Source: Flavisolibacter tropicus | GTDB taxonomy: Bacteria; Bacteroidota; Bacteroidia; Chitinophagales; Chitinophagaceae | Assembly: GCF_001644645.1 (NCBI RefSeq) | Contig: NZ_CP011390.1 | Span: 5,287,501-5,351,500 of the forward strand | Length of the DNA stretch: 64,000 bases | Direction: 5' to 3' | Shown here: positions 1 to 64,000 of the stretch, piece after piece | Numbering within the stretch: the first letter of the stretch is position 1 | Layout of the letters: each line of letters starts with the position of its first letter | Notes under the pieces: model-generated | Told to the model about the DNA's origin: nothing | Database searches by the model: none | Seen by the model: the letters and a program-made list of their open reading frames with translations, nothing else | Made by a program: the position numbers and the translations under genes

Positions 1-1
1 G

Positions 2-3000
2 GTAGGTACAGAAGGTAAACTCGGTGGCCAGGCGAAAGTGCAAGGAGTAGGTGGTACGTGGAAGGATCTGACAGACTCGGTAAACCAGATGGCCTCTAAC
101 CTTACGGCACAGGTACGTAACATCGCCGAGGTAACGACTGCGGTGGCCAACGGTGACTTATCTAAAAAGATTACGGTTAACGTACAGGGTGAGATCCTGG
201 AATTGAAAAAGACCATCAATACGATGGTGGATCAGCTTAACTCGTTTGCCTCTGAGGTAACGCGTGTGGCCCTTGAAGTGGGTACCGAGGGTAAACTCGG
301 TGGTCAGGCCAAGGTACAAGGTGTGGGTGGTACGTGGAAGGATTTGACGGATTCAGTAAACCAGATGGCATCAAATCTAACGGCCCAGGTGCGGAACATT
401 GCGGAAGTAACGACGGCGGTAGCGAAGGGGGACCTTTCCCGTAAGATCACGGTGGATGTGCGTGGTGAGATCCTGGAGTTGAAGAACACGATCAACACGA
501 TGGTGGACCAGTTGAACTCCTTTGGTTCTGAGGTATTCCGTGTGGCCCGTGAAGTAGGTTCTGAAGGTAAGTTGGGTGGACAGGCGGATGTACCTGGTGT
601 GGAAGGTTTATGGAAAGACTTAACAGACTCTGTAAATAAAATGGCCTCTAACCTGACTGCGCAAGTACGTAACATTGCCGAGGTAACAACGGCGGTGGCC
701 AACGGTGACTTGTCGCGTAAGATTGAGGTGGATGTAAAAGGAGAGATCCTTGAATTAAAGAACACCATTAATACGATGGTGGAACAATTACGTGCCTTTG
801 CCTCTGAGGTAACGAGGGTTGCCCGTGAGGTAGGTACGGAAGGTAAGCTGGGTGGTCAGGCCAACGTACCGGGAGTAGGTGGTACGTGGAAGGATTTGAC
901 GGACTCTGTGAACCAAATGGCTGGTAACCTGACCGCGCAGGTACGTAATATCGCCGAGGTGGCCATTGCAGTGGCGAACGGGGATATGAGCCGTAAGATC
1001 ACGGTGGACGTACGTGGTGAGATCCTGCAATTGAAAGAAACTCTGAACACGATGGTGGATCAGTTGCGTGCCTTCGCTTCTGAGGTAACCCGTGTGGCCC
1101 GTGAAGTAGGTTCTGAAGGTAAATTGGGTGGTCAGGCCTTCGTACCAGGTGTAGCCGGTACGTGGAAGGATTTGACGGACTCCGTGAACCAGATGACTGG
1201 TAACCTGACATCGCAGGTGCGTAACATTGCCGAGGTAACGAAGGCGGTGGCATCTGGTGACTTGTCTAAGAAAGTAACTATTGACGTAAAAGGAGAGATC
1301 CTTGACTTGAAAAATACCATCAACACGATGGTGGACCAGCTGAACTCCTTTGCCTTTGAGGTAACGCGTGTGGCCCGTGAGGTGGGTACAGAAGGTAAGC
1401 TCGGTGGTCAGGCTGAAGTACAAGGTGTGGCTGGTACGTGGAAAGACTTGACCGACTCGGTGAACATGATGGCCTCTAACCTGACCAACCAGGTGCGTGG
1501 TATCGCTAAGGTGGTAACGGCGGTGGCCACTGGTAATTTGAAACAAAAACTATCTATCGTATCTCGTGGAGAGGTAGCCCAGTTAACGGATACCATCAAC
1601 GAGATGATTGATACACTTGCCACCTTCGCCGACCAGGTAACTAACGTGGCCCGTGAGGTGGGTGTGGAAGGCCGATTGGGTGGTCAGGCATCGGTGCCGG
1701 GTGCCTCTGGTATCTGGAAGAATCTGACAGAGAACGTAAACCAGTTGGCAGAAAACCTGACCACACAGGTGCGTGCGATCTCTGAGGTGGCATCGGCGGT
1801 AACCAAGGGTGACTTGACACGAACGATTCGTGTGGAGGCAAAAGGAGAGGTGGAAGAATTGAAAGATACCATCAACCAAATGATTGCCAACCTGAAAGAA
1901 ACCACACTACGAAACCAAGAGCAAGACTGGCTGAAATCTAACCTGGCGAAGTTTACACAGATGTTGCAAGGTCAGAAGGATCTGAATACGGTAACCCGTC
2001 GAATTCTATCAGAGTTAGCACAGGTAGTAAATGCACAGCAGGGTATGTTCTATATATTAGAACAAGATGAGACTGCTATTAACCAGAAATTGAAACTGTT
2101 CTCGTCCTTTGCATACGATGAAGAACTGAATCTAAATAAAGAATTCGCCATCGGTCAAGGCCTAGTAGGGCAGTGTGCCGTGGAGAAAGAAAGAATATTG
2201 TTGAAGAACGTTCCTAAAAGCTACTTGAAAATTGGTTCTGGCTTAGGGCGTGCTACTCCAAAGAATGTGGTAGTATTACCGGTACTGTTTGAAACGGAGA
2301 TCAAAGCGGTAATTGAGCTGGCCTCATTCGATGACTTTAGTGAAACACACTTGGACTTCTTAGGTCAGTTGACCGAATCAATTGGTATCGTATTGAACAC
2401 CATTGAAGCCAACTCTCGTACAGAGGATCTGTTGGAACAATCACAGTCACTGGCAGACGAATTGAGAAGAACGAACGAAGAATTACAAGATAAAGCCCAC
2501 CTACTGGTAAAACAGAAAGAAGAGGTGGAGGAAAAGAACAAAGAGGTAGAAGAAGCAAGAAAGTCGCTGGAAGAAAAAGCCGAGCAGCTACAGCTTACTT
2601 CTAAGTATAAATCTGAGTTCCTGGCGAACATGTCGCACGAGTTGCGTACGCCGTTGAACTCACTGTTGATCCTGGCGCAGCAACTGTATGAGAACCATGA
2701 AGGTAACCTGAGTGAAAAGCAGGTACGTTATGCGAAAACCATCCACAGTTGTGGTGATGACCTGATCCAGTTGATCAATGACATCCTTGACTTGTCGAAG
2801 ATCGAGTCTGGTTATATCTCTACCGACTTTATCAACGTACGCTTCAACGAAATCACATCGTTTGTGGAAACCACGTTCAAGCATATCTCAGAAAGCAAGA
2901 GTCTCAAGTTCTCCATTGAAATGGATCAGAACCTGCCGGATAAGCTGGAAACAGACGTACAGCGTTTGAACCAGATCTTGAAGAACCTGTTGTCTAACGC

Positions 3001-4702
3001 CTTTAAGTTTACTGAAAAAGGTGGCGTACGCTTGAGGGTTTATGAAGCTCACAAGAACTGGAAACAGCTCAATCCAAGCCTGGATAATGCGAGTAAAGTG
3101 GTGGCCTTTGAAATTAAAGATTCCGGTATCGGTATCTCTAAGGACAAGCAGAACATCATCTTTGAAGCCTTCCAGCAAGCTGAAGGTTCTACGTCCCGTA
3201 AGTATGGTGGTACCGGTTTAGGATTATCCATCAGCCGGGGTTTAGCGGACCTGTTAGGTGGTTCTATTGAACTGGAGAGTGAACCAGGTAAAGGAAGTAC
3301 GTTTACGCTGTACCTGCCTATCGACTACAATCCACAGCACGTAAGAAAAGAAAAGCAAAGCTCATTAACAAATACTTTGACCATTAGTGAGTACCAGGTA
3401 GCCAGCGATAATGAAGAGACCATCCAGACTGTACAAACGGTAAAGCTGCCAGAAACAAGAGATTTGGAAGTAGTTAGTGAAATCATCAATGAAACCGGTG
3501 ATGATCGCCATAACATAAATATGGGCGACTCTGTAGTGCTGGTTGTTGAAGATGATCTGCGGTTTGGAAAGATCATGATCGAGAAAGCGCACGAGTTTAA
3601 TCTGAAAGTGGTTGTGGCTACATCCTTTGGCGAAGTCTTTGACCTGGCCAATAAGTTTACACCGATAGCAGTAACGCTTGATGTGAAACTGCCAGATGCC
3701 AGTGGATGGAGAATCCTTGATCTGTTCAAGAACGATATTAACTTCCGTCATATTCCTATTCACCTGATCTCTGGTGAAGAGAATCGCTTACTGGCTATGC
3801 AACGCGGTGCCAGAAGCTTCCACCAGAAGCCATTGAAAAATGAGGCATTGCAGGTGTTGTTCAGTGATATGGTTCGGTATAGGGATCATAAGCCGAAGAA
3901 TCTCTTACTGGTAGAAGACAATGAGCTGGATTCATCGCAAATCGCCAAGATCCTGGATAATGGTGAGGAGATAGATATTGAAATTGCCAGCACAGGTACG
4001 CAGGCATTAGAATTGATTAAAGAGAAAGAGTATGACTGTATCATTGTCGACTTCATGCTCCCTGATATTGGTGGACTGGATTTTGTAACACAGATCAACT
4101 CATTGAAGAAAGTGCAGATGACGCCGGTGTTGATCTACTCGGCTAAAGACTTTTCTCCAAAAGAAAAGACGCAGCTGAAGCAGTATGCCAATCGCATCTT
4201 GCTGAAGGACGTGCAGTCGCTGGAACTGTTGTTAGAAGAAACGGTGATGCACTTGCATCTGGATCATAAGAACCTGCTTTCTGAGAAACGTAAAATCATT
4301 GAGAATCTGCGCTCTCGTGAAGATGTATTGATAGGTAAAAATGTACTGGTAGTGGATGATGATGTGCGTAACCTGTTTGCGTTGACCACAGCCTTTGAAC
4401 GGTATAACATTAATGCCATTACAGCAGAAAGTGGACAAGAGGCGATCAATATCTTAATGGAGAACGACACTATAGATATTGTACTCATGGACATTATGAT
4501 GCCGGAAATGGATGGATATGAAACCACACAGAAGATTCGTAGGGAGCATAAGAATACGAAGCTGCCAATAATAGCAGTAACGGCTAAGGCGATGAAAGGA
4601 GACCGTGAGAAGTGTATTGAGGCGGGTGCATCTGATTACATCACTAAGCCTGTAAAAATTGATCAGCTACTATCGTTGATGCGTGTGTGGCTTTATAAAT
4701 AA
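2..4702 (+). CDS. Poly-HAMP hybrid sensor histidine kinase with three receivers (5' end outside window)
   Basis: The frame is open from base 2, so the N-terminus lies outside the window. Seven consecutive 92-residue (276-bp) HAMP-type units are visible; their conserved Trp codons (WKDLT-like motif) start at bases 59, 335, 611, 887, 1163, 1439 and 1715. Then follow a GAF-like region (about 1950-2400), a charged coiled coil (about 2420-2610), and a HisKA domain with H-box [10 protein letters not shown] (His codon 2636-2638). The ATPase domain has [21 protein letters not shown] and GGTGLGLS. Three receivers lie at about 3530-3880 (DVKLPD), 3895-4250 (DFMLPD) and 4330-4695 (DIMMPE). The expected role is a phosphorelay hub; the input signal is unknown. 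The repeat units closely resemble those of fungal group III histidine kinases (Nik1/Os-1 type). No DNA-binding output domain is present, so output must pass through partner proteins such as the next gene. Architecture is certain; function beyond that is inference. Confidence 0.95.
59..1990 (+). repeat. Tandem 276-bp HAMP-coding repeats (seven visible copies)
   Basis: In-frame tandem repetition with a constant 276-bp period inside the kinase gene. Units 1-5 are very similar even at the DNA level (for example GTACGTGGAAGGAT recurs with few changes), while units 6 and 7 are more diverged. The array continues to the left window edge, so the true copy number is unknown. Such near-identity suggests homogenisation by recombination, and possibly copy-number variation. 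Confidence 0.95.
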
Positions 4703-4711
4703 GTGAAGTTT

Positions 4712-4783
4712 GAGTCCACGGGCAACAGGCGACAGTCCACAGCAAAATTTCTACTGTTGACAGTCGTCTATGGACTGTGGGTT
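4712..4783. repeat. Intergenic imperfect palindrome of CAGTCCACAG / GACAGTC words
   Basis: The left arm (about 4712-4742) contains CAGTCCACAG. The right arm (about 4753-4783) contains its near reverse complement CTATGGACTGT (10 of 11 match CTGTGGACTGT), with GACAGTC words in both arms. It fills the gap between two signalling genes. It could act as an RNA hairpin between them or be a dispersed repeat; no long T-run follows, so it is not a typical terminator. Confidence 0.6.
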
Positions 4784-4805
4784 TCTTTCACGTAATACCT
4801 TGTAA

Positions 4806-6143
4806 ATGGAAACTATCAAGACAGAAGATCTTACTAATAAAAATCCAATCAAGATACTGGTAGTAGATGACCGGGAAGATAACCTGTTCTCTATTGAAAC
4901 CATATTGGATAGGGATGGCTACCAGATCCGAAAGGCCAATTCTGGCAGGGCAGCATTAAAAGTTTTGCTCACCGAGCAGGACTTTACCCTTATCCTTATG
5001 GATGTGCAAATGCCGGAAATGAATGGTTTTGAAACGGCCAGCTTGATCTATGCTCGTGAAAAACTAAAGCATATTCCTATCATCTTCATAACGGCGCACA
5101 ACCATGATGAAGAGTATATGTTTGAGGGTTATAAGATGGGGGCTGTAGACTTCATTTACAAACCTATCAATCCTGAGCTGTTGCGTTTTAAGGTTAGTGT
5201 GTTTGTTGACCTGTACCGGAAAACACACCAATTGATGATTCAGGAGCGGAAACTGATGGCCGCAAATCTGGACCTGGAAAAAGAAATTGAAGAGCGACGC
5301 ATAAATGAAGAGAAGATCCATTTACTGAACGAGCAGTTGCTGATGAATAACACCGAGCTGAAAGCGATCAATGAAGAATTAGACCGCTTTGCTTATGTGG
5401 CTTCGCACGATTTGCAAGAGCCGCTCCGTAAGATCCTGATCTTTAGCGATGTGGTAAATATGAAACTGAAAGGGCAGGTAGAGCCTGATGTTCAAAACAG
5501 TCTGGATAAGATCATTAATGCCTCTAACCGAATGCAAAAGCTCATTAACGATCTATTGCAGTTTTCAAGACATGCTAATAATGTTGATGAGTTTCGGAAG
5601 GTTAACCTGAACGAAGTGTTGGCCAATGTGCTTAATGATATGGAAATGGATGTCAGAAAAAAAGAAGCTCGTGTACAGGCCACTGACTTGCCCGTTGTAT
5701 GGGGGGTGCCCAGTTTGTTGCATCAACTCTTTCAAAACCTGATCAGTAATTCGTTGAAGTTTAGCAAGAAAGATGTACAACCTACTATAAGTATTTATAG
5801 TGAGGTGATTAAGCAGGTCAATTCAAATAGCCTTACGAATGGCGCTCAGCCAAATTCCTTTTACCGGTTATACATTAAGGATAATGGGATAGGGTTTGAT
5901 GCTAGGTATGCAGAAGAGATATTTGTAGTGTTTAAACGCCTTCACAGTTATCATGAATTTGAAGGAACAGGCATTGGTCTCTCTATCTGTAAAAAGATAG
6001 TGGAAAAGCATAGCGGCCAAATAGCAGCAGATGGCAAGCTGAATGAAGGCGCAACATTTATAATAACATTGCCAAAAAAAGATTGGGCCGGTCTTGAGCA
6101 GAATAGCACTGTTTCCAACCAATTAGCTGCGCACCAAGCGTAG
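4806..6143 (+). CDS. Receiver-histidine kinase (REC-coiled coil-HisKA-HATPase)
   Basis: 445 residues. The N-terminal receiver has an acidic pocket (VVDDRED, residues 19-25) and likely phospho-acceptor Asp66 in LMDVQMPEMNG. A coiled-coil linker spans about 145-190. The kinase core follows with H-box SHDLQEPLR (His201), N-box HQLFQNLISNSLKFS, DNGIGFD and GTGIGLSICKKI. No transmembrane segment is visible, so it should be cytoplasmic. It lies 103 bp downstream of the poly-HAMP kinase, is co-oriented and has a compatible receiver, so a shared phosphorelay is plausible. The H-box type (HDLQEPLR) is the phytochrome-kinase-like variety common in Bacteroidota. Partner and signal are unknown. Confidence 0.92.
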   Translation: METIKTEDLTNKNPIKILVVDDREDNLFSIETILDRDGYQIRKANSGRAALKVLLTEQDFTLILMDVQMPEMNGFETASLIYAREKLKHIPIIFITAHNHDEEYMFEGYKMGAVDFIYKPINPELLRFKVSVFVDLYRKTHQLMIQERKLMAANLDLEKEIEERRINEEKIHLLNEQLLMNNTELKAINEELDRFAYVASHDLQEPLRKILIFSDVVNMKLKGQVEPDVQNSLDKIINASNRMQKLINDLLQFSRHANNVDEFRKVNLNEVLANVLNDMEMDVRKKEARVQATDLPVVWGVPSLLHQLFQNLISNSLKFSKKDVQPTISIYSEVIKQVNSNSLTNGAQPNSFYRLYIKDNGIGFDARYAEEIFVVFKRLHSYHEFEGTGIGLSICKKIVEKHSGQIAADGKLNEGATFIITLPKKDWAGLEQNSTVSNQLAAHQA

Positions 6144-6181
6144 AAATAAATGCGCATCCTTTATTTAGGATGTATTGAACT

Positions 6182-6232
6182 AACACCACTTACGGCAGAG
6201 CTTGCTGCTTTGCTATAGGTGGTGTTATTTTT
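6182..6232 (+). terminator. Probable intrinsic terminator after the receiver-kinase
   Basis: Arms AACACCAC (6182-6189) and GTGGTGTT (6219-6226) are perfectly complementary and followed by ATTTTTG. The long loop (29 nt) may hold a secondary stem. It is placed 39 bp after the receiver-kinase stop codon. Confidence 0.6.
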
Positions 6233-6399
6233 GTTTGCTATATTGTTTTGAATCCCATCTGGAACAACCAACATTTTTCTTTCTCCTATGTAGCCATCCT
6301 CCCTAATTCCTAAGAAAGGCAAAATACCGACCCGGAAATAGATGTCAAGTACGTGTAGTGCCTAATGTGCTATACGGTTGTCAACTTAAACAGTGACGT

Positions 6400-7452
6400 A
6401 TGAGGCCTTTTTACCTTTTTTATATATTCCTAATAATTAGTCCGTTTGCTAATAGTCAGCAGTTTAGCATAAAAGATTTAATTGATTTTACAAGCTATTC
6501 TGCCAATAAGTTTGATAATCACATTGCCAAAAAAGACTTCAGGCGAGACTATTATGCTCCACAGGAAAGTGTGTCTATTAGTAATTATGTTCAAAAGATT
6601 AAGAAGGGTGATTCAACAATACGGTCTATAGCATATGGATCAACTAACGGGAAGTTTAGTATTCATTATCAGACTTCATCGCAAGGGGAGCGCGAGGCCT
6701 TAAAGCAACAATTAGCTGCCGTTGGATTTCACTCTTTAGCCAATTCCGCTACTACAAGTGATGAAGGTGTAATGATGCAGCAGGGAAACTTAAGGGCTTA
6801 TTCCACTGTGGAAATAAGGGATAGTGTTCCCCTTTATACCTTTATTATTGAACGTAAAGAATTGCCCAAAGCCAAGGATATTCAGTTTGCGGAAGATTTG
6901 TTGTCTATTCCTTCTCATGAATATCTATCCTATGTATTTGGAGCGGATGCTGTAAAAAAAGATGTCTTTTACTATTCGGACACGGATACTAATAAGTGCA
7001 CTGTTTTGTTTCCCAACTCCAATAAGCAGGTCATTTTTATCTGGGATGATGAGGCAAACTATAGCAATACCGCCTTTATTCTAATAGGTGGACAGTTGCA
7101 AACCACAAATACGGCACAGACCAATTTATCAATAGAACATAATCTCTGGCATTCCCGGCAAGGCATTTACTCTGGTATGACATTGAGGGAATTGCAAGCA
7201 TTGAATGAGGGCCCTATAAACTTCTATAGTTGGGGGCAAGAGCAAGAGGGAATGTTGGCGCCAAAGAACCATGGGAGGATTGATTTTACCAAGGTGGGTG
7301 TGGTCCTGAACTGTTTGAATTGTAGTGATGGACGTTACCAGAAGACGAGTGTAGTAAGTTCTGATACACAGATACAGCAGGATAAGAAAATCTATGTGTC
7401 TACGATTATCATAATACCGGAAAAAGAGAAGTCGGCTACGGCCTCTCGGTAA
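6400..7452 (+). CDS. Secreted protein of unknown function
   Basis: 350 residues starting at ATG 6400 with a clear Sec signal peptide (MRPFYLFYIFLIISPFANSQ, likely cleavage after the AlaAsnSer segment). The mature part shows no family I recognise. It is rich in Ser/Thr and polar residues and has a Cys pair in LNCLNCSDG near residues 302-307. No T9SS sorting domain or lipobox is visible, so periplasm is the likely location. It stands alone, preceded by a 256-bp gap, and its stop is only 7 bp from the convergent end of the leftward gene at 7460. The call of a real gene rests on length, signal peptide and start context. Confidence 0.75.
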   Translation: MRPFYLFYIFLIISPFANSQQFSIKDLIDFTSYSANKFDNHIAKKDFRRDYYAPQESVSISNYVQKIKKGDSTIRSIAYGSTNGKFSIHYQTSSQGEREALKQQLAAVGFHSLANSATTSDEGVMMQQGNLRAYSTVEIRDSVPLYTFIIERKELPKAKDIQFAEDLLSIPSHEYLSYVFGADAVKKDVFYYSDTDTNKCTVLFPNSNKQVIFIWDDEANYSNTAFILIGGQLQTTNTAQTNLSIEHNLWHSRQGIYSGMTLRELQALNEGPINFYSWGQEQEGMLAPKNHGRIDFTKVGVVLNCLNCSDGRYQKTSVVSSDTQIQQDKKIYVSTIIIIPEKEKSATASR

Positions 7453-7459
7453 AGAAGCC

Positions 7460-8101
7460 TTAGCCGCTCATTTTCTTTGTCATATCTACAACCACGCCCT
7501 GGTGAAACAAATCGTTGAGTTGTGTAGGCTCTGGAGCAATGCGTGCTACCGGTCCTATTTGTTTCAATTCCAATTCTTGTTGTTCTTTCAGTTTCAGGTA
7601 TGCCTGATGGCGGGCCTGACGATAGCGTTCCAGCAACTGTAAAATCGCTGTTGTATTTACCAGTGTTTTAATGGCTCCATAGTGATTGACTTTAGCGCGT
7701 TGTAAAAAGAGAATCACATCTTCTAGTGCCAGGAAGTCTTCATAAGAAGAAAGCATGATCTCGCAAGCCAATACACTTACTTGTGTGTCAGTAGGCTGCT
7801 TGTAGCGCGGAAAGCCTAAGGATGCAATAAACTCTTTTAAGATCATTGTTAAAAGTTTATGCATGGTCTTGTTACCATACTTTAAGATCAAGCCCGGTAT
7901 ACGATCTTCAAATGGTATAGCCAGCAAGGCATCATAGCGTACGGCGTTGTCTGTCTGGTATTGCTGGCTAACCAGGTTCGCTATCATGGTATATTCTACC
8001 GTTGATGTGAACAGGCGGGAGGATGTGCGTTTGGCCTTTGGCTTATCAGAAGCCGGCTGCGCTACTTTGCCTGTGGTTTTATAATTTATTTTCTTGATCA
8101 T
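7460..8101 (-). CDS. Unknown protein, last gene of a phage-like cassette
   Basis: 213 residues with a basic N-terminal tail (many Lys before residue 30), then an apparently all-helical middle (about 45-170) and a charged Gln/Glu-rich helix (about 165-185). No catalytic motif is visible. The style (basic tail, helical core, no signal peptide) resembles small accessory or replication proteins of Bacteroidota phages, but I cannot name a family. It is the promoter-distal member of the leftward set that begins at 10496 with an ATPase in the middle. A 209-bp gap with an imperfect palindrome separates it from the preceding gene, so co-transcription is likely but not certain. Confidence 0.7.
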   Translation of the reverse strand: MIKKINYKTTGKVAQPASDKPKAKRTSSRLFTSTVEYTMIANLVSQQYQTDNAVRYDALLAIPFEDRIPGLILKYGNKTMHKLLTMILKEFIASLGFPRYKQPTDTQVSVLACEIMLSSYEDFLALEDVILFLQRAKVNHYGAIKTLVNTTAILQLLERYRQARHQAYLKLKEQQELELKQIGPVARIAPEPTQLNDLFHQGVVVDMTKKMSG

Positions 8102-8133
8102 TGTGTAGTAGTGTTTTCATTATTTGAAGAGTA

Positions 8134-8275
8134 GGATCGTGAAACGTCAAATGTGAGACGTGAAAGAAGATCGCTTATAACGTAACTCTCATTTAATGCT
8201 TCTAGGTTGTTTTGTGGAGAAGCAGGTTAACTGATAGGTAAGATGCTCACGTTTGGCGTTTCACTTCTCACGAAT
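8134..8275. repeat. Palindromic repeat pair, GTGAAACGTC family, copy 1
   Basis: Left arm GTGAAACGTCAAATGTGAG (around 8139-8157). The right arm around 8247-8272 reads as the approximate reverse complement (CTCACGTTTGGCGTTTCAC followed by TTCTCACGA). The arms are separated by about 90 bp. The same words recur between 8623 and 8757 and near 51741-51797. Confidence 0.7.
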
Positions 8276-8310
8276 CCCTACTCACCATTCACCACTGACC
8301 ACTCACCGTC

Positions 8311-8610
8311 TTAGCTCGCTTTTCTGTACTGCACGCTCATCATGCGGAGGCGTTGGTACAAGCTGCCTATGACTAGAGCGGCATTATCGTCTTCCATTTC
8401 TAATTGGTGCCACTCGGAGTCGCTATCCATTACATAGATGTCGTCTTTGGGACTTACTGCTACCGCCCATGCAGCAAAAGGGAGGGAGTGAGGGGTTACT
8501 TTTATTTCAATGGCATGATCGAAGTATAGATATTCATGACCCACTAGCTCTTTAATAATAGCGGCACATTCTTTATAAATGGTTGGTGTCATAGCTTTTG
8601 TGTTTTTCAT
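8311..8610 (-). CDS. Small unknown protein of the phage-like cassette
   Basis: 99 residues from ATG 8610, acidic in the second half (DSDSEWHQLEMEDDN), with no signal peptide and no motif I recognise. It lies in the leftward set and is bracketed on both sides by palindromic repeats of the same family, an unusual arrangement that could mark an inserted or separately folded transcript unit. An internal Met at residue 7 is an alternative start. The assignment as a real gene rests on position and absence of a competing frame; the function is unknown. Confidence 0.6.
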   Translation of the reverse strand: MKNTKAMTPTIYKECAAIIKELVGHEYLYFDHAIEIKVTPHSLPFAAWAVAVSPKDDIYVMDSDSEWHQLEMEDDNAALVIGSLYQRLRMMSVQYRKAS

Positions 8611-8622
8611 GGTTAGTGGGTC

Positions 8623-8757
8623 GGATTGTGAAACGTCAAACGTGAGACGTGAAAAGGGTCAATTGTAGTGTCGCTCTCGTTTAATGTTTCAAGACTAGCT
8701 TAATAAAAAACTAACGGTTTATCATAGGTTCACGTTTGACGTTTGACGTCTCACGAT
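8623..8757. repeat. Palindromic repeat pair, GTGAAACGTC family, copy 2
   Basis: Left arm near 8627-8654 contains GTGAAACGTCAAACGTGAG. The right arm near 8729-8757 contains CACGTTTGACGTTTGACG and TCTCACGA, built of the same words in reverse complement. Together with copy 1 it flanks the 99-residue gene. Confidence 0.7.
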
Positions 8758-8766
8758 TTCCTTTAG

Positions 8767-9261
8767 TTAGCCTCGTTCCAGCGTTATTCGATACGTCGAC
8801 CTGGATGATTTAAAAGCTCCTTCAATCACTTCGCCTGTCTCATGGTCTACGCCAATTCTGCCGGGAGCAACGCTACGTAAACGTTCTTCTAACACTTTCT
8901 TTTGTTCTTGTAAAGCCTGGATCTGTGCTTCCAGTTGGTTCCATTCGTCATTGTTGCTGTAGTCGTAGTTAACACCGGCCTCACACATTTCAATCTTGGC
9001 TCCGCTAGTGGTAATCAGCCTGCCATGATGTTTTACTAATTCATCGCGCAGGAAATGAATGTAACGTTCATCTTTCCGCATGGTCTTTACAAATTCATCC
9101 ATTGCCGCTAAGGCTTCGGCCACCTGAAACACGTTACCGTTTTCCAGTACATGCTCCACGGAGTTATCAGCCAGGTCGCGTATTTGTTTTTTGTTCAGCC
9201 CTTCCTGTATGGAAGGAAGTCCCGCCTGGGCAGGATTATGCTGCGCTAAGTGTCTTACCAT
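8767..9261 (-). CDS. Unknown coiled-coil protein of the phage-like cassette
   Basis: 164 residues from ATG 9261. Its start lies 26 bp inside the end of the upstream ATPase gene, which suggests translational coupling. A coiled coil rich in Glu/Gln (LEAQIQALQEQKKVLEERL) occupies about residues 110-128, followed by a C-terminal segment with GVDHETGEVIEG and a short beta-rich end. This layout resembles phage accessory proteins encoded next to recombination ATPases, but I cannot assign a named family. Tight coupling to the ATPase suggests a partner role, by inference only. Confidence 0.75.
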   Translation of the reverse strand: MVRHLAQHNPAQAGLPSIQEGLNKKQIRDLADNSVEHVLENGNVFQVAEALAAMDEFVKTMRKDERYIHFLRDELVKHHGRLITTSGAKIEMCEAGVNYDYSNNDEWNQLEAQIQALQEQKKVLEERLRSVAPGRIGVDHETGEVIEGAFKSSRSTYRITLERG

Positions 9262-10099
9262 TGATTTGTGATCTACGGTTAGTAATTAATTGTTGTAACA
9301 GCGGATTGGTATCGATTTCTACTTTGTTCTTGTTATACAGTTCTACCAATTCTTTTTGTGTGCTGCACTGTTCCACCTTGTCGTACCAGGCGCTGCCGGG
9401 TTTTACCGAGTTGAACACTTCTTCACCCTGCTCACACCATTTTGCTATTATTTCACCGGTTTTTTCTGAAGGAACAAAAGCTGGCTTATCGATGAACAGT
9501 CCTGTGCGATCTTTACTTGTCCAGGCGTTGTGTTTGGTATCCATTTCCAGGTTGATGGTCAGCTCATACTCAAAGCCTTCCCTGGTAATTTCTTTCAAGC
9601 CACTCTTTTCAACCTTAACGCGTCCATTGTTGTCTTTAGTCATCTCGTAATCCTGTTTGCGGCGCACCGTAGTAATGATATGCGATGGGCTGTGCAGGAT
9701 TGCCTCTAAAAATGCCTGGTGGCGAGGTGTTACCTTAGCCCAGTCCTGGTACTTACCGCCAAGGCTTTCTACAATTTCTAAACATCCACCTTTACCATCC
9801 CATTCGTGCGAGATGCTGTCGACAATAATTACTTCCATACCTGCTTTTTCGCAGGTGCGAATTGCTTCAATATAACGTTCTGGTGTAAACGGCGCCGTTA
9901 GTGGCAGTACATTGAAGTTGCCCAAGTGTGCATACAGGTCGGCGCTGCCATTTTCGGTGTCAATAACAGCTACCTTGCCCAGATCGCCACAAAGGCCTTT
10001 TGCAATTTGTATGGCACTATAGGTTTTACCAGCGCCAGATACTGCAGATAGTCCTAAGCGGATCTTGGCTTTCTTTCGTGTTGCTTTTCTTAATTCCAT
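9236..10099 (-). CDS. Phage-type RecA-fold/AAA ATPase (Sak4-like)
   Basis: 287 residues. After a basic N-terminus (RKATRKKAKIRLG) comes a Walker A motif AVSGAGKT (residues 19-26), an acidic DTENGSADLY segment (about 46-55), and a Walker B-like strand MEVIIVDSISHEW (about 90-102). This pattern matches the AAA/RecA-fold ATPases found in phage early regions, some known as Sak4 recombinases, which work with single-strand annealing or ssDNA-binding proteins. The C-terminal part (about 190-287) has no recognisable motif. It sits in the middle of a leftward operon facing an S24-type repressor. No classical annealing protein (RecT, Redbeta, Erf) is visible beside it; the coiled-coil protein downstream may take that place. 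The ATPase fold is well supported; the recombination role is inference. Confidence 0.85.
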   Translation of the reverse strand: MELRKATRKKAKIRLGLSAVSGAGKTYSAIQIAKGLCGDLGKVAVIDTENGSADLYAHLGNFNVLPLTAPFTPERYIEAIRTCEKAGMEVIIVDSISHEWDGKGGCLEIVESLGGKYQDWAKVTPRHQAFLEAILHSPSHIITTVRRKQDYEMTKDNNGRVKVEKSGLKEITREGFEYELTINLEMDTKHNAWTSKDRTGLFIDKPAFVPSEKTGEIIAKWCEQGEEVFNSVKPGSAWYDKVEQCSTQKELVELYNKNKVEIDTNPLLQQLITNRRSQINGKTLSAA

Positions 10100-10127
10100 T
10101 GTATATCGTATTTAATCGTACTCGTGT

Positions 10128-10192
10128 GATGAATGATGAGTAATCAGTAATGAGTGACTGATTTGTTCATCACTCATTATTCATTGCTCATT
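10128..10192. repeat. Intergenic imperfect palindrome of ATGA/TCAT words
   Basis: The left arm (10128-10157) is made of GATGAATGATGAGTAATCAG and AATGAGTGA words. The right arm (10166-10190) reads TTCATCACTCATTATTCATT, its approximate reverse complement. It fills the gap between the ATPase and the first gene of the leftward operon, where it could form a transcript hairpin. Confidence 0.65.
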
Positions 10193-10193
10193 T

Positions 10194-10496
10194 TTACGCA
10201 GCCTTGTTCATGCTATTCTCCAACTGGTTGGCGAAGTAGCGGATGGCGGCTTCTTCTAGATCTTCCAGTACGCCGGTCACTTCCAGTACTGGTTTTATAT
10301 CTGTACCGTTCCATCTGATAAACTCAATGTCTACGGTATAGCGGTCAAAAACATCAATAGGGCTGGCAGAAGGATTGAAATAACCGATGCCTTCGATCAC
10401 TAAATCACCCACATGTTCTGTTACGATCTTCAGGTCCTTCACCACTTTATGCTTAAGTGGATAGTGAAAAATGAATTCCTTTTTGAGCTTATGCAT
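10194..10496 (-). CDS. Small unknown protein, first gene of the phage-like operon
   Basis: 100 residues counted from ATG at 10496 (MHKLKKEF); a GTG two codons upstream (10502) is an alternative. It is mixed alpha/beta in appearance with an acidic C-terminal helix (LEDLEEAAIRYFANQLENS). No known family is recognised. It is the promoter-proximal gene facing the S24 repressor across a 109-bp region full of TGTGAA/TTCACA elements, so it is expected to be directly repressed. Confidence 0.7.
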   Translation of the reverse strand: MHKLKKEFIFHYPLKHKVVKDLKIVTEHVGDLVIEGIGYFNPSASPIDVFDRYTVDIEFIRWNGTDIKPVLEVTGVLEDLEEAAIRYFANQLENSMNKAA

Positions 10497-10507
10497 AACC
10501 ACTTGGA

Positions 10508-10592
10508 TTTGTGAATAAATACACTAAATTTGTGAATAATAAAGTTACATAATTTCACATTATCCACATAATATTCACATTTAAATTCACAA
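10508..10592. promoter_or_regulatory. Divergent operator array for the S24-type repressor
   Basis: The gap between the leftward operon (start 10496) and the repressor gene (start 10606) contains TGTGAA at 10510 and 10531, exactly 21 bp apart within TTTGTGAATAA contexts. On the other side are TTCACA at 10554, TCCACA at 10563, TTCACA at 10574 and TTCACA at 10586, with 9- to 12-bp spacing. Pairs in opposite orientation make dyads typical for a dimeric repressor. The 21-bp spacing equals two helical turns. Another ATTCACA lies in the repressor coding region near 10793. The two orientations may serve the two divergent promoters. Confidence 0.7.
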
Positions 10593-10605
10593 TTGGTTAA
10601 CACAT

Positions 10606-11343
10606 ATGAAAACTGAGTATAACATAAAGAATATCAGGCAGTTGTATAACCTTACCCAAGAGGAATTTGCTACTGCATTGGGCATAACACGTGAATTGGT
10701 CAATAAAATGGAGAAAGGCAAGTGTGGCGTGAGTAAGGCCACGAAATTGCTCATTAATAACTTCATAGAGGAGCGAAAAAGTGAAGATTATTCACATTCA
10801 ATTGTTAGCGATGTGCAAATTTTTGGTACGGCGCATTCTAAAACGCGTAACCTGCCTTACTACTTAGAGCGCAGAGAGCAGAAGAAAGAGGTGCGCCAGT
10901 TGGAAGTGCCCCTGGTTGGTATTAAGGCGCAGGCGGGCTACGTAAAGGCTTATGAGCAAACGGATTATTTAGATACCTTAGAAAAATACTCTTTGCCTCC
11001 TGGAGTGAACCCTACAGGAGCTGTTTGGAGCTATTTTGAAGTAGACGGGGAAAGCATGGAGCCTACCTTGTTTGCTGGCGATCTTATCCTGGCTACGATG
11101 TTGCCGCATGAAGACTGGCCCGATATCCGCAATTTTAGCGTATATATCATATTAACCGGGGAACAGCTGTTGGTGAAACGCGTTTACCAGCTTAATGATA
11201 AAGAATGGGTACTGATCTCGGACAACGAAGACGTAGCTCCACAAATGCGTATCCTTGTAGACGATATCAAGCAGGTTTGGACATTCCGCCGCCACATACG
11301 CTCTCGCGTACCGCAGCCAAGGGAATTTAAGATTACGGCATAA
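10606..11343 (+). CDS. LexA/CI-like repressor: XRE helix-turn-helix plus S24 self-cleaving peptidase
   Basis: 245 residues. The N-terminal XRE-type HTH spans about 5-56 (LTQEEFATALGITRELVNKM). The C-terminal S24 peptidase domain starts near 100. The likely self-cleavage dyad is Ala110-Gly111 (KAQAGYVKAY), the nucleophile Ser150 (GESMEPT) and the general base Lys191 (LLVKRVY); their order and spacing agree with LexA/CI. It should dimerise, bind the dyads upstream of its own gene and the divergent operon, and lose activity on RecA-stimulated autocleavage after DNA damage. It resembles phage CI-type repressors more than the host LexA because its target is the neighbouring phage-like operon. Start ATG 10606 is the only sensible one. 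Confidence 0.92.
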   Translation: MKTEYNIKNIRQLYNLTQEEFATALGITRELVNKMEKGKCGVSKATKLLINNFIEERKSEDYSHSIVSDVQIFGTAHSKTRNLPYYLERREQKKEVRQLEVPLVGIKAQAGYVKAYEQTDYLDTLEKYSLPPGVNPTGAVWSYFEVDGESMEPTLFAGDLILATMLPHEDWPDIRNFSVYIILTGEQLLVKRVYQLNDKEWVLISDNEDVAPQMRILVDDIKQVWTFRRHIRSRVPQPREFKITA

Positions 11344-11389
11344 GGGATGGTCAAAACCAGGATTTGGGGAGATTAATGGATTAGGAGGA

Positions 11390-11475
11390 AGGAATAATGA
11401 ACAAGGAACAAGGAATGATGAAGGAAGAAGGGAGGGAATGTTCAATGCTCAATTCTCAACGATCAATGTTCAATA
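11390..11475. repeat. Word-reiterated repeat with AACAAGG and AATGTTCAAT units
   Basis: AACAAGG occurs twice in tandem (11400-11413) and AATGTTCAAT twice (11437-11446 and 11465-11474), with TCAAT/CTCAA variants between. It looks like one of the low-complexity intergenic repeat types seen throughout the window. Confidence 0.5.
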
Positions 11476-11493
11476 AAGAGAGAATAAATTGAT

Positions 11494-11531
11494 AAATGAA
11501 AAGCACTTCAATTAGGGAGTGCTTTTCATTT
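11494..11531. terminator. Hairpin terminator after the repressor gene
   Basis: Perfect 14-bp stem: AAATGAAAAGCACT (11494-11507) pairs with AGTGCTTTTCATTT (11518-11531) around a 10-nt loop. The A/T-rich ends allow function in both directions, but only the repressor gene reads into it. Confidence 0.65.
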
Positions 11532-11570
11532 ATAGTCAGCCCTTCATTTCTTGGTGTCTTTTAATCTTAT

Positions 11571-11645
11571 CGCCTTTGCGTGAAACCTGATCTCCTTTTC
11601 TCTGTGCGAAACCCTTCCCTGCGCCCCCGGCGCCTCTGTGTGACA
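11571..11645. repeat. Repeat of CTTTGCG...GAAACC / CTCTGTG words
   Basis: CGCCTTTGCGTGAAACC (11571-11587), CTCTGTGCGAAACCC (11601-11615) and CGCCTCTGTGTGACA (11631-11645) are variants of one word set. A related stretch (CTCTGCGCCTCCGCGAAACC) lies at 53615-53634. Similar text-like intergenic repeats are familiar from several bacterial phyla. Confidence 0.6.
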
Positions 11646-11716
11646 CTAATTTTCAAATAACAAATTAACAATTCCCTAAAGCTGCTTAATTTTAGCGCCA
11701 CTATTGATACTTGCCT

Positions 11717-12715
11717 ATGCCATCTAATGCAAACAGACAGTTCCTGGATTTTGAGAAGCCTATTAAGGATTTGATCGATGAGATTGAACGTCTGAAACAC
11801 GCCGCTGAGCAAAAGAAAATTGATTATTCTGAGCAAATTGCCAAACTGGAAGAGCAAATATTGGAGCGTCGTCAACAGATAACGCAAAACCTGACCAGCT
11901 GGCAAAGGGTGCAATTAAGCCGTCATCCGGATCGCCCCTATACCTTGAAGTATATTGAGAAAATGACTGAAAACTTTGTGGAGCTGTATGGCGACCGCAA
12001 TGTGAAGGACGATAAAGCCATGGTGGGTGGATTTGCCCAGCTAAATGGAGAAACCGTAATGTTCATTGGTCAGCAGAAAGGGATCAATACCAAGACGCGT
12101 CAGCTGCGAAACTTTGGTATGGCCAATCCTGAGGGGTACCGCAAAGCGCTACGCCTGATGCGCCTGGCCGAAAAGTTCAACAAACCCATTGTTGCCTTAA
12201 TTGATACACCGGGTGCCTATCCGGGCCTGGAAGCAGAAGAGCGTGGACAAGGGGAAGCTATTGCCCGCAATATTTATGAAATGATACGCCTGAAGGTGCC
12301 GGTAATTGTCGTAATTATTGGAGAAGGCGCCTCTGGTGGTGCACTGGGTATAGGCGTGGGCGACCGCGTATATATGATGGAGAACACCTGGTATACGGTA
12401 ATTTCTCCTGAAAGCTGTTCTTCAATCTTATGGAGAAGCTGGGATAAAAAAGAAGTAGCTGCCGAGCAGCTGCGTCTGACAGCCGATCACATGAAAGGCT
12501 TTGGACTGGTAGATGATATTATTCCTGAACCAGCTGGTGGTGCGCACTGGAACTACGATGTGGCTGCCCAGATTTTGAAGAACCATTTAATTAATGTTTT
12601 AAAAGAGCTGAAAGCCATTCCTACTGAAGAGCGCATTAATCAGCGTATTGATAAATTCGGCCGTATGGGCTTCTGGGAAGAGGCGGCTTTGGAAATTCCT
12701 GGAGAAGAAGCATAG
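11717..12715 (+). CDS. accA: Acetyl-CoA carboxylase carboxyltransferase subunit alpha
   Basis: 332 residues from ATG 11717 (an in-frame TTG two codons upstream is less likely). AccA pairs with AccD to transfer the carboxyl group from carboxybiotin to acetyl-CoA, giving malonyl-CoA for fatty-acid synthesis. It shows the typical N-terminal helical region ([17 protein letters not shown]), the central [20 protein letters not shown] block and the oxyanion-type [15 protein letters not shown]. Length fits the family. accB and accC are about 24 kb away in this window; accD is not in the window. It is followed by dapA after a 106-bp gap holding a repeat. Confidence 0.97.
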
Positions 12716-12733
12716 TTATCGGGATCCGGGAAA

Positions 12734-12787
12734 CGGCAATCGTGAATTTAGAAATTCATTTTCGATTGCCGATTCACAATTCACGAT
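12734..12787. repeat. Interleaved palindromes CGGCAATCG / AATTCACGAT
   Basis: Two nested inverted repeats: CGGCAATCG (12734-12742) with CGATTGCCG (12763-12771), and ATCGTGAATT (12739-12748) with AATTCACGAT (12778-12787). The arms overlap, so two alternative foldings are possible between accA and dapA. Confidence 0.7.
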
Positions 12788-12821
12788 GCATTATTGACAC
12801 TAAGAAACTTTATAAATACTC

Positions 12822-13724
12822 ATGGTTAGAGATATTTTAAGAGGAACGGGTGTGGCATTGGTAACACCGTTTCAAGCAGATGGCTCTGTTGATTTTGATA
12901 GCCTGCAAAAGCTAATCAATTTCGTTATAGAAGGTGGGGTGCAGTATGTGGTAACCTTGGGTACTACAGGTGAGACTCCTACCTTGTCAAAAGAAGAAAA
13001 GCAAGAGGTTGTTCAGGCTACTTTTTCAACTGTTGCTGATCGTGTGCCTGTAGTGATTGGTATTGGTGGTAACAATACTAACGAGGTGGTAAAAGAATTG
13101 GAAGCATTTCCAATTGAAAAAGCGGCGGCTATCCTATCTGCCAGCCCCTATTATAACAAACCTTCCCAAGAAGGAATTTATCAGCATTACCGAGCAATGG
13201 CCCAGGCAACCAACCGGCCTATTCTTTTATACAATGTTCCTGGTCGTACAGGCAGTAATATAGCACCTGCAACCGTGGTGCGCCTGGCTAATGATTTTGA
13301 GAACATTGACGGTATTAAAGAAGCTAGTGGCAATATGGGGCAGTGTATGCAGCTATTGCGTGATACGCCACAGGACTTTATGGTAGTGAGCGGTGATGAT
13401 AATTTAACCCTGGCCCAGATAGCCTGTGGTATGGATGGTGTGATCAGTGTGGCTGCTAACTGCTTCCCTAAAGACTTTACTGGTATGGTAAATGCCGCTT
13501 TAGAAAATGATTACGTTACAGCGCGTTCTCTGAATAATAAATTGTTGTCAGGTTATGACCTGCTGTTTGCTGAAAACAATCCGGCTGGTGTGAAAGCATT
13601 TTTAACCGAACTAGGTATCATTGAAAACAACCTGCGTTTGCCTTTGGTTCCACTAAGCGATCGCATTTATGAGCAAGTGAAAGAGTACCTGGAATCACTT
13701 CGCCAAAAAGGAATTCATGCATAA
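12822..13724 (+). CDS. dapA: 4-hydroxy-tetrahydrodipicolinate synthase
   Basis: 300 residues. It condenses pyruvate with aspartate semialdehyde in the diaminopimelate/lysine pathway. Visible hallmarks: GTTGE (residues 47-51), catalytic Tyr137 in LLYNVPGRTG, Arg142, and Schiff-base Lys166 in DGIKEASG. The length is standard. Its last codons overlap the start of the following esterase gene by 8 bp, implying translational coupling, although no metabolic link between the two is known to me. Confidence 0.97.
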   Translation: MVRDILRGTGVALVTPFQADGSVDFDSLQKLINFVIEGGVQYVVTLGTTGETPTLSKEEKQEVVQATFSTVADRVPVVIGIGGNNTNEVVKELEAFPIEKAAAILSASPYYNKPSQEGIYQHYRAMAQATNRPILLYNVPGRTGSNIAPATVVRLANDFENIDGIKEASGNMGQCMQLLRDTPQDFMVVSGDDNLTLAQIACGMDGVISVAANCFPKDFTGMVNAALENDYVTARSLNNKLLSGYDLLFAENNPAGVKAFLTELGIIENNLRLPLVPLSDRIYEQVKEYLESLRQKGIHA

Positions 13725-14859
13725 ATGGTTATTGCTAGCTGGCTTAGGCTTAGCTGGCACATTGCAAGCACAGTTTCGCATTACTCTACTTATTAAAGAA
13801 TTACCTTCTTATCATCAATTAAATGAGCCTGTATTTATTGCAGGCTCATTTAATAACTGGAAGCCGGATGAGAAAACGGCCCAACTAGAAAAAGACGCTA
13901 GCGGTGTCTATCGTATTTCGTTTGTGGCGCCTCCTGGGAAACAAGAATTTAAGTTTACCCGTGGCAGTTGGGAGCGTGTGGAATCGGGCCAGAATGGATC
14001 TTCCGTTGCTAACAGGGTGCTAACGGTTTCATCGGATACTACCATTGAGGTATCTATTTTGCATTGGGCTGATCATTTTCCTAAAAAGCCTAAAGTGAGT
14101 ACTGCCAGTAAGAATGTGCATTTAGTTGATACTTCGTTTTACATACCGCAGCTGTTGCGTTACCGCCGCGTAATGATCTATTTACCGGAAAGTTATAACC
14201 GTAGTAATAAGACCTACCCGGTATTGTATATGCATGATGGGCAGAATGTGTTTGATGAAATTACGGCATTTGCAGGTGAATGGGGGGTAGATGAGGCCTT
14301 AGATACCATGAATGCCCAATATGGTGAAACCATTGTGGTAACTATTGATAATAGCAGTGAAAAGCGGATAAACGAGTATTGTCCTTATGATATGCAGCAG
14401 TTTGGAAAGGGGGAGGGGAATCAATACGTTGATTTTTTAGTTCATACACTAATGCCTTATATCAACCGGCATTATAAAACCAAACGTTCCGCTAAGTATA
14501 CATCTATAGCAGGAAGCTCAATGGGTGGCTTGATTTCCTTTTATGCTCTATTAAAATACCCAAATAAGTTTGGCGCCGCTGGTGTGTTCTCACCAGCCTT
14601 TTGGGTGGCACCTGCTCTGAAGGAGGATATTGAAAAGAAAGCCAAGAAAGTAAAGGGGCGAATGTATTTCTTTGCCGGCAAACAGGAAAGTGAACATATG
14701 GTTACGGACATGTTGGGTGTATTTGAGCAAATGACACGCTTGTCTAAAGCGGATATTACCACCGTTATTCGTGCAGAGGGAAAACATGATGAAGCAACCT
14801 GGCGTCATGAGTTTCCTATATTCTACCATTGGCTTAGCCATTACAAATCCGGAAAGTAA
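13717..14859 (+). CDS. Exported esterase with N-terminal carbohydrate-binding-like domain
   Basis: 380 residues. A signal peptide (MHKWLLLAGLGLAGTLQAQ) is followed by an immunoglobulin-like, CBM48-type domain (about 30-115, with VFIAGSFNNWKPD) and a C-terminal alpha/beta-hydrolase of the enterochelin-esterase/esterase D superfamily (about 130-375). The hydrolase has YLPESYN, PVLYMHDGQNVFDE, nucleophile motif GSSMGG and a C-terminal EGKHDEATW supplying the likely catalytic His. The substrate is unknown; such enzymes cleave acyl or feruloyl esters or catecholate siderophores. It overlaps dapA by 8 bp and, at its 3' end, the convergent 76-residue frame by 19 bp. Confidence 0.9.
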   Translation: MHKWLLLAGLGLAGTLQAQFRITLLIKELPSYHQLNEPVFIAGSFNNWKPDEKTAQLEKDASGVYRISFVAPPGKQEFKFTRGSWERVESGQNGSSVANRVLTVSSDTTIEVSILHWADHFPKKPKVSTASKNVHLVDTSFYIPQLLRYRRVMIYLPESYNRSNKTYPVLYMHDGQNVFDEITAFAGEWGVDEALDTMNAQYGETIVVTIDNSSEKRINEYCPYDMQQFGKGEGNQYVDFLVHTLMPYINRHYKTKRSAKYTSIAGSSMGGLISFYALLKYPNKFGAAGVFSPAFWVAPALKEDIEKKAKKVKGRMYFFAGKQESEHMVTDMLGVFEQMTRLSKADITTVIRAEGKHDEATWRHEFPIFYHWLSHYKSGK

Positions 14860-15071
14860 ATCTCAAAGGCTGTTTCATTATTTGGCGCGCTGAAGGCCTC
14901 AATAAAGCCATTATGATTTTGCACTATCTTTTTGCAAATGGTTAAGCCCTTGTCTGTTCCTTCATAGGCATCTTTTGTATGTAAGCGTAGGAATACTGTG
15001 AATATTTTTTGCGCAAAGGTTAGCTCAGAAAAAATACAACAATTTTGTTGGCTCAGCAGTTTAGACTTCAT
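14841..15071 (-). pseudogene. Histidine-kinase ATPase-domain remnant, coupled to rnz
   Basis: 76 residues. From about residue 23 onward it reads like the last part of a HATPase_c domain: KIFTVFLRLHTKDAYEGT, then DKGLTICKKIVQNHNGFIEAF and FEIYFPDL. In intact kinases the G2 box would be GTGIGL; here it is GTDKGL, and the H-box, N-box and G1 box are absent, so it cannot be a working kinase. Its ATG overlaps the rnz stop by 11 bp (ATGAAGTCTAA arrangement), and its end overlaps the convergent esterase by 19 bp. It is either a decaying remnant or a small protein kept for another purpose. Confidence 0.7.
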
Positions 15072-15963
15072 AGGTAACGCCTTCTATAGCCAGTTCGGTA
15101 TTGGGAAAAACCTGGCGGGCTTCGTCTTGAAAGACATCCAGAGAATTGTATTTGGAACTAAAATGGCCAATAAGTAAGCGTTTTACCATGGCTTTACGGG
15201 CAAGGGCTGCGGCCTGCTTAGTAGTGGTGTGGTAACGTGAATAGGCCTTGTCCTGCATATTGTCCAAGTAGGTAGCCTCATGGTAAATGGTATCAAAGTC
15301 GTAGATGTGCTCTATCAGGCCTTCGTCGTAACGTGTATCGGCGCAGAAAGCATACCTTTTTCCTTTCCCTGGAGCTGCTGTAACCGTATCGTTTTTAATG
15401 ACCTTTCCTTTGGGAGTAATATAATCCAACCCATTTTGCAAACTGCTGTAAAAGCTAATGGGGATTTGTAGTTTGCGTATTTGCTCTATTAACAACTTGC
15501 GTTTTCCCTCTTTTTCTTCAAAGCTGAATCCAAAACATGGAATACGGTGCTGGGTACGAAAGCATTTTATGCGGATGCGCTCGTTATCGACCAGGGTAGC
15601 ATTTTCGGTAAGTGTATGAAAGAAGATGGGGTAAGAAAGAATAGTATCTGCTACCTTCAGCTGCATTTCAATAATCTGCTGTAAAGGCTCTGGTCCATAC
15701 ACGTGTATCTCTTGTTTGTGTGATAAAAGGCTGAAGGTATTGATCAGGCCTACTAAGCCAAAGTAGTGGTCTCCGTGGAGGTGAGAGATGAAAATATGCG
15801 AGATCTTACCTCTTCGAATCTTGTATTTGATCATTTGTATTTGTGTGCCTTCGCCACAATCCACTAAATAATTGGTGCCATCGTGAGAAACTACCTGGCT
15901 GGTAGGGTGTCTATTAAAGGCTGGGACTGCTGAGTTATTTCCTAAAATCGTCACAGATAACAT
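15061..15963 (-). CDS. rnz: Ribonuclease Z
   Basis: 300 residues. It is the tRNA 3'-processing endonuclease of the metallo-beta-lactamase fold. Zinc ligands are visible in HLHGDH (61-66), and later in FCADTRYDE and LIGHFSSKY. The short insertion and length agree with bacterial RNase Z rather than long forms. It lies 27 bp downstream of the kinase-like gene at 15991 and is probably in an operon with it and the STAS gene. Confidence 0.95.
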   Translation of the reverse strand: MLSVTILGNNSAVPAFNRHPTSQVVSHDGTNYLVDCGEGTQIQMIKYKIRRGKISHIFISHLHGDHYFGLVGLINTFSLLSHKQEIHVYGPEPLQQIIEMQLKVADTILSYPIFFHTLTENATLVDNERIRIKCFRTQHRIPCFGFSFEEKEGKRKLLIEQIRKLQIPISFYSSLQNGLDYITPKGKVIKNDTVTAAPGKGKRYAFCADTRYDEGLIEHIYDFDTIYHEATYLDNMQDKAYSRYHTTTKQAAALARKAMVKRLLIGHFSSKYNSLDVFQDEARQVFPNTELAIEGVTYEV

Positions 15964-15990
15964 GCGCTAAAATTACTAGTCTGAATCAAT

Positions 15991-16860
15991 TTATTGAAAA
16001 TCGCTGAGTGTGCTCTCTATTGAGGATAAATAACTTTTCCCAAACAAAAGCAAGTGAATTAAGAGTGGGTATAAATTACAAACTTTCCATTGTTCTTTAT
16101 AGTTGGTGGGAAGAGGAGTATGATAGTGGTAGGCCTCATAAAAGGCTTTGTCAAAACCACCAAAAAGGGTTGTCATGGCCAGGTCTATGGAAGGATGGCC
16201 GTAATAAGTAGCTGGATCAATCAATACGGGCTGTTTATCTACAGCGCACAAATAATTGCCACTCCAGAGATCGCCATGTAAAAGAGCTGGTGATTGTTCA
16301 TTGAAAATGCCTGGAATATAGGTATAGAGTTTTTGAAAACTTAAAAGATGATGTGTCGTTAGTAGTTGCTGGGAATGACACTGCTGAACGAGCGGTTCCA
16401 AGCGGTTTTGAATGAAAAAGGTTGGCCAATCTGTGGCTGATTTGTTTTTCTGTGGTAAGGAGCCCATAAAGTTATCTGTCTCTAGCCCTAAAAGTGATTG
16501 CGTATGGGAATGCAAGGCTGCCAATCCTTCACCAAAGCTTTTCCAAAACGTATGATTTGGTGTTGAGCGTTCTATCCACTCTAATAAAAGAATTTGAAAA
16601 GAATGGGTTTCGAGTAAGCCAATCACCTTTGGTGTTCTCAGTGGTCCAGCATGGTTTAGCAATTGCAGGCCGGCTGCCTCTGTTTTGAATAAGTGTGGAA
16701 AATTGGTAGCAGAATTAACCTTGCAGAAAAGAGTGCGATTATTAGCTGATAATTTAAACGTCTTGTTAATGCTGCCACCACTTGTTTCCTCTAAGTATAT
16801 TTTGTTAACACTAAGTGTTTGACAAAGTTGTTGGTAGATAACCGGATCAATGGATATCAT
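15991..16860 (-). CDS. Fructosamine-3-kinase family protein
   Basis: 289 residues with the aminoglycoside-phosphotransferase-like fold. Features: a Gly-rich SGGSINKTFKL segment (27-37), LFCKVN with the ATP-contacting Lys, catalytic loop LLHGDLWSGN, and metal-binding DPATYYGHPSIDLAM. Relatives phosphorylate ketosamines on glycated proteins or metabolites, destabilising the adduct (deglycation); the substrate here is untested. It is flanked by a STAS-domain gene upstream (66-bp gap) and rnz downstream (27-bp gap), all leftward. Confidence 0.9.
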   Translation of the reverse strand: MISIDPVIYQQLCQTLSVNKIYLEETSGGSINKTFKLSANNRTLFCKVNSATNFPHLFKTEAAGLQLLNHAGPLRTPKVIGLLETHSFQILLLEWIERSTPNHTFWKSFGEGLAALHSHTQSLLGLETDNFMGSLPQKNKSATDWPTFFIQNRLEPLVQQCHSQQLLTTHHLLSFQKLYTYIPGIFNEQSPALLHGDLWSGNYLCAVDKQPVLIDPATYYGHPSIDLAMTTLFGGFDKAFYEAYHYHTPLPTNYKEQWKVCNLYPLLIHLLLFGKSYLSSIESTLSDFQ

Positions 16861-16926
16861 CGATTCGAATCATGGTTTCTGTGTAATGCGACCATTACTT
16901 TTAAAATAAAAAGAATTTCAGTAAAC

Positions 16927-17310
16927 TTACTCTTCATCTTCATCGCCTAACAGTTCACGCTCTATCTCTTCCATTTGTACAATGTCCCAAGCTTCGCTCT
17001 CTGTAGGTGTTGTGTTCATCAGTTCTAACAGATTCTTTTGATCAAGAAACTGTTCCATATTGGCAGTAAGTTCACAAATGACAAATGAAGCTCCGGCATC
17101 ATAAAACTGTTGCTGAGTTTTTACTAAATGCTCTGCGCCAGCCTCATCCATAGTGTTAACACTGTTTAGTTTTAATACTACATTTTTTATATCTTGTTGT
17201 AAATAGGTGGCCAGTTGTTTGCAAAGGTCTTCTGTCATATTAGCAGAAAGATGCTCAGATTCGACGCTAATGACATGAAAACGTTCTTTGGTATCAGTTT
17301 TGACTTCCAT
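16927..17310 (-). CDS. STAS-domain protein (anti-anti-sigma-like) with altered phosphosite
   Basis: 127 residues. A single STAS domain spans about 8-105: KNVVLKLNSVNTMDEAGAEHL fits the central strand-helix of SpoIIAA-like proteins, followed by a GASFVICELTANM strand and an acidic tail (LLGDEDEE). In SpoIIAA-type proteins the phosphorylated Ser sits in a DSSG motif; here it is Asp55-Glu56-Ala57-Gly58, so classical phosphoregulation looks lost. It is divergent from clpC (98 bp apart) and probably heads the STAS-kinase-rnz operon. The binding partner is unknown. Confidence 0.85.
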   Translation of the reverse strand: MEVKTDTKERFHVISVESEHLSANMTEDLCKQLATYLQQDIKNVVLKLNSVNTMDEAGAEHLVKTQQQFYDAGASFVICELTANMEQFLDQKNLLELMNTTPTESEAWDIVQMEEIERELLGDEDEE

Positions 17311-17407
17311 AATAAGTGCGAAATATATTGCGAAAAGTATTAACAGTTTGTCGTTAAACCTCGCATAAAAATATTCGTTATTATTGTATTAAAGCATAAT
17401 TAATCAA

Positions 17408-19936
17408 ATGGATAATAATTTTTCCTCGCAAGTAAAAGAAATCATCTCTTTCAGTAGAGAGGAGGCATTGCGATTAGGAAATGATTTTATTGGGACGGAG
17501 CACTTGCTTTTAGGTCTAATTCGGGAAGGCGATAATACAGCGGTACGCATTTTGAAAAGCAATAGCGTAGACTTGTATGAGTTGAGAAAGGAAGTAGAAT
17601 TGGCTGTAAAAGATAAAACCGGTAAAAACATTGCTAATATAAATAGCCTGCCTCTCACCAAACAGGCTGAGAAGGTGATTAGAGTAACGGTACTGGAAGC
17701 TAAGGCGCTTAAGAGTCCAACAGTGGAAACCGAGCACTTGATGCTTTCTATTTTAAAAAACAAAGAAAACATAGCCACTCAGATTTTGAATCAGTTTGAT
17801 GTGGATTATGAATCATTCAGACAGGAGTTAGGTATGATCAAATCAAATGATGTAAGAGCCGAATACCAGGATGAGGATGATGAAGGTTTTGAAGATGAAA
17901 AGAAATACTCTGGTTCAAAAGCAAGAGGCGGTGCCGCTGCTAAGAGCAAGACACCTGTACTAGACAATTTTGGTAGAGACATTACTAAGTTAGCCGAAAG
18001 CGGTACGCTGGATCCGATTGTGGGTCGTGAAAAAGAAATTGAAAGGGTTTCTCAAATACTTTCACGTAGAAAGAAAAACAACCCGATTTTGATTGGTGAG
18101 CCTGGAGTGGGTAAAACCGCTATCGTGGAAGGTTTAGCCTTACGTATAGTACAGCGTAAAGTGAGTCGCGTGTTGTTTGACAAGCGTGTGATATCTCTGG
18201 ACTTAGCTGCATTGGTAGCTGGTACTAAGTATCGTGGTCAGTTTGAAGAGCGCATGAAGGCCATCATGAATGAACTGGAAAAGAATCGCGATGTGATCTT
18301 GTTCATCGATGAGATCCATACGATTGTAGGTGCCGGTGGCGCTTCTGGTTCATTGGATGCTTCTAACATCTTCAAACCAGCGCTGGCACGTGGTGAACTG
18401 CAATGCATAGGCGCATCTACGTTAGATGAATACCGCATGCATATTGAAAAGGATGGTGCCTTAGACCGTCGTTTCCAAAAAGTAATGGTAGATCCACCAA
18501 GTGTAGAAGATACTATTCAGATCTTGAATAACATCAAGTCTAAATACGAAGATTACCATAATGTAATCTATGATGATGAAGCGATCAATGCTTGCGTGAA
18601 GCTGAGTGACCGTTATATCACTGACCGTCTGTTGCCAGACAAGGCTATTGACGTATTGGATGAAGTAGGTGCACGTGTTCACTTAAAGAACATCAATGTA
18701 CCTCAGAACATTTTGGACTTAGAGAAGAAGATTGAGGATATTAAGGTTGAAAAGAATCGTGTAGTAAAGAGCCAGAAGTTTGAAGAAGCTGCTGCTCTGC
18801 GTGATACAGAAAAACGTTTGGGTGAAGAGCTTGAAAGAGCGAAAGCACAGTGGGAAGAAGAAAGTAAGCACAAGCGTTACCCAATCGGTGAAGAAGAGAT
18901 TGCCGAAGTGATCAGCATGATGACGGGTATACCTGTACGCAGAATGGTTGAAGCTGAAACGGAGAAGTTGCGGAAGATGGCCGATGATATGAGAGGTATG
19001 GTAATTGGGCAGGATGAAGCCATTTCTAAAGTAGTGAAGGCGATTCAGCGTAACCGCGTAGGTTTGAAAGATCCGAAGAAGCCTATTGGTACTTTTATCT
19101 TCCTGGGACCTACAGGTGTCGGTAAAACGGAGTTAGCTCGTTCATTGGCTCGTTATATGTTTGACTCTGAAGATGCCTTGATCCGCATTGATATGAGTGA
19201 ATACATGGAAAAGTTCACTGTATCTCGTTTGATTGGTGCGCCTCCAGGATATGTTGGTTATGAAGAAGGTGGTCAGTTGACAGAGCGTGTACGCCGTAAG
19301 CCTTACAGTGTAATTCTTTTAGATGAGATTGAAAAAGCGCACCCTGATATTTACAACATCTTGTTGCAAGTATTGGATGACGGCCAATTGACAGATGGTT
19401 TAGGTAGAAGGGTAGACTTCAAGAATACCATGATCATCATGACATCAAATATCGGTGTACGTCAGCTGAAGGACTTTGGTGAGGGTGTAGGTTTTGCTAC
19501 GCAAGCCAGAGTACAGAATGCAGATGAATTAGGAAAAGCCGTAATCGAAAAAGCGCTGAAGCGTACTTTCTCTCCGGAGTTTCTGAACCGTATTGATGAT
19601 GTGATCATCTTTAACTCTCTGTCTAAAGAGAATATCTTCCAGATCATTGATATTTTGATGAAGGGTGTAATGAAGCGCCTGACAAATCTGGGATTCAGTC
19701 TGGAGTTATCAGAAGAAGCAAAAGAGTTTATTGCCGATAAAGGATATGATCATCAGTTTGGTGCTCGTCCGCTTCACCGCGCTATCCAGAAGTATTTAGA
19801 AGATCCTCTGGCTGAGGAAATCCTGAATATGCATGTGAAAGCAGGTGATGTGTTGAAGGCTGACTTGGATAAGGAAAATGGTAAGTTGGTATTCACCTTG
19901 GGTGAATCCAAACCGAAAGAAGAATCTAAAGCATAA
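17408..19936 (+). CDS. clpC: ClpC-type ATP-dependent protease chaperone
   Basis: 842 residues. A class I Hsp100 unfoldase that feeds substrates to ClpP. Domains: two N-terminal Clp repeats (about 1-150); AAA1 (Walker A GEPGVGKT, Walker [10 protein letters not shown]); a UVR-type coiled middle domain ([20 protein letters not shown]); AAA2 ([22 protein letters not shown]); and a C-terminal small domain. The ClpP-docking loop is likely at FGEGVGFAT. No adjacent mcsA/mcsB or ctsR is present, as is usual outside Firmicutes. It ends with a strong terminator and is followed by cmk. Confidence 0.96.
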
Positions 19937-19951
19937 ACGGCTAAATTGTAT

Positions 19952-19981
19952 AAAGCCCCGCAAATTGCGGGGCTTTTTTTT
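19952..19981 (+). terminator. Intrinsic terminator of clpC
   Basis: Stem GCCCCGC (19955-19961) with GCGGGGC (19967-19973), a 5-nt loop, then a run of eight T. The flanking AAA allows weak reverse function. Confidence 0.93.
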
Positions 19982-20024
19982 GTCATTCCATTAATACGAA
20001 GCAATTTTGTGGTAGCTGATAGAT

Positions 20025-20711
20025 ATGAAAAAGATTATAGTAACAATAGATGGTTGGTCATCTTGTGGGAAAAGTACCTTGGCCAAGCAATTAGCCCAGG
20101 AATTGGGGTATATATATGTAGATAGTGGAGCGATGTATCGGGCAATAACCCTCTATTTTTTACGTAACCATGTGGATTGGACAAATCCTGAAGAAGTGCA
20201 CGAAGCATTAGAGAATATCTCGTTAGAATTTGTATTCAATCCGATCAGTGATAGGTCGGAAATGCACTTAAACGAGGAAAACGTAGAATACGTAATCCGC
20301 GACCTGGTAGTAGCTGAAAAAGTAAGTGAGGTGGCTGCTATTAAGGAAGTGCGTGAGTTTGCTGTAGCGCAGCAGCAGCAAATGGGCAAGGGGAAAGGCA
20401 TTGTGATGGATGGAAGGGATATAGGAACTGTAGTATTCCCGAAAGCCGAATTGAAGTTGTTTATGACTGCTGATAACGCTGTTCGTGTAGAACGTCGATT
20501 TAAAGAACTTTTTGAGAAGAATCCTAATATTTCGCTGGAAGAAGTAAAGGCAAACCTCGAAATGCGTGATTACATCGATTCCAATCGTGAAGTAAGTCCA
20601 TTGCGGAAAGCTGAGGATGCCATCATTCTGGATAATACTAATTTGACTCCTGAAGAACAATTCAAAAAAGCGTTGAGGCTGGTTCATGATAGCAGTAAAG
20701 CGATGGCCTAA
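20025..20711 (+). CDS. cmk: (d)CMP kinase
   Basis: 228 residues. It phosphorylates CMP/dCMP with ATP. It has the P-loop GWSSCGKST (a variant of GPSGAGKST), YVDSGAMYRAITLY in the CMP-binding region, and GRDIGTVVFPKAELKLFMTA. Length and motifs are those of bacterial Cmk. It stands alone between two terminators. Confidence 0.96.
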   Translation: MKKIIVTIDGWSSCGKSTLAKQLAQELGYIYVDSGAMYRAITLYFLRNHVDWTNPEEVHEALENISLEFVFNPISDRSEMHLNEENVEYVIRDLVVAEKVSEVAAIKEVREFAVAQQQQMGKGKGIVMDGRDIGTVVFPKAELKLFMTADNAVRVERRFKELFEKNPNISLEEVKANLEMRDYIDSNREVSPLRKAEDAIILDNTNLTPEEQFKKALRLVHDSSKAMA

Positions 20712-21030
20712 CCGAATTCTTTGTAGACTTTATTATACAAATGGCGCTTTAGGGCGCCTTTTTCTTTTTAAAATTACAGTTATGCTTTGGCGTAATACCG
20801 ATGTGGCATAACTATTTAATAAACGTAAGGGACAAAGCTCCCGGCCGGGGTTGTGCGCAGTTACAATATCCTATAAGTTAAGCTGTTCCTACCTTATTTA
20901 TACTTCAGTATTTCATTACCTATTGAATTCCATCCATTAGAATGACTTGGGCGTATGTCTATGCCTATTCATTCTCAGAGGTAATCCCTCCTGTACCCCA
21001 AGAAGCACAATAATTCTAAAAACTCTGAAA
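20712..21030. other. Gene-free region between cmk and the T9SS protein
   Basis: 319 bp holding the cmk terminator and an untranslated leader. An upstream in-frame ATG at 20947 would add a hydrophilic stretch in front of a good signal peptide, so I do not regard it as coding. No RNA element was recognised. Confidence 0.6.
20743..20770 (+). terminator. Intrinsic terminator of cmk
   Basis: Stem GGCGC (20743-20747) with GCGCC (20754-20758), loop of six, followed by TTTTTCTTTTT. Placed 31 bp after the stop codon. Confidence 0.8.
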
Positions 21031-22533
21031 ATGAAAAGATTTTTACACAGCTTAATAGCTATCCTAACTCTATTGTGTCTAAGCAAAAACTCCTCAGCAC
21101 AGTCTTGTTTAATCAGTGATGCCGTATTTCAAAATGTACGTATTAATGAAGGCGGTATAGCAGACAGGAAATGTACAGCAACTTTCGATGCTAGTTTTAC
21201 AATAGCTAACAACCCAAATAACAAGTACATTTTTATACAGACCTATATAGAATCGGCTACCCAAGACGGTCATAATGTACCAGGTCCTAACCCTAGCCCT
21301 TATCCGAATACATTTCAGTGCAAAGATGGGGTAGCTGGAAAAAAAGTTCCTCCGAGAGGAAATAAAGAGGTAGGTACTCCTTTATTAAATATTGCAATAG
21401 ACAATAGCGGTGCTGCACCAAGCTTTACAAACTATGTTCTTGATCCAAGTATGGCAACGAAAGGAAATGTAGCCGCCTCTACCATTCAGAAAACAGTGTT
21501 GTCAAATGGAAATGTACGTTATGAATTAACAGGTATTCAAATGGAGCTGCCATATGATTGTATGACTTTAACTGAATACGTTTTTATTTCTAATTTTTTT
21601 ACCACGGCTAGTGCTGATGCAACAACTGTAAATTGTGTAAACTGTGGCTTACAAACTCCACTACCCAATATCACAATTACCGGTATAACGAATTGTGATC
21701 TAGTAACTGCCAACATTACCAACCTTTCAGATAAAACGCAGCAGCTTGACTACGCTCTTTATGTAGATGCCGATGCAAACGGAGAGCTTCTGCCAACAAC
21801 TTTAGGAGGAGCGGATATATTGGTTACATCAGGTAAAGTCACAGTTCCCCGCGGACAAACAAGAACTGCTACAGCAACTCTCACAAATAGTTTGGCAGGA
21901 CAGGATGTATTTGTGGCAATTAACTTTGACGGTATGATTGTAAGCCAACTATTGCCCACCATTGCTTGTGCGCTACCTGGTCCTTTGCCGGTATCCTTAA
22001 AATCGTTTAATGCTAAGCGTGTAAATAATAACGCTACTTTAAGCTGGGAAACGGCCTCCGAAAATAATAACAAGGGCTTCTCTGTGCAACGCAATTCTGG
22101 AAATGGTTGGGTAGATGTATCCTTTGTAGAATCAAAAGCAACTGGTGGCAACAGCAGCTCTCTGCTAACCTATGAGTATAGTGAGGCAAATAATCAAAAA
22201 GGTGTTACGCAGTACCGCTTAAAGCAGGTTGATATTGATGGCAAATTCAAGTTAAGTGAAATACGTAGTATCAATGGTGTTAACCATGCTGGTAAAGTCA
22301 TGGTTTATCCAAATCCGAGCAGTGATGGCAGCGTAAATATCATTTTTGATAGTGAGCGAGGAAACCGCGATGTGCTTATTTCCGATATGGGTGGTCGCAT
22401 TATCAAACAATATCGGAATGTGAGTGCTTCTAACTTGCGTGTTGATCAACTAAGCCCAGGTATGTATTCATTACGAATTACAAACCAGGAAAATGGGGCG
22501 CAACAAATTGAAAAGTTGGTTGTAAATAAATAA
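21031..22533 (+). CDS. Secreted protein with T9SS C-terminal sorting domain
   Basis: 500 residues from ATG 21031, chosen because it begins a clean signal peptide (MKRFLHSLIAILTLLCLSKN, then SSAQ). The middle (about 25-320) is beta-rich and unknown, with Cys pairs such as NCVNCG. A fibronectin-III-like segment (PLPVSLKSFNAK, LSWETASENNNKGFSVQR) precedes the type A T9SS sorting domain (about 425-500: VYPNPSSDG, ISDMGGRII, LSPGMYSLRI, KLVVNK). It should be exported through the Por/Spr secretion system and anchored or released at the surface. Function beyond that is unknown. Confidence 0.88.
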   Translation: MKRFLHSLIAILTLLCLSKNSSAQSCLISDAVFQNVRINEGGIADRKCTATFDASFTIANNPNNKYIFIQTYIESATQDGHNVPGPNPSPYPNTFQCKDGVAGKKVPPRGNKEVGTPLLNIAIDNSGAAPSFTNYVLDPSMATKGNVAASTIQKTVLSNGNVRYELTGIQMELPYDCMTLTEYVFISNFFTTASADATTVNCVNCGLQTPLPNITITGITNCDLVTANITNLSDKTQQLDYALYVDADANGELLPTTLGGADILVTSGKVTVPRGQTRTATATLTNSLAGQDVFVAINFDGMIVSQLLPTIACALPGPLPVSLKSFNAKRVNNNATLSWETASENNNKGFSVQRNSGNGWVDVSFVESKATGGNSSSLLTYEYSEANNQKGVTQYRLKQVDIDGKFKLSEIRSINGVNHAGKVMVYPNPSSDGSVNIIFDSERGNRDVLISDMGGRIIKQYRNVSASNLRVDQLSPGMYSLRITNQENGAQQIEKLVVNK

Positions 22534-22583
22534 TATTTATTACAGAAAGGCGATACCTGTTAACTGCCTTTTATAAGTGAAAT

Positions 22584-22620
22584 AAATAAAAAGGTGGTCG
22601 ATTGACCACCTTTTTATTTT
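22584..22620. terminator. Bidirectional terminator between T9SS protein and FKBP gene
   Basis: AAAAAGGTGGTC (22588-22599) pairs with GACCACCTTTTT (22604-22615) around a 4-nt loop; A and T tracts on the two sides suit both convergent genes. Confidence 0.9.
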
Positions 22621-22630
22621 AGGAGATATA

Positions 22631-23341
22631 TTATTTAGAACTACTAACTTTTAAAAGTTCAACTTCAAAGATCAACATAGAACCTCCGGGTATAGGACCT
22701 TGATCGTTAGGGCCGTACGCCAATTGGTAAGGTATATATAATTTGTACTTAGACCCTTCTGGCATCAATTGCAGCGCTTCTGTCCAGCCTCTGATTACAC
22801 CTGTAACAGGGAAGGAAATTGGCTCGCCTCTTTTGAAAGAGTTGTCAAATTCATTACCATTCAGCAAGGTGCCAACATAATTAACCGTTACGGTATCTGC
22901 TGTTGTAGGCTTGGGGCCAGTACCTTCCTTAATTACTTCATATTGTAAGCCTGAAGCCGTAGTCTTTACGCCGGATTTGGATTTGTTTTGTGCCAGGAAT
23001 TTTTCACCCGCATCAATATTAGGCTTTGATTTCGCCTCTTGTGCTTTATTGATACATTTCATCATTACGGAATTGGCCTGGTAGTCGTTCAGTAACAATG
23101 TCTTTTTGCCTAAAACGTCATTGATTGCTTTTGCCACCAATGAAGTATTCAGATTGGTAATACCTTGTTGTTCATAGAAGCTAGCCACGCTAACACCAAT
23201 AGCATAACTGGCTGAATCGGTTAAGTTTTTTAAAGGCGAAGCCGGGGTAGTGCTAGTCGTTTTTTTTACAGGTACAGGCTTCTTTTGTGCCGCTGCTGTA
23301 AGCGTTACAAAAGCTGTTGCCATGATAAGTACTTTTTTCAT
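22631..23341 (-). CDS. Exported FKBP-type peptidyl-prolyl isomerase
   Basis: 236 residues. A signal peptide (MKKVLIMATAFVTLTAAAQ) is followed by a Pro/Lys/Thr linker, an FKBP_N dimerisation segment (about 38-125, with SYAIGVSVA) and a C-terminal FKBP catalytic domain (about 130-232: YVGTLLNGNEFDNSF, VIRGWTEALQLMPEGSK, PGGSMLIFEVELL). It is of the periplasmic FkpA/Mip type, assisting folding of exported proteins. It is divergent from the MFS gene. Confidence 0.93.
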   Translation of the reverse strand: MKKVLIMATAFVTLTAAAQKKPVPVKKTTSTTPASPLKNLTDSASYAIGVSVASFYEQQGITNLNTSLVAKAINDVLGKKTLLLNDYQANSVMMKCINKAQEAKSKPNIDAGEKFLAQNKSKSGVKTTASGLQYEVIKEGTGPKPTTADTVTVNYVGTLLNGNEFDNSFKRGEPISFPVTGVIRGWTEALQLMPEGSKYKLYIPYQLAYGPNDQGPIPGGSMLIFEVELLKVSSSK

Positions 23342-23357
23342 AATTCAAGTTAAAGGA

Positions 23358-23391
23358 CAAATTTAAGGGATCAAGCTTCAGACCTTGTAAA
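23358..23391 (-). promoter_or_regulatory. Candidate Bacteroidota promoter for the FKBP gene
   Basis: On the minus strand TAAATTTG (plus-strand 23358-23365) matches the -7 consensus TAnnTTTG exactly. A TTTAC lies 21 bases upstream (23387-23391) in place of the -33 TTG, so the match is partial. The start codon follows after 16 bp. Confidence 0.4.
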
Positions 23392-23410
23392 GGTTCCTTT
23401 AAATTCGTAA

Positions 23411-24616
23411 ATGCTTCAGGCTTCCGTTGAATTATATAAAAAAGCATATACAGGTATTCCACGACCCATCTGGTGGCTTTCGCTGGTGATGTTCATTAAC
23501 CGTAGCGGTACAATGGTTATTCCATTCCTGACGGTTTATTTAATCTCTAACGGGTATACACTTTCTCAAGCTGGGACTGTAATGTCTGCTTTTGGGCTAG
23601 GGGCTATTCTGGGTAGTTTTATAGGCGGGAAGCTTTCTGACCGTTTGGGGTTCTTTTGGGTACAGTTCTTTAGCTTATTATCGAACGGTGTATTTTTTAT
23701 CATTCTGAGCCATATACATGGTTTCTGGTCCTTTGCCATTACTATTTTTTTATTGGCAAGTGTGGGTGAATCTTTTCGGCCTGCAAACGCGGCCGCTATT
23801 GCCGCTTATAGTACAGATAGTAGTAGAACAAGGGCCTATTCGCTTAATCGGCTAGCTATAAACCTAGGATGGGCCATTGGGCCTGCCATTGGAGGCTTGC
23901 TAGCTTATAATTTTAGTTATACAGCCTTGTTTTGGGCAGATGGATTAACCTGTATAGCCGCCGCATTATTACTATATATTTTTTTATTTCAATTTCACCA
24001 GGAAACAATCTCTCAAAAGGCTACACAAAAGGAAACTGTTATAGCAAGCAATTCTGCATACAAGGATAGGGTTTTTATGAAAGGGATGTTTTCGCTATTG
24101 CTAATCGGTATTTGCTTTTTCCAGCTGTTTAGTATGCTGCCAGTTTATTATAAAGAGGAGGTGCATCTTTCTGAAAACATTATAGGGTTGATCCTGGCCA
24201 GTAATGGTGTTATTATAGTGCTGGTAGAAATGATATTGGTGTATAAGTTGGAACATAGGCGACATCCACTTTTTTATATGGTTGTTGGTGCTTTGCTGAT
24301 TGGACTTTCTTTTTTAATGCTGGCATTTGTACCGCAAATAGCTTTAGTACTAGTGAGTATGCTACTGGTAACCTTTGGAGAGATGCTGCTTTTCCCCTTT
24401 ACCAATTCTTTTTGGGTATCGCGTACTAATAATTTCAACAGGGGTCAATATGCGGCTGCTTACTCCATGACCTTTGCTATAGCACAAGTGCTTTCTCCTA
24501 TTTTAGCTTCTAAGGTGGTGGCTAAATCAGACTTTCCTATACTGTTTATAGGCGATTTTATTCTTTGTGGTTTCGCTGCCTTGGGTTTTCTTTGGCTACG
24601 AAAAAAAGAAGCTTAA
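23411..24616 (+). CDS. Major facilitator superfamily transporter (drug:H+ antiporter type)
   Basis: 401 residues with about 12 hydrophobic segments. The MFS loop signature GGKLSDRLG lies between helices 2 and 3, and there is a proline/glycine-rich helix 5 (LGWAIGPAIGGLLAY) typical for DHA1 exporters. A central hydrophilic loop (about 195-220) separates the two halves. The substrate is unknown. The stop codon is 2 bp from the start of the thioesterase gene, so the two form an operon. Confidence 0.9.
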   Translation: MLQASVELYKKAYTGIPRPIWWLSLVMFINRSGTMVIPFLTVYLISNGYTLSQAGTVMSAFGLGAILGSFIGGKLSDRLGFFWVQFFSLLSNGVFFIILSHIHGFWSFAITIFLLASVGESFRPANAAAIAAYSTDSSRTRAYSLNRLAINLGWAIGPAIGGLLAYNFSYTALFWADGLTCIAAALLLYIFLFQFHQETISQKATQKETVIASNSAYKDRVFMKGMFSLLLIGICFFQLFSMLPVYYKEEVHLSENIIGLILASNGVIIVLVEMILVYKLEHRRHPLFYMVVGALLIGLSFLMLAFVPQIALVLVSMLLVTFGEMLLFPFTNSFWVSRTNNFNRGQYAAAYSMTFAIAQVLSPILASKVVAKSDFPILFIGDFILCGFAALGFLWLRKKEA

Positions 24617-24618
24617 GC

Positions 24619-25056
24619 ATGGAAGAATTCAGCCGTATCGTACAAGTTCGCTGGTCAGACCTGGATCCTAACTTTCACTTGCGTCATTCGGTATACTATG
24701 ACTGGGGCGCGTTTTGTAGAGTAGAGTTTTTAAATGAATATGGTCTTGATGCGCATGTTATGCAGAAACTGATGTTTGGTCCCATTCTTTTCAGAGAAGA
24801 ATGTATATTCCGTAGAGAGATTCGTTCTGGTGATGAAGTGAAGATCAACTTGCAACTATTGCGCTCAAAAAAGGATTTCGCCCGCTGGAGTATTCAGCAC
24901 CAGATCATTAAGAACGGTGATATACTTTCTGCTGTACTAACTGTAGACGGCGCCTGGATGAACTTAAAAGAGCGGAAACTGACGTCTCCTCCAGAGCAAG
25001 TATTTGAGGTATTTAACCAGATGCCAAAAACAGAAACATTTGAATGGTTGGCTTAA
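24619..25056 (+). CDS. Acyl-CoA thioesterase, hotdog fold (4-hydroxybenzoyl-CoA thioesterase-like)
   Basis: 145 residues from ATG 24619. The N-terminal VRWSDLDPNFHLRHSVYYDW is the usual catalytic-Asp and active-site region of YbgC/4HBT enzymes, followed by FREECIFRREIRSGDEV and a final beta-strand with VDGAWMNL. The substrate is unknown. It is cotranscribed with the MFS exporter upstream. Its stop abuts directly (no base between) the stop of the convergent nuclease gene. Confidence 0.9.
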   Translation: MEEFSRIVQVRWSDLDPNFHLRHSVYYDWGAFCRVEFLNEYGLDAHVMQKLMFGPILFREECIFRREIRSGDEVKINLQLLRSKKDFARWSIQHQIIKNGDILSAVLTVDGAWMNLKERKLTSPPEQVFEVFNQMPKTETFEWLA

Positions 25057-26427
25057 TTAGCCAGGCAAGTGTTTGATCTGATCTGGAAAGTTGTTAATGT
25101 AAGTGTTTAATAACGTCCTTATATAACTGTTTTCCTTGTAGGGCTTAATATATTCAGCTATTGCCTCTTCAGTGATGGTGTCAAAGTTCTTGGGCAAATA
25201 GCCCATTCCAAAGAAAGAACCTTTTACCACCATGATGCAAGAAACTTCTTCGTCATTTAGACCCTTGTCTAATACAATATAGGAGGGGCGACTGGTAAGA
25301 GAGGCAATGGCTTGCAAAACCCTGTCGTTATAGGCCTTCGGGGCTTCCTTTTTTTCGCATGCGCCATGGCAATGGTTCTCAATCATTCCCTGGCAGTCAT
25401 CATTGTCGGTTTGCATAAAACACAGCTTCGGGCAAAGGTCAAATTCCTTCATCAGTTTCCGTATCACACCATGCCCATCTACTTTATAATGGAAAGTATA
25501 AATGGGGTTTGAGTTCTTACGTTTTTTCTCTATGGCCAAGCGCATATAGCCCGCCTGGTCTTCATAGACAAAGATGCCATACACATCTTCCGGCTTTTTC
25601 TGTGCATTATTGAAGGAAGGCCATAGTCGTTTTATTTCTGTACTTTCTAATATGGCTGCCATCAGTTCTGTAGCAGTTGCCTGAAAGGAAATGGCATGAA
25701 CATGGCGAACAAAATTCTGCTTTTGCTTACTATCAGAATTATTGCTAAAGTGGCTGTTAACACGCTTTTTTATGTCTTTGGCCTTGCCCACATATACTAC
25801 CTTGCCCTTGCTGTCATGAAAATAATAGACGCCCGGTGTAGAGGGCAGGGCATCAAAATGAGCTTTAGGAACATTGGGCGGTAAGGTTTGTTCCTTGGAG
25901 TTGCGCTTTAAACTAGCTGTAATATGATCGTTGGTATCATTTTGTAATAACAGTTTGAACAAGGTGACAGTTGCCGCAGCATCACCACCGGCCCGGTGAC
26001 GGTTTTCCAAATCAATACCCAGTGAGTGGCATAAGTTGCCTAAGCTATAGGAAGGGTAGCCCGGAAAAATCTGGCGCGATAGGCGTACCGTACACAGTTT
26101 CTTGGTGTTTAAGGTATATCCGTAAAGCTGTAAATGGTTTTTAACAAACGAATAATCGAAATTGACATTGTGTGCCACAAAAATGTTGCCTTGTAAAATG
26201 GTATATACTTTTTCGGCTATTTCCTCAAAATAAGGCGCATCGGTTACCATTTCATTGGTTATTCCTGTAAAGGCCTGAATGTAGCGGGGGATCTTCTGCC
26301 CGGGATTGACCAGACTTTCAAATTTTTCTATAACATTTTCACCATCAAATACTTGAATGGATACCTCAATAATGCCATTGCCAGCAGCATAACTCCCTGT
26401 CGTTTCAATATCCACGATGGCGTACAT
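25057..26427 (-). CDS. DEDDh exonuclease fused to a GIY-YIG (UvrC/Cho-like) nuclease
   Basis: 456 residues. N-terminal DnaQ-type 3'-5' exonuclease (1-165): first motif VDIETTG (Asp6, Glu8), AHNVNFDYSFV and the HRAGGDAAAT His/Asp motif. A GIY-YIG domain follows at about 190-285 (TPGVYYFHDSKGKVVYVGKA, with catalytic Arg in KKRVNSHF and Glu in ESTEIKRLWP). The C-terminal 170 residues with several Cys/His (CHGACEKK) are unrecognised. Such fusions occur in Bacteroidota and actinobacteria and are thought to act in DNA repair; the in vivo role is unclear. It is divergent from an rRNA methyltransferase gene (60 bp). Confidence 0.9.
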   Translation of the reverse strand: MYAIVDIETTGSYAAGNGIIEVSIQVFDGENVIEKFESLVNPGQKIPRYIQAFTGITNEMVTDAPYFEEIAEKVYTILQGNIFVAHNVNFDYSFVKNHLQLYGYTLNTKKLCTVRLSRQIFPGYPSYSLGNLCHSLGIDLENRHRAGGDAAATVTLFKLLLQNDTNDHITASLKRNSKEQTLPPNVPKAHFDALPSTPGVYYFHDSKGKVVYVGKAKDIKKRVNSHFSNNSDSKQKQNFVRHVHAISFQATATELMAAILESTEIKRLWPSFNNAQKKPEDVYGIFVYEDQAGYMRLAIEKKRKNSNPIYTFHYKVDGHGVIRKLMKEFDLCPKLCFMQTDNDDCQGMIENHCHGACEKKEAPKAYNDRVLQAIASLTSRPSYIVLDKGLNDEEVSCIMVVKGSFFGMGYLPKNFDTITEEAIAEYIKPYKENSYIRTLLNTYINNFPDQIKHLPG

Positions 26428-26487
26428 GTCGTTATAGTATTTTTGGGGCTTGTTAGAAAAGTGACCGAAGTTCTAAAATATTTAGCA

Positions 26488-27438
26488 ATGAGCCAACCTT
26501 CCGGGAAATATTTAATGTTCTATAACAGGCTGCAGAAAGTATATAAGCACTTAAACAAGCAGGCTAGCCGGCAGGGCATCTCTTGTTTCCGCATCTATGA
26601 TCATGATTTGCCTGAATTTCCGCTGATCATTGAGCTTTATGAGCAGAAAGTCTATGTTTCAGAATACAAACGCAAACATGCCTTAAGCGATGAAGAGCAT
26701 GATGCCTGGTTAACGCAATGCCAGGAAATTATTGCAGAAGTTACCACTATACCTGTTAATGAGATTTATGTTAAACTGCGGAAGCGGAAAGAAGACAGGA
26801 AGGATCAATACCAGAAACTGGACCAGGCTAAAAATGAGACTATTGTCCATGAGGGAGGGCTAAAGTTTATAGTAAACCTTAGTGATTACTTAGATACTGG
26901 CTTATTCCTTGACCACCGTATTACCCGTGGTATGGTTAAAGAAATAGCAGGGAATAAGAAAGTATTGAACCTTTTTTGCTATACCGGTTCCTTTTCCGTT
27001 TACGCTATTGCTGGTGGGGCAGGGGCAGTAACATCGGTTGATTTGTCTAAGACTTATTTAGACTGGACGGAGCGCAATGTGATGCTTAATTTTCCTGAAT
27101 TTACACAGCACCAGGCTATTCATGCGGATGTAAAACAATATTTAAAGGAAGCGGCATCTAATAGCTTTGACATCATTGTAATGGATCCGCCAACGTTTAG
27201 TAATAGTAAGCGTATGGAAGATATTCTGGATATTCAGCGCGATCATGTAGAATTGATCAACGACTGTATGCAACTGCTTACGGAGGGCGGCATTTTATTT
27301 TTTAGTACCAATTACCGCAAGTTTCAGTTAGATAGACCTGCTATAAAGGCCAATTCTGTTAAAGATATTACCAAGGCGACTACCCCTTTTGATTTTGCAG
27401 GAAAGCTGCACCGCCAATGTTTCAGTATCACAAAATAA
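26488..27438 (+). CDS. RlmK-like class I SAM-dependent rRNA methyltransferase
   Basis: 316 residues from ATG 26488. An upstream in-frame start would overlap the divergent nuclease gene. It corresponds to the C-terminal (RlmK, 23S m7G2069) half of E. coli RlmKL as a stand-alone enzyme: an N-terminal adapter (FRIYDHDLPEFPLIIELYEQ), SAM motif I VLNLFCYTGSFSVYA, acidic VTSVDLSKTYLDW and catalytic motif IV DPPTFSNS. The nucleotide specificity is inferred from resemblance only. Confidence 0.87.
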   Translation: MSQPSGKYLMFYNRLQKVYKHLNKQASRQGISCFRIYDHDLPEFPLIIELYEQKVYVSEYKRKHALSDEEHDAWLTQCQEIIAEVTTIPVNEIYVKLRKRKEDRKDQYQKLDQAKNETIVHEGGLKFIVNLSDYLDTGLFLDHRITRGMVKEIAGNKKVLNLFCYTGSFSVYAIAGGAGAVTSVDLSKTYLDWTERNVMLNFPEFTQHQAIHADVKQYLKEAASNSFDIIVMDPPTFSNSKRMEDILDIQRDHVELINDCMQLLTEGGILFFSTNYRKFQLDRPAIKANSVKDITKATTPFDFAGKLHRQCFSITK

Positions 27439-27464
27439 AAAACCGCTGTAAGACTACAGCGGTT
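27432..27464 (-). terminator. Terminator of the first M57 peptidase gene
   Basis: AACCGCTGTA (27441-27450) pairs with TACAGCGGTT (27455-27464). The A-rich tract on the left gives a T run on the minus strand, so it mainly ends the leftward peptidase gene. Confidence 0.85.
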
Positions 27465-27489
27465 GATGTGTGTGTGTTTATGGAAAAAA

Positions 27490-28314
27490 TTAATAAACGT
27501 ATTTCAATGCTGTAACGTCTGAGCTGGTGAATGGACGGTTTACTCCGCTTCCAACACAGGCCAACATCCAGGAGTTAGCTGAAGGACCAGATGGAGTACC
27601 TGGAATAAATACAGCACCTACAGTAGATGCGCCTTCATTTGCATATGCACCGCCGCAGCTATAAGATCGGTCCATATAGTCGGTATGGCGGAAGCCAATG
27701 CAATGACCTAATTCATGCGCCATGATGGTAGCAATGTAGTTGACATTGCTAGAACTGGTGCTTGTGCTGTAATGATAGGTATTCATCTTTACCTGGCTAT
27801 ATGGTGCACCGCCGCCAGTAGGGAAGCCAGATGACCCCAGGACATTGCTTACTTCATAGAAAGCAACTACTGTGGTATTAGCGCCTGAAGTAACACGCGA
27901 AAAGCGTATAGTTAGGCCCTGTGCATTATAGCGACGGATAGCTTCATCCAAAGCCGCTGAAAAGACAGCCTGGTGGGCAGAAGAACTGTTGTTTAGCGCT
28001 ACTTTAATAGTAGGGTAGGTGCTTGCTTTCACTACATTGTTTGTGCGATAATGTTCTTCATTAGCTACAACCATGTCGGGAGATGTAGGCTTTGACCTGA
28101 GATCATCTTCTGTTAGAACGATGTCACCTTCTACTAAGTAGCCGCCGTCTACTTTTTTTACGCCGCCGTTATAAAAGCCTGCTGCTTTTATCTGGCTTAG
28201 TGTTTCTTCAGATACCTCTGTTTGAGCATTTTCTTCTTTTACATCTTTTTTACAAGAGGTGATGGTTAGCGCCAATACGGCGGCAAGGGAAAGGGTTTTG
28301 AAAGTGTGTTTCAT
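27490..28314 (-). CDS. M57-type zinc metallopeptidase lipoprotein, copy 1
   Basis: 274 residues. Lipoprotein signal peptide with lipobox TITSC (Cys21) followed by KKD. The N-terminal part (25-95) has SEETLSQIKAAGF and VDGGYLVEGDIVL, perhaps a propeptide. The catalytic domain (about 100-274) carries the zinc motif HELGHCIGFRH (around 200-210) and a downstream YMDRSYSCGG Met-turn region. This pattern matches the M57 family (dual-action HEIGH peptidases). It is expected in the outer membrane or periplasm. It is the most downstream of three tandem paralogues, each with its own terminator. Confidence 0.9.
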   Translation of the reverse strand: MKHTFKTLSLAAVLALTITSCKKDVKEENAQTEVSEETLSQIKAAGFYNGGVKKVDGGYLVEGDIVLTEDDLRSKPTSPDMVVANEEHYRTNNVVKASTYPTIKVALNNSSSAHQAVFSAALDEAIRRYNAQGLTIRFSRVTSGANTTVVAFYEVSNVLGSSGFPTGGGAPYSQVKMNTYHYSTSTSSSNVNYIATIMAHELGHCIGFRHTDYMDRSYSCGGAYANEGASTVGAVFIPGTPSGPSANSWMLACVGSGVNRPFTSSDVTALKYVY

Positions 28315-28395
28315 GTGTGTGTTTCGTTGAGCGTTTGGGTTAAAAAATGGTTTCGAAACATCAATTTATCACACTTAGAATTATGTTAAAAAAAT

Positions 28396-28417
28396 ATTAA
28401 AGCAACACAGTTGCAAT
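28396..28417 (-). promoter_or_regulatory. Shared upstream box of M57 copy 1
   Basis: ATTAAAGCAACACAGTTGCA (plus strand, from 28396) with a GCAACa...TTGC dyad. It lies 82 bp upstream of the start codon and is also present upstream of copies 2 and 3. On the minus strand the TTG of this box sits 19 bases before TAATTCTA, giving Bacteroidota promoter-like spacing with a poor -7. Confidence 0.5.
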
Positions 28418-28528
28418 CTAACGCTAATGTGTAAATGATACGCAAATAATTGAAAATGAGGTTTTTACTATTTTGATATAGTAAAAGTTACCTATTTGTT
28501 TTATATGTAATTGAAACCGAATAGCATT

Positions 28529-28560
28529 AAAAAGAGCCGCTGGATGCAGCGGCTCTTTTT
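28529..28560. terminator. Terminator of M57 copy 2
   Basis: GAGCCGCTG (28534-28542) pairs with CAGCGGCTC (28547-28555), extended by AAAAA/TTTTT, loop GATG. It is positioned just after the stop of the leftward gene at 28581. Confidence 0.9.
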
Positions 28561-28580
28561 AAGTGAAGTAATTCTACGAA

Positions 28581-29405
28581 TTAATAAACGTAGTTTAATG
28601 CTTTTACATCATTAGAGTTGAATGGTCGATTTACATTGCTGCCAATACATGCCAACATCCAAGAGGCTGCATCCGGACCAGAAGGTGTACCAGGAATAAG
28701 TACAGCGCCTACACCATTTTTAGCCTGACCTTCATTGCCGCCACTACCACAACTGTAAGCTCTTCGCATATAATCGGTATGACGGAATCCAATGCAGTGA
28801 CCTAATTCATGCGCAATAATTGTAGCGATGTAGTTGATATTAGTGGAACTGGTACTAGTGCTATAATGATAGGTGTTCATTCTAACTTGGTTATATGGTG
28901 CACCACTGCTTGTTGGAAAACCGGAAGAACCTAAGACATTGCTCACTTCATAGAAAGCAACTACAGTAGTATTGGGACTGGAGGTTACGCGAGAGAATTT
29001 GATAGTAAGACCAAGCGCATTATAGCGGCGAATGGCTTCGTCCAAAGCTGAAGAAAAAACAGCTTCATGTTGTGAGGAGCTGTTGTTCAACGCTACTTTA
29101 ATAGTTGAATACGTATTGGGATTGACCAAATTAAACGTTCTGTACTGTTCTTCTTCTGCAATGATCATATTTGGCGAAGTAGGCTCAGATGCTAATTCAG
29201 CATCTGATAGGAAGATGTCGCCTTCTACTAAATAACCGCCATCCATTTTTTGAATATTATCAGTACTAAAACCTGCTGCTTGAATCTGGTTAAGCGTTGC
29301 TTCAGATACTGATGCTTCCGGGCTGTCATGTACATCTTTTTTACAGGAAGTAATTAATAGAATAGCTGTTCCTGCAACAGCAAGGATGTTTAAGGTGTGT
29401 TTCAT
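28581..29405 (-). CDS. M57-type zinc metallopeptidase lipoprotein, copy 2
   Basis: 274 residues, colinear with copy 1. Lipobox LITSC (Cys21), SEATLNQIQAAGF, MDGGYLVEGDIFL, zinc motif HELGHCIGFRH and C-terminal YMRRAYSCGSGGNEGQ with a small insertion (AKNGVGAVLIPGTP). High similarity over the full length points to tandem duplication. It also has its own upstream box and terminator, so each copy can be expressed alone. Confidence 0.9.
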   Translation of the reverse strand: MKHTLNILAVAGTAILLITSCKKDVHDSPEASVSEATLNQIQAAGFSTDNIQKMDGGYLVEGDIFLSDAELASEPTSPNMIIAEEEQYRTFNLVNPNTYSTIKVALNNSSSQHEAVFSSALDEAIRRYNALGLTIKFSRVTSSPNTTVVAFYEVSNVLGSSGFPTSSGAPYNQVRMNTYHYSTSTSSTNINYIATIIAHELGHCIGFRHTDYMRRAYSCGSGGNEGQAKNGVGAVLIPGTPSGPDAASWMLACIGSNVNRPFNSNDVKALNYVY

Positions 29406-29475
29406 ATGTGTATTTTAAAGGTGAATAAGGGAGAAATTGGTTGGGTAGGCTATAGTCTAGCCAGTGCTAAATAAA

Positions 29476-29497
29476 ATTAAACAACATATTTGCAAAT
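29476..29497 (-). promoter_or_regulatory. Shared upstream box of M57 copy 2
   Basis: ATTAAACAACATATTTGCAA (plus strand, from 29476), the most diverged of three related boxes. It lies 71 bp upstream of the start codon. Confidence 0.4.
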
Positions 29498-29596
29498 TCT
29501 AAATAATATGTAAGAATTATAGAAGCTGTTGATAACGGATAAACTAAGGCGCTGGATGCTAATTATCAGCTTATTTACTGTGTTAAGTATGAAATT

Positions 29597-29627
29597 AAAA
29601 AAGCCGCTGTGTTTCAGCGGCTTTTTT
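29597..29627. terminator. Terminator of M57 copy 3
   Basis: AAAAAAGCCGCTG (29597-29609) pairs with CAGCGGCTTTTTT (29615-29627) around a 5-nt loop. Confidence 0.9.
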
Positions 29628-29647
29628 AATGGTTGTATTTCTACGTA

Positions 29648-30475
29648 TTAATAAACGTAAGAAAGAGCAATTTTATCATTCGCATTGAACGGACGGTCAA
29701 CATTGCTGCCTACGCAAGCCAGCATCCAAGAGTTAGGATCGCCGCTGGTAGGAGTGCCAGGAATGTACACGGCACCAACACCTGTATTAGCCTGTCCTTC
29801 GTTTTGTTTTCTACCACCGCAGCTATAAGCACGGTTCATATAGTCCGTATGGCGGAAACCAATACAGTGACCTAGTTCATGAGCCATAATGGTAGCAATG
29901 TAGTTGACATTGGTGGTTGTAGTACCGGTGCTGTAATGGTAGGTGTTCATCTGCACCTGGTTGTAAGGATCGCCAGTGCTAGTAGGGAAGCCGGAAGAAC
30001 CTAATGTATTGCTTACTTCATAGAATGCAACCACTGTAATGTCAGCTCCTGTAGTTACACGCTGAAAGCTTACTGTCAAGCCTTCTGCATTATAACGGCG
30101 GATCGCTTCATCCAACGATGCAGAAAAAGCAGCTTCATGTTGAGAAGAACTGTTGTTCAGTGCTACTTTAATCACTGGATGTTTGCTGGTGCTTACCAGG
30201 TTAAATGTGCGATACTGTTCTTCTTTCGCAACTACCATATTGGGTGAGTTAGGATTAGAAGAAAGAGTAGCATCATTTAACACGATGTCTCCTTCTACTA
30301 AATAACCACCTGCCACTTTTTGGGCACCATCTGTACTAAAGCCTAAGGCTTTGATTTGAGTCAGTGTTGACTCTGAAATGTCATTCGATTCAACATTCTT
30401 AACGTCCTTTGAACAGGCAGTCAATGTCATAGCAGCTACGCATACTGCTGCAAACGTTCTGATGATTTTTTTCAT
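29648..30475 (-). CDS. M57-type zinc metallopeptidase lipoprotein, copy 3
   Basis: 275 residues with the same layout: lipobox TLTAC (Cys21), SESTLTQIKALGF, VAGGYLVEGDIVL, zinc motif HELGHCIGFRH and YMNRAYSCGGRKQNEGQ. It is preceded by an unusually GT-rich leader (GTGTGTGT on the plus strand at 30475-30495). It is divergent from the subtilisin-like gene at 30645, and the two share the intervening region, so joint control is possible. Confidence 0.9.
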   Translation of the reverse strand: MKKIIRTFAAVCVAAMTLTACSKDVKNVESNDISESTLTQIKALGFSTDGAQKVAGGYLVEGDIVLNDATLSSNPNSPNMVVAKEEQYRTFNLVSTSKHPVIKVALNNSSSQHEAAFSASLDEAIRRYNAEGLTVSFQRVTTGADITVVAFYEVSNTLGSSGFPTSTGDPYNQVQMNTYHYSTGTTTTNVNYIATIMAHELGHCIGFRHTDYMNRAYSCGGRKQNEGQANTGVGAVYIPGTPTSGDPNSWMLACVGSNVDRPFNANDKIALSYVY

Positions 30476-30549
30476 GTGTGTGTGTTGTGTGTGTTTAATG
30501 AAAAAAAAGAGGTTTAAGATATGTAGGAAAATGATTACGTTAACAATTT

Positions 30550-30571
30550 ATTAACGCAACATTGTTGCAAC
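30550..30571 (-). promoter_or_regulatory. Shared upstream box of M57 copy 3
   Basis: ATTAACGCAACATTGTTGCA (plus strand, from 30550) with the best dyad, GCAACATTGTTGC. As in copy 1, the minus-strand TTG is followed after 19 bases by TAATCATT. It also lies upstream of the divergent S8 gene. Confidence 0.5.
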
Positions 30572-30599
30572 AACATATTGATAATCACTAAGTATACAG

Positions 30600-30627
30600 T
30601 TGTGGTTAAAATCACATATTAAATTTG
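30600..30627 (+). promoter_or_regulatory. Candidate promoter of the S8 peptidase-like gene
   Basis: TAAATTTG (30620-30627) matches the -7 consensus perfectly. A TTG (30600-30602) lies 17 bases upstream, slightly short of the usual 19-21. ATG follows at 30645. Confidence 0.45.
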
Positions 30628-30644
30628 GTATATTGCTTACTACT

Positions 30645-33233
30645 ATGAATCGTTTGCTGACCCTTACACTTATCTGTCTATTTATTTCACTATGTTCTAA
30701 CGCACAACTTTCACGGCAAGATGCAGGTGTAAAAGTTTCAGCTTCCCTTTCAAAAAAGCTTTTGTCGGCAAGAGATACGGATAGCATTGATGTTTATGTC
30801 TCTTATACGAATGCTGATTCCATACAGGCCAGTGTTCGTTTTTTATCTACCTACCAAGCGGGGCGAGTTTCACTGTTGCGTACTAAGGTGAGCGAGCTGC
30901 AGCAGTTATTAAAAACCAAGCATATTCTTTTTGCAGATGCTTATGTGCCGCCTAAAGAAGAATTGACAACTGCAACACTAGATCTGGCAACTAACAAAAT
31001 CAACTTGGCTCACAATGATTTCCCTGCTTTGAATGGAAGCGGGTTAAATGTTTCGATAAAGGAAAACTTATTGGATACTACCGACTTGGATTATATAGGC
31101 CGGTTTTTTAATACAGGATTGAATGCGGCATCGGTTACAGCGCATGCCACTATCATGGCTACTACTATAGCAGGTGCTGGCAATACTTCCTCATTTGGAA
31201 AAGGAGTGGCACCTAACAGCTATTTAACATCGTCAAACTTTGCTTCTTTATTGCCAGATGCTGATGCGGTATTTAAGCAAAATGGTATAAGCGTGCAAAA
31301 TCATTCCTATGGCACTGCTATTCAAAACTATTATGGTCCAGAGGCAGCTGCTTATGATATCTCCGCCGCTAATAATCCTGAACTGCTTCATGTATTTTCT
31401 TCAGGAAACTCTGGTACGTCAAAGGGCACTGAAAACTATAATGATTTAGACGGTGTGGCCAACCTTACAGGCAATTTTAAAATGGCCAAGAGTATTCTCA
31501 CAGTTGGCGCTATTGATTCTTTTTACCAGGTTTCTCCTCTTAGCTCAAAAGGGCCTGCTTATGATGGTAGAATAAAGCCCGAGTTAGTAGCTTTTGGTGA
31601 AGATGGCAGTTCTGGGGCCGCCGCTATGGTTTCAGGATCGGCCTTATTGGTGCAGCAAGCTTATAAGTTGAAGTACGGCCGTATGCCTTTGGCCGCCACT
31701 ACAAAGGCTATATTAATAAATAGTGCTGATGATGTTGGCCAAAAAGGTATTGACTTTGCTTCTGGCTTTGGAAACCTGAATACGCATGCTGCAATAAAAA
31801 CAGTACAAGAGGGACGTATGTTTGAGGGAAGCCGAAACGCTAATACTTCAGCATTTTTTCAAATTGTTGTCCCTCAGAAGGCCGCCTTATTAAAAGTAAC
31901 ACTTGTGTGGGCTGATCCAGCCGCTGCTGTAAATGCTACCAAGGCCTTGGTCAATGACTTGGATCTTACCGTTTCATCTCCCGATGGCATAAAATGGCTG
32001 CCATGGGTATTAAATAGCAAGCCCAACAAACAGTCTCTCCTGTCTGCTCCAGAACGTAAAACAGATACCTTAAATACCATTGAACAAGTAAGCATTGAAA
32101 CGCCGGTAGCGGGTACATATACTATTCAAGTAGCGGCAAAGACATTGCAATCAACTTCACAGGCCTTTAGTATTGCTTACCAGATAGATTCAGCAGAAAC
32201 CGTTTTTTGGACCTTTCCGGCAGCTACAGATAAACTGGAGGCAAATGCCACTAGTGTCATCCGCTGGCAAACGAATATCAGCAGCAGTGGCACCATTGAA
32301 TATAGTACAGATAAAACCACATGGAAACCTGTAGCAAGTATTGCAGATATAGGTACTGGCTATTTTAAATGGCAGGTACCCGATATTACATCTACTGCGT
32401 GGCTCCGGTTAAAGACTGCAGATAAAACAATAATAACAGATACGTTTGTTATTAGTCACATCCCCACCATGGATGTTGGTTTTCAATGTGCTGATTCCTT
32501 TCTATTGCTATGGAACAAGCAGCCCGTGCAGCAATTTCAACTGTATGAGTTGAAGGATAAGTATCTCTCTACATTTGCTACAGTAACCGATACATTCAGC
32601 TTGCTTAAAAAAACACAACATCCTGCTATATACTACAGTGTCATTCCTATTGTAAATGGTAAACCAGGCCTCCAGGCTTCCATACTTAATTATACCGCTC
32701 AGGGAGTTAATTGTTATTTCAAAAGCTTCTACGTGCAGAGCCAAACGCCTAAAACGGCTATATTATCGGGTTCATTAGGTAGTGTGTATGGTGTGTCCGC
32801 ATTGGTTTTGCAGAAATTAGTAAACAATGCTTTTGTAAATAATAAACCCATTGGTCAGCTGCAAACAAAACAGTTTGTTATTGAAGATTCCGATATGCAT
32901 CAAGGACTTAACCAATATCGATTGGCCTTGCAACTAACCAATGGACAAACCATATACAGTGAAATAATAGGTGCGTATCAGTTCAACGGACATAACGTTA
33001 TTATTTATCCCAATCCAGCCTCGCAGGGACAGCCTATACAAATTATCACCAGCAGGGCGGGAAGAACGGCTATCAAAATTTATAATAGTGCCGGGGCTTT
33101 GCTTAGTGAGATGCGTTTAAAGGATCTGAAGCAACAAATTCCGCCGCTCCGTTTGAACACGGGCATGTATGTAGTAAAAGTAGTTGATGAAGAAACCGGA
33201 GATATTTCTTCCCAGAAGATCATTGTATACTAA
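30645..33233 (+). CDS. Subtilisin-like S8 family secreted protein with T9SS domain
   Basis: 862 residues from ATG 30645, which starts a good signal peptide (MNRLLTLTLICLFISLCSNA). The S8-like domain spans about 120-390: the Asp motif position reads VSIKENLLD (Glu in place of the catalytic Asp), the His motif AHATIMATTIAG, the oxyanion region NHSYG and SSGNSG, and the Ser motif GSSGAAAMVSG. Beta-sandwich modules follow, ending in a T9SS type A sorting domain (YPNPASQGQ, IKIYNSAGALL, LNTGMYVVKV, KIIVY). It is secreted to the surface by the type IX system. If the Glu substitution blocks activity it may be a binding protein, but related Bacteroidota proteins share this KEN variant. Confidence 0.88.
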   Translation: MNRLLTLTLICLFISLCSNAQLSRQDAGVKVSASLSKKLLSARDTDSIDVYVSYTNADSIQASVRFLSTYQAGRVSLLRTKVSELQQLLKTKHILFADAYVPPKEELTTATLDLATNKINLAHNDFPALNGSGLNVSIKENLLDTTDLDYIGRFFNTGLNAASVTAHATIMATTIAGAGNTSSFGKGVAPNSYLTSSNFASLLPDADAVFKQNGISVQNHSYGTAIQNYYGPEAAAYDISAANNPELLHVFSSGNSGTSKGTENYNDLDGVANLTGNFKMAKSILTVGAIDSFYQVSPLSSKGPAYDGRIKPELVAFGEDGSSGAAAMVSGSALLVQQAYKLKYGRMPLAATTKAILINSADDVGQKGIDFASGFGNLNTHAAIKTVQEGRMFEGSRNANTSAFFQIVVPQKAALLKVTLVWADPAAAVNATKALVNDLDLTVSSPDGIKWLPWVLNSKPNKQSLLSAPERKTDTLNTIEQVSIETPVAGTYTIQVAAKTLQSTSQAFSIAYQIDSAETVFWTFPAATDKLEANATSVIRWQTNISSSGTIEYSTDKTTWKPVASIADIGTGYFKWQVPDITSTAWLRLKTADKTIITDTFVISHIPTMDVGFQCADSFLLLWNKQPVQQFQLYELKDKYLSTFATVTDTFSLLKKTQHPAIYYSVIPIVNGKPGLQASILNYTAQGVNCYFKSFYVQSQTPKTAILSGSLGSVYGVSALVLQKLVNNAFVNNKPIGQLQTKQFVIEDSDMHQGLNQYRLALQLTNGQTIYSEIIGAYQFNGHNVIIYPNPASQGQPIQIITSRAGRTAIKIYNSAGALLSEMRLKDLKQQIPPLRLNTGMYVVKVVDEETGDISSQKIIVY

Positions 33234-33234
33234 C

Positions 33235-33267
33235 AAAAAAGCAGCGTTTGATACGCTGCTTTTTTTA
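33235..33267. terminator. Bidirectional terminator between S8 gene and mdh
   Basis: GCAGCGT (33241-33247) pairs with ACGCTGC (33253-33259), with six A before and a T run after. It serves two convergent genes. Confidence 0.92.
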
Positions 33268-33283
33268 TAAAGGTATGAACTGA

Positions 33284-34213
33284 TTACAGTGTCTTTAAAA
33301 CATCGTTCATGTTACGAACGGAATCAGCGCTTTTGTTGAAAACCTCTTGCTCTTGAGCATTCAGCTTATAATCAACAATCTTTTCCCAACCATTCTTGCC
33401 AATGATTACAGGAACGCCTAAGCAAATATCATTTTGTCCGTACTCGCCATTCAACGATACGCAACAAGCAAATAATTTCTTCTCATCACGTACAATGCTT
33501 TCTACTAAAGCGGCTCCGGCTGCACCAGGTGCATACCAGGCAGATGTACCAATCAGTTTCGTTAAAGTAGCACCACCAACCATTGTATCAGCTACAATTT
33601 TTTGTTGTTGCTCTTCGCTCAGGAACTCAGTTACAGGAGCACTGTTCCAGGTAGCGTAACGGATTAAAGGAATCATAGTTGTATCGCCATGACCACCAAT
33701 TACTACAGCATTCAAGTCGTTAGGAGAGCAGTTCAATGCCTGGCTCAAGTAAAACTTAAAGCGAGAGCTATCCAGGATACCACCCATACCAATGATACGG
33801 TTCTTTGGCAGACCACTGGTTTGCTGGGTCAGGTAAGTCATTGTATCCATTGGGTTAGAGATCACAATGATGATAGCCTCTGGAGAGTGCTGCAAAATAT
33901 TTTGAGTAACGCCTCTTACGATGTTGGCATTAGTACCAATCAGCTCTTCGCGGGTCATACCGGGCTTACGAGGAATACCTGAAGTAATAACCACTACGCT
34001 AGATCCAGCTGTTTTGCTGTAATCGTTAGTGCTACCAGTAATTTTTGTGTCAAAACCTAACAAAGCAGCGGTTTGCATCATATCGATGGCCTTACCTTCT
34101 GCCAATCCTTCTTTAATATCCAGCAATACCAATTCTTCGCACAATTCTTTGCGGGCTATGTTATCCGCTACTGTTGCACCAACGGCACCAGCGCCTACAA
34201 CCGTAATTTTCAT
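33284..34213 (-). CDS. mdh: Malate dehydrogenase
   Basis: 309 residues. Oxidises malate to oxaloacetate with NAD in the TCA cycle. N-terminal Rossmann motif VVGAGAVGATVA (4-15), acidic Asp after the second strand (LLDIKEG, NAD preference), substrate-binding ITSGIPRKPGMTREEL with two Arg, NPMDTMTYL, and active-site GGHGDTTMIPL. It is of the lactate-dehydrogenase-like MDH type usual for Bacteroidota. Confidence 0.96.
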   Translation of the reverse strand: MKITVVGAGAVGATVADNIARKELCEELVLLDIKEGLAEGKAIDMMQTAALLGFDTKITGSTNDYSKTAGSSVVVITSGIPRKPGMTREELIGTNANIVRGVTQNILQHSPEAIIIVISNPMDTMTYLTQQTSGLPKNRIIGMGGILDSSRFKFYLSQALNCSPNDLNAVVIGGHGDTTMIPLIRYATWNSAPVTEFLSEEQQQKIVADTMVGGATLTKLIGTSAWYAPGAAGAALVESIVRDEKKLFACCVSLNGEYGQNDICLGVPVIIGKNGWEKIVDYKLNAQEQEVFNKSADSVRNMNDVLKTL

Positions 34214-34252
34214 TGAACTCAGTGTTTATGGGTAAAAATATAATTTGCGGTG

Positions 34253-34260
34253 CAAAGGTA
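34253..34260 (-). promoter_or_regulatory. -7 element of the mdh promoter
   Basis: The minus strand reads TACCTTTGCACCGC with a perfect TAnnTTTG, 39 bp before the start codon. A TTTG lies 16 bases upstream, a short spacing. The extension GCnCC resembles the efp and ribBA promoters. Confidence 0.5.
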
Positions 34261-34322
34261 GGGGCCTTGAGCTATGCAAATATTAAATTGTGTGATCGGC
34301 ACATGAAGGGGGATAGCTGCAA

Positions 34323-34402
34323 GCTAAACGCTATACGCTGTACGCAAATGAATAGGCTCATAATGCGTGGCGCGTGCAGCGTAAAGCGTATAGCGTAAAG
34401 CC
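34323..34402. repeat. Imperfect palindrome of ACGCT words
   Basis: ACGCTATACGCT (34328-34339) is exactly complementary to AGCGTATAGCGT (34385-34396). Further ACGC/GCGT words (TGTACGC, GCGTGCAGCGTAAAGCG) fill both arms. It sits between the thioredoxin-like gene and mdh. Confidence 0.8.
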
Positions 34403-34403
34403 T

Positions 34404-34913
34404 TTACAGCTGCCCACTATTCTTAAACGTCTCAATAATCTTTTTTATCGGCATGGAGCCTTCGAAACCTTTGATTAGCTGTCCTTTTTTATCATAAAAG
34501 CCTAAGTAGGGGAGGCTGTGCATGTCATAAAAGCCCTGTAATATATAATAGATATCACGCCCTGCCACTACATTATCCAATTGGTTAAGGTGGTATTGCT
34601 GTACAAATGCATTCATTTGGGAAATGCTGTGCATTGTGGCCATAACTATTTGTATACCCTTCAACTCGTCTTTATACTTTACCAACTCTTCGGCTGTATG
34701 TTGGCAGTGGCTGCACTCTGGACTAAAAAGCATGATCAGTACAGGCTTCTTTTTAGGCAGATTGTCCTTTGTGTACTTGGTAGCACTATCGCCCAATAAT
34801 AATTGTAAAGGGGGAAGAGTTGGATATTTTTTGTAGGGTGGCGTTGTGCTGTCTACTTGGGAAAGTCCGGCTATTGTACCTAAACAAAGGAAAAGGGTAA
34901 TTAGAAATCGCAT
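34404..34913 (-). CDS. Exported thioredoxin-like (TlpA/redoxin family) protein
   Basis: 169 residues from ATG 34913 (an in-frame TTG two codons earlier is unlikely). Signal peptide MRFLITLFLCLGTIAGLSQ, then a thioredoxin fold with redox motif CSHC in MLFSPECSHCQHTAEELV, and cis-Pro region SLPYLGFYD. It is a periplasmic thiol-disulfide protein, probably a reductase; no cytochrome c maturation genes are nearby, so the partner is unknown. It is co-oriented with mdh, 190 bp away. Confidence 0.87.
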   Translation of the reverse strand: MRFLITLFLCLGTIAGLSQVDSTTPPYKKYPTLPPLQLLLGDSATKYTKDNLPKKKPVLIMLFSPECSHCQHTAEELVKYKDELKGIQIVMATMHSISQMNAFVQQYHLNQLDNVVAGRDIYYILQGFYDMHSLPYLGFYDKKGQLIKGFEGSMPIKKIIETFKNSGQL

Positions 34914-35147
34914 ATCCAAAGAAACAAAAAGAAACTGAAGAGGATGATAGTTTTAAGGATTTGAAAATAGAAGCTTGGTATTTAAAATTGGACGTTCCAT
35001 ACATTGCCTCAATCTAAGTGGACAAGAGAGCCGCGGAAGAAGGGCTTGGCGGAGAAGGACGGGAACAAGAAACAAGGAATAAGGGAGGAAGAAGTAAGGC
35101 CTAGATGGGTTGCTACCAGTTTACCCTTTTTCCTACTCATTGGTCGA

Positions 35148-35242
35148 CCTTTCTTTGGGATTTCTTCGAGACTTGTTCGAGAGTTCTTCGAAGCCGCCCG
35201 AAGGATTCCCGAACAAGTCTCGAAGAATCTCCGAAGAAAAGG
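35148..35242. repeat. Long inverted repeat with 18-bp perfect arms
   Basis: TTCTTCGAGACTTGTTCG (35162-35179) is perfectly complementary to CGAACAAGTCTCGAAGAA (35210-35227). Outside, CCTTTCTTTGGGA and the complement of TCTCCGAAGAAAAGG extend the pairing imperfectly. Inside, GAGTTCTTCG and CGAAGGATTC continue it. The arms are themselves built of TTCTTCG/TTGTTCG words. A hairpin of about 95 nt would form in RNA, or a cruciform in DNA. Confidence 0.85.
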
Positions 35243-35345
35243 GTTAAAAAGCCCCTGCAAAGGTCAAAACTGCCGCCTACAACCTAGGTGCCTTTCTAGC
35301 GTTACAGAAGGTAAAAAGCCTACTATTTATAGGTGATGATCCTAT

Positions 35346-35378
35346 CAATCCCATAAATCCCATATATCCGCGGTTCTT
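35346..35378. repeat. AATCC...CCGCGGTTC repeat, copy 1 (upstream of efp)
   Basis: CAATCCCATAAATCCCATAT followed by ATCCGCGGTTC. The same ending recurs at 36151-36179 upstream of accB and at 53178-53222. Confidence 0.65.
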
Positions 35379-35437
35379 TTTCTCCTTAGCTCTATGCGGA
35401 ACCATTCTCTCCACAGGGTGAAACTTACCTAAGAAAC

Positions 35438-35467
35438 TTGGCCAATAGTGATTTTCCGTTACTTTTG
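35438..35467 (+). promoter_or_regulatory. efp promoter (Bacteroidota consensus)
   Basis: TTG (35438-35440), exactly 19 bases, then TACTTTTG (35460-35467): a perfect match to -33/-7 TTG-N19-TAnnTTTG. ATG lies 29 bp further downstream. Confidence 0.7.
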
Positions 35468-35496
35468 CCGCCTAAAACCGTAATACATACAATTTT

Positions 35497-36060
35497 ATGG
35501 CAACTACTTCTGATATCAGCCGTGGCCTTATAATCAAGCTGGACGGCAGCCTTTATAAGATAGTGGAGTTTGGCGAAAACAAAACAGCGCGTGCTGCCGC
35601 TAAAGTGTGGGCTAAATTAACGGGTGTGGATAACAACCGTACCATTGAAAAAACGTGGAACAGTGGTGATACTATTTACCCTGTTCGTGTAGAGAGAAAA
35701 GAATACCAGTACCTATATAAGGATGATACTGGCTACAATTTCATGGATAACGAAACCTTTGAGCAGGTAGCAGTTGCAGAAGCACTGGTAGACGCCCCTC
35801 AATTCCTGAAAGAAGGTGATGTTGTTTCTGTACTGTTTAATACAGAAACAGAGACTCCAATGAACGTAGAATTGCCTGAAAAGATCGTGGTAAAAGTTAC
35901 TTACAGCGAGCCTGGTTTAAGAGGTGATACGGCTACCCGTACATTGAAGCCTGCTACTGTTGAAACAGGTGCAACTGTAATGGTGCCTTTATTTGTAAAT
36001 GAAGGTGAAATGATTCGTGTAAACACCAAGACTGGTGAATACGTAGAAAGAGTAAAATAA
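35497..36060 (+). CDS. efp: Elongation factor P with divergent tip loop
   Basis: 187 residues, three beta-barrel domains as in EF-P, which relieves ribosome stalling at polyproline. C-terminal signature PGLRGDTATRTLKPATVETG and GEMIRVNTKTGEYVERVK are canonical. The domain I tip that normally reads PGKGxA is here GENKTARAAAKVW, with Lys29 as the best candidate for the position of the modified residue. No known EF-P modification gene (epmA, earP, ymfI) is in the window. It is followed by its own terminator and then accB. Confidence 0.95.
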   Translation: MATTSDISRGLIIKLDGSLYKIVEFGENKTARAAAKVWAKLTGVDNNRTIEKTWNSGDTIYPVRVERKEYQYLYKDDTGYNFMDNETFEQVAVAEALVDAPQFLKEGDVVSVLFNTETETPMNVELPEKIVVKVTYSEPGLRGDTATRTLKPATVETGATVMVPLFVNEGEMIRVNTKTGEYVERVK

Positions 36061-36096
36061 TTGAACTAAGATTATTGGATATTATAAGATCATATG

Positions 36097-36130
36097 GAAA
36101 GCTTCTCGTAAGGAAGCTTTCTTATTATCA
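36097..36130 (+). terminator. Terminator of efp
   Basis: GAAAGCTTC (36097-36105) pairs with GAAGCTTTC (36113-36121), loop of seven, then TTATT. The weak T tract lowers certainty. Confidence 0.7.
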
Positions 36131-36150
36131 GCATTTTTTTTACATCATCC

Positions 36151-36179
36151 AATTATATCCTATAAATCGCGGTTCTTGC
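36151..36179. repeat. AATCC...CGCGGTTC repeat, copy 2 (upstream of accB)
   Basis: AATTATATCCTATAAATCGC then GGTTCTTGC. It is a shorter relative of the element at 35346-35378, 49 bp before the accB start codon. Confidence 0.55.
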
Positions 36180-36227
36180 ATATCTTAGCCGCCTGTTTAA
36201 ACCAAAACCCCAAACAAATTGAAACAA

Positions 36228-36713
36228 ATGGATTTCAAACAGATACAAGAGTTGATCAAGTTGGTTAATGAGTCCAACTTGGGCGAAGTAACTATCGAGC
36301 AGAAAGAATTTAAGATTTCTATTAAAGCAAAAGAGGAGCAAGTAACACAGATTGTTGCATCCAGCGTGACATCAGCTCCAGTATATTCTCAGTTGCCACA
36401 AGCAGCACCACAAGCTGCGTTGCCACAGGCTGCTGCACCAGCTGCGCCTGCCGCTGCTGCTGCTCCTAGCAATACAGTAACGATCAAGAGCCCTATGATC
36501 GGAACATTCTACCGTCGTCCGGCACCTGATAAACCCGACTTTGTAGACGTGGGTACAGAGGTGTCTCCAGGCAAGGTGGTATGTATCATTGAGGCTATGA
36601 AGTTGTTCAATGAAATTGAAAGTGAAGTAAAGGGTAAGATCGTTAAGATCCTGGTAGAAGATGCTTCTCCAGTTGAGTACGATCAGCCATTATTCTTAGT
36701 AGAACCTGCGTAA
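36228..36713 (+). CDS. accB: Biotin carboxyl carrier protein of acetyl-CoA carboxylase
   Basis: 161 residues from ATG 36228 (an in-frame TTG three codons upstream is possible but less likely). Helical N-terminus (MDFKQIQELIKLVNESNL), an Ala/Pro-rich linker (about 50-82) and the biotinyl domain (83-161) with EAMKL; Lys125 is the biotinylation site. It carries the carboxyl group between AccC and the AccA/AccD transferase. accC follows after 101 bp. Confidence 0.96.
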   Translation: MDFKQIQELIKLVNESNLGEVTIEQKEFKISIKAKEEQVTQIVASSVTSAPVYSQLPQAAPQAALPQAAAPAAPAAAAAPSNTVTIKSPMIGTFYRRPAPDKPDFVDVGTEVSPGKVVCIIEAMKLFNEIESEVKGKIVKILVEDASPVEYDQPLFLVEPA

Positions 36714-36741
36714 ATATAATTTGGCGATGTGCTAATTTAGA

Positions 36742-36807
36742 AATTTGGTAATTCTTGTTGCCAGATATTCATATTCAGTTCATTGCCAAATCTTCAATTA
36801 CCAAATT
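36742..36807. repeat. Inverted repeat AATTTGGTAATT between accB and accC
   Basis: AATTTGGTAATT (36742-36753) is perfectly complementary to AATTACCAAATT (36796-36807). The right arm ends 7 bp before the accC start codon, so the stem could limit ribosome access. Confidence 0.75.
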
Positions 36808-36814
36808 AAATACC

Positions 36815-38152
36815 GTGTTTAAAAAAATATTAATTGCCAACCGTGGCGAGATTGCTTTACGTGTTATCCGTACAGCTCGTGAAATGGGCATTAAGACGGT
36901 GGCTGTTTATTCTACTGCAGATAGAGACAGCTTGCATGTAAAATTTGCTGATGAGGCGGTTTGTATTGGTAAGCCTCAAAGCAGTGAATCTTATTTAAAT
37001 ATTCCGCATATCATGGCGGCTTGTGAGATCACCAATGCCGATGCCATTCACCCTGGTTATGGTTTCCTGGCTGAAAACGCTAAGTTCTCACAGATCTGCG
37101 CTGACCATGGTATTAAGTTTATTGGACCTACCCCAGATATGATCACCCGGATGGGTGATAAGATCACGGCCAAAGAGACCATGATCAAAGCTGGTGTACC
37201 CGTTATTCCAGGTAGTCAAGGTTTGCTGGAAAGCCTGGAGCAAGCTAAGGGAGAGGCTAAAGAAATGGGTTATCCTGTTATCTTAAAAGCTACTGCCGGT
37301 GGTGGTGGTAAAGGTATGCGTGTAGTATGGGAAGAATCTGAAATAGAAAGAGCCTATAACACAGCTAAAGCTGAAGCAGGTGCAGCCTTTAAGAATGATG
37401 GTATCTATATGGAGAAGTTCATCGAAGAACCACGCCATATAGAAATCCAGGTAGCTGGCGACCGCTATGGTACCGTATGCCACTTAAGTGAGCGTGACTG
37501 CTCTATTCAGCGCCGTCACCAGAAGCTGGTAGAAGAATCACCTTCTCCGTTTATGACGCCTGAACTGCGTCAGAAAATGGGAGAGGCTGCTAAAAAAGCT
37601 GCAGCCGCTATCAACTACGAGAGTGTAGGTACTATTGAATTCCTGGTAGATAAGCATCGCAACTTCTACTTTATGGAAATGAATACTCGTATCCAGGTAG
37701 AACACTGCGTAACGGAAGAAGTGATCAACTTCGATCTGATCAAAGAACAGATCAAGATAGCCCAGGGAGAAAAGATCTCTGGTAAAGATTATGAGCCTAC
37801 AATGCATGCCATTGAGTGCCGTATCAATGCTGAAGATCCATATAACGACTTTCGTCCTTCACCAGGTAAGATCACCGTATTACACCAGCCGGGTGGACAC
37901 GGTGTACGCGTAGATAGCCATGTGTATGCAGGGTATGTTATTCCGCCGTATTACGATTCTATGATTGGTAAACTAATAACGGTAGCACAAACACGCCAGG
38001 AAGCTATCGATACTATGTATCGTGCCCTGAGTGAGTATGTGATTGAAGGCGTTAAAACCACTATTCCTTTCCATTTGCAATTGATGCAAAATGAAAAGTT
38101 CAGAGCCGGTGATTTTAATACCAAGTTCTTAGAAACCTTTAAAATGCAATAA
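36815..38152 (+). CDS. accC: Biotin carboxylase subunit of acetyl-CoA carboxylase
   Basis: 445 residues from GTG 36815, chosen because [16 protein letters not shown] is the standard AccC N-terminus; an upstream extension would run through an inverted repeat. The ATP-grasp core has the Gly-rich loop [47 protein letters not shown] and [10 protein letters not shown]. It carboxylates the biotin of AccB using bicarbonate and ATP. It is in an operon with accB and ends with a strong terminator. Confidence 0.96.
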
Positions 38153-38155
38153 AGT

Positions 38156-38182
38156 AAAAACCCCGCGAAAGCGGGGTTTTTT
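38156..38182. terminator. Bidirectional terminator after accC
   Basis: CCCCGC (38161-38166), GAAA tetraloop, GCGGGG (38171-38176), T run; AAAAA on the left serves the convergent gene at 38205. Confidence 0.93.
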
Positions 38183-38204
38183 GTTACTATAGAAAAAACA
38201 CTAC

Positions 38205-38786
38205 TTAGTTCTTTTTGCCTTTGCCTTTTCCATTATTTCCATTGGAATAGTTACTGCTTTTGTGCGGATTGCCTTTTCCTTTCTCCCAACCATAGTGGTT
38301 ACCATTATTTCCTTTGTTTTTATTATTACCGTCGTAATCATCATCATCATGGTGACGGTATCTTCTATCATCATCACGACGATCGTTGTAATTGCGGCCA
38401 TTAATCTGGCGAATCACACGTGCCCTGTCGTTATTCAGATCGCGGATAATTCTTTCTTTTTCAGCATTAGATAGACGTGAGTTATTGCGGATAGAGCGGA
38501 TTTTAGCATCGTAATCGCGGTTTACCTGGTCTATCTGTGCCTGGCGGCTACCGCTGGTTGGGTAGGTACCAGGATAAGGATAATTGGTATTAGTGCCTTT
38601 TTCATCATAGATGCTCCGATCGCCACCTAAAATAACATCCCTGGAATTGCGGGTATCCTTATCGGTTTTAGTATCTGCGCCACCACCGCTTAAAATAACT
38701 CTTCTGGCTTTATCCTGCTCAGAGGTCTGAGCAAAGGCAGCTGTAACAGCGCCTACACAGAATAATAGGGTAACAATTTTTTTCAT
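38205..38786 (-). CDS. Exported low-complexity protein with charged Asn/Gly/Lys-rich tail
   Basis: 193 residues from ATG 38786, which starts the signal peptide MKKIVTLLFCVGAVTAAFAQ (an upstream Met adds seven hydrophilic residues). Two short repeats of R(R/D)VIL(S/G)GG lie in the first third, followed by a helix-forming SNAEKERIIRDLNNDRARVI segment. The tail alternates Asp/Arg/His (RRDDDRRYRHHDDDD) and Asn/Gly/Lys. No known domain. A periplasmic or surface role is inferred; the His/Asp cluster could bind metal, which would suit the neighbouring DtxR-type regulator, but this is speculative. Confidence 0.75.
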   Translation of the reverse strand: MKKIVTLLFCVGAVTAAFAQTSEQDKARRVILSGGGADTKTDKDTRNSRDVILGGDRSIYDEKGTNTNYPYPGTYPTSGSRQAQIDQVNRDYDAKIRSIRNNSRLSNAEKERIIRDLNNDRARVIRQINGRNYNDRRDDDRRYRHHDDDDYDGNNKNKGNNGNHYGWEKGKGNPHKSSNYSNGNNGKGKGKKN

Positions 38787-38884
38787 AGTTAGTGTTTTTA
38801 TTTTCATAGATAACTAATAGAAAGACATGCCAGAGTAGCCGAAGTTTAAACTTGCTTTGTTAAAAGATTTACAAATGGATGGGT

Positions 38885-39553
38885 TTATTCCAGTGTGCTT
38901 ACCAGTAAGTTGGTAGCTATCTTTTCACTTAGAATTACCTCTTTTTTTTGAATAGAAACGAGCAAGGAATTGTCAAAACTGTTCTGTTCCAGTAGTTTAA
39001 CCTTTGTTTTAAGCTGAATCTGAAGTTTACTTAAAAGCTTTAAAAACTGGTCGTCGGTATCGTCTAGCCGAATAATCTCGTACATTTTCCCAATTTGACC
39101 TTCTGATAGAGGGATGGCAGCTGAATATTTGATCTTGCCCTTTTTATCGGGTATAGGATCACCATGAGGGTCAAAACTAGGGAATTCTAAAAAGGCCTCT
39201 AGGCGGTTAATAAGGTCATCTGATTCAATATGTTCTAACTGCTCAGCCAGGTCGTGCACTTCATTCCATTGGTAGTTTAGCTTTTCTACCAGAAATACTT
39301 CCCATAGGCGGTGCTTGCGTATAGTGAGCAGTGCTTTCTTTTTACCTTTTTCAGTGAGCGCTATGCTTTTATCGGCATGCACCTCTATATCATTTCGGCT
39401 AGCCAGTTTGCGCACCATTTCCAATACGGTAGCGGGGTTTAGGTCAAGAGTCTTAGCCAATGCAATATTGTTGACCTTCTTTACCTGCTTGCTGCTGAGC
39501 TTATAGAGTGCCTTCAAATAGTTTTCTTCTGAGTGATGCTCAAAGTGTCGCAT
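38885..39553 (-). CDS. DtxR/MntR-family metal-dependent transcriptional regulator
   Basis: 222 residues. N-terminal winged helix (about 5-65: EENYLKALYKL, NPATVLEMVRKL), a dimerisation/metal-binding region (about 70-140: HRLWEVFLVEKL, EVHDLAEQLEHIESDDLINRL, FPSFDPHGDPIP) and a C-terminal FeoA/SH3-like part. It senses Fe(II) or Mn(II) and represses uptake genes. A 28-bp perfect palindrome in the divergent region toward the TonB receptor is its probable operator, and suggests autoregulation as well. Confidence 0.92.
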   Translation of the reverse strand: MRHFEHHSEENYLKALYKLSSKQVKKVNNIALAKTLDLNPATVLEMVRKLASRNDIEVHADKSIALTEKGKKKALLTIRKHRLWEVFLVEKLNYQWNEVHDLAEQLEHIESDDLINRLEAFLEFPSFDPHGDPIPDKKGKIKYSAAIPLSEGQIGKMYEIIRLDDTDDQFLKLLSKLQIQLKTKVKLLEQNSFDNSLLVSIQKKEVILSEKIATNLLVSTLE

Positions 39554-39584
39554 ACTTCAAAAATATAAATAGGTTTTGTATATT

Positions 39585-39612
39585 TATTTTATTTGGTATA
39601 CCAAATAAAATA
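39585..39612. promoter_or_regulatory. Perfect 28-bp palindromic operator for the DtxR-type regulator
   Basis: The left half is TATTTTATTTGGTA and the right half is its exact reverse complement. The core TTGGTATACCAA resembles DtxR/MntR-family operators. It lies 32 bp from the regulator start and 36 bp from the TonB receptor start, so it can control both. Confidence 0.85.
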
Positions 39613-39647
39613 TGTTGGGTATTTTAAAGATGGAATAACTTCGTTGT

Positions 39648-41957
39648 ATGATTAGGCAGTTGAGCATTTTGGTTATAAGCTTATTGTGGGTGAGCGTCTG
39701 TTGTGGGCAATTGGATAAATTGAAGTTGAGAGGGTTGGTGCAAGCGGAGGGCAAACCATTAGCAAATGTTACCGTGCAGGTAAATAAGCAAGAAATCTTA
39801 ACGGACTCTTTAGGCGCGTTTGTTATAGATCTTGTAACAGGTACTTACCAGGTAAAGGCTTCTATGGTGGGTTACGAGCCTTTTGCTAATAAGCTACTGT
39901 TCAAGGCTGATACAAGCTTTGTTATTGAATTGGAAAAGACGGTTACGGCCCTGAATGAAGTGGTTGTTACAGGTACAATGCGCCCAGTACAAAAGCTACA
40001 AAGCCCTATAAGCGTAGAAGTATATACGCCGCAATTCTTTAAGAAGAACCCAACACCCAGCATCTTTGAAGCTTTACAAGGTGTAAACGGCATACGGCCG
40101 CAGATCAATTGTAATGTGTGTAATACAGGCGACATTCATATCAATGGATTAGAAGGTCCTTACACTATGATCACGATTGATGGAATGCCTATTGTAAGCA
40201 GTTTATCGAGCGTATATGGATTGTTTGGTATACCGCATCAAATGATTGAAAGAGTAGAAGTGGTGAAGGGACCGGCTTCCGGGCTCTATGGGTCGGAAGC
40301 TATTGGAGGTTTGATCAATATTATCACGAAGTCGCCAGAAAGGGCACCAAGGTTTAGTGCGAACGTCATGACTACTTCTTGGCTGGAGCATAATGTGGAT
40401 TTGGGCACCAAGTTTCAATTGGGGAAGCTACGCTCTTTAATTGGGGTAAATTACTTTAATTATACAAAGCCGATAGATAAGAACGATGATCTGTTTACAG
40501 ATGTAACCCTGCAGCACCGCATTACTGTATTCAATAAATGGAGTTTAGAACGTAAGGCTAATCGAATTGCTTCATTGGCAGCCCGCTATTTTTATGAAGA
40601 TCGTTGGGGTGGAGAAATGAATTGGAGTAAACAATACAGAGGAACTGATATATCATATGGTGAAAGTATTTACACCAATCGCTGGGAGTTGATTGGTGCT
40701 TATCAGCTGCCAATAAATACCCCTATTGTATTAAATTTCTCCAGTACGCAGCATGATCAGAACTCCTATTATGGCACTACGTTTTATAAAGGGGAGCAGC
40801 GTATTTCTTATGCGCAATTGTTGTGGAATAAAGATCTTACTGCCCGACAACATTTATTGGTAGGTGCAGGTGGACGTTATAATTTTTATGATGATAATAC
40901 CGTGGCAACGTTTGATACACTAACAAAACATAATCAGCCAGAGTGTTATTTTATACCTGCTCTTTTTGTACAGCATGAGTGGGACTGGCGCGAGAATCAT
41001 ACCTTATTGACTGGCTTGCGTTATGATCACCATAGTGTGCATGGAAGCATCTTTACGCCGCGCATAGCCTATAAGTGGAAAGTAGATGACAAGCAGGTAG
41101 TTCGCTTAAATGCTGGTACTGGCTTTAGAGTGGTAAACCTGTTTACAGAAGAACATGCCGCATTAACAGGAGCACGTGCAGTGGAGGTGGAAGAAGAGTT
41201 GAAACCTGAGACTAGTTACAATGTGAATTTGAATTATACGGCTGGCTTTGGGACAGCGAGTAAGATCTTTCAACTAGATGGCTCAGTTTGGTATACTTAT
41301 TTTCATAACCAGATTGCACCAGATTATGACAGTGACCCTAATAAGATCAAGTATTCTAACCTTAAGGGATTTGCCGTATCGAAAGGAATATCGTTATCAA
41401 TAGACGCGAATATCCAACAGCGGTTAAAAGGAACCATTGGAATGACCTTTCAAGATGTAACGCGTACCGAAGAAAAGAAAGGGCAACGCATAAAGCAACG
41501 GCCGGTATTAAATGAGCGGTGGACTGGCACATGGGCCATAGCGTATACGTTGCCAGAAGCAGGTATTACATTTGATTATACCGGTAACATATATGGACCA
41601 ATGCGACTGCCACTAGCCTCTGCGCATGATCCCCGTCCATCAACATCTCCCGTATGGAGCCTGCAAAACATTCAGGTTACTAAGTGGATCAAGAAAGGTG
41701 TTGAGGTGTATGGTGGTGTAAAAAACTTGCTGAATTGGACTCCTGCAAAGAGCAGTCCCTTCCTGATAGCCCGTTCTCAAGACCCCTTTGATAAAAAGCT
41801 GGATTATAACGGTGATGGGCATACGGATTTAGATGCTAATGGCCAAGTGTTGGTAACCGCCGAGAACCCATATGGGTTAACCTTTGACCCCACATATGTA
41901 TATGGACCTAACCAAGGCATACGAGCTTTTGTAGGGCTTAGGCTAACATGGAAATAA
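39648..41957 (+). CDS. TonB-dependent outer membrane receptor (probable metal/siderophore uptake)
   Basis: 769 residues. Signal peptide (MIRQLSILVISLLWVSVCCG), a CarboxypepD_reg-like domain (about 28-105: LRGLVQAEGKPLANVTVQV), a plug domain (about 115-230: SPISVEVYTPQFF, NCNVCNTGDIHINGLEGPYT, IDGMPIVSS, VEVVKGPASGLYGSEAIGG) and a 22-strand barrel ending in a C-terminal aromatic-rich strand (FVGLRLTWK). The two Cys of CNVCNTG may form a disulfide in the plug. Divergent DtxR-family regulator and operator imply iron or manganese control. Its stop lies 2 bp from the convergent gene. Confidence 0.92.
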   Translation: MIRQLSILVISLLWVSVCCGQLDKLKLRGLVQAEGKPLANVTVQVNKQEILTDSLGAFVIDLVTGTYQVKASMVGYEPFANKLLFKADTSFVIELEKTVTALNEVVVTGTMRPVQKLQSPISVEVYTPQFFKKNPTPSIFEALQGVNGIRPQINCNVCNTGDIHINGLEGPYTMITIDGMPIVSSLSSVYGLFGIPHQMIERVEVVKGPASGLYGSEAIGGLINIITKSPERAPRFSANVMTTSWLEHNVDLGTKFQLGKLRSLIGVNYFNYTKPIDKNDDLFTDVTLQHRITVFNKWSLERKANRIASLAARYFYEDRWGGEMNWSKQYRGTDISYGESIYTNRWELIGAYQLPINTPIVLNFSSTQHDQNSYYGTTFYKGEQRISYAQLLWNKDLTARQHLLVGAGGRYNFYDDNTVATFDTLTKHNQPECYFIPALFVQHEWDWRENHTLLTGLRYDHHSVHGSIFTPRIAYKWKVDDKQVVRLNAGTGFRVVNLFTEEHAALTGARAVEVEEELKPETSYNVNLNYTAGFGTASKIFQLDGSVWYTYFHNQIAPDYDSDPNKIKYSNLKGFAVSKGISLSIDANIQQRLKGTIGMTFQDVTRTEEKKGQRIKQRPVLNERWTGTWAIAYTLPEAGITFDYTGNIYGPMRLPLASAHDPRPSTSPVWSLQNIQVTKWIKKGVEVYGGVKNLLNWTPAKSSPFLIARSQDPFDKKLDYNGDGHTDLDANGQVLVTAENPYGLTFDPTYVYGPNQGIRAFVGLRLTWK

Positions 41958-41959
41958 AG

Positions 41960-43156
41960 TTATTGTTCAAATAAGGAAAACGTACCGCCAACCCATTCTT
42001 TGTCTTTGTTGTAGCGTACACCTACCATCTTCCCTTTACTTAAACGCGCCAGATTGCAAGTGGCAATAGGGCGCGGCGCTCCTGGCTCCCAGAAATAGAA
42101 CAGGCGGATTTCTGCTTTGGCCGGTTCGTCTGGTGTTTCAATAACATTCGCATATTGCACTTTACGTTGTAGTATCCAATTTTCAGGATCAGGTATTTGT
42201 TCCATTTGCTCTTTAGTAACATCTATAATTACGCCTTGGCCTGCAAAAGAGAAGAGTGGTTTTACTACATAGTTCTCCAGATCGGCTGGAAGTGTTGTTA
42301 CTGTATTTAAGAATTTGGTTTCGGGCACGTATGGATGATCTATAAAGGGCAAGGTATATTTACTAAGCCTGTAAAACCAATTAGGATGAGGTACCCAGGT
42401 AACATTGAGTTCTTGTTGAAAGATGCGGCCTTTTTCCTGTACTTCCTTAGGTTGTTGAAACAGATCATCAAATATGAGACGGTTGTAAATGCGTTCCACC
42501 TTAGTCTTTTGCCCATCGCGCATATAAAATAAGTCTTTGCCTTCCTGTATCAATTTGGTAAGGCAAACTGTTTTAATGCCTAAGAACTGTTCTGTGGCAA
42601 AGAAGTCGACACGCGTTTTTTGTTGCTCAGGAAATATTTCCAGTAGAATTACATTCTCTGGTTTGGCCTCTGCTACTATTATTTTACGCAACAGATCAGT
42701 ATAGGATTCTCTATTAAACTCATTTAGGTAAATGGAATAATTATCAGGTTTGCCAAAATGCTTTTCATGCATCTCTGGTAATAGCACCTGCCAGGTAAAT
42801 AAGGTAGGGAATCCTTGCATTTCTATCAGCTGTGGTTCCAGTTCTCCTTTTTCATTTTGACAAATGCCAAAGTCAAAAGCAATGAAGTGAGGATGAGCAT
42901 CTTCATTGGGCACTTTAAGATGATCAGGTATGGCCCTTTCACTTTGTTTTTGATAGGCCGGTGTTGTAATTACATCAATTATGCTTTCACAAGCATTCAA
43001 CATTTTTTGTGTAAAAGACGTAGGTATATAGATGGGTGTTTCGGCAATGCGGAACTCTAGCTGGTCGGGAAATATATTGCTTAAGTCCTTAATAAAAGCG
43101 TCATATTTTTCCTTTGTGAAATGCTCGTTATATTGTTTGCGCAATGCCGGAACCAT
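41960..43156 (-). CDS. ATP-grasp-like protein, possibly circularly permuted
   Basis: 398 residues, no signal peptide. FIAFDFGICQNEKGELEPQL plus IEMQGFPTLF (about 93-125) resembles an acidic metal-binding strand. Much later, YVVKPLFSFAGQGVIIDVT (about 303-321) resembles the Lys plus Gly-rich loop of ATP-grasp enzymes, and KAEIRLFYFW an ensuing strand. Because the Gly-rich loop comes after the acidic element, the order suggests a circularly permuted ATP-grasp. The substrate is unknown. It belongs by theme to the amide-ligase neighbourhood on its right but is separated from it by an 855-bp gap and an unrelated gene. Confidence 0.55.
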   Translation of the reverse strand: MVPALRKQYNEHFTKEKYDAFIKDLSNIFPDQLEFRIAETPIYIPTSFTQKMLNACESIIDVITTPAYQKQSERAIPDHLKVPNEDAHPHFIAFDFGICQNEKGELEPQLIEMQGFPTLFTWQVLLPEMHEKHFGKPDNYSIYLNEFNRESYTDLLRKIIVAEAKPENVILLEIFPEQQKTRVDFFATEQFLGIKTVCLTKLIQEGKDLFYMRDGQKTKVERIYNRLIFDDLFQQPKEVQEKGRIFQQELNVTWVPHPNWFYRLSKYTLPFIDHPYVPETKFLNTVTTLPADLENYVVKPLFSFAGQGVIIDVTKEQMEQIPDPENWILQRKVQYANVIETPDEPAKAEIRLFYFWEPGAPRPIATCNLARLSKGKMVGVRYNKDKEWVGGTFSLFEQ

Positions 43157-44011
43157 TGTAAATAATTTGTAATTAAGTTAAGGAAGTTTTGATTTCTGCT
43201 ATTTAGAAATTGGATCTCTAATGTAGTTCTATTTTGATCAGTTTGTATAAGCCTACAATGCTTCAATGTATAAATCCTGATTCTTATAATCTATTTATCT
43301 ATCAGTTTCTATCTTTTCTTAAAGGTTAATTACCTCTCATTTGAGGGCTATTAATCTTTTAAATAAATAGTAGAAAAACAGATGAAGTTGACAACTTTTT
43401 AAATGCCGCGAATGTCTATTAGTTACTTCTTTCTCTATGAAGTATTATAGGCGGTAGAGGCTATCTTTTAAATGGCGTTTAAATAATAGTACAAGCGGTA
43501 GTAGTGTTAGCTCTGGCTCTAATACTTGAGAGTGCAAATCATGTTTTGATAGTGCAACAAGGGATATTGATCGGCAGCCTAAGTCATATAAAAATATGGA
43601 TGAATGATAGTGTATTTAGAAGTTTAATTGCCTCTTCTGGTAGTGTATTTATAAGCCATAATTATATAGTTGCCGCTTGTCACTTTTCACTCCGTTGCTG
43701 AAAATTACAATACAAATTGTTAATGCAATCTGTAAACAAGTTACTGATGAAATGTAACTCATACTCTTTCAGTGAGAAGTGCTATTGTTATTTTCAATCC
43801 TATGTAATCCTTGTCAGTAGTGCATTTTAGGTAAATTGGTATTAAGTGCCAACCATCATTTACAACTTTTTATCGGCTATAATACACTACTACCTTTATG
43901 TTGTTAAGCAGTAGAAAGCACCTACAGATTTATTACTACCAAACTATCAGTCCAATGGAGCAGTTGTGATGTCCTCAGTGGTTTTATTCTTTCACTTCTA
44001 AAACAATTATT
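43157..44011. other. 855-bp gene-free AT-rich region
   Basis: No convincing gene on either strand; the longest plus-strand frame (43504-43701) lacks protein-like composition. No long inverted repeat of the types common elsewhere in the window was seen. It may hold promoters of the two divergent genes (43156 leftward, 44012 rightward) or an unrecognised RNA. Confidence 0.5.
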
Positions 44012-44746
44012 ATGAGAAGAAGCGTTTTATCATTCGTCTTGATATTAATTTCTGCTTTTGTTTTGGGACAAGAGCAGAAGAGTTCAACCGCCTCTTACGT
44101 TATTTTGGAAAAGCAGCCCGCTGCAATGATCGTATTGCCTTATTCTCAGGACGTAGTTCTTGATGCGATGAAGGAATTTGAAATAAATGCATACAAATCC
44201 AAAAAGAACCAGTCGACCGCATATCAGGCGTTCGATAACACGGATTTAATGAAAAAAAATGACAAGGGCGCTCCAATGGTTTTTCAAGTTGGGCCTATAG
44301 ATAATCAAAAGGATAAATCTGTAGTGTATTTGATGTTGGATGCCCCCATTGAAAAAGGCGATTATGCAGGAACAGTTAATGAATTTGCATTGAATGATGC
44401 GTTGGCTTATTTGGATAACCTTTCTGTAGCTGTTGGTATAATTGGCTTGGATCGGCAAATTAAGGAGTATACCGCCCAACTGCATAAGGTAGAGAACGTT
44501 CAGGAGCGTTGTGCTAAAAAATGTGAAAGACTGGAAGATAGAAAGATGGCTATGCAGGAAAAATTAGCGCAGAATAAGAAAAGTAGTGTATCTAACAAAG
44601 ATCACAGACTGGATCAACGACTAAAAGAAAGTCAAGAAGACCTGGCCATGCAAAAAGCTACTGCTGATAAACACAGGGCTGATTTAGCTTCATTAACTAA
44701 TCAGCGGAACAGCTATATCACCAATCAACACAATAGTTTTCGTTAA
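44012..44746 (+). CDS. Exported coiled-coil protein of unknown function
   Basis: 244 residues. Signal peptide MRRSVLSFVLILISAFVLGQ, a globular part (about 25-140, with EKQPAAMIVLPYSQDVVLDAM), then a charged coiled coil to the end (about 148-240), including ERCAKKCERLEDRK with two Cys and a heptad-like tail. No family recognised. It is separate from its neighbours in orientation and ends with its own hairpin. Confidence 0.75.
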   Translation: MRRSVLSFVLILISAFVLGQEQKSSTASYVILEKQPAAMIVLPYSQDVVLDAMKEFEINAYKSKKNQSTAYQAFDNTDLMKKNDKGAPMVFQVGPIDNQKDKSVVYLMLDAPIEKGDYAGTVNEFALNDALAYLDNLSVAVGIIGLDRQIKEYTAQLHKVENVQERCAKKCERLEDRKMAMQEKLAQNKKSSVSNKDHRLDQRLKESQEDLAMQKATADKHRADLASLTNQRNSYITNQHNSFR

Positions 44747-44780
44747 AAACTCTGGGCAAGAGTCTTTGGTTAAGTAAGGT

Positions 44781-44806
44781 AGGGATGCTATTACGGCATC
44801 CCTATT
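44781..44806 (+). terminator. Terminator of the coiled-coil gene
   Basis: AGGGATGC (44781-44788) pairs with GCATCCCT (44796-44803), loop of seven, followed by ATTTGTATTT. Confidence 0.75.
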
Positions 44807-44864
44807 TGTATTTAAGTATATATGAGTTTAACTAAGCCCAATTGAAATGAATAGACTCAGAATA

Positions 44865-44896
44865 AAAAAGCAGCAATTGTAGAATTGCTGCTTTTT
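44865..44896. terminator. Bidirectional terminator before the glutamine amidotransferase gene
   Basis: AAAAAGCAGCAATT (44865-44878) pairs perfectly with AATTGCTGCTTTTT (44883-44896) around a 4-nt loop. It terminates the leftward gene ending at 44916 and serves as backup on the plus strand. Confidence 0.9.
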
Positions 44897-44915
44897 GTCT
44901 GTCTAAAGTATTTGT

Positions 44916-45740
44916 TTATGTCGTAGGTACAGTATTATGCTTTACCGCTAAGTCTAAGAAGTTAGGCAGTAGATGGGCATAGGTCCACATAATTTTATCG
45001 GGGTCATTCAACTGTTCAATCATGCTCTTCCATTTTTCTTCTCCATGTGTTTCTATTACAATCTTCTTTTTTTCTTCAGTCTGCAGGTACATACTCATAC
45101 CTATGGCATCGGCCTCTGGATGAAATTGGGTACCCATCATGTACTTATTAAACCGGATGCCCATCATAGCTTGTAAATAGGGCACATGGGGCCGATATTT
45201 TTCTATACACAACACTTCTGCTCCTAATTGATCCAGTCGATTCCAGTTAGGGTCAATTACTTGCCAGTCGCGGCTGTCTACCACATAAAAAGGATCCTTA
45301 AGGCCTTTGAATAATGGGTCTACCTGGCCTTCTTTCAATACATGTACCGGGAAAACACCAAAGGCTGTAGACTTGCGCTTGGCAACAGTACCTACCCCAT
45401 AATGACGACAAATCAATTGAAAAGAGTGACAAATGAAGAAAACAAACTTCTTATTGGGTTTTGATGGATTAGCATTCCATTTTTCAACTGCTGAAAACCA
45501 ATTAAAGTACGCTGCTTCCCAATCAGAGCCAATACTCTCTAAAGGAGAGCCTGGTCCGCCGCTGGAAATGTAAATATCATAACTCATGTCAGGCACCTGG
45601 CAATGCTGACGCACATCAAATTCATCCCACTCCAGTTCCAGGCTGTGAAACTCGCTCCATTGATTGAGTATTTCACGAATACAGCGCATGCCTTGATTGG
45701 CATGGCCTTCATAGAGGTCTAATATTGCTACTCGGATCAT
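44916..45740 (-). CDS. Class I glutamine amidotransferase domain protein
   Basis: 274 residues, a stand-alone GMP-synthase-type amidotransferase. Oxyanion strand YISSGGPGSP (58-66), nucleophile Cys104 in FFICHSFQLI (the usual GxCxGxQ is modified to xCHSFQ), and His-Glu dyad QFHPEADA. It releases ammonia from glutamine or, in related families, cleaves gamma-glutamyl bonds. It is the last gene of the amidase-amidohydrolase-amidotransferase operon (50-bp gap) and fits the amide-ligase theme of the region. The acceptor is unknown. Confidence 0.87.
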   Translation of the reverse strand: MIRVAILDLYEGHANQGMRCIREILNQWSEFHSLELEWDEFDVRQHCQVPDMSYDIYISSGGPGSPLESIGSDWEAAYFNWFSAVEKWNANPSKPNKKFVFFICHSFQLICRHYGVGTVAKRKSTAFGVFPVHVLKEGQVDPLFKGLKDPFYVVDSRDWQVIDPNWNRLDQLGAEVLCIEKYRPHVPYLQAMMGIRFNKYMMGTQFHPEADAIGMSMYLQTEEKKKIVIETHGEEKWKSMIEQLNDPDKIMWTYAHLLPNFLDLAVKHNTVPTT

Positions 45741-45790
45741 TTTCTTTACTTCTAAAAAAAGAGGGACAAAGTTACCTTCTTTCTGGTAAG

Positions 45791-47422
45791 CTACTTGCCA
45801 TACACACGGTTTCCGCCTATATAAGTAGCCAAAACAGTGGTTTTTAACACGTCTGTAGGCAATACAGTCATCAAATCGCGGTCTAAAATGACAAAATCGG
45901 CAAACTTACCCTTCTCTAGACTACCTTTTTCGCCTTCTTCAAAATTGCTCTTAGCAGCCCAAATGGTCATGCCGCGAATGGCTTCTTCCCGGCTTAAGGC
46001 ATTTTCCATTTGAAACCCGCCTGCAGGATATCCCTTTGCGTCTTGGCGAAACACACTAGCCAGGAAGGTTTTGAAAGGAGAGATGTCCTCAACAGGGAAA
46101 TCGGTACCTAATGGTATCCAGCCATTTTGCTGCAGCAGTTGTTTATAAGCATAGGCTCCTTTTACGCGCTCATTTCCTAAGCGGTCAGCTGCCCAATACA
46201 TATCAGATGTGCCATGTGTAGGCTGTACAGAAGGAACGATGTTATTCTGACCAAATAAATCAAAATCGGCCTGGTTGATCACCTGTGCATGCTCAATACG
46301 CCAGCGCTTGTCATTTTTGCCTTTTAAGTATTTAGCGTAAATGTTCAAAATAGCACGGTTGCCAGAGTCACCAATAGCATGTGTACACATTTGGAAATCT
46401 TTGCTGGCAATGATATTGGCTACTGAATCGAAATGAGAAAGGGGGCTTAACAAAAAGCCATACCAGTTGGGACGATCAGTATAAGGCTGCAGCAGACAAG
46501 CACCACGCGAGCCCAGCGCACCATCGGCATATACTTTAAACGAGCGTACACTCAAATGATCGGTTTTGATCTTGCCTTTATCAAAGATGTAATCATAGTT
46601 CTGTTTGGCATCGCTCAGCATGGCATACACTCTCATTTTCAGTTCACCTTTCTTTTGCAGCGAGTCAATTGTCAATACTTCACGATAATCTAATCCACAA
46701 TCATCAACTGTGGTTAAGCCTACTGCAAAGCAGTTTTGTTGTGCTTGGTCTAATGCTTTTTTTATTTGTGCAGGTGTTGCCGCCGGTATTTTGGATGATA
46801 CTAGATCTACAGCGTTATCTATTAATACACCTGTTAGCTTACCATCTTTTACTTCTACTTCACCGCCTGTCAGCGTTGCGCCTGGTTTCACACCTGCAAG
46901 GTCTAAAGCCTTTTGATTGGCAATAGCGGCATGGCCATCAATTCGGGTTAGTATTACAGGGCGACCAGGAAACAGTTGGTCTAACCTTTCTTTTGTGGGG
47001 TATTGTTTTACGTCCCAATCATTTTGATCCCATCCTCTTCCAATCAACCAACCTTCTTGGTTCTGTTGGGCAAAGGCTTGCAATTTAGTCAAGATATCTT
47101 CCCAACTGGTTGTGCCAACAAGGTCGGCCGTTTGTAAGCCTAAACCATAACGGTAAAAATGGGCATGTGCATCGATAAGACCGGGGTAGATGACCTTGCC
47201 TGCGGCGTCTACTTTATCCTTTGCACTATAGTTAGTGGTAATGTCTTTTGTTGTACCAACAGCGGCTATTTTACCATCTTTTATGGCCATAGCTTCTGCA
47301 ATAGAAAAGCTGGAGTCAACAGTATAGATCTTCGCATTATATACGATCAGGTCTACATTCGATGCCGTATTACAGGCTATAAAAACAAAAGAAACAAGTA
47401 GAAGTTTAATTAGAATTCTCAC
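45791..47422 (-). CDS. YtcJ-like metal-dependent amidohydrolase lipoprotein
   Basis: 543 residues from a GTG start at 47422; an in-frame stop four codons upstream excludes a longer form. Signal peptide with lipobox FIAC (Cys17), then the amidohydrolase barrel: DAHAHFYRYG metal motif, VDDCGLDYREV, HAIGDSGNR, RIEHAQV, PLGTDFPVE. YtcJ-type enzymes hydrolyse cyclic or amide substrates; the natural one is unknown. It is 26 bp downstream of the amidase gene. Confidence 0.9.
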   Translation of the reverse strand: MRILIKLLLVSFVFIACNTASNVDLIVYNAKIYTVDSSFSIAEAMAIKDGKIAAVGTTKDITTNYSAKDKVDAAGKVIYPGLIDAHAHFYRYGLGLQTADLVGTTSWEDILTKLQAFAQQNQEGWLIGRGWDQNDWDVKQYPTKERLDQLFPGRPVILTRIDGHAAIANQKALDLAGVKPGATLTGGEVEVKDGKLTGVLIDNAVDLVSSKIPAATPAQIKKALDQAQQNCFAVGLTTVDDCGLDYREVLTIDSLQKKGELKMRVYAMLSDAKQNYDYIFDKGKIKTDHLSVRSFKVYADGALGSRGACLLQPYTDRPNWYGFLLSPLSHFDSVANIIASKDFQMCTHAIGDSGNRAILNIYAKYLKGKNDKRWRIEHAQVINQADFDLFGQNNIVPSVQPTHGTSDMYWAADRLGNERVKGAYAYKQLLQQNGWIPLGTDFPVEDISPFKTFLASVFRQDAKGYPAGGFQMENALSREEAIRGMTIWAAKSNFEEGEKGSLEKGKFADFVILDRDLMTVLPTDVLKTTVLATYIGGNRVYGK

Positions 47423-47448
47423 TGTATTAATTTAAAAGGGGTAATGAA

Positions 47449-49098
47449 TTATTGTTTGAATAATGCAGGATGTTTTTTATTGTGATCTGTACGGTCCTGA
47501 TAAGCCTTAGCAAACTCTAAGATAGATGCCTCATCATAGAGATTGCCCAAAAGTGTAATGCTTTGTGGATTGCCAGACTTGTTGAATCCAATTGGGAAAC
47601 ATAAGGCCGGATTTCCGGTAAGATTGGTAATGCTCAATTGGCTGCCAGCAAATGTAGGTACAATCACTACATCGTAATCCTTCATAAAGTCTTGAATCTT
47701 TTGGTTTAAGGTAGAGCGATAGCGATTGGCATTGATATATTCAACTGCTGGAATATAGCGGGCTGCCCGCCAGGTGTTTGGCCAAAAGTTCTTGTCTTGC
47801 CGCTCAATAAGGTCATCTCGATTGCTGCGAGTGAGTTCATCAAATGCAGCAGCGCTTTCAGCATCTAGAATAATACTTACTAAGTTATTATTGTACACAC
47901 CAGAGTCAGGAAATGTAACCGGAACGATATCAGCTCCCAAGGCTTTAAAATCTTCCAGTGCTTTCCATTCCAATGCATCTTTATTTAAGCGTTTAAAGTA
48001 GTTTTCAGCATAAGCAATGCGCATTTTCTTTACATCCTTTTTTGGTGAATAGTTGAAAGCATGATTTACAGCAGAAGGGTCTTTGCTATCTGTTCCATGT
48101 ATGGCAGCATATACGATAGCACAATCTTCAGCACTGCGACAAATAGGCCCCGCTTTATCTAAACTCCAGCATAAGACCATAGCGCCCGAACGACTTACTG
48201 TACCAAATGTTGGGCGTAAGCCTGTAGCTCCTGTGCGAGTGGAAGGAGAGATAATAGAACCTAAGGTTTCAGTACCAATAGCAAATGGAAGCAGACCTGC
48301 TACTGTTGTAGCTGCTGAACCAGCCGAGGAGCCACTAGAGCCTTGACGCAAGTTCCAGGGATTATTAGTCCTGCCACCAAACCACAGATCATTAAAGGCT
48401 AGGGCGCCTAGCGAAAGCTTGGCGCACAATACAGCACCGGCTTTATGGAGTTGCTCATACACAAAGGAGTTTTCATCAATGACCTGGTCCTTATATGGCG
48501 TCGTGCCCCAAGTGGTTTTATACCCTTTTACAGCAAAAAGGTCTTTAAGGCCATAGGGAATACCCTGCAAAGGACCGCGGTAGATGCCTTTTTTCAAATC
48601 GGCATCTGCTTGTTGCGCCTCTTTTATGGCCAGATCTTCAGTTAGCGTAATGACAGCCTTTAATGAATCATCCCATTTCTTTAAGCGGTCAATAAAGAAC
48701 TGCGTAAGTTCTACAGAACTTATCTTTTTATTTTTTATTAAGGAAGCTAATTGGGGTATGGAATAAAACGCAAGTTCCGCACGGTTCTTTGGCAATGCAA
48801 CATTTGTGGGTATGTTCCACACAATCTTTTGTTGTTGAGTAGGAATGCTAAAGCCAATAGGAGCGGGGTTATAGGCAAACGGGTACGCAAGGTGGTTAGG
48901 TGGCATGCTGCGGTGCATACCTGCATAAATGGCCGTGTAGTCATTAATGCTTTCCAACATAGAGTCTGCTTCTGCTGAAGTAAAGTTTAAATGAAACAGT
49001 CCAGCTGTTTTCTGTAATAATTGAAGGGAGTCTTGTTTCGTTTGCGATAAAGCAGGAACGGAAATAAAAAGGGTTAACCCAACTAGTAGTTGTTTCAT
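47449..49098 (-). CDS. Exported amidase of the amidase-signature family
   Basis: 549 residues from ATG 49098, which begins the signal peptide MKQLLVGLTLFISVPALSQ. The Ser-cisSer-Lys catalytic set is present: Lys in PYGLKDLFAVKG, and the Gly/Ser-rich GSSGSSAGSAATTVAGLLPF with both serines, followed by FAIGTETLGSI. It is exported, so it acts on periplasmic amides or peptides, unlike cytosolic GatA. First gene of a leftward operon with the amidohydrolase and amidotransferase, and divergent (63 bp) from the iminopeptidase-like gene. Confidence 0.92.
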   Translation of the reverse strand: MKQLLVGLTLFISVPALSQTKQDSLQLLQKTAGLFHLNFTSAEADSMLESINDYTAIYAGMHRSMPPNHLAYPFAYNPAPIGFSIPTQQQKIVWNIPTNVALPKNRAELAFYSIPQLASLIKNKKISSVELTQFFIDRLKKWDDSLKAVITLTEDLAIKEAQQADADLKKGIYRGPLQGIPYGLKDLFAVKGYKTTWGTTPYKDQVIDENSFVYEQLHKAGAVLCAKLSLGALAFNDLWFGGRTNNPWNLRQGSSGSSAGSAATTVAGLLPFAIGTETLGSIISPSTRTGATGLRPTFGTVSRSGAMVLCWSLDKAGPICRSAEDCAIVYAAIHGTDSKDPSAVNHAFNYSPKKDVKKMRIAYAENYFKRLNKDALEWKALEDFKALGADIVPVTFPDSGVYNNNLVSIILDAESAAAFDELTRSNRDDLIERQDKNFWPNTWRAARYIPAVEYINANRYRSTLNQKIQDFMKDYDVVIVPTFAGSQLSITNLTGNPALCFPIGFNKSGNPQSITLLGNLYDEASILEFAKAYQDRTDHNKKHPALFKQ

Positions 49099-49161
49099 GT
49101 GTATTGTGATAAGTATCAAAGTAAAAAAATAATATTATCTTTTAATCACGATCAAATTGTT

Positions 49162-50181
49162 ATGCGAACTTTTCTATATCTGTCCCTGCTTTTTATTATA
49201 GCGGCTTGTCAGCAAAAACAAACAGCAACTCCTACAGTAGCCGAGTATTTTAATTATGGAGATACCGGAGTACAAACGGCAGGTATCAAAATGATACCTA
49301 TACATACACCCGTTGGTAATTTTAAAGTATGGACCAAGCGGTTTGGCAATAACCCGCGCATTAAAGTCTTGTTGTTACATGGCGGGCCTGCCATGACCCA
49401 TGAATACATGGAAGCGTTTGAAAGCTTCTTCCCTAAAGAAGGCTTTGAATTTTATGAGTATGACCAATTAGGATCTTATTATTCTGATCAACCTATCGAT
49501 AGCAGTTTATGGACAATTGATCGTTTTGTTGATGAAGTAGAGCAAGTGCGAAAGGCGTTGGACTTAACCAATGATAATTTCTATTTATTAGGTAACTCCT
49601 GGGGTGGCATTCTAGCTATGGAATATGCATTAAAGCATCAGCAAAACCTCAAGGGCTTGATAATCTGTAATATGATGGCAAGTGCACCTGAGTATGGCCG
49701 TTATGCTGAAGAGGTTTTGGCCAAGCAAATGGATCCAAAAGTCTTAGATACGGTTCGTCAGATAGAAGCAAGAGGGGATTTTTCCAATCCCAAGTATATG
49801 GAACTACTATTACCTAATTTCTATCATGAGCATTTGTGTCGTCTTGCAGAGTGGCCTGATCCTTTCAATCGTTCACTCAAGCATATTAACAGCTCTATTT
49901 ATACATTGATGCAAGGGCCTTCTGAATTTGGTATTGCTGGCCGATTGGCAAACTGGGATATCACAAAACGATTACCTGAGATAACAGTGCCTACACTCAC
50001 TGTTGGTGCCAAATACGACACCATGGACCCGGAACACATGAAGTGGATGAGCACACAGGTAAAGAAGGGCAGCTATTTGTATTGCCCTAACGGAAGCCAT
50101 TTATCCATGTGGGATGACCAGAAGGTTTTTATGGATGGTGTGATCAGTTGGATCAAAAAGGTAGACCAGTCAGCCAATTAA
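49162..50181 (+). CDS. Proline-iminopeptidase-like alpha/beta hydrolase lipoprotein
   Basis: 339 residues from ATG 49162. Lipobox AAC (Cys14) in FLYLSLLFIIAACQQK; an earlier in-frame Met would place hydrophilic residues before the signal peptide. LLLHGGPAMTHEY (modified HGGPG oxyanion motif), nucleophile GNSWGG and C-terminal CPNGSHLSMWDD with the His. The family cleaves N-terminal proline or small amides. Its stop overlaps by 4 bp the stop of the convergent 87-residue gene. Confidence 0.9.
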   Translation: MRTFLYLSLLFIIAACQQKQTATPTVAEYFNYGDTGVQTAGIKMIPIHTPVGNFKVWTKRFGNNPRIKVLLLHGGPAMTHEYMEAFESFFPKEGFEFYEYDQLGSYYSDQPIDSSLWTIDRFVDEVEQVRKALDLTNDNFYLLGNSWGGILAMEYALKHQQNLKGLIICNMMASAPEYGRYAEEVLAKQMDPKVLDTVRQIEARGDFSNPKYMELLLPNFYHEHLCRLAEWPDPFNRSLKHINSSIYTLMQGPSEFGIAGRLANWDITKRLPEITVPTLTVGAKYDTMDPEHMKWMSTQVKKGSYLYCPNGSHLSMWDDQKVFMDGVISWIKKVDQSAN

Positions 50182-50441
50182 ACCGTTGTCGTTTGCAAAT
50201 GGGCTGCTACCGCATGCAGTATTTCATTCATTAATACTGAAGATTCATCCAACGTGGCGTTGGCAAAGATCAATTGATTGGGACCAGTGGAGATGATCTT
50301 GTTACCAGGCAATTGCTCCATGATATCACTTGGAAGCATACTAATTGTATACTCCATAAAGAAGGGCGTTTGTCTAACAGCAATCATGGCTGTTAACAAC
50401 GCGTTTTCATAGGAGAAGTTGATGGTGAAAATACGGGCCAT
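50178..50441 (-). CDS. Small unknown protein
   Basis: 87 residues from ATG 50441. Ferredoxin-like alternation of strands and helices is suggested (RIFTINFSYENALLTAMIAV, EYTISMLPSD, ESSVLMNEILHAVAAHL), without Cys or metal motifs. No family recognised. It follows the GCS2 ligase gene by 130 bp and is probably cotranscribed with it. Confidence 0.65.
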   Translation of the reverse strand: MARIFTINFSYENALLTAMIAVRQTPFFMEYTISMLPSDIMEQLPGNKIISTGPNQLIFANATLDESSVLMNEILHAVAAHLQTTTV

Positions 50442-50571
50442 GTTTTATCCATTTTATTGCTGCAAGCATGATAATGGTGGAATGCTTGCTATTAATTATC
50501 AGCAAGTTTTTTCATGGTACGGTTTGTCTAAACAAGATACAAAAACAATCTGGAAATTTATTTAACGTGTA

Positions 50572-51684
50572 TTAAATACCTGTTAGAAACTGACTTTGAA
50601 TATAGTCTGTTACACTTACTAAATTTTTTGATTCTTCATACACTTTCAATTGGCGGTCGGCACCAGTTCCGTTCTCCAACATCCTGTGTACATAATCAAT
50701 ACGATGACGAGAGCCCAAATGATCCACTACATCATCCACAAAATCAAGTAGTTCATAAATCAATACACGTGTATTGATTTCTTCTTCTTTTCCAAAGTCG
50801 ATTAAGTAGCCGTCAATACCATAGCGGCTGGCGCGCCATTTATTCTCATTGATCAAGGCTCGTGAATACTGAATGTAGTTCATGTTCTGTTGCCGCAACT
50901 TATAAATCTTGGCACATATTGCCTGAAAGAGAGCTGCAATTGTTATGGTTTCATCAACAGTCATCGGCACATCACAGATTCTGAATTCCACTGTATTGAA
51001 GAAGGGGTGTACTCTTAAGTCCCACCAGATCTTTTTGGCATTGTCAATACAATTGGTTTTCATCAGCAACTTTACATAATTATCATAAGCCTCAATACTT
51101 TCAAATGCTTCTGGAATACCAGTGCGGGGAAACTTGTCAAACACTTTGGTTCTGTACGACTTATAACCTGTTTTACGTCCTTCCCAAAAAGGAGAGTTGG
51201 TACTTAGTGCATAAATATGCGGGAGAAAGTAACGTGTGCTATTGGCAATATGATTGGCCATCTCGCGGGTTTCCATGCCTACATGCACATGCAAACCAAA
51301 GATCAAATTGCTTCGGGCTGCTTCCTGTAGTTCATTTACGATCTCATTGTAGCGAATATGATCCGTAATTAATTGGCTTTCCCAGTGTGAAAAAGGATGC
51401 GTGCCAGATGCACCAATAGAATGCCCTAAACTTTGTGCAATATCTGAAATGGTTTTACGTAACAGAGCAATATCTGTGAACGCTTCATCTATATTCTGAC
51501 AGATGTCTGTCCCCACTTCTACTACGGCCTGGTGCATTTCAGCCTTCACCTTGTCTTTGATGATCTTTTGACCTTCGTGTACAATGCGTTGTTCATGACT
51601 TTGTAGTTCCCGGGTAGCGGGATCCAGTACCATGTATTCTTCTTCAACGCCCAGTGTAAAACTCTTATAATTCAGATATGCCAT
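50572..51684 (-). CDS. Carboxylate-amine ligase (GCS2/YbdK family)
   Basis: 370 residues. Glutamine-synthetase-like fold of the glutamate-cysteine ligase 2 family: TLGVEEEYMVLDP (10-22) with the Glu triad, AEMHQAVVEVGTDICQN, GASGTHPFSHW, FGLHVHVGMETR and WWDLRVHPFFNTVEFRICDV. YbdK members show weak glutamate-cysteine ligase activity but the true substrate is unknown. It is downstream of an ATP-grasp gene and thus likely acts with it to build an amide-linked metabolite or peptide tag. Confidence 0.92.
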   Translation of the reverse strand: MAYLNYKSFTLGVEEEYMVLDPATRELQSHEQRIVHEGQKIIKDKVKAEMHQAVVEVGTDICQNIDEAFTDIALLRKTISDIAQSLGHSIGASGTHPFSHWESQLITDHIRYNEIVNELQEAARSNLIFGLHVHVGMETREMANHIANSTRYFLPHIYALSTNSPFWEGRKTGYKSYRTKVFDKFPRTGIPEAFESIEAYDNYVKLLMKTNCIDNAKKIWWDLRVHPFFNTVEFRICDVPMTVDETITIAALFQAICAKIYKLRQQNMNYIQYSRALINENKWRASRYGIDGYLIDFGKEEEINTRVLIYELLDFVDDVVDHLGSRHRIDYVHRMLENGTGADRQLKVYEESKNLVSVTDYIQSQFLTGI

Positions 51685-51740
51685 GTAGTAATTCTATTTT
51701 GGATATTGCTTTTCTTTTGTTTGTTAGTTTGGTGTAAGTT

Positions 51741-51797
51741 GTACGTGAAACGTGAGCTAGGAGATCCCTCTTTCACGTTTATCGTTTCACCTTTCAC
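51741..51797. repeat. GTGAAACG-family repeat between GCS2 and ATP-grasp genes
   Basis: ACGTGAAA (51743-51750) pairs with TTTCACGT (51771-51778); further CGTTTCACCTTTCAC words complete the right arm. It is a third member of the family that flanks the 99-residue gene at 8311-8610. Confidence 0.65.
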
Positions 51798-51810
51798 AAG
51801 TGGCCTCTGC

Positions 51811-52881
51811 CTAGCTATTATCTGCAGCTTGCTCTCCTTTTCCGCGTTTAGCCTTTTTAGCAGGAGCCTTTGCTTTGCTTTCCACTTTTGCGGGTGCTTG
51901 CTTTTTCGGTGCTTTCGCTTTCGGTTCACCTGTTAACGGCATTCCCGCTACACTATGTTTTATATAATTACCCCAGGTTAGATTATCCTGTCCATCCTTT
52001 TGGGCCAACGCTCTTTCTATTGCATAGTTAGCTGCCGTTTCTACCACCCATTCAAAGTTGTCCTCACCCACACTGGTGCGTTCAGCATCAGGAGCCGGAT
52101 TGCCAAAATCAATGGCATAAGGTACACCATCACGCACTGCTAATTCCACTGTGTTGAAATCGTAACCTAAATAATGGTTGATGCGTAAAACAATTTCTTC
52201 CATTTGCTTCAAGCGCTCCTGCGATGGCGTAAAGTTCGCTTCATAACGCTGGTGGTGGGGGTTGCGTGGTTCATACGGCATAATACGTACATATTTGCCA
52301 CCAATGCAATAGCAGCGATAGTACTCTTCAAAAACGATCTCTTCTTGTAGTAGCATTACCAGTTGCCCGGTTTCTGCATGCTTCTGGTAAAATTCATCCA
52401 TGTTATCCAGGCGGTATACATTTTTCCATCCGCCACCGGCATAGGGCTTCATGTAGGCAGGGAAACCTACATAATTAAAAATACCTTCCCAGTCTAGTGG
52501 ATAGGCCAGGTTGGCAAACGACTCATTCTTGGTATCTACAGGCAGATCGTAAGAAGGAAGGATGGCTGTACGGGGAACTGGTACGCCAATTTGCGTCATC
52601 AGGCAATTGTTGAAGTACTTATCATCGGCACTCCACCAAAAAGGGTTGTTGATCACAGCCGTTCCGGTAAGAGCTGCATTTTTAAGCCAGGTGCGGTAGA
52701 ATGGAACATCCTGTGAAATGCGGTCTACGATTACTGCATAGGGCGTTTTTTCACCTTGTGAGGCCTGGTCAATGCGTATGGGTTCCGCAGTAATGCCTTC
52801 AATATTTTTACTATTGATCCGTTCAATAAAGGCCATAGGGAAGCTGCGTTCCTGACCATAAAGAATACCAATCTTTTTCAT
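51811..52881 (-). CDS. ATP-grasp ligase with Lys/Ala-rich tail
   Basis: 356 residues. Resembles RimK/D-Ala-D-Ala-ligase-type ATP-grasp: PAYMKPYAGGGWKNVYR (Lys and Gly loop), MLLQEEIVFEEYYRCYCIGG, VRIMPYEPRNP and metal site VELAVRDGVPYAIDFGNPAPD. A C-terminal 45-residue tail is almost only Lys, Ala, Pro and Glu (APKKQAPAKVESKAKAPAKK) and looks disordered, perhaps binding nucleic acid or an acidic partner. It is followed by the GCS2 ligase 126 bp downstream. The products of the pair are unknown. Confidence 0.88.
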   Translation of the reverse strand: MKKIGILYGQERSFPMAFIERINSKNIEGITAEPIRIDQASQGEKTPYAVIVDRISQDVPFYRTWLKNAALTGTAVINNPFWWSADDKYFNNCLMTQIGVPVPRTAILPSYDLPVDTKNESFANLAYPLDWEGIFNYVGFPAYMKPYAGGGWKNVYRLDNMDEFYQKHAETGQLVMLLQEEIVFEEYYRCYCIGGKYVRIMPYEPRNPHHQRYEANFTPSQERLKQMEEIVLRINHYLGYDFNTVELAVRDGVPYAIDFGNPAPDAERTSVGEDNFEWVVETAANYAIERALAQKDGQDNLTWGNYIKHSVAGMPLTGEPKAKAPKKQAPAKVESKAKAPAKKAKRGKGEQAADNS

Positions 52882-53177
52882 TCAGGGAATTTAAGGGTGT
52901 GTATCAATGGGCTTAAAGTACAAATTAATTTCTTTCCCAAAAAAGAAATTGCAGAGAGTGGGTTTCGCACAGAGCGAAGGAGAAAAGGAGAAAGATTTCA
53001 AAATTTCTGATTTGAAGATTTCAGAGGCTTTTGGTTTCATTTTACATGCGCCATCACATCCGTCAGTTGTAAAGGCTTTTACTGTCACCATGAACTTTGG
53101 TACACCCCATCTTTAGCGGGGCTCTAGTACCCAAAAAACAATCCCGGCAGCTAAAGTAACCATGCAGTAAAAACCAA

Positions 53178-53222
53178 CGAATCCTGTTAATCCTACTAAT
53201 CCCATCCATCCGCGGTCCTTCA
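53178..53222. repeat. AATCC...CCGCGGTCC repeat, copy 3
   Basis: ACGAATCCTGTTAATCCTAC, then TAATCCCATCC and ATCCGCGGTCC. Same family as 35346-35378 and 36151-36179. Confidence 0.65.
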
Positions 53223-53261
53223 TCACCGAATCGTCAGCCTACCTTCATGGTAGCTTCCGGG

Positions 53262-53383
53262 TAAAGCCATAGTAACGTCATAGTAACGCCCTACTAACCT
53301 GTGGGTAATCTGTAGGTTCACCCGTACCTCACCCGTATCTCGGCCCTACTACAGCCCTTCCTTCACCCGTATCCCGAGTAGGC
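53262..53383. repeat. Direct word repeats CATAGTAACG and CACCCGTA
   Basis: CATAGTAACG at 53268 and 53279; CACCCGTA at 53319, 53330 and 53364; CCCTACTA words at 53289 and 53344. The first two copies of each word are spaced by 11 bp, about one helical turn. Confidence 0.7.
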
Positions 53384-53550
53384 AAGTGCATTAAAAACAG
53401 TAAGGAAATAGTTAATAAAATTGCAATATAAGAGCCCTAGAACCAGGCCCAAGCGAAGTGTTCCAAAGATACAAAACCGCACCCCTAATTACCAATTTCA
53501 CCCTTTTCAACTTGTTAACCTGTCAACCCTTTTCCCTCTTTTCTTCCAAT

Positions 53551-53638
53551 CCCCAATTCCTTCCTCCTTGCCAACTACCAACTGTCCTCTGCCAACTTTC
53601 CCTGCCTCCTTGCCCCTCTGCGCCTCCGCGAAACCTTA
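53551..53638. repeat. Pyrimidine-rich word repeat with TGCCAACT and CTCTGCGCC units
   Basis: TGCCAACT at 53569 and 53590, followed by CTCTGCGCCTCCGCGAAACC (53615-53634), which is a relative of the block at 11571-11645. Confidence 0.55.
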
Positions 53639-53737
53639 CCGTTTATCCCGATTTCACATTTTTTTCATTTAACCTTGCGCTGTCAAGTTTGTCCAACGTA
53701 GGCTAATGGTTATTTTTACAGCTAAACGGCGTTTACC

Positions 53738-56700
53738 CTGAGGAAGATCAGTAAAATAGTTTTAGGCATTATTCTATCCCTGCTCATTTTGTTATGTTTG
53801 ACGCTTGCGTTCGTACAGACCGATTGGGGACAAAACTGGCTTGCCCGGAAAGTTACTGACCGCCTCTCTAAAGATCTTCAAAGCCGCGTCCACATTGATC
53901 ATGTGCGCATTGGCTTCTTCAATAGAATGAACCTGAAAGGGGTGCTGGTGGAAGACCAGAATAAAGACACCCTCCTCTATGCTGGCACCGTTCAAGTTAA
54001 TATTACCGACTGGTTTTTCTTAAAAGAACAGGCTGACTTAAAATACATAGGCCTGGAAAATGCTGTTATCAAACTGCAGCGGACCGATTCTGTATGGAAC
54101 TACCAGTTCCTGGATAAATATATGGCCGGAGGCGGCGGAGGCACCCAAAAGAAGGCTGGTATTGAATTCAACCTTAAGCAAGTGGAGATGTACAACGTCT
54201 CCATTGTGCAGAAAGATGCATGGGTGGGGCAGGATTTCTATATAAAGCTGGGAGCGCTAAACCTAGATGCCAATACCATTAGCATTACCCGTAAACTGGT
54301 GGATGCCAACCAGCTGACGCTTGATCAACCCTATTTTCATCAATACCTGTATAAGGGACGTAAGCCAAAGTCCACCGCTATAGCTGTTACCGATGAGGGA
54401 AAGACTGTAGTGCGAGATACTTCTCTCCAATGGAACCCGGATAACTGGAATATGCTGGTAAAGTCCATTTCTATAAAGAATGGTACCTATCGCAATGACC
54501 GCGACTCGCTTACGCCAAGCTGGTCTTATTTCGATGGCGAACACCTGAACTTTGGAGCCATTACCGGTACAATAAATGATTTTCGCTTTGTTAAGGACAC
54601 ATTGCGTGCTACCGCGAATCTATCAACAAAAGAGCGTAGTGGCTTCACCGTTGAACGTTTACAGGCCAACCTGCGTTTTCACCCGCAGCTGATGGAGTTC
54701 AACGATCTCTTTATAAAAACAAACCGCAGTGTAATAGGCGATTACTTCGCCATGAAGTTCTCTGACATTGGCGACATGAACGATTTTATTCATGCCGTAA
54801 CCATGAACGCCAACTTTAAGAACGCCTCAGTGGCCTCCGATGATATAGCCTATTTTGCTCCACAAGTTAAAGATTGGAACAAAATTTTTCAGTTAGATGG
54901 TAAGGCCAAAGGAACGGTAGATGCTTTGAGCGGTGAACATGTAAACATACGTGCGGGCTTCAGTACTGCCCTTCAGGGGGACTTTAGCCTGGTGGGCCTT
55001 CCGAATATCTATGAAACCTTGATCACGGTAAAAGCTGATGAATTACGCACAAACTATGCGGATGCAGTAACGTTTATCCCTGCTTTACGCGATATCCGCG
55101 CGCCTGATCTTAGCAAGTTGGGTGCCATCCGTTTTCAAGGTACTTATACCGGCTTTATCAACGACTTTGTAACCTACGGTACTATCCAAACAGCCTTGGG
55201 AACAGTTGTTTCCGATCTGAATATGAAATTACCACAGGGTAGTACACCACCAGTGTACTCCGGTAGCCTAAATACCAGTGGTTTTCAATTAGGCCAGTTC
55301 CTGCATAATACTGACTTGGGTATCGTTGCTTTTAAAGGCGATGTAAAAGGAAAGGGCTTTGACTGGAAGACACTAGACATGACCGTAAACGGAACGGTCA
55401 ATAAAATACAAGTACAGGATTACACGTATCAAAATATTACAGCTAAAGGCAGACTTTTCAAACAAACGTTTTCCGGAGACTTTGCCATTAATGATCCAAA
55501 TGCGCAGGCAAAAGGAAATGGAATGATTGATTTTAGTACTTCTGTTCCTTCCTTCAACCTGAAAGCTGATGTAACAAAAGCCAACCTGAAGGCCTTAGGC
55601 TTGGCCAATGAAGAATTGGAACTAAGCGGTCGTTTTGATGTGGATATGTCGGGAAAAGATATAGGCAGCCTGTTAGGAAAAGCCAACATTAGTGAAGCTA
55701 CCTTGCTGCATAATGGCCAGCGTTTATCTTTCGACTCCTTATATATATCATCTACCTATGCCGATGGCAACCGTACACTGCGGGCGCGCTCCAATGAACT
55801 TGATGCTGTAATTGAAGGTAAGTTCGACCTGGAGACCTTGCCCGATGCCTTCATGCTTTTCTTAAACCGTTATTATCCTGCCTATATTAAGAAGCCGAAA
55901 AAAGTGCTGCCCAATCAGGATTTTACGTTTAAGATTGAAACAGGAGTGATAGAGGATTATATAAAACTCTTTGACAAGCGACTGAGTGGTTTTAATAATA
56001 GTAAGGTAGAAGGATCGCTGAATGTAGCCAGCAACTTGTTTAAACTGGATGCTACGGTCCCAGTGTTTAGTTATGATCATTATAGTTTTTCTGACGTGGT
56101 GTTAAATGGGGATGGAGATCTAGACCGATTATCACTTAACGGATCGGTTACCAATGCGATAATCAATGACAGTCTAATTTTTCCGCAGACCTCATTCACC
56201 ATCAATGCCCGTAATGATATTTCAGATATTGTAATTAATACCACAGCCAATCAAACCATTAATAAAGCTGATGTATCTGCACAGGTACGCACGTTTGCCG
56301 ATGGGGTGTTAGTATCCTTTAATCCATCCAGCTTTGTTATAAATGGTAAAACCTGGAATATAGAACAGGGTGGGGAGCTAGACCTCCGGAGTAATTCAGT
56401 GGTTCAAGGCACATTGGTGCTGCACGAAACGAATCAGGAAATACGTATCACTACGCTGCCTTCCGATGTGGGCAGCTGGAATGATATTCATGTAACCCTG
56501 CAGAATATCAATTTGGGGGATATCACGCCATTCTTTGTAAAGAGTAACCGCATTGAGGGCCTGTTGTCGGGCGATGTCACCATTGAAGATCCACAAGATC
56601 GCTTTAATATTATTGCAGACATTAAAACGGATCAGCTACGTGTTGATAATGACTCAATAGGGAAGGTAGAGGCTGATATGTTCTACAACAACAAAACCGG

Positions 56701-58558
56701 TTTGCTTACTGGAAAGGGTAATAACCTGGATCCTGATCACCAGATCCAGTTTGATATGGCCTTAGACTTTAAAGATTCTGCTCAACAGCATCGGGATCGT
56801 ATTTCTGTTTTACCTATAAACTATCCAGTAAAGATCTTGGAGCGTTTTGTGGGCGGATTGTTCTCTGACTTGCAAGGGTATGTTACAGGCCGCCTGGATA
56901 TTGTAGGAGAGGGGGATAACCGTAAATATGTTGGTAAGGCTCAATTAAAGGATGCTGGCTTGAAGGTGGACTTCACGCAGGTATTTTATAAGATTGACGA
57001 TACGGAAATAGAGCTGAAGGAAGACCTTATTGATTTAGGGGTTCTAAGACTCCGAGACCGTGATGGAAAAACCGCTACAGTAAAGGGAACCCTAGCTCAT
57101 AAGAACTTCCAGAATATGGAGTTTGATATTGAAGCAGAAGTGGATGGGCGTCCGATGGAGTTGCTCAATACTACCTATAAAGATAATCAGCAGTTTTACG
57201 GTCGTGCTAAAGGTACAGGCTTCTTTAAGCTATGGGGGCCGCAGGACGACATGAACATGTATATAGAAGCAAGGCCTTCTACTACAGATAGCTCCTACAT
57301 TACCATACCACCTTCTAAATCGCGTGAAAGTGGTCAGGCAGATTTTATGGTGGAAAGAAAGTATGGTAAGGAAATGACAGAGAAGGAACTTTCAGGCTCG
57401 TCTTCTAATATTACTTACGAAGTAAATCTTACTGCTAACCCATGGGTAAATGTAGAGGTAATATTGGATGAACTAACGGGTGATATCATCAAGGGGCGTG
57501 GTACAGGGGAGCTGAACATTAAAGCTGGTACATCGGAGCCACTTTCTATCCGCGGGCGTTATGATATACAGGACGGGAATTATTTGTTTACGTTTCAATC
57601 CTTCTTTAAAAAGCCCTTTGTTTTACGCCCTGGCTCTAATAACTATATTGAGTGGACAGGAGATCCTTATAAGGCGCAAATCCGGTTTGATGCGGTGTAT
57701 CAAGCTGATAATGTGAGCTTTACACCGTTGGCAAATAGTCTTTCCTTATCTGATCGATATCAAAACTTCCGTGGTGATGTAAATGTAATCACACAATTGA
57801 GCGGCGATCTGTTCCGCCCTTCGTTTTCTTTTAAAATAGAAGTGCCTGAAAATAGCCCGGCTGCTAATGAACCTTCTTTACTGTTTGGTCTTCAACAGAT
57901 TGAACGAAATCCCAACGAAATCAATAAGCAGGTTACTTACCTGATCGTATTTAACTCTTTTGCGCCCTATGAAAACAGCGCCGGTGGCTATAAGCCGCTG
58001 AATGAATTTGCTTATAGCACATTGTCGGGTCTGCTCTTTGGTGGCGTAAACCGTTTATTAAACCAGCAGCTTTCTAAATTATTAGGTAACAATGATGTGA
58101 GCTTCAATTTTACGGGCTCTTTGTATAATCCCGATCTGTTAAACCAGGATAAGGGCTTAAATCTGCAGGCTAATGCTGGTGTAAGTATTGGGGTGCCGTT
58201 GAATGACCGCATTCAGGTTACGTTTGGGGGAACATTCAATATCCCGATCAGTGAATATGGACAATCTAACCTAAACCAGCAGTTCCGCCTTTTCCCGGAT
58301 GTAAACGTGAATATGCTGCTTAACCAGTCTGGTTCTATCAGGGCTACTTTTTTCTATAACCAATCACCCTCTTTATTCCCAGGTTCAGGTCCCGCGGGTG
58401 ATCCTGACCGACGTGCCGGTGCAAAGGTTTCGTATCGAAAAGAGTTTAATTCGCTAAGCGAGTTTCTGTTTGGCAAAAAGAAGGGAACACCAAAGGCTAA
58501 GGTTAAAGATTCAACCAGTAAAGCCTCCGATTCTACAACTGTTATAAATGGTCAATAA
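53738..58558 (+). CDS. TamB-like translocation/assembly module protein
   Basis: About 1606 residues if translation begins at CTG 53738. An N-terminal membrane anchor (KIVLGIILSLLILLCLTLAF) is followed by the AsmA/TamB start VQTDWGQNWLARKVTDRL, a long beta-helical body and the C-terminal TamB domain (about 1150-1560: LTGDIIKGRGTGELNIKAGT, QDGNYLFTFQSFF, VTYLIVFNSFAPYE, LSGLLFGGVNRLLNQQLSKL). TamB bridges inner and outer membrane and takes part in outer-membrane protein assembly and lipid transport. No ATG or GTG precedes the anchor in frame after the stop at 53723; TTG 53789 would remove the anchor, so an unusual CTG start is favoured. A perfect terminator follows. Confidence 0.9.
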   Translation: MRKISKIVLGIILSLLILLCLTLAFVQTDWGQNWLARKVTDRLSKDLQSRVHIDHVRIGFFNRMNLKGVLVEDQNKDTLLYAGTVQVNITDWFFLKEQADLKYIGLENAVIKLQRTDSVWNYQFLDKYMAGGGGGTQKKAGIEFNLKQVEMYNVSIVQKDAWVGQDFYIKLGALNLDANTISITRKLVDANQLTLDQPYFHQYLYKGRKPKSTAIAVTDEGKTVVRDTSLQWNPDNWNMLVKSISIKNGTYRNDRDSLTPSWSYFDGEHLNFGAITGTINDFRFVKDTLRATANLSTKERSGFTVERLQANLRFHPQLMEFNDLFIKTNRSVIGDYFAMKFSDIGDMNDFIHAVTMNANFKNASVASDDIAYFAPQVKDWNKIFQLDGKAKGTVDALSGEHVNIRAGFSTALQGDFSLVGLPNIYETLITVKADELRTNYADAVTFIPALRDIRAPDLSKLGAIRFQGTYTGFINDFVTYGTIQTALGTVVSDLNMKLPQGSTPPVYSGSLNTSGFQLGQFLHNTDLGIVAFKGDVKGKGFDWKTLDMTVNGTVNKIQVQDYTYQNITAKGRLFKQTFSGDFAINDPNAQAKGNGMIDFSTSVPSFNLKADVTKANLKALGLANEELELSGRFDVDMSGKDIGSLLGKANISEATLLHNGQRLSFDSLYISSTYADGNRTLRARSNELDAVIEGKFDLETLPDAFMLFLNRYYPAYIKKPKKVLPNQDFTFKIETGVIEDYIKLFDKRLSGFNNSKVEGSLNVASNLFKLDATVPVFSYDHYSFSDVVLNGDGDLDRLSLNGSVTNAIINDSLIFPQTSFTINARNDISDIVINTTANQTINKADVSAQVRTFADGVLVSFNPSSFVINGKTWNIEQGGELDLRSNSVVQGTLVLHETNQEIRITTLPSDVGSWNDIHVTLQNINLGDITPFFVKSNRIEGLLSGDVTIEDPQDRFNIIADIKTDQLRVDNDSIGKVEADMFYNNKTGLLTGKGNNLDPDHQIQFDMALDFKDSAQQHRDRISVLPINYPVKILERFVGGLFSDLQGYVTGRLDIVGEGDNRKYVGKAQLKDAGLKVDFTQVFYKIDDTEIELKEDLIDLGVLRLRDRDGKTATVKGTLAHKNFQNMEFDIEAEVDGRPMELLNTTYKDNQQFYGRAKGTGFFKLWGPQDDMNMYIEARPSTTDSSYITIPPSKSRESGQADFMVERKYGKEMTEKELSGSSSNITYEVNLTANPWVNVEVILDELTGDIIKGRGTGELNIKAGTSEPLSIRGRYDIQDGNYLFTFQSFFKKPFVLRPGSNNYIEWTGDPYKAQIRFDAVYQADNVSFTPLANSLSLSDRYQNFRGDVNVITQLSGDLFRPSFSFKIEVPENSPAANEPSLLFGLQQIERNPNEINKQVTYLIVFNSFAPYENSAGGYKPLNEFAYSTLSGLLFGGVNRLLNQQLSKLLGNNDVSFNFTGSLYNPDLLNQDKGLNLQANAGVSIGVPLNDRIQVTFGGTFNIPISEYGQSNLNQQFRLFPDVNVNMLLNQSGSIRATFFYNQSPSLFPGSGPAGDPDRRAGAKVSYRKEFNSLSEFLFGKKKGTPKAKVKDSTSKASDSTTVINGQ

Positions 58559-58584
58559 GTCATTGATACTGAAACAGAAGACAT

Positions 58585-58620
58585 AAAGAGAAAGGCATCC
58601 CTCGGGATGCCTTTCTCTTT
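58585..58620 (+). terminator. Terminator of the TamB-like gene
   Basis: Perfect 16-bp stem: AAAGAGAAAGGCATCC (58585-58600) with GGATGCCTTTCTCTTT (58605-58620), loop CTCG. It can also serve the convergent ribBA. Confidence 0.93.
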
Positions 58621-58669
58621 TATTGATAAAATATGATATTTCGAATTTCCTATTTAAGAGGATAAATCC

Positions 58670-59869
58670 TTACTTCAAAATCTCGTGTCCCAGTTTGTCA
58701 CGCTTCGTTTCCAGGTAGCGTTCGTTGTGTGGATTGGGATCAATTTTCAAAGGCACTTGGTCTACGATTTCAAGGCCATATCCAATAAGACCCACGCGTT
58801 TTTTGGGGTTATTAGAGATCAGGCGAAGCTTGTGGATATTCAAATAACGCAGGATCTGGGCGCCTACACCATAGTCACGTTGGTCCATCTGGAATCCTAA
58901 GTGCAGATTGGCTTCTACGGTATCCATACCTTCTTCCTGAAGACGATAGGCTTTTAATTTATTCAGAAGGCCAATTCCTCTACCTTCCTGGTTCATATAT
59001 AATATAACGCCCTTGCCTTCTTGCTCTACTAGTTGCATGGCTTTATGAAGCTGCTCACCGCAGTCGCAACGTAAAGAACCAAGGATGTCGCCGGTAAAGC
59101 AGGAAGAGTGAACTCTAACCATTACAGGCTCGTCTTCTTTCCAGTCGCCTTTGATAAGCGCCAGGTGCTCATTGCTGGTATTCTTTTCCTGGAAGGCAAT
59201 CAATTTAAAGTGACCGTATTGTGTTGGCATATCTACCCGCACGATCTCTTCAATCAGGGAATCTCTTTTTAAGCGGTACTCGATCAGGTCTTTAATGGAA
59301 ATGATCTTAAAGTCAAACTTTTCAGCTACTTCCAAAAGTTGGGGTAGGCGGGCCATAGTGCCATCCTCATTTAAGATCTCTACCAATACACCCGCTGGTT
59401 CAAAGCCGGCTAATCGTGCCAGGTCAGTAGTTGCCTCTGTATGGCCGGCCCTTCTCAGTACACCACCTTTTTTAGCGCGTAAAGGGAAAATATGGCCAGG
59501 TTTACCTAAATCTTCTGGATTGGTATTGGGGTCAATCAAAGCCTGGATGGTTTTGGCGCGGTCATGAGCAGAAATACCAGTAGTACATCCATGGCCTAAA
59601 AGGTCTACCGAAACGGTAAAAGCGGTTTCATGTAAGGCTGTATTATTATTGACCATGAGTTCCAGGCCTAGTTCATTACAGCGCTCTTCCAGCATAGGTA
59701 CACAAATAAGTCCACGGCCATGCTTGCTCATGAAATTGATTACTTCAGGGGTGGCATTACGGGCTGCTGTAATAAAATCGCCCTCATTTTCACGGTCTTC
59801 ATCATCAACAACTATGACAATCTTTCCGTTTTTTATGTCTTCAATCGCACTCTCAATTGTATTAAGCAT
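58670..59869 (-). CDS. ribBA: Bifunctional 3,4-dihydroxy-2-butanone-4-phosphate synthase / GTP cyclohydrolase II
   Basis: 399 residues from ATG 59869 ([16 protein letters not shown], the usual RibB N-terminus). RibB domain 1-205: [29 protein letters not shown]. RibA domain 206-399: [20 protein letters not shown] (zinc Cys set), [20 protein letters not shown]. It supplies both precursors of riboflavin. No FMN riboswitch was recognised upstream; instead a TACCTTTG promoter element sits 14 bp before the start. Confidence 0.96.
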
Positions 59870-59883
59870 ACGGAATATTTGCG

Positions 59884-59891
59884 CAAAGGTA
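59884..59891 (-). promoter_or_regulatory. -7 element of ribBA promoter
   Basis: Minus-strand TACCTTTG followed by CGC; perfect TAnnTTTG. No clear TTG at the -33 position. The implied leader is only a few bases long. Confidence 0.4.
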
Positions 59892-60044
59892 GGGTAGTTA
59901 AAAATGAATAATACGTTTAAACTAGTCAAATGAGCGTCACATCTGGCTAATCCGCGATCAATAAATAACAGAATGTTAATATTTGGTGCAATCTCTGCCA
60001 TAAATAATCCCTTTCTTTGCAGCGCAAAAATTTAAACACTTTTT

Positions 60045-63000
60045 ATGCTTAAGAGATTATTGCTTCTGCTAACATTAGCCTTTTTAACAGGGCCGGTGTT
60101 ATTTGCGCAGGTAACCACCAGTAGTATGGGTGGTACTCTAAAAGATGGTGATGGTGCTGTACTTTCTGGTGCTACTATTGTTGCCGTACACACGCCATCC
60201 GGTACCCGTTATACTACGGTAACCCAGGCTTCTGGACAATTTACTATCAACAACATGAGGGTTGGTGGTCCTTACCAAGTTACTGCAAGCTATGTGGGCT
60301 TACAGTCTCAAACGTACAATGACATCTATCTTCAGTTAGGTCAAACATTCCTTCTGGATGCTGCACTGCCTAAAAACAGTCAAACTCTTGAGAATGTGGT
60401 GGTTACAACTTCCGGCAGACGTAATGGTATTATGAATGCTAACCGTACAGGTTCTGTAACTAACATTGGCGCTCAACAGATTAACCGTCTTCCATCTATT
60501 ACTAGAAGCTTGAACGATTTCACTCGTTTAACTCCTCAAGCTAATGGTAATGCGATTGGAGGTGGTAACTCTCGCCAGAACTTTATTACTGTGGATGGTT
60601 CTGCTTTCAACAATACTTTCGGTATTGGTTCTAACCTGCCTGCTAATGGTAGCCCAATTTCGTTGGATGCGATTGAAGAAATCTCTGTAAACGTTACGCC
60701 GTATGACATTCGTCAAAGCGGTTTTATTGGTTCTTCTATAAATTCAGTTACCCGCTCTGGTACAAACCAGTTCAATGGCTCTGTTTACACTTACTTCCGT
60801 AATCAGAATCAACAAGGTAACAAAGCTGGTAAAACTGAGTTCCCAGTTCAACGCATGGACTTCAAACAATATGGTGCTCGTGTAGGTGGTCCAATCATCA
60901 AGAACAAATTGTTCTTTTTCTTAAACTTTGAAACGGAGAAAACAATTCAGCCTGGTCAGCAGCGTTTTGCCGCTACTGCAACTTCTGGTGCTGGTTCTTA
61001 TGGTAGCAATTCTAACATTGCTCGTCCATTGGCTACAGAACTTGACGCCATTTCCGATTATTTAAAAACGAAATATGGTTATGATCCTGGTCCTTACCAA
61101 GGTTATGATTTTGAGTCTGATCGTACTAAGATCTTAGGACGTATTGACTGGAACATTACTGACAAGCATCATTTGAACTTCCGCTACAACCAGGTAGAAG
61201 GTAAAAGCCCTTCATTTGTAAGTACGTCTTCATCTAGTGCAGGTCCTAACTTTTCAACCGGCTTTGGTCGTACTGATATAAACGCGTTGCATTTTAGTAA
61301 TTCTAACTATTTCCAGGAGAATAACTTCTATTCTTACCAGGTGGAGTTGAGTTCTAAATTCACAAACCGTTTATCTAATATCTTACGTGCTTCTTATAAT
61401 AATCAAGATGAGCCACGTAGTTCAAACAGTACTATTTTCCCATTCGTAGATATCTTAAAAGATGGTTCTCCTTTCACTTCATTTGGATATGAGCCATTTT
61501 CTCTGGGTAACCTGCGTGAAGTAAAAACGATATCTGCTGTAGATAACGTAACACTGAACTTAGGTAAACACAACCTATTAGGTGGTTTGGAAGCTGAATT
61601 CAGCAAAACCAGAAATGGTTTCCAACCTTTAGGACAGTCTTACTATCGTTTTGCTTCTTGGAATGATTTCGTGAGTGGTGCAAAACCAATAAACTTTGCC
61701 CAAACTTTCTCTTTTGAGCCAGGTTATGAGCAAGCGTTCCCAACCTTTAAGTTTGCACAATACTCAGCCTATGCTCAGGATGAGATCACAATGAATCCTA
61801 AATTCCGTTTAACCTTAGGTTTACGTGCTGAACTGAATTCATACCCTGATGTAGCTGAAGTAAGAACCAACCCATTGGTAGCTGCACAAACATTTGCCGG
61901 TGGAGTAAAAGTTAACACTGGTGAATTGCCTGATCCAAAAGTTATGCTTTCTCCTCGTGTAGGTTTTAACTATGATGTATACGGCAACCGTACCTTACAA
62001 GTTCGTGGTGGTACAGGTATCTTCACTGGTCGCGTACCATTTGTATGGATCGTAGGTCAGTCTGGTAACTCTGGTATGTTGCAATTAAACCAACAATATT
62101 CAGGAGCTTCAGTACCGGGTGCATTCAATCCAAACATTGGAGCTTACCGCCCAGATGTAGTTCCTAAGCCTGGTACATTGATACCAAGTCAGGTTACTAC
62201 TTTTGATAAAGACTTTACACTTCCTCAACAGTGGAAGACTAGCTTAGCTGTAGATTCTCGTTTGCCTGGTGGTATCATTGGTTCTTTGGAAATGATTTAT
62301 TCAAAAGACATCAATGTGTTGTACTCCAAAAACGTGAACCTGGTAAATCCTGCTCCGCTTAACGTAGCTGGATACCCAGATAATCGTTTAATTTACCCAG
62401 ACGCAAACAACCAGAAGTTCATTAATAACATCACTTCTAGTGGCGTTCCACAAGCTGGCGCAACAGGAGCTTATAATGTTATTGTTACAAGTAATGAGAA
62501 TAAAGGTTACTATGCTTCTGCAACAATTAGATTGGAAAAGCAATTTAACCGTGCTTTCTTCGCTTCAGTAGCGTATACACATACACAAGCCGGCAACCTA
62601 TATGATGGTAATGGTGATCAGCCTTACAATACTTGGAGCTTGATCAATTCAGTAAACGGTGCTAACATTCCTACATTAGATGTTGCTAGCTATACTGTTC
62701 CTAACCGTATTATTGCTTCTTTCTCTTATCGTAAGGAGTATCTGAAACACTTAGGTACAACCGTTTCATTGTTCTATGAAGGAGCTCACCAGGGTCGCTT
62801 CTCATATCTTTACAACAGTGACCTGAATCGTGATGGTTCAAACAATGATCTGCTTTACATTCCACGTAATGCATCCGAGATTACGTTTGTACCTCTTACT
62901 ATCGGTTCTGGTGCTTCTGCTAAAACCTATACAGCTCAAGAACAATCAGACTTATTCTTTAAGTATATCGAACAAGATGATTACCTGAAAAGCCGTAAAG

Positions 63001-63356
63001 GTCAATACGCTGAACGTAATGGTGCATTACTGCCTTGGCGTAACCAGTTTGATGTTAAAATCCTGCAAGATGTATTCACTAACCTAGGTGGTAAAAAGAA
63101 TACTATTCAGCTTAGCTTGGATATCTTCAACGCTGCTAACTTGTTGAATAGCCGTTGGGGCCAGACTCAAACTACTAACGCTGCGTCTTTGTTGACGGTT
63201 ACCAATACTTCATCACTGACTCCAGGTGGTACTACAAAACCAACTTTCCGTTTGGCTGTAGATCGTAACAATCCTGTAACAGAAACGTTCCGCGATAACG
63301 CAAACCTTTCTTCTACTTATTACATGCAGTTTGGTATCCGTTATATCTTTAACTAA
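60045..63356 (+). CDS. Oar-like TonB-dependent receptor
   Basis: 1103 residues. Signal peptide MLKRLLLLLTLAFLTGPVLF followed by AQ, N-terminal carboxypeptidase-regulatory-like beta-sandwich (about 25-110: GGTLKDGDGAVLSGATIVAV), a plug region (about 115-230: SITRSLNDFTRLTPQ, VDGSAFNNTFGI) and a large barrel ending in YYMQFGIRYIFN. Members of this Oar-like group occur in abundant outer-membrane proteins of Bacteroidota and transport unknown substrates or act in adhesion. No SusD partner follows, so it is not a SusC-type glycan system. Strong terminator downstream. Confidence 0.92.
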   Translation: MLKRLLLLLTLAFLTGPVLFAQVTTSSMGGTLKDGDGAVLSGATIVAVHTPSGTRYTTVTQASGQFTINNMRVGGPYQVTASYVGLQSQTYNDIYLQLGQTFLLDAALPKNSQTLENVVVTTSGRRNGIMNANRTGSVTNIGAQQINRLPSITRSLNDFTRLTPQANGNAIGGGNSRQNFITVDGSAFNNTFGIGSNLPANGSPISLDAIEEISVNVTPYDIRQSGFIGSSINSVTRSGTNQFNGSVYTYFRNQNQQGNKAGKTEFPVQRMDFKQYGARVGGPIIKNKLFFFLNFETEKTIQPGQQRFAATATSGAGSYGSNSNIARPLATELDAISDYLKTKYGYDPGPYQGYDFESDRTKILGRIDWNITDKHHLNFRYNQVEGKSPSFVSTSSSSAGPNFSTGFGRTDINALHFSNSNYFQENNFYSYQVELSSKFTNRLSNILRASYNNQDEPRSSNSTIFPFVDILKDGSPFTSFGYEPFSLGNLREVKTISAVDNVTLNLGKHNLLGGLEAEFSKTRNGFQPLGQSYYRFASWNDFVSGAKPINFAQTFSFEPGYEQAFPTFKFAQYSAYAQDEITMNPKFRLTLGLRAELNSYPDVAEVRTNPLVAAQTFAGGVKVNTGELPDPKVMLSPRVGFNYDVYGNRTLQVRGGTGIFTGRVPFVWIVGQSGNSGMLQLNQQYSGASVPGAFNPNIGAYRPDVVPKPGTLIPSQVTTFDKDFTLPQQWKTSLAVDSRLPGGIIGSLEMIYSKDINVLYSKNVNLVNPAPLNVAGYPDNRLIYPDANNQKFINNITSSGVPQAGATGAYNVIVTSNENKGYYASATIRLEKQFNRAFFASVAYTHTQAGNLYDGNGDQPYNTWSLINSVNGANIPTLDVASYTVPNRIIASFSYRKEYLKHLGTTVSLFYEGAHQGRFSYLYNSDLNRDGSNNDLLYIPRNASEITFVPLTIGSGASAKTYTAQEQSDLFFKYIEQDDYLKSRKGQYAERNGALLPWRNQFDVKILQDVFTNLGGKKNTIQLSLDIFNAANLLNSRWGQTQTTNAASLLTVTNTSSLTPGGTTKPTFRLAVDRNNPVTETFRDNANLSSTYYMQFGIRYIFN

Positions 63357-63381
63357 TAGGATATAATTCCAAACTTCTAAT

Positions 63382-63411
63382 AAAAAAGGCTGTCTTTAGA
63401 CAGCCTTTTTT
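63382..63411. terminator. Terminator between the Oar-like receptor and the esterase
   Basis: GGCTGTCT (63388-63395) pairs with AGACAGCC (63398-63405), six A before and TTTTTT after; the top of the stem must open to form a loop. It serves convergent genes. Confidence 0.9.
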
Positions 63412-63459
63412 ATTTATTAACTAATGAGGTAAAAATGAATACTATCGGATATAAAATGC

Positions 63460-64000
63460 TTAGCAACTTTCTGCTGGCGAAGAAGTAGGGAAACGCGAAG
63501 CTTTATTCCCCCATCCCCATTCAAGAAATGCCGGCAGGGCCCTTGCCCATGTTTCCACATCGTGCCGTCCATCTTCATAATTGATATAGTGAATATCTTT
63601 ATCGGTATAGCCCTTCTTTTTCAATTCTTCTATTAGACCTAGCGTATCATCTATTGAATCAATGATCCCATTATTATTCCGATCGGCTGTTTCATCTTGT
63701 GAGCCCGTTGTGAAATAGAAGCGCTGACCTGCATGGTACTTACCCATGCGAACCTGTTGATGCATAATGCGATCTGTATCTTCATTATACCCTTGGTCCA
63801 GATCTTTAGACCGCCACCAAAGTGATCCAGAAAACACTCCAGCAATTGAAAATAGTTGCGGATAATTCCAAACCATATCTATTGCGGCTAAGCCGCCTAA
63901 CGAAAAACCTGCATAGGCCATATCCAGATTCCCTTGCAAGTGATAGGTTTCTTTTAAAAGTGGTAATAATTCAAACAGCACAAATTGCGCATGTAATTCA
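63460..64000 (-). CDS. Esterase D/IroE-like hydrolase (5' end outside window)
   Basis: The frame stays open to the right window edge (reading ELHAQFV before VLFELLPLL), so only the C-terminal 180 or so residues are seen. Nucleophile elbow GFSLGGLAA and the C-terminal GRHDVETWARALPAFLEWGW with the catalytic His match the putative esterase superfamily, the same as the protein at 13717-14859. An acidic DRNNNGIIDSIDDT insert resembles a calcium-binding EF-hand or dockerin loop. The substrate is unknown. Confidence 0.88.
   Translation of the reverse strand, partial: ELHAQFVLFELLPLLKETYHLQGNLDMAYAGFSLGGLAAIDMVWNYPQLFSIAGVFSGSLWWRSKDLDQGYNEDTDRIMHQQVRMGKYHAGQRFYFTTGSQDETADRNNNGIIDSIDDTLGLIEELKKKGYTDKDIHYINYEDGRHDVETWARALPAFLEWGWGNKASRFPTSSPAESC

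Follow-up and report, generated by a model that had tools for sequence, protein, structure and literature searches.

The locus raises the question whether a six-gene cassette with a phage-type repressor is the remnant of a decaying prophage or a module that has been domesticated by its host, two possibilities between which the initial annotation did not choose. The cassette (7460-11343) lies in a 64-kb stretch of the Flavisolibacter tropicus chromosome, which is referred to as the window. The repressor gene R (10606-11343, plus strand) is divergent from a leftward operon of five genes, A-B-C-D-E. The six open reading frames reported initially, with R facing an operon that includes a RecA-fold ATPase, are present at the following positions according to the ORF list and the Pfam and PHROG searches.

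6400-7452, plus strand: 350-aa secreted-looking protein, ancestral left-hand neighbour and landmark (ORF list, synteny)
7460-8101, minus strand: E, helical protein of 213 aa, Pfam DUF6633
8311-8610, minus strand: D, 99 aa
8767-9261, minus strand: C, coiled-coil-like protein of 164 aa
9236-10099, minus strand: B, RecA-fold AAA_24 ATPase of 287 aa, Sak4-like at the superfamily level
10194-10502, minus strand: A, first gene of the operon, 102 aa from GTG or 100 aa from the ATG at 10496
10510-10591, no strand: operator-like region, with TGTGAA at 10510 and 10531, TTCACA at 10554, 10574 and 10586, and TTATCCACA at 10560
10525-10532, plus strand: TAAATTTG, possible -7 element of the R promoter, retained across the control-region alignment
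10539-10548, minus strand: GTAACTTTAT (read on the minus strand), candidate -7 element of the A-E promoter, the last base departing from the consensus
10606-11343, plus strand: R, repressor of 245 aa with XRE HTH and S24 peptidase, predicted cleavage bond A110-G111 and dyad S150/K191
11711-12715, plus strand: accA (named by reading), ancestral right-hand neighbour and landmark outside the module

The start of C runs 26 nt into the end of B, and repeat elements sit inside the operon in the window strain. No integrase, structural or lysis genes are found among the six cassette genes, and no tRNA within the 64-kb window. The nearest tyrosine-type integrase match is located about 87 kb from the cassette, in a genome-wide search that covered PF00589 only. 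In contrast to phage modules, the cassette lacks an ssb, an exonuclease and a helicase, and none of its six genes matched an ssb family in the family searches. The Pfam search gave no match for the 350-aa left-hand neighbour, and the model of A gave no confident match.

Distribution, position and selection

All six genes are found in one and the same order in 15 of the 18 genomes of the GTDB genus, across five named genera, a recurrence far beyond chance, and the same six-gene set is also present in Paracnuella. The hosts form a group of soil bacteria. Within a sample of 394 genomes of the family, A had matches in nine genomes of the genus and in one weak outlier, and a pattern scan of a collection of 84,980 species returned 14 loci, every one of them in the cassette clade. 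The cassette is nevertheless dispensable, since three of the 18 genomes lack it. The marks of a decaying prophage named in the initial annotation, confinement to a single strain or degraded structural genes on the flanks, do not apply to the cassette.

Recurrence in relatives at different loci had also been envisaged. The recurrence was confirmed, but the position is mostly one and the same: 14 of the 16 copies adjoin accA or the upstream gene of the secreted protein, ten of the 16 being located beside accA with gaps of 85-904 bp. A real exception is the genome G014, where the cassette lies away from both ancestral neighbours. The cassette-free genome G017 has an empty site.

The genes are well preserved. 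Full-length versions account for 93 of the 96 genes, and in one genome (G016) C is shortened to 83 aa. The dN/dS ratio is below 0.28 in every finite estimate and ranges from 0.019 to 0.093 for B, which is lower than that of accA in three of the four pairs in which both were measured, whereas D and E evolve faster than B. Moreover, the cassette tree and the accA+dapA tree agree in their main groups. The cassette-free G017 is placed among the carriers with weak support (37-49). Vertical descent does not account for everything, since the position of G014 differs between the two trees and the B gene of a Cnuella prophage is nested inside the cassette clade (support 94). Considering that it is both off the ancestral site and discordantly placed, transfer or relocation is possible for G014, and the nested prophage gene points to an exchange of genes between cassette and prophages.

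The recurrence, the agreeing trees, the purifying selection and the conserved control region (see below) together strongly support domestication, and of the two initial alternatives they clearly favour a domesticated module over a prophage remnant. Being intact, under selection and mostly at one chromosomal spot, the cassette resembles a viral module that has been captured and put to use by the cell.

The ATPase and the phage relatives

B contains the AAA_24 domain (2.3e-16) and matches phrog_1366 (1.2e-79), a PHROG without an assigned function; the B proteins of the other cassette copies are 77-87% identical to that of the window. Twelve of the 18 members of the B family match phrog_124, 'Sak4-like ssDNA annealing protein' (best 8.9e-13), the window copy not being among them, and window B matches neither phrog_124 nor phrog_2872. 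The AAA_24 domain is common to B and HkaL of phage HK620, and the family profile of B matches single RecA chains (E 0.0035-0.005, profile positions 17-97), but a direct profile comparison between B and HK620 Sak4 reached no match. Judged from these comparisons, B is Sak4-like at the superfamily level only and probably not Sak4 proper. The initial label 'Sak4-like' therefore holds for the AAA_24 domain and the RecA core, and is less well borne out for Sak4 proper in view of phrog_1366 and the HK620 comparison. HK620 Sak4 (PMC5928155) likewise is a RecA-core ATPase with an AAA_24 domain in a recombination module; however, it belongs to phrog_2872/124 and has an ssb neighbour, whereas B belongs to phrog_1366, has no such neighbour, and is chromosomal and found genus-wide. 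The same source states that up to 80% of sak4 genes adjoin an ssb (PMC5928155). The 'missing annealing partner' was a weak element of the initial annotation, as HK620 Sak4 is itself the annealing protein and the cognate ssb is what the cassette lacks.

C, D and E have viral counterparts as well. A homologue of C is found in 16 of the 38 viral loci that carry B (E<=0.01, some of the matches weak), and a homologue of D lies directly upstream of B in the viral loci L006 and L030. E, initially listed among the unknown proteins, does have a family and falls in Pfam DUF6633, which is matched by all 16 aligned members at E<=1 (best 1.3e-7); window E alone reaches 17.3 of 27 bits and stays under the cut-off, and many relatives are pre-assigned to PF20338. 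Where B, C, D and E have viral homologues, these are located in phage recombination-replication regions. The early regions of temperate Bacteroidetes phages and prophages (L006, L081 and L157) carry homologues of A, B, C, D, E or R in a recombination and replication context. The cassette is without the additional genes of these regions, which are primosomal-like, methyltransferase and Orf/NinB-like in L006, and encode a RecT-type annealing protein and an integrase in L157.

It could be argued that the cassette is a defence or immunity unit related to phages, in which R (by superinfection repression) and/or A-E meet incoming phages and the ATPase serves to exchange DNA with phages or to sabotage theirs. 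In line with this, a phage homologue beyond the cassette clade, or a prophage context, exists for five of the six genes, the Cnuella prophage B falls inside that clade, and the SaPI2 repressor Stl2 is described as binding and inhibiting Sak/Sak4 (PMC11846896). However, R alone matched PADLOC models at E<=0.01, and did so through its HTH only. Moreover, defence genes are expected to change fast, whereas B is strongly conserved, although D and E are faster. We consider a defence role unlikely.

The repressor and its control region

R has an HTH_3 domain (E 1.1e-7) and a Peptidase_S24 domain (E 7.1e-11), both past the Pfam cut-off, and matches the transcriptional repressors of phrog_4 (1.1e-15). 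The Ala110-Gly111 bond, Ser150 and Lys191 are where the initial annotation placed them, and all four residues are invariant in 14 of 14 aligned repressors. In its HTH and S24 domains, Ala-Gly scissile bond and Ser/Lys dyad, R appears to be of the LexA/CI type, and inducibility of the cassette by DNA damage via R is plausible. The LexA family PF01726 had no matches in any of the eight genomes searched, and the second XRE-S24 protein of the window genome (the surE-side protein) has two CTAATTTATTTAG sites upstream, CTAATTTATTTAG being the published Bacteroidetes-LexA motif (PMC8565304). Given that combination, R would seem to be an additional, private switch.

An alternative origin, by which R is a duplicated and diverged Bacteroidetes LexA of the host that acquired phage genes, seems improbable to us. 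R and the surE-side protein align along their length with 30% identity, and LexA paralogues with diverged motifs have been reported (PMC8565304), but R is nearer in pairwise identity to the repressor of L157, the closest viral one found (49% in the peptidase domain, 36% over the alignment).

From its position, R may be expected to act at 10503-10605. This divergent control region has a mean column identity of 83% over 73 columns in 16 genomes, 27 of the columns being invariant, a level kept despite a synonymous divergence of pS 0.35-0.86. The candidate -7 elements were recognized by the Bacteroidetes consensus TAnnTTTG. The operator-like region holds the single cluster in the whole window of more than two such half-sites within 110 bp, and in the window genome the exact form of the operator-like motif occurs at the cassette locus only; with one mismatch allowed there is no enrichment (15 genome matches versus 14 control matches). 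The half-sites of the 16 aligned control regions do not conform to one fixed-spacer palindrome, and neither CTAA-N5-TTAG nor GGA-N5-TCC is present in exact form in 10503-10605, though paralogues may use diverged motifs. Some of the half-sites look like DnaA boxes.

The consensus of the E. coli DnaA box is TTWTNCACA, and of the nine exact 9-mers of this kind in the 64-kb window three fall in the 109-bp region, with 29 such 9-mers across the 16 control regions. Judged by this E. coli consensus, the region could be DnaA-responsive or origin-like and tie the operon to replication stress via DnaA, instead of or besides RecA cleavage of R. Nevertheless, G006 and G015 have no such 9-mer and it is the TTCACA/TGTGAA half-site, not the full 9-mer, that is conserved best, which makes control by DnaA very improbable. 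A decaying remnant without present function is the least probable reading of all: the six genes without integrase, structural and lysis functions, the three genomes without the cassette, the shortened C of G016 and the repeat elements within the operon of the window strain would agree with it, but 93 of 96 full-length genes genus-wide, dN/dS below 0.28, invariant catalytic residues in R, the kept control region and the mostly stable position do not.

Proposed function and known systems

On balance we favour the reading that the cassette began as the immunity/early region of a prophage, was captured, and is maintained by selection as a private and probably DNA-damage-inducible recombination operon under R. 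We infer that capture happened once, that R is the repressor of the operon, that its cleavage is triggered by RecA, and that the operon has a role in recombination. The ancestor of the Flavisolibacter-Cnuella-Flaviaesturariibacter group would have captured the immunity/early region of a temperate phage, which subsequently would have shed the genes for integration, structure and lysis. R would repress both its own gene and the divergent A-E operon, acting from the region they share, 10503-10605. Upon DNA damage, RecA-ssDNA filaments would trigger self-cleavage of R at A110-G111 and the operon would be released, after which B, together with A, C, D, E and the SSB of the host, might act on ssDNA in annealing or recombinational repair.

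More tentatively, and with slightly less than even confidence, the cassette may constitute a second, LexA-independent damage circuit: a prophage immunity region that stands midway between a phage and a host function. It would have become fixed in the common ancestor of five or more genera, and its private self-cleaving repressor would govern an operon for annealing/recombination that includes four uncharacterised accessory proteins. The capture step is drawn as a hypothesis in the Figure 9 legend of PMC8565304, and the cassette would, if this second circuit is real, be an actual example of that step. It would also offer a natural, genus-wide experiment in the conversion of a phage switch into a damage response of the cell itself. 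Relatives without the cassette could serve as controls, and carriers with public genomes are available, such as Flavisolibacter ginsengisoli DSM 18119, Cnuella takakiae and Flaviaesturariibacter flavus. Should B cooperate with the SSB of the host, the group would possess, next to RecA, an inducible annealing pathway of the phage type, and the four uncharacterised proteins would become candidates for partners of ATPases of this kind.

A literature search found no description of this cassette, in line with the initial suggestion of an undescribed system; self-contained units of an S24 repressor and divergent genes, however, have already been published (FddR, PMC13148647). R shares with the non-canonical LexA of Bacteroidetes (PMC8565304) the XRE-type HTH and S24 domains, the Ala-Gly bond, the Ser/Lys dyad and an inferred phage origin. 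Those proteins recognize CTAA-N5-TTAG or GGA-N5-TCC and control multi-operon SOS regulons, whereas the R region has neither motif; it is the surE-side protein of the window genome that fits their description. The nearest precedent is the FddR unit of Francisella (PMC13148647), a co-opted phage-type S24 repressor that is found genus-wide, is self-contained with its divergent gene(s) and controls mainly its own locus. The cassette likewise has an S24 repressor divergent from the adjoining genes and is genus-wide (15 of 18 genomes), but its host retains a separate LexA-like protein, which differs from the FddR case. In addition, the GTG-N11-CAC palindrome of FddR was demonstrated experimentally (PMC13148647), while the cassette has conserved half-sites in another arrangement. 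Finally, FddR controls one uncharacterised gene (dinB in some paralogue units), whereas the cassette comprises five phage-type genes including a RecA-fold ATPase.

Anatomy of the cassette

The interval 7460-11343 of the window (G000:C1:5287501-5351500, part of a complete genome of 5.94 Mb) holds all six genes that the initial annotation had placed there, with a repressor facing a leftward operon:

R: + strand, XRE-S24 repressor
A: opposite strand to R, 100-102 aa
B: opposite strand to R, 287 aa, AAA_24
C: opposite strand to R, 164 aa, overlaps B by 26 nt
D: opposite strand to R, 99 aa
E: opposite strand to R, 213 aa

Family searches assigned B to AAA_24 and phrog_1366 and, once relatives joined the search, E to DUF6633, and gave no firm family match for A, C and D. 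The HTH of R was the only match of PADLOC models (E<=0.01) among the cassette proteins. The closest PF00589 integrase is found about 87 kb off, and the flanking genes (accA, dapA and others) were named by reading. According to gene coordinates, with start codons picked by script, B and C overlap by 23-26 nt in 14 of the 15 copies checked and C and D by 4 nt in 10 of 14 named loci, and in the window strain an inverted-repeat element parts C from D instead. Two elements of ~125 bp with inverted TCACGTTTGACGTTTCAC-like ends are located at 8139-8264 (D/E gap) and 8628-8754 (C/D gap); such ends have 8 matches in the window at <=3 mismatches, 6 of them in the two elements (0.04 expected). Since C and D overlap in most named relatives, the elements look like strain-specific insertions within the operon. 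Elsewhere in the window (38-4702), a very long ORF (1554 aa) encodes a hybrid histidine kinase; its N-terminal part has many near-identical tandem repeats which, by reading only, look like HAMP repeats.

Conservation and inheritance within the genus

All six genes were found in the same order in 14 of 14 other loci fetched; the cassette is not strain-specific. At one genome per species, B is present in 15 of the 18 genomes of the GTDB genus, window genome included (78-87% identity for the other 14), and A in the same 15; Paracnuella aquatica provides a sixteenth copy. Further named carriers are Flavisolibacter ginsengisoli, F. longurius (two records), F. nicotianae, Flaviaesturariibacter flavus, Flaviaesturariibacter aridisoli, Cnuella takakiae and Paraflavisolibacter caeni, and MAGs are also included. 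The cassette is missing from G002 (90% complete), G011 (62%) and G017 (92%). In a 394-genome family sample that held part of the genus only, the A profile matched 9 genomes of the genus and, weakly, a single outlier (G162, E 1.3e-8). A pattern scan for A over an 84,980-species collection, which reaches close relatives mainly, confirmed 14 of 52 stretches as loci, and every one of the 14 belongs to this clade. No published description of the unit was found in the open-access journal literature searched.

The genes are well maintained: 93 of 96 (six genes in 16 copies) are full-length, the exceptions being R of G008, which is cut off by the contig end, C of G016, which is shortened, and C of Cnuella, the end of which cannot be judged owing to an N run. 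The G016 C gene (L115, 10207-10458) encodes 83 aa in frame, with both conserved ends kept. The dN/dS values (counting method, six genome pairs, finite estimates only) were 0.019-0.093 for B, 0.046-0.113 for R, 0.058-0.192 for A, 0.055-0.231 for C (upper value 0.118 without the Cnuella pair), 0.060-0.217 for E and 0.088-0.273 for D, which are rough as several synonymous estimates are saturated, yet all far below 1. The comparison genes gave 0.033-0.058 (accA, 4 pairs) and 0.078-0.103 (dapA, 2 pairs), and B was below accA in three of the four pairs with both measured.

The position of the cassette is mostly shared. accA adjoins 10 of the 16 copies (gaps 85-904 bp) and the gene of a 350-aa secreted protein 5 of the 16; the window copy has both of these ancestral neighbours. 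Neither lies within the stretch fetched for G001, where the E side stops at the contig end, or for G014, and in G010, G012 and G016 accA/dapA are located elsewhere, which puts a break on the right-hand side of the cassette. G017 is a natural empty site: on one contig (L150, 243-1466) the secreted-protein gene runs up to 1307 and accA starts at 1466 with no cassette between. G002 takes the basal position in the accA+dapA tree, where G017 is weakly placed among the carriers (support 37-49); the lack of the cassette in G017 may therefore be a loss. The main groups of that tree, namely Cnuella/Paracnuella, G004/G005, G010/G012/G016 and G003/G007/G009/G006/G015, also appear in the cassette tree (B+A+R), with differences in branching within the last group at weak nodes. 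In the accA+dapA tree most carriers exclude G014 (F. ginsengisoli), but in the cassette tree it adjoins this group of five genomes (72-81). Because of this conflict and its position away from both ancestral neighbours, its cassette (L077/L113) may have been relocated or transferred.

The repressor and its control region

Residues A110, G111, S150 and K191 of R show no variation in 14 copies. The R/A control region (10503-10605) has a mean identity of 83% over 73 columns in 16 genomes, with 27 columns invariant, whereas synonymous sites of the cassette differ at 35-86%. In the window it contains TGTGAA twice and TTCACA three times, and nowhere else in the window do more than two such half-sites lie within 110 bp; across the 16 genomes there are 3-6 per region, without a single fixed-spacer palindrome. 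Judged by the Bacteroidetes -7 consensus, both promoters have a candidate -7 element, and the half-sites overlap these elements or lie next to them. Some extend into DnaA-box-like 9-mers (29 over the 16 regions, 0 in G006 and G015). Within the window genome the motif TTCACA-N6-TTCACAA matches exactly only once, and this match is the one at the cassette; in 8 genomes 6 of 9 exact matches lie at a cassette (reversed-pattern control: 0). With one mismatch the window genome yields 15 matches versus 14 for the control, and control by R therefore seems local.

The window genome encodes three S24 proteins: R, a UmuD-like protein that by reading adjoins a UmuC-like protein, and an XRE-S24 protein beside surE (L089, 7170-7959) with two CTAATTTATTTAG sites immediately upstream. 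Judged by sequence, the last is the probable LexA of this genome, matching the non-canonical Bacteroidetes LexA described in PMC8565304. The CTAATTTATTTAG motif shows no genome-wide excess over control and has no site in the R control region; classical LexA (PF01726) was found in 0 of 8 genomes searched. Upstream of the umuDC-like pair (L090, 5345-7089) degenerate CTAAAATACTTGG-like words are visible, with no exact CTAA-N5-TTAG at the locus. R is nearer to a phage repressor, encoded on a contig (L157) that also has a RecT-type protein and an integrase: over the alignment it is 36% identical to this repressor versus 30% to the surE-side protein, and 49% in the peptidase domain. Of 41 stretches scanned, L157 alone was confirmed as containing a repressor relative.

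The ATPase, its phage relatives and precedent

The label 'Sak4-like' given to B holds at the level of the superfamily, as AAA_24 is common to B and HK620 Sak4 and 12 of 18 B-family members match phrog_124 'Sak4-like' (4 match UvsX-like); membership in Sak4 proper is not supported by direct comparison of B with HK620 Sak4, which gave no match. For window B alone phrog_1366 is the sole convincing match. Seven members also match a clamp-loader family, a cross-match common among P-loop ATPases. The family profile aligned to single RecA chains over roughly the span between Walker A and Walker B (E 0.0035-0.005), and B probably functions in the manner of a RecA-core ssDNA ATPase.

B has relatives in 409 of the 50,697 phage records, with identities under 60% throughout, and in 38 viral loci. 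Homologues (E<=0.01) of the other proteins accompany B in 16 of these loci for C (several weak), 3 for E (one weak), 2 for D (both directly upstream of B), 2 for R (25-30% identity) and one for A (L005, 37%). The neighbourhood in viral locus L006 includes a methyltransferase, an Orf/NinB-like mediator and, adjoining the E homologue, a primosomal-like protein. The cassette copies group together in the B tree (support 80), with L006 adjacent (98), apart from one prophage B: that of Cnuella nests inside with Cnuella and Paracnuella (94), and cassette-prophage exchange has therefore probably happened at least once. In this Cnuella takakiae prophage early region (L081, 6326-9417) the B core is the same as in viral contig L005, and the ORF of the A homologue continues into a possible D-like domain. 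None of 99 stretches scanned in viral contigs was confirmed as an A relative. Given this near-absence, A may be a later addition to the captured genes or may have changed strongly since capture.

To the observed anatomy, conservation, selection and local operator-like motif a putative mechanism can be joined. By analogy with S24 biology, a RecA filament would promote cleavage of R and so release the operon; from the phage context, B would act on ssDNA with host SSB and A, C, D and E. The nearest precedent is FddR of Francisella (PMC13148647), a phage repressor present throughout the genus that faces a divergently transcribed gene and has a local regulon. The cassette differs from it in that a whole recombination operon would be under the switch and a separate LexA-like protein is kept alongside.
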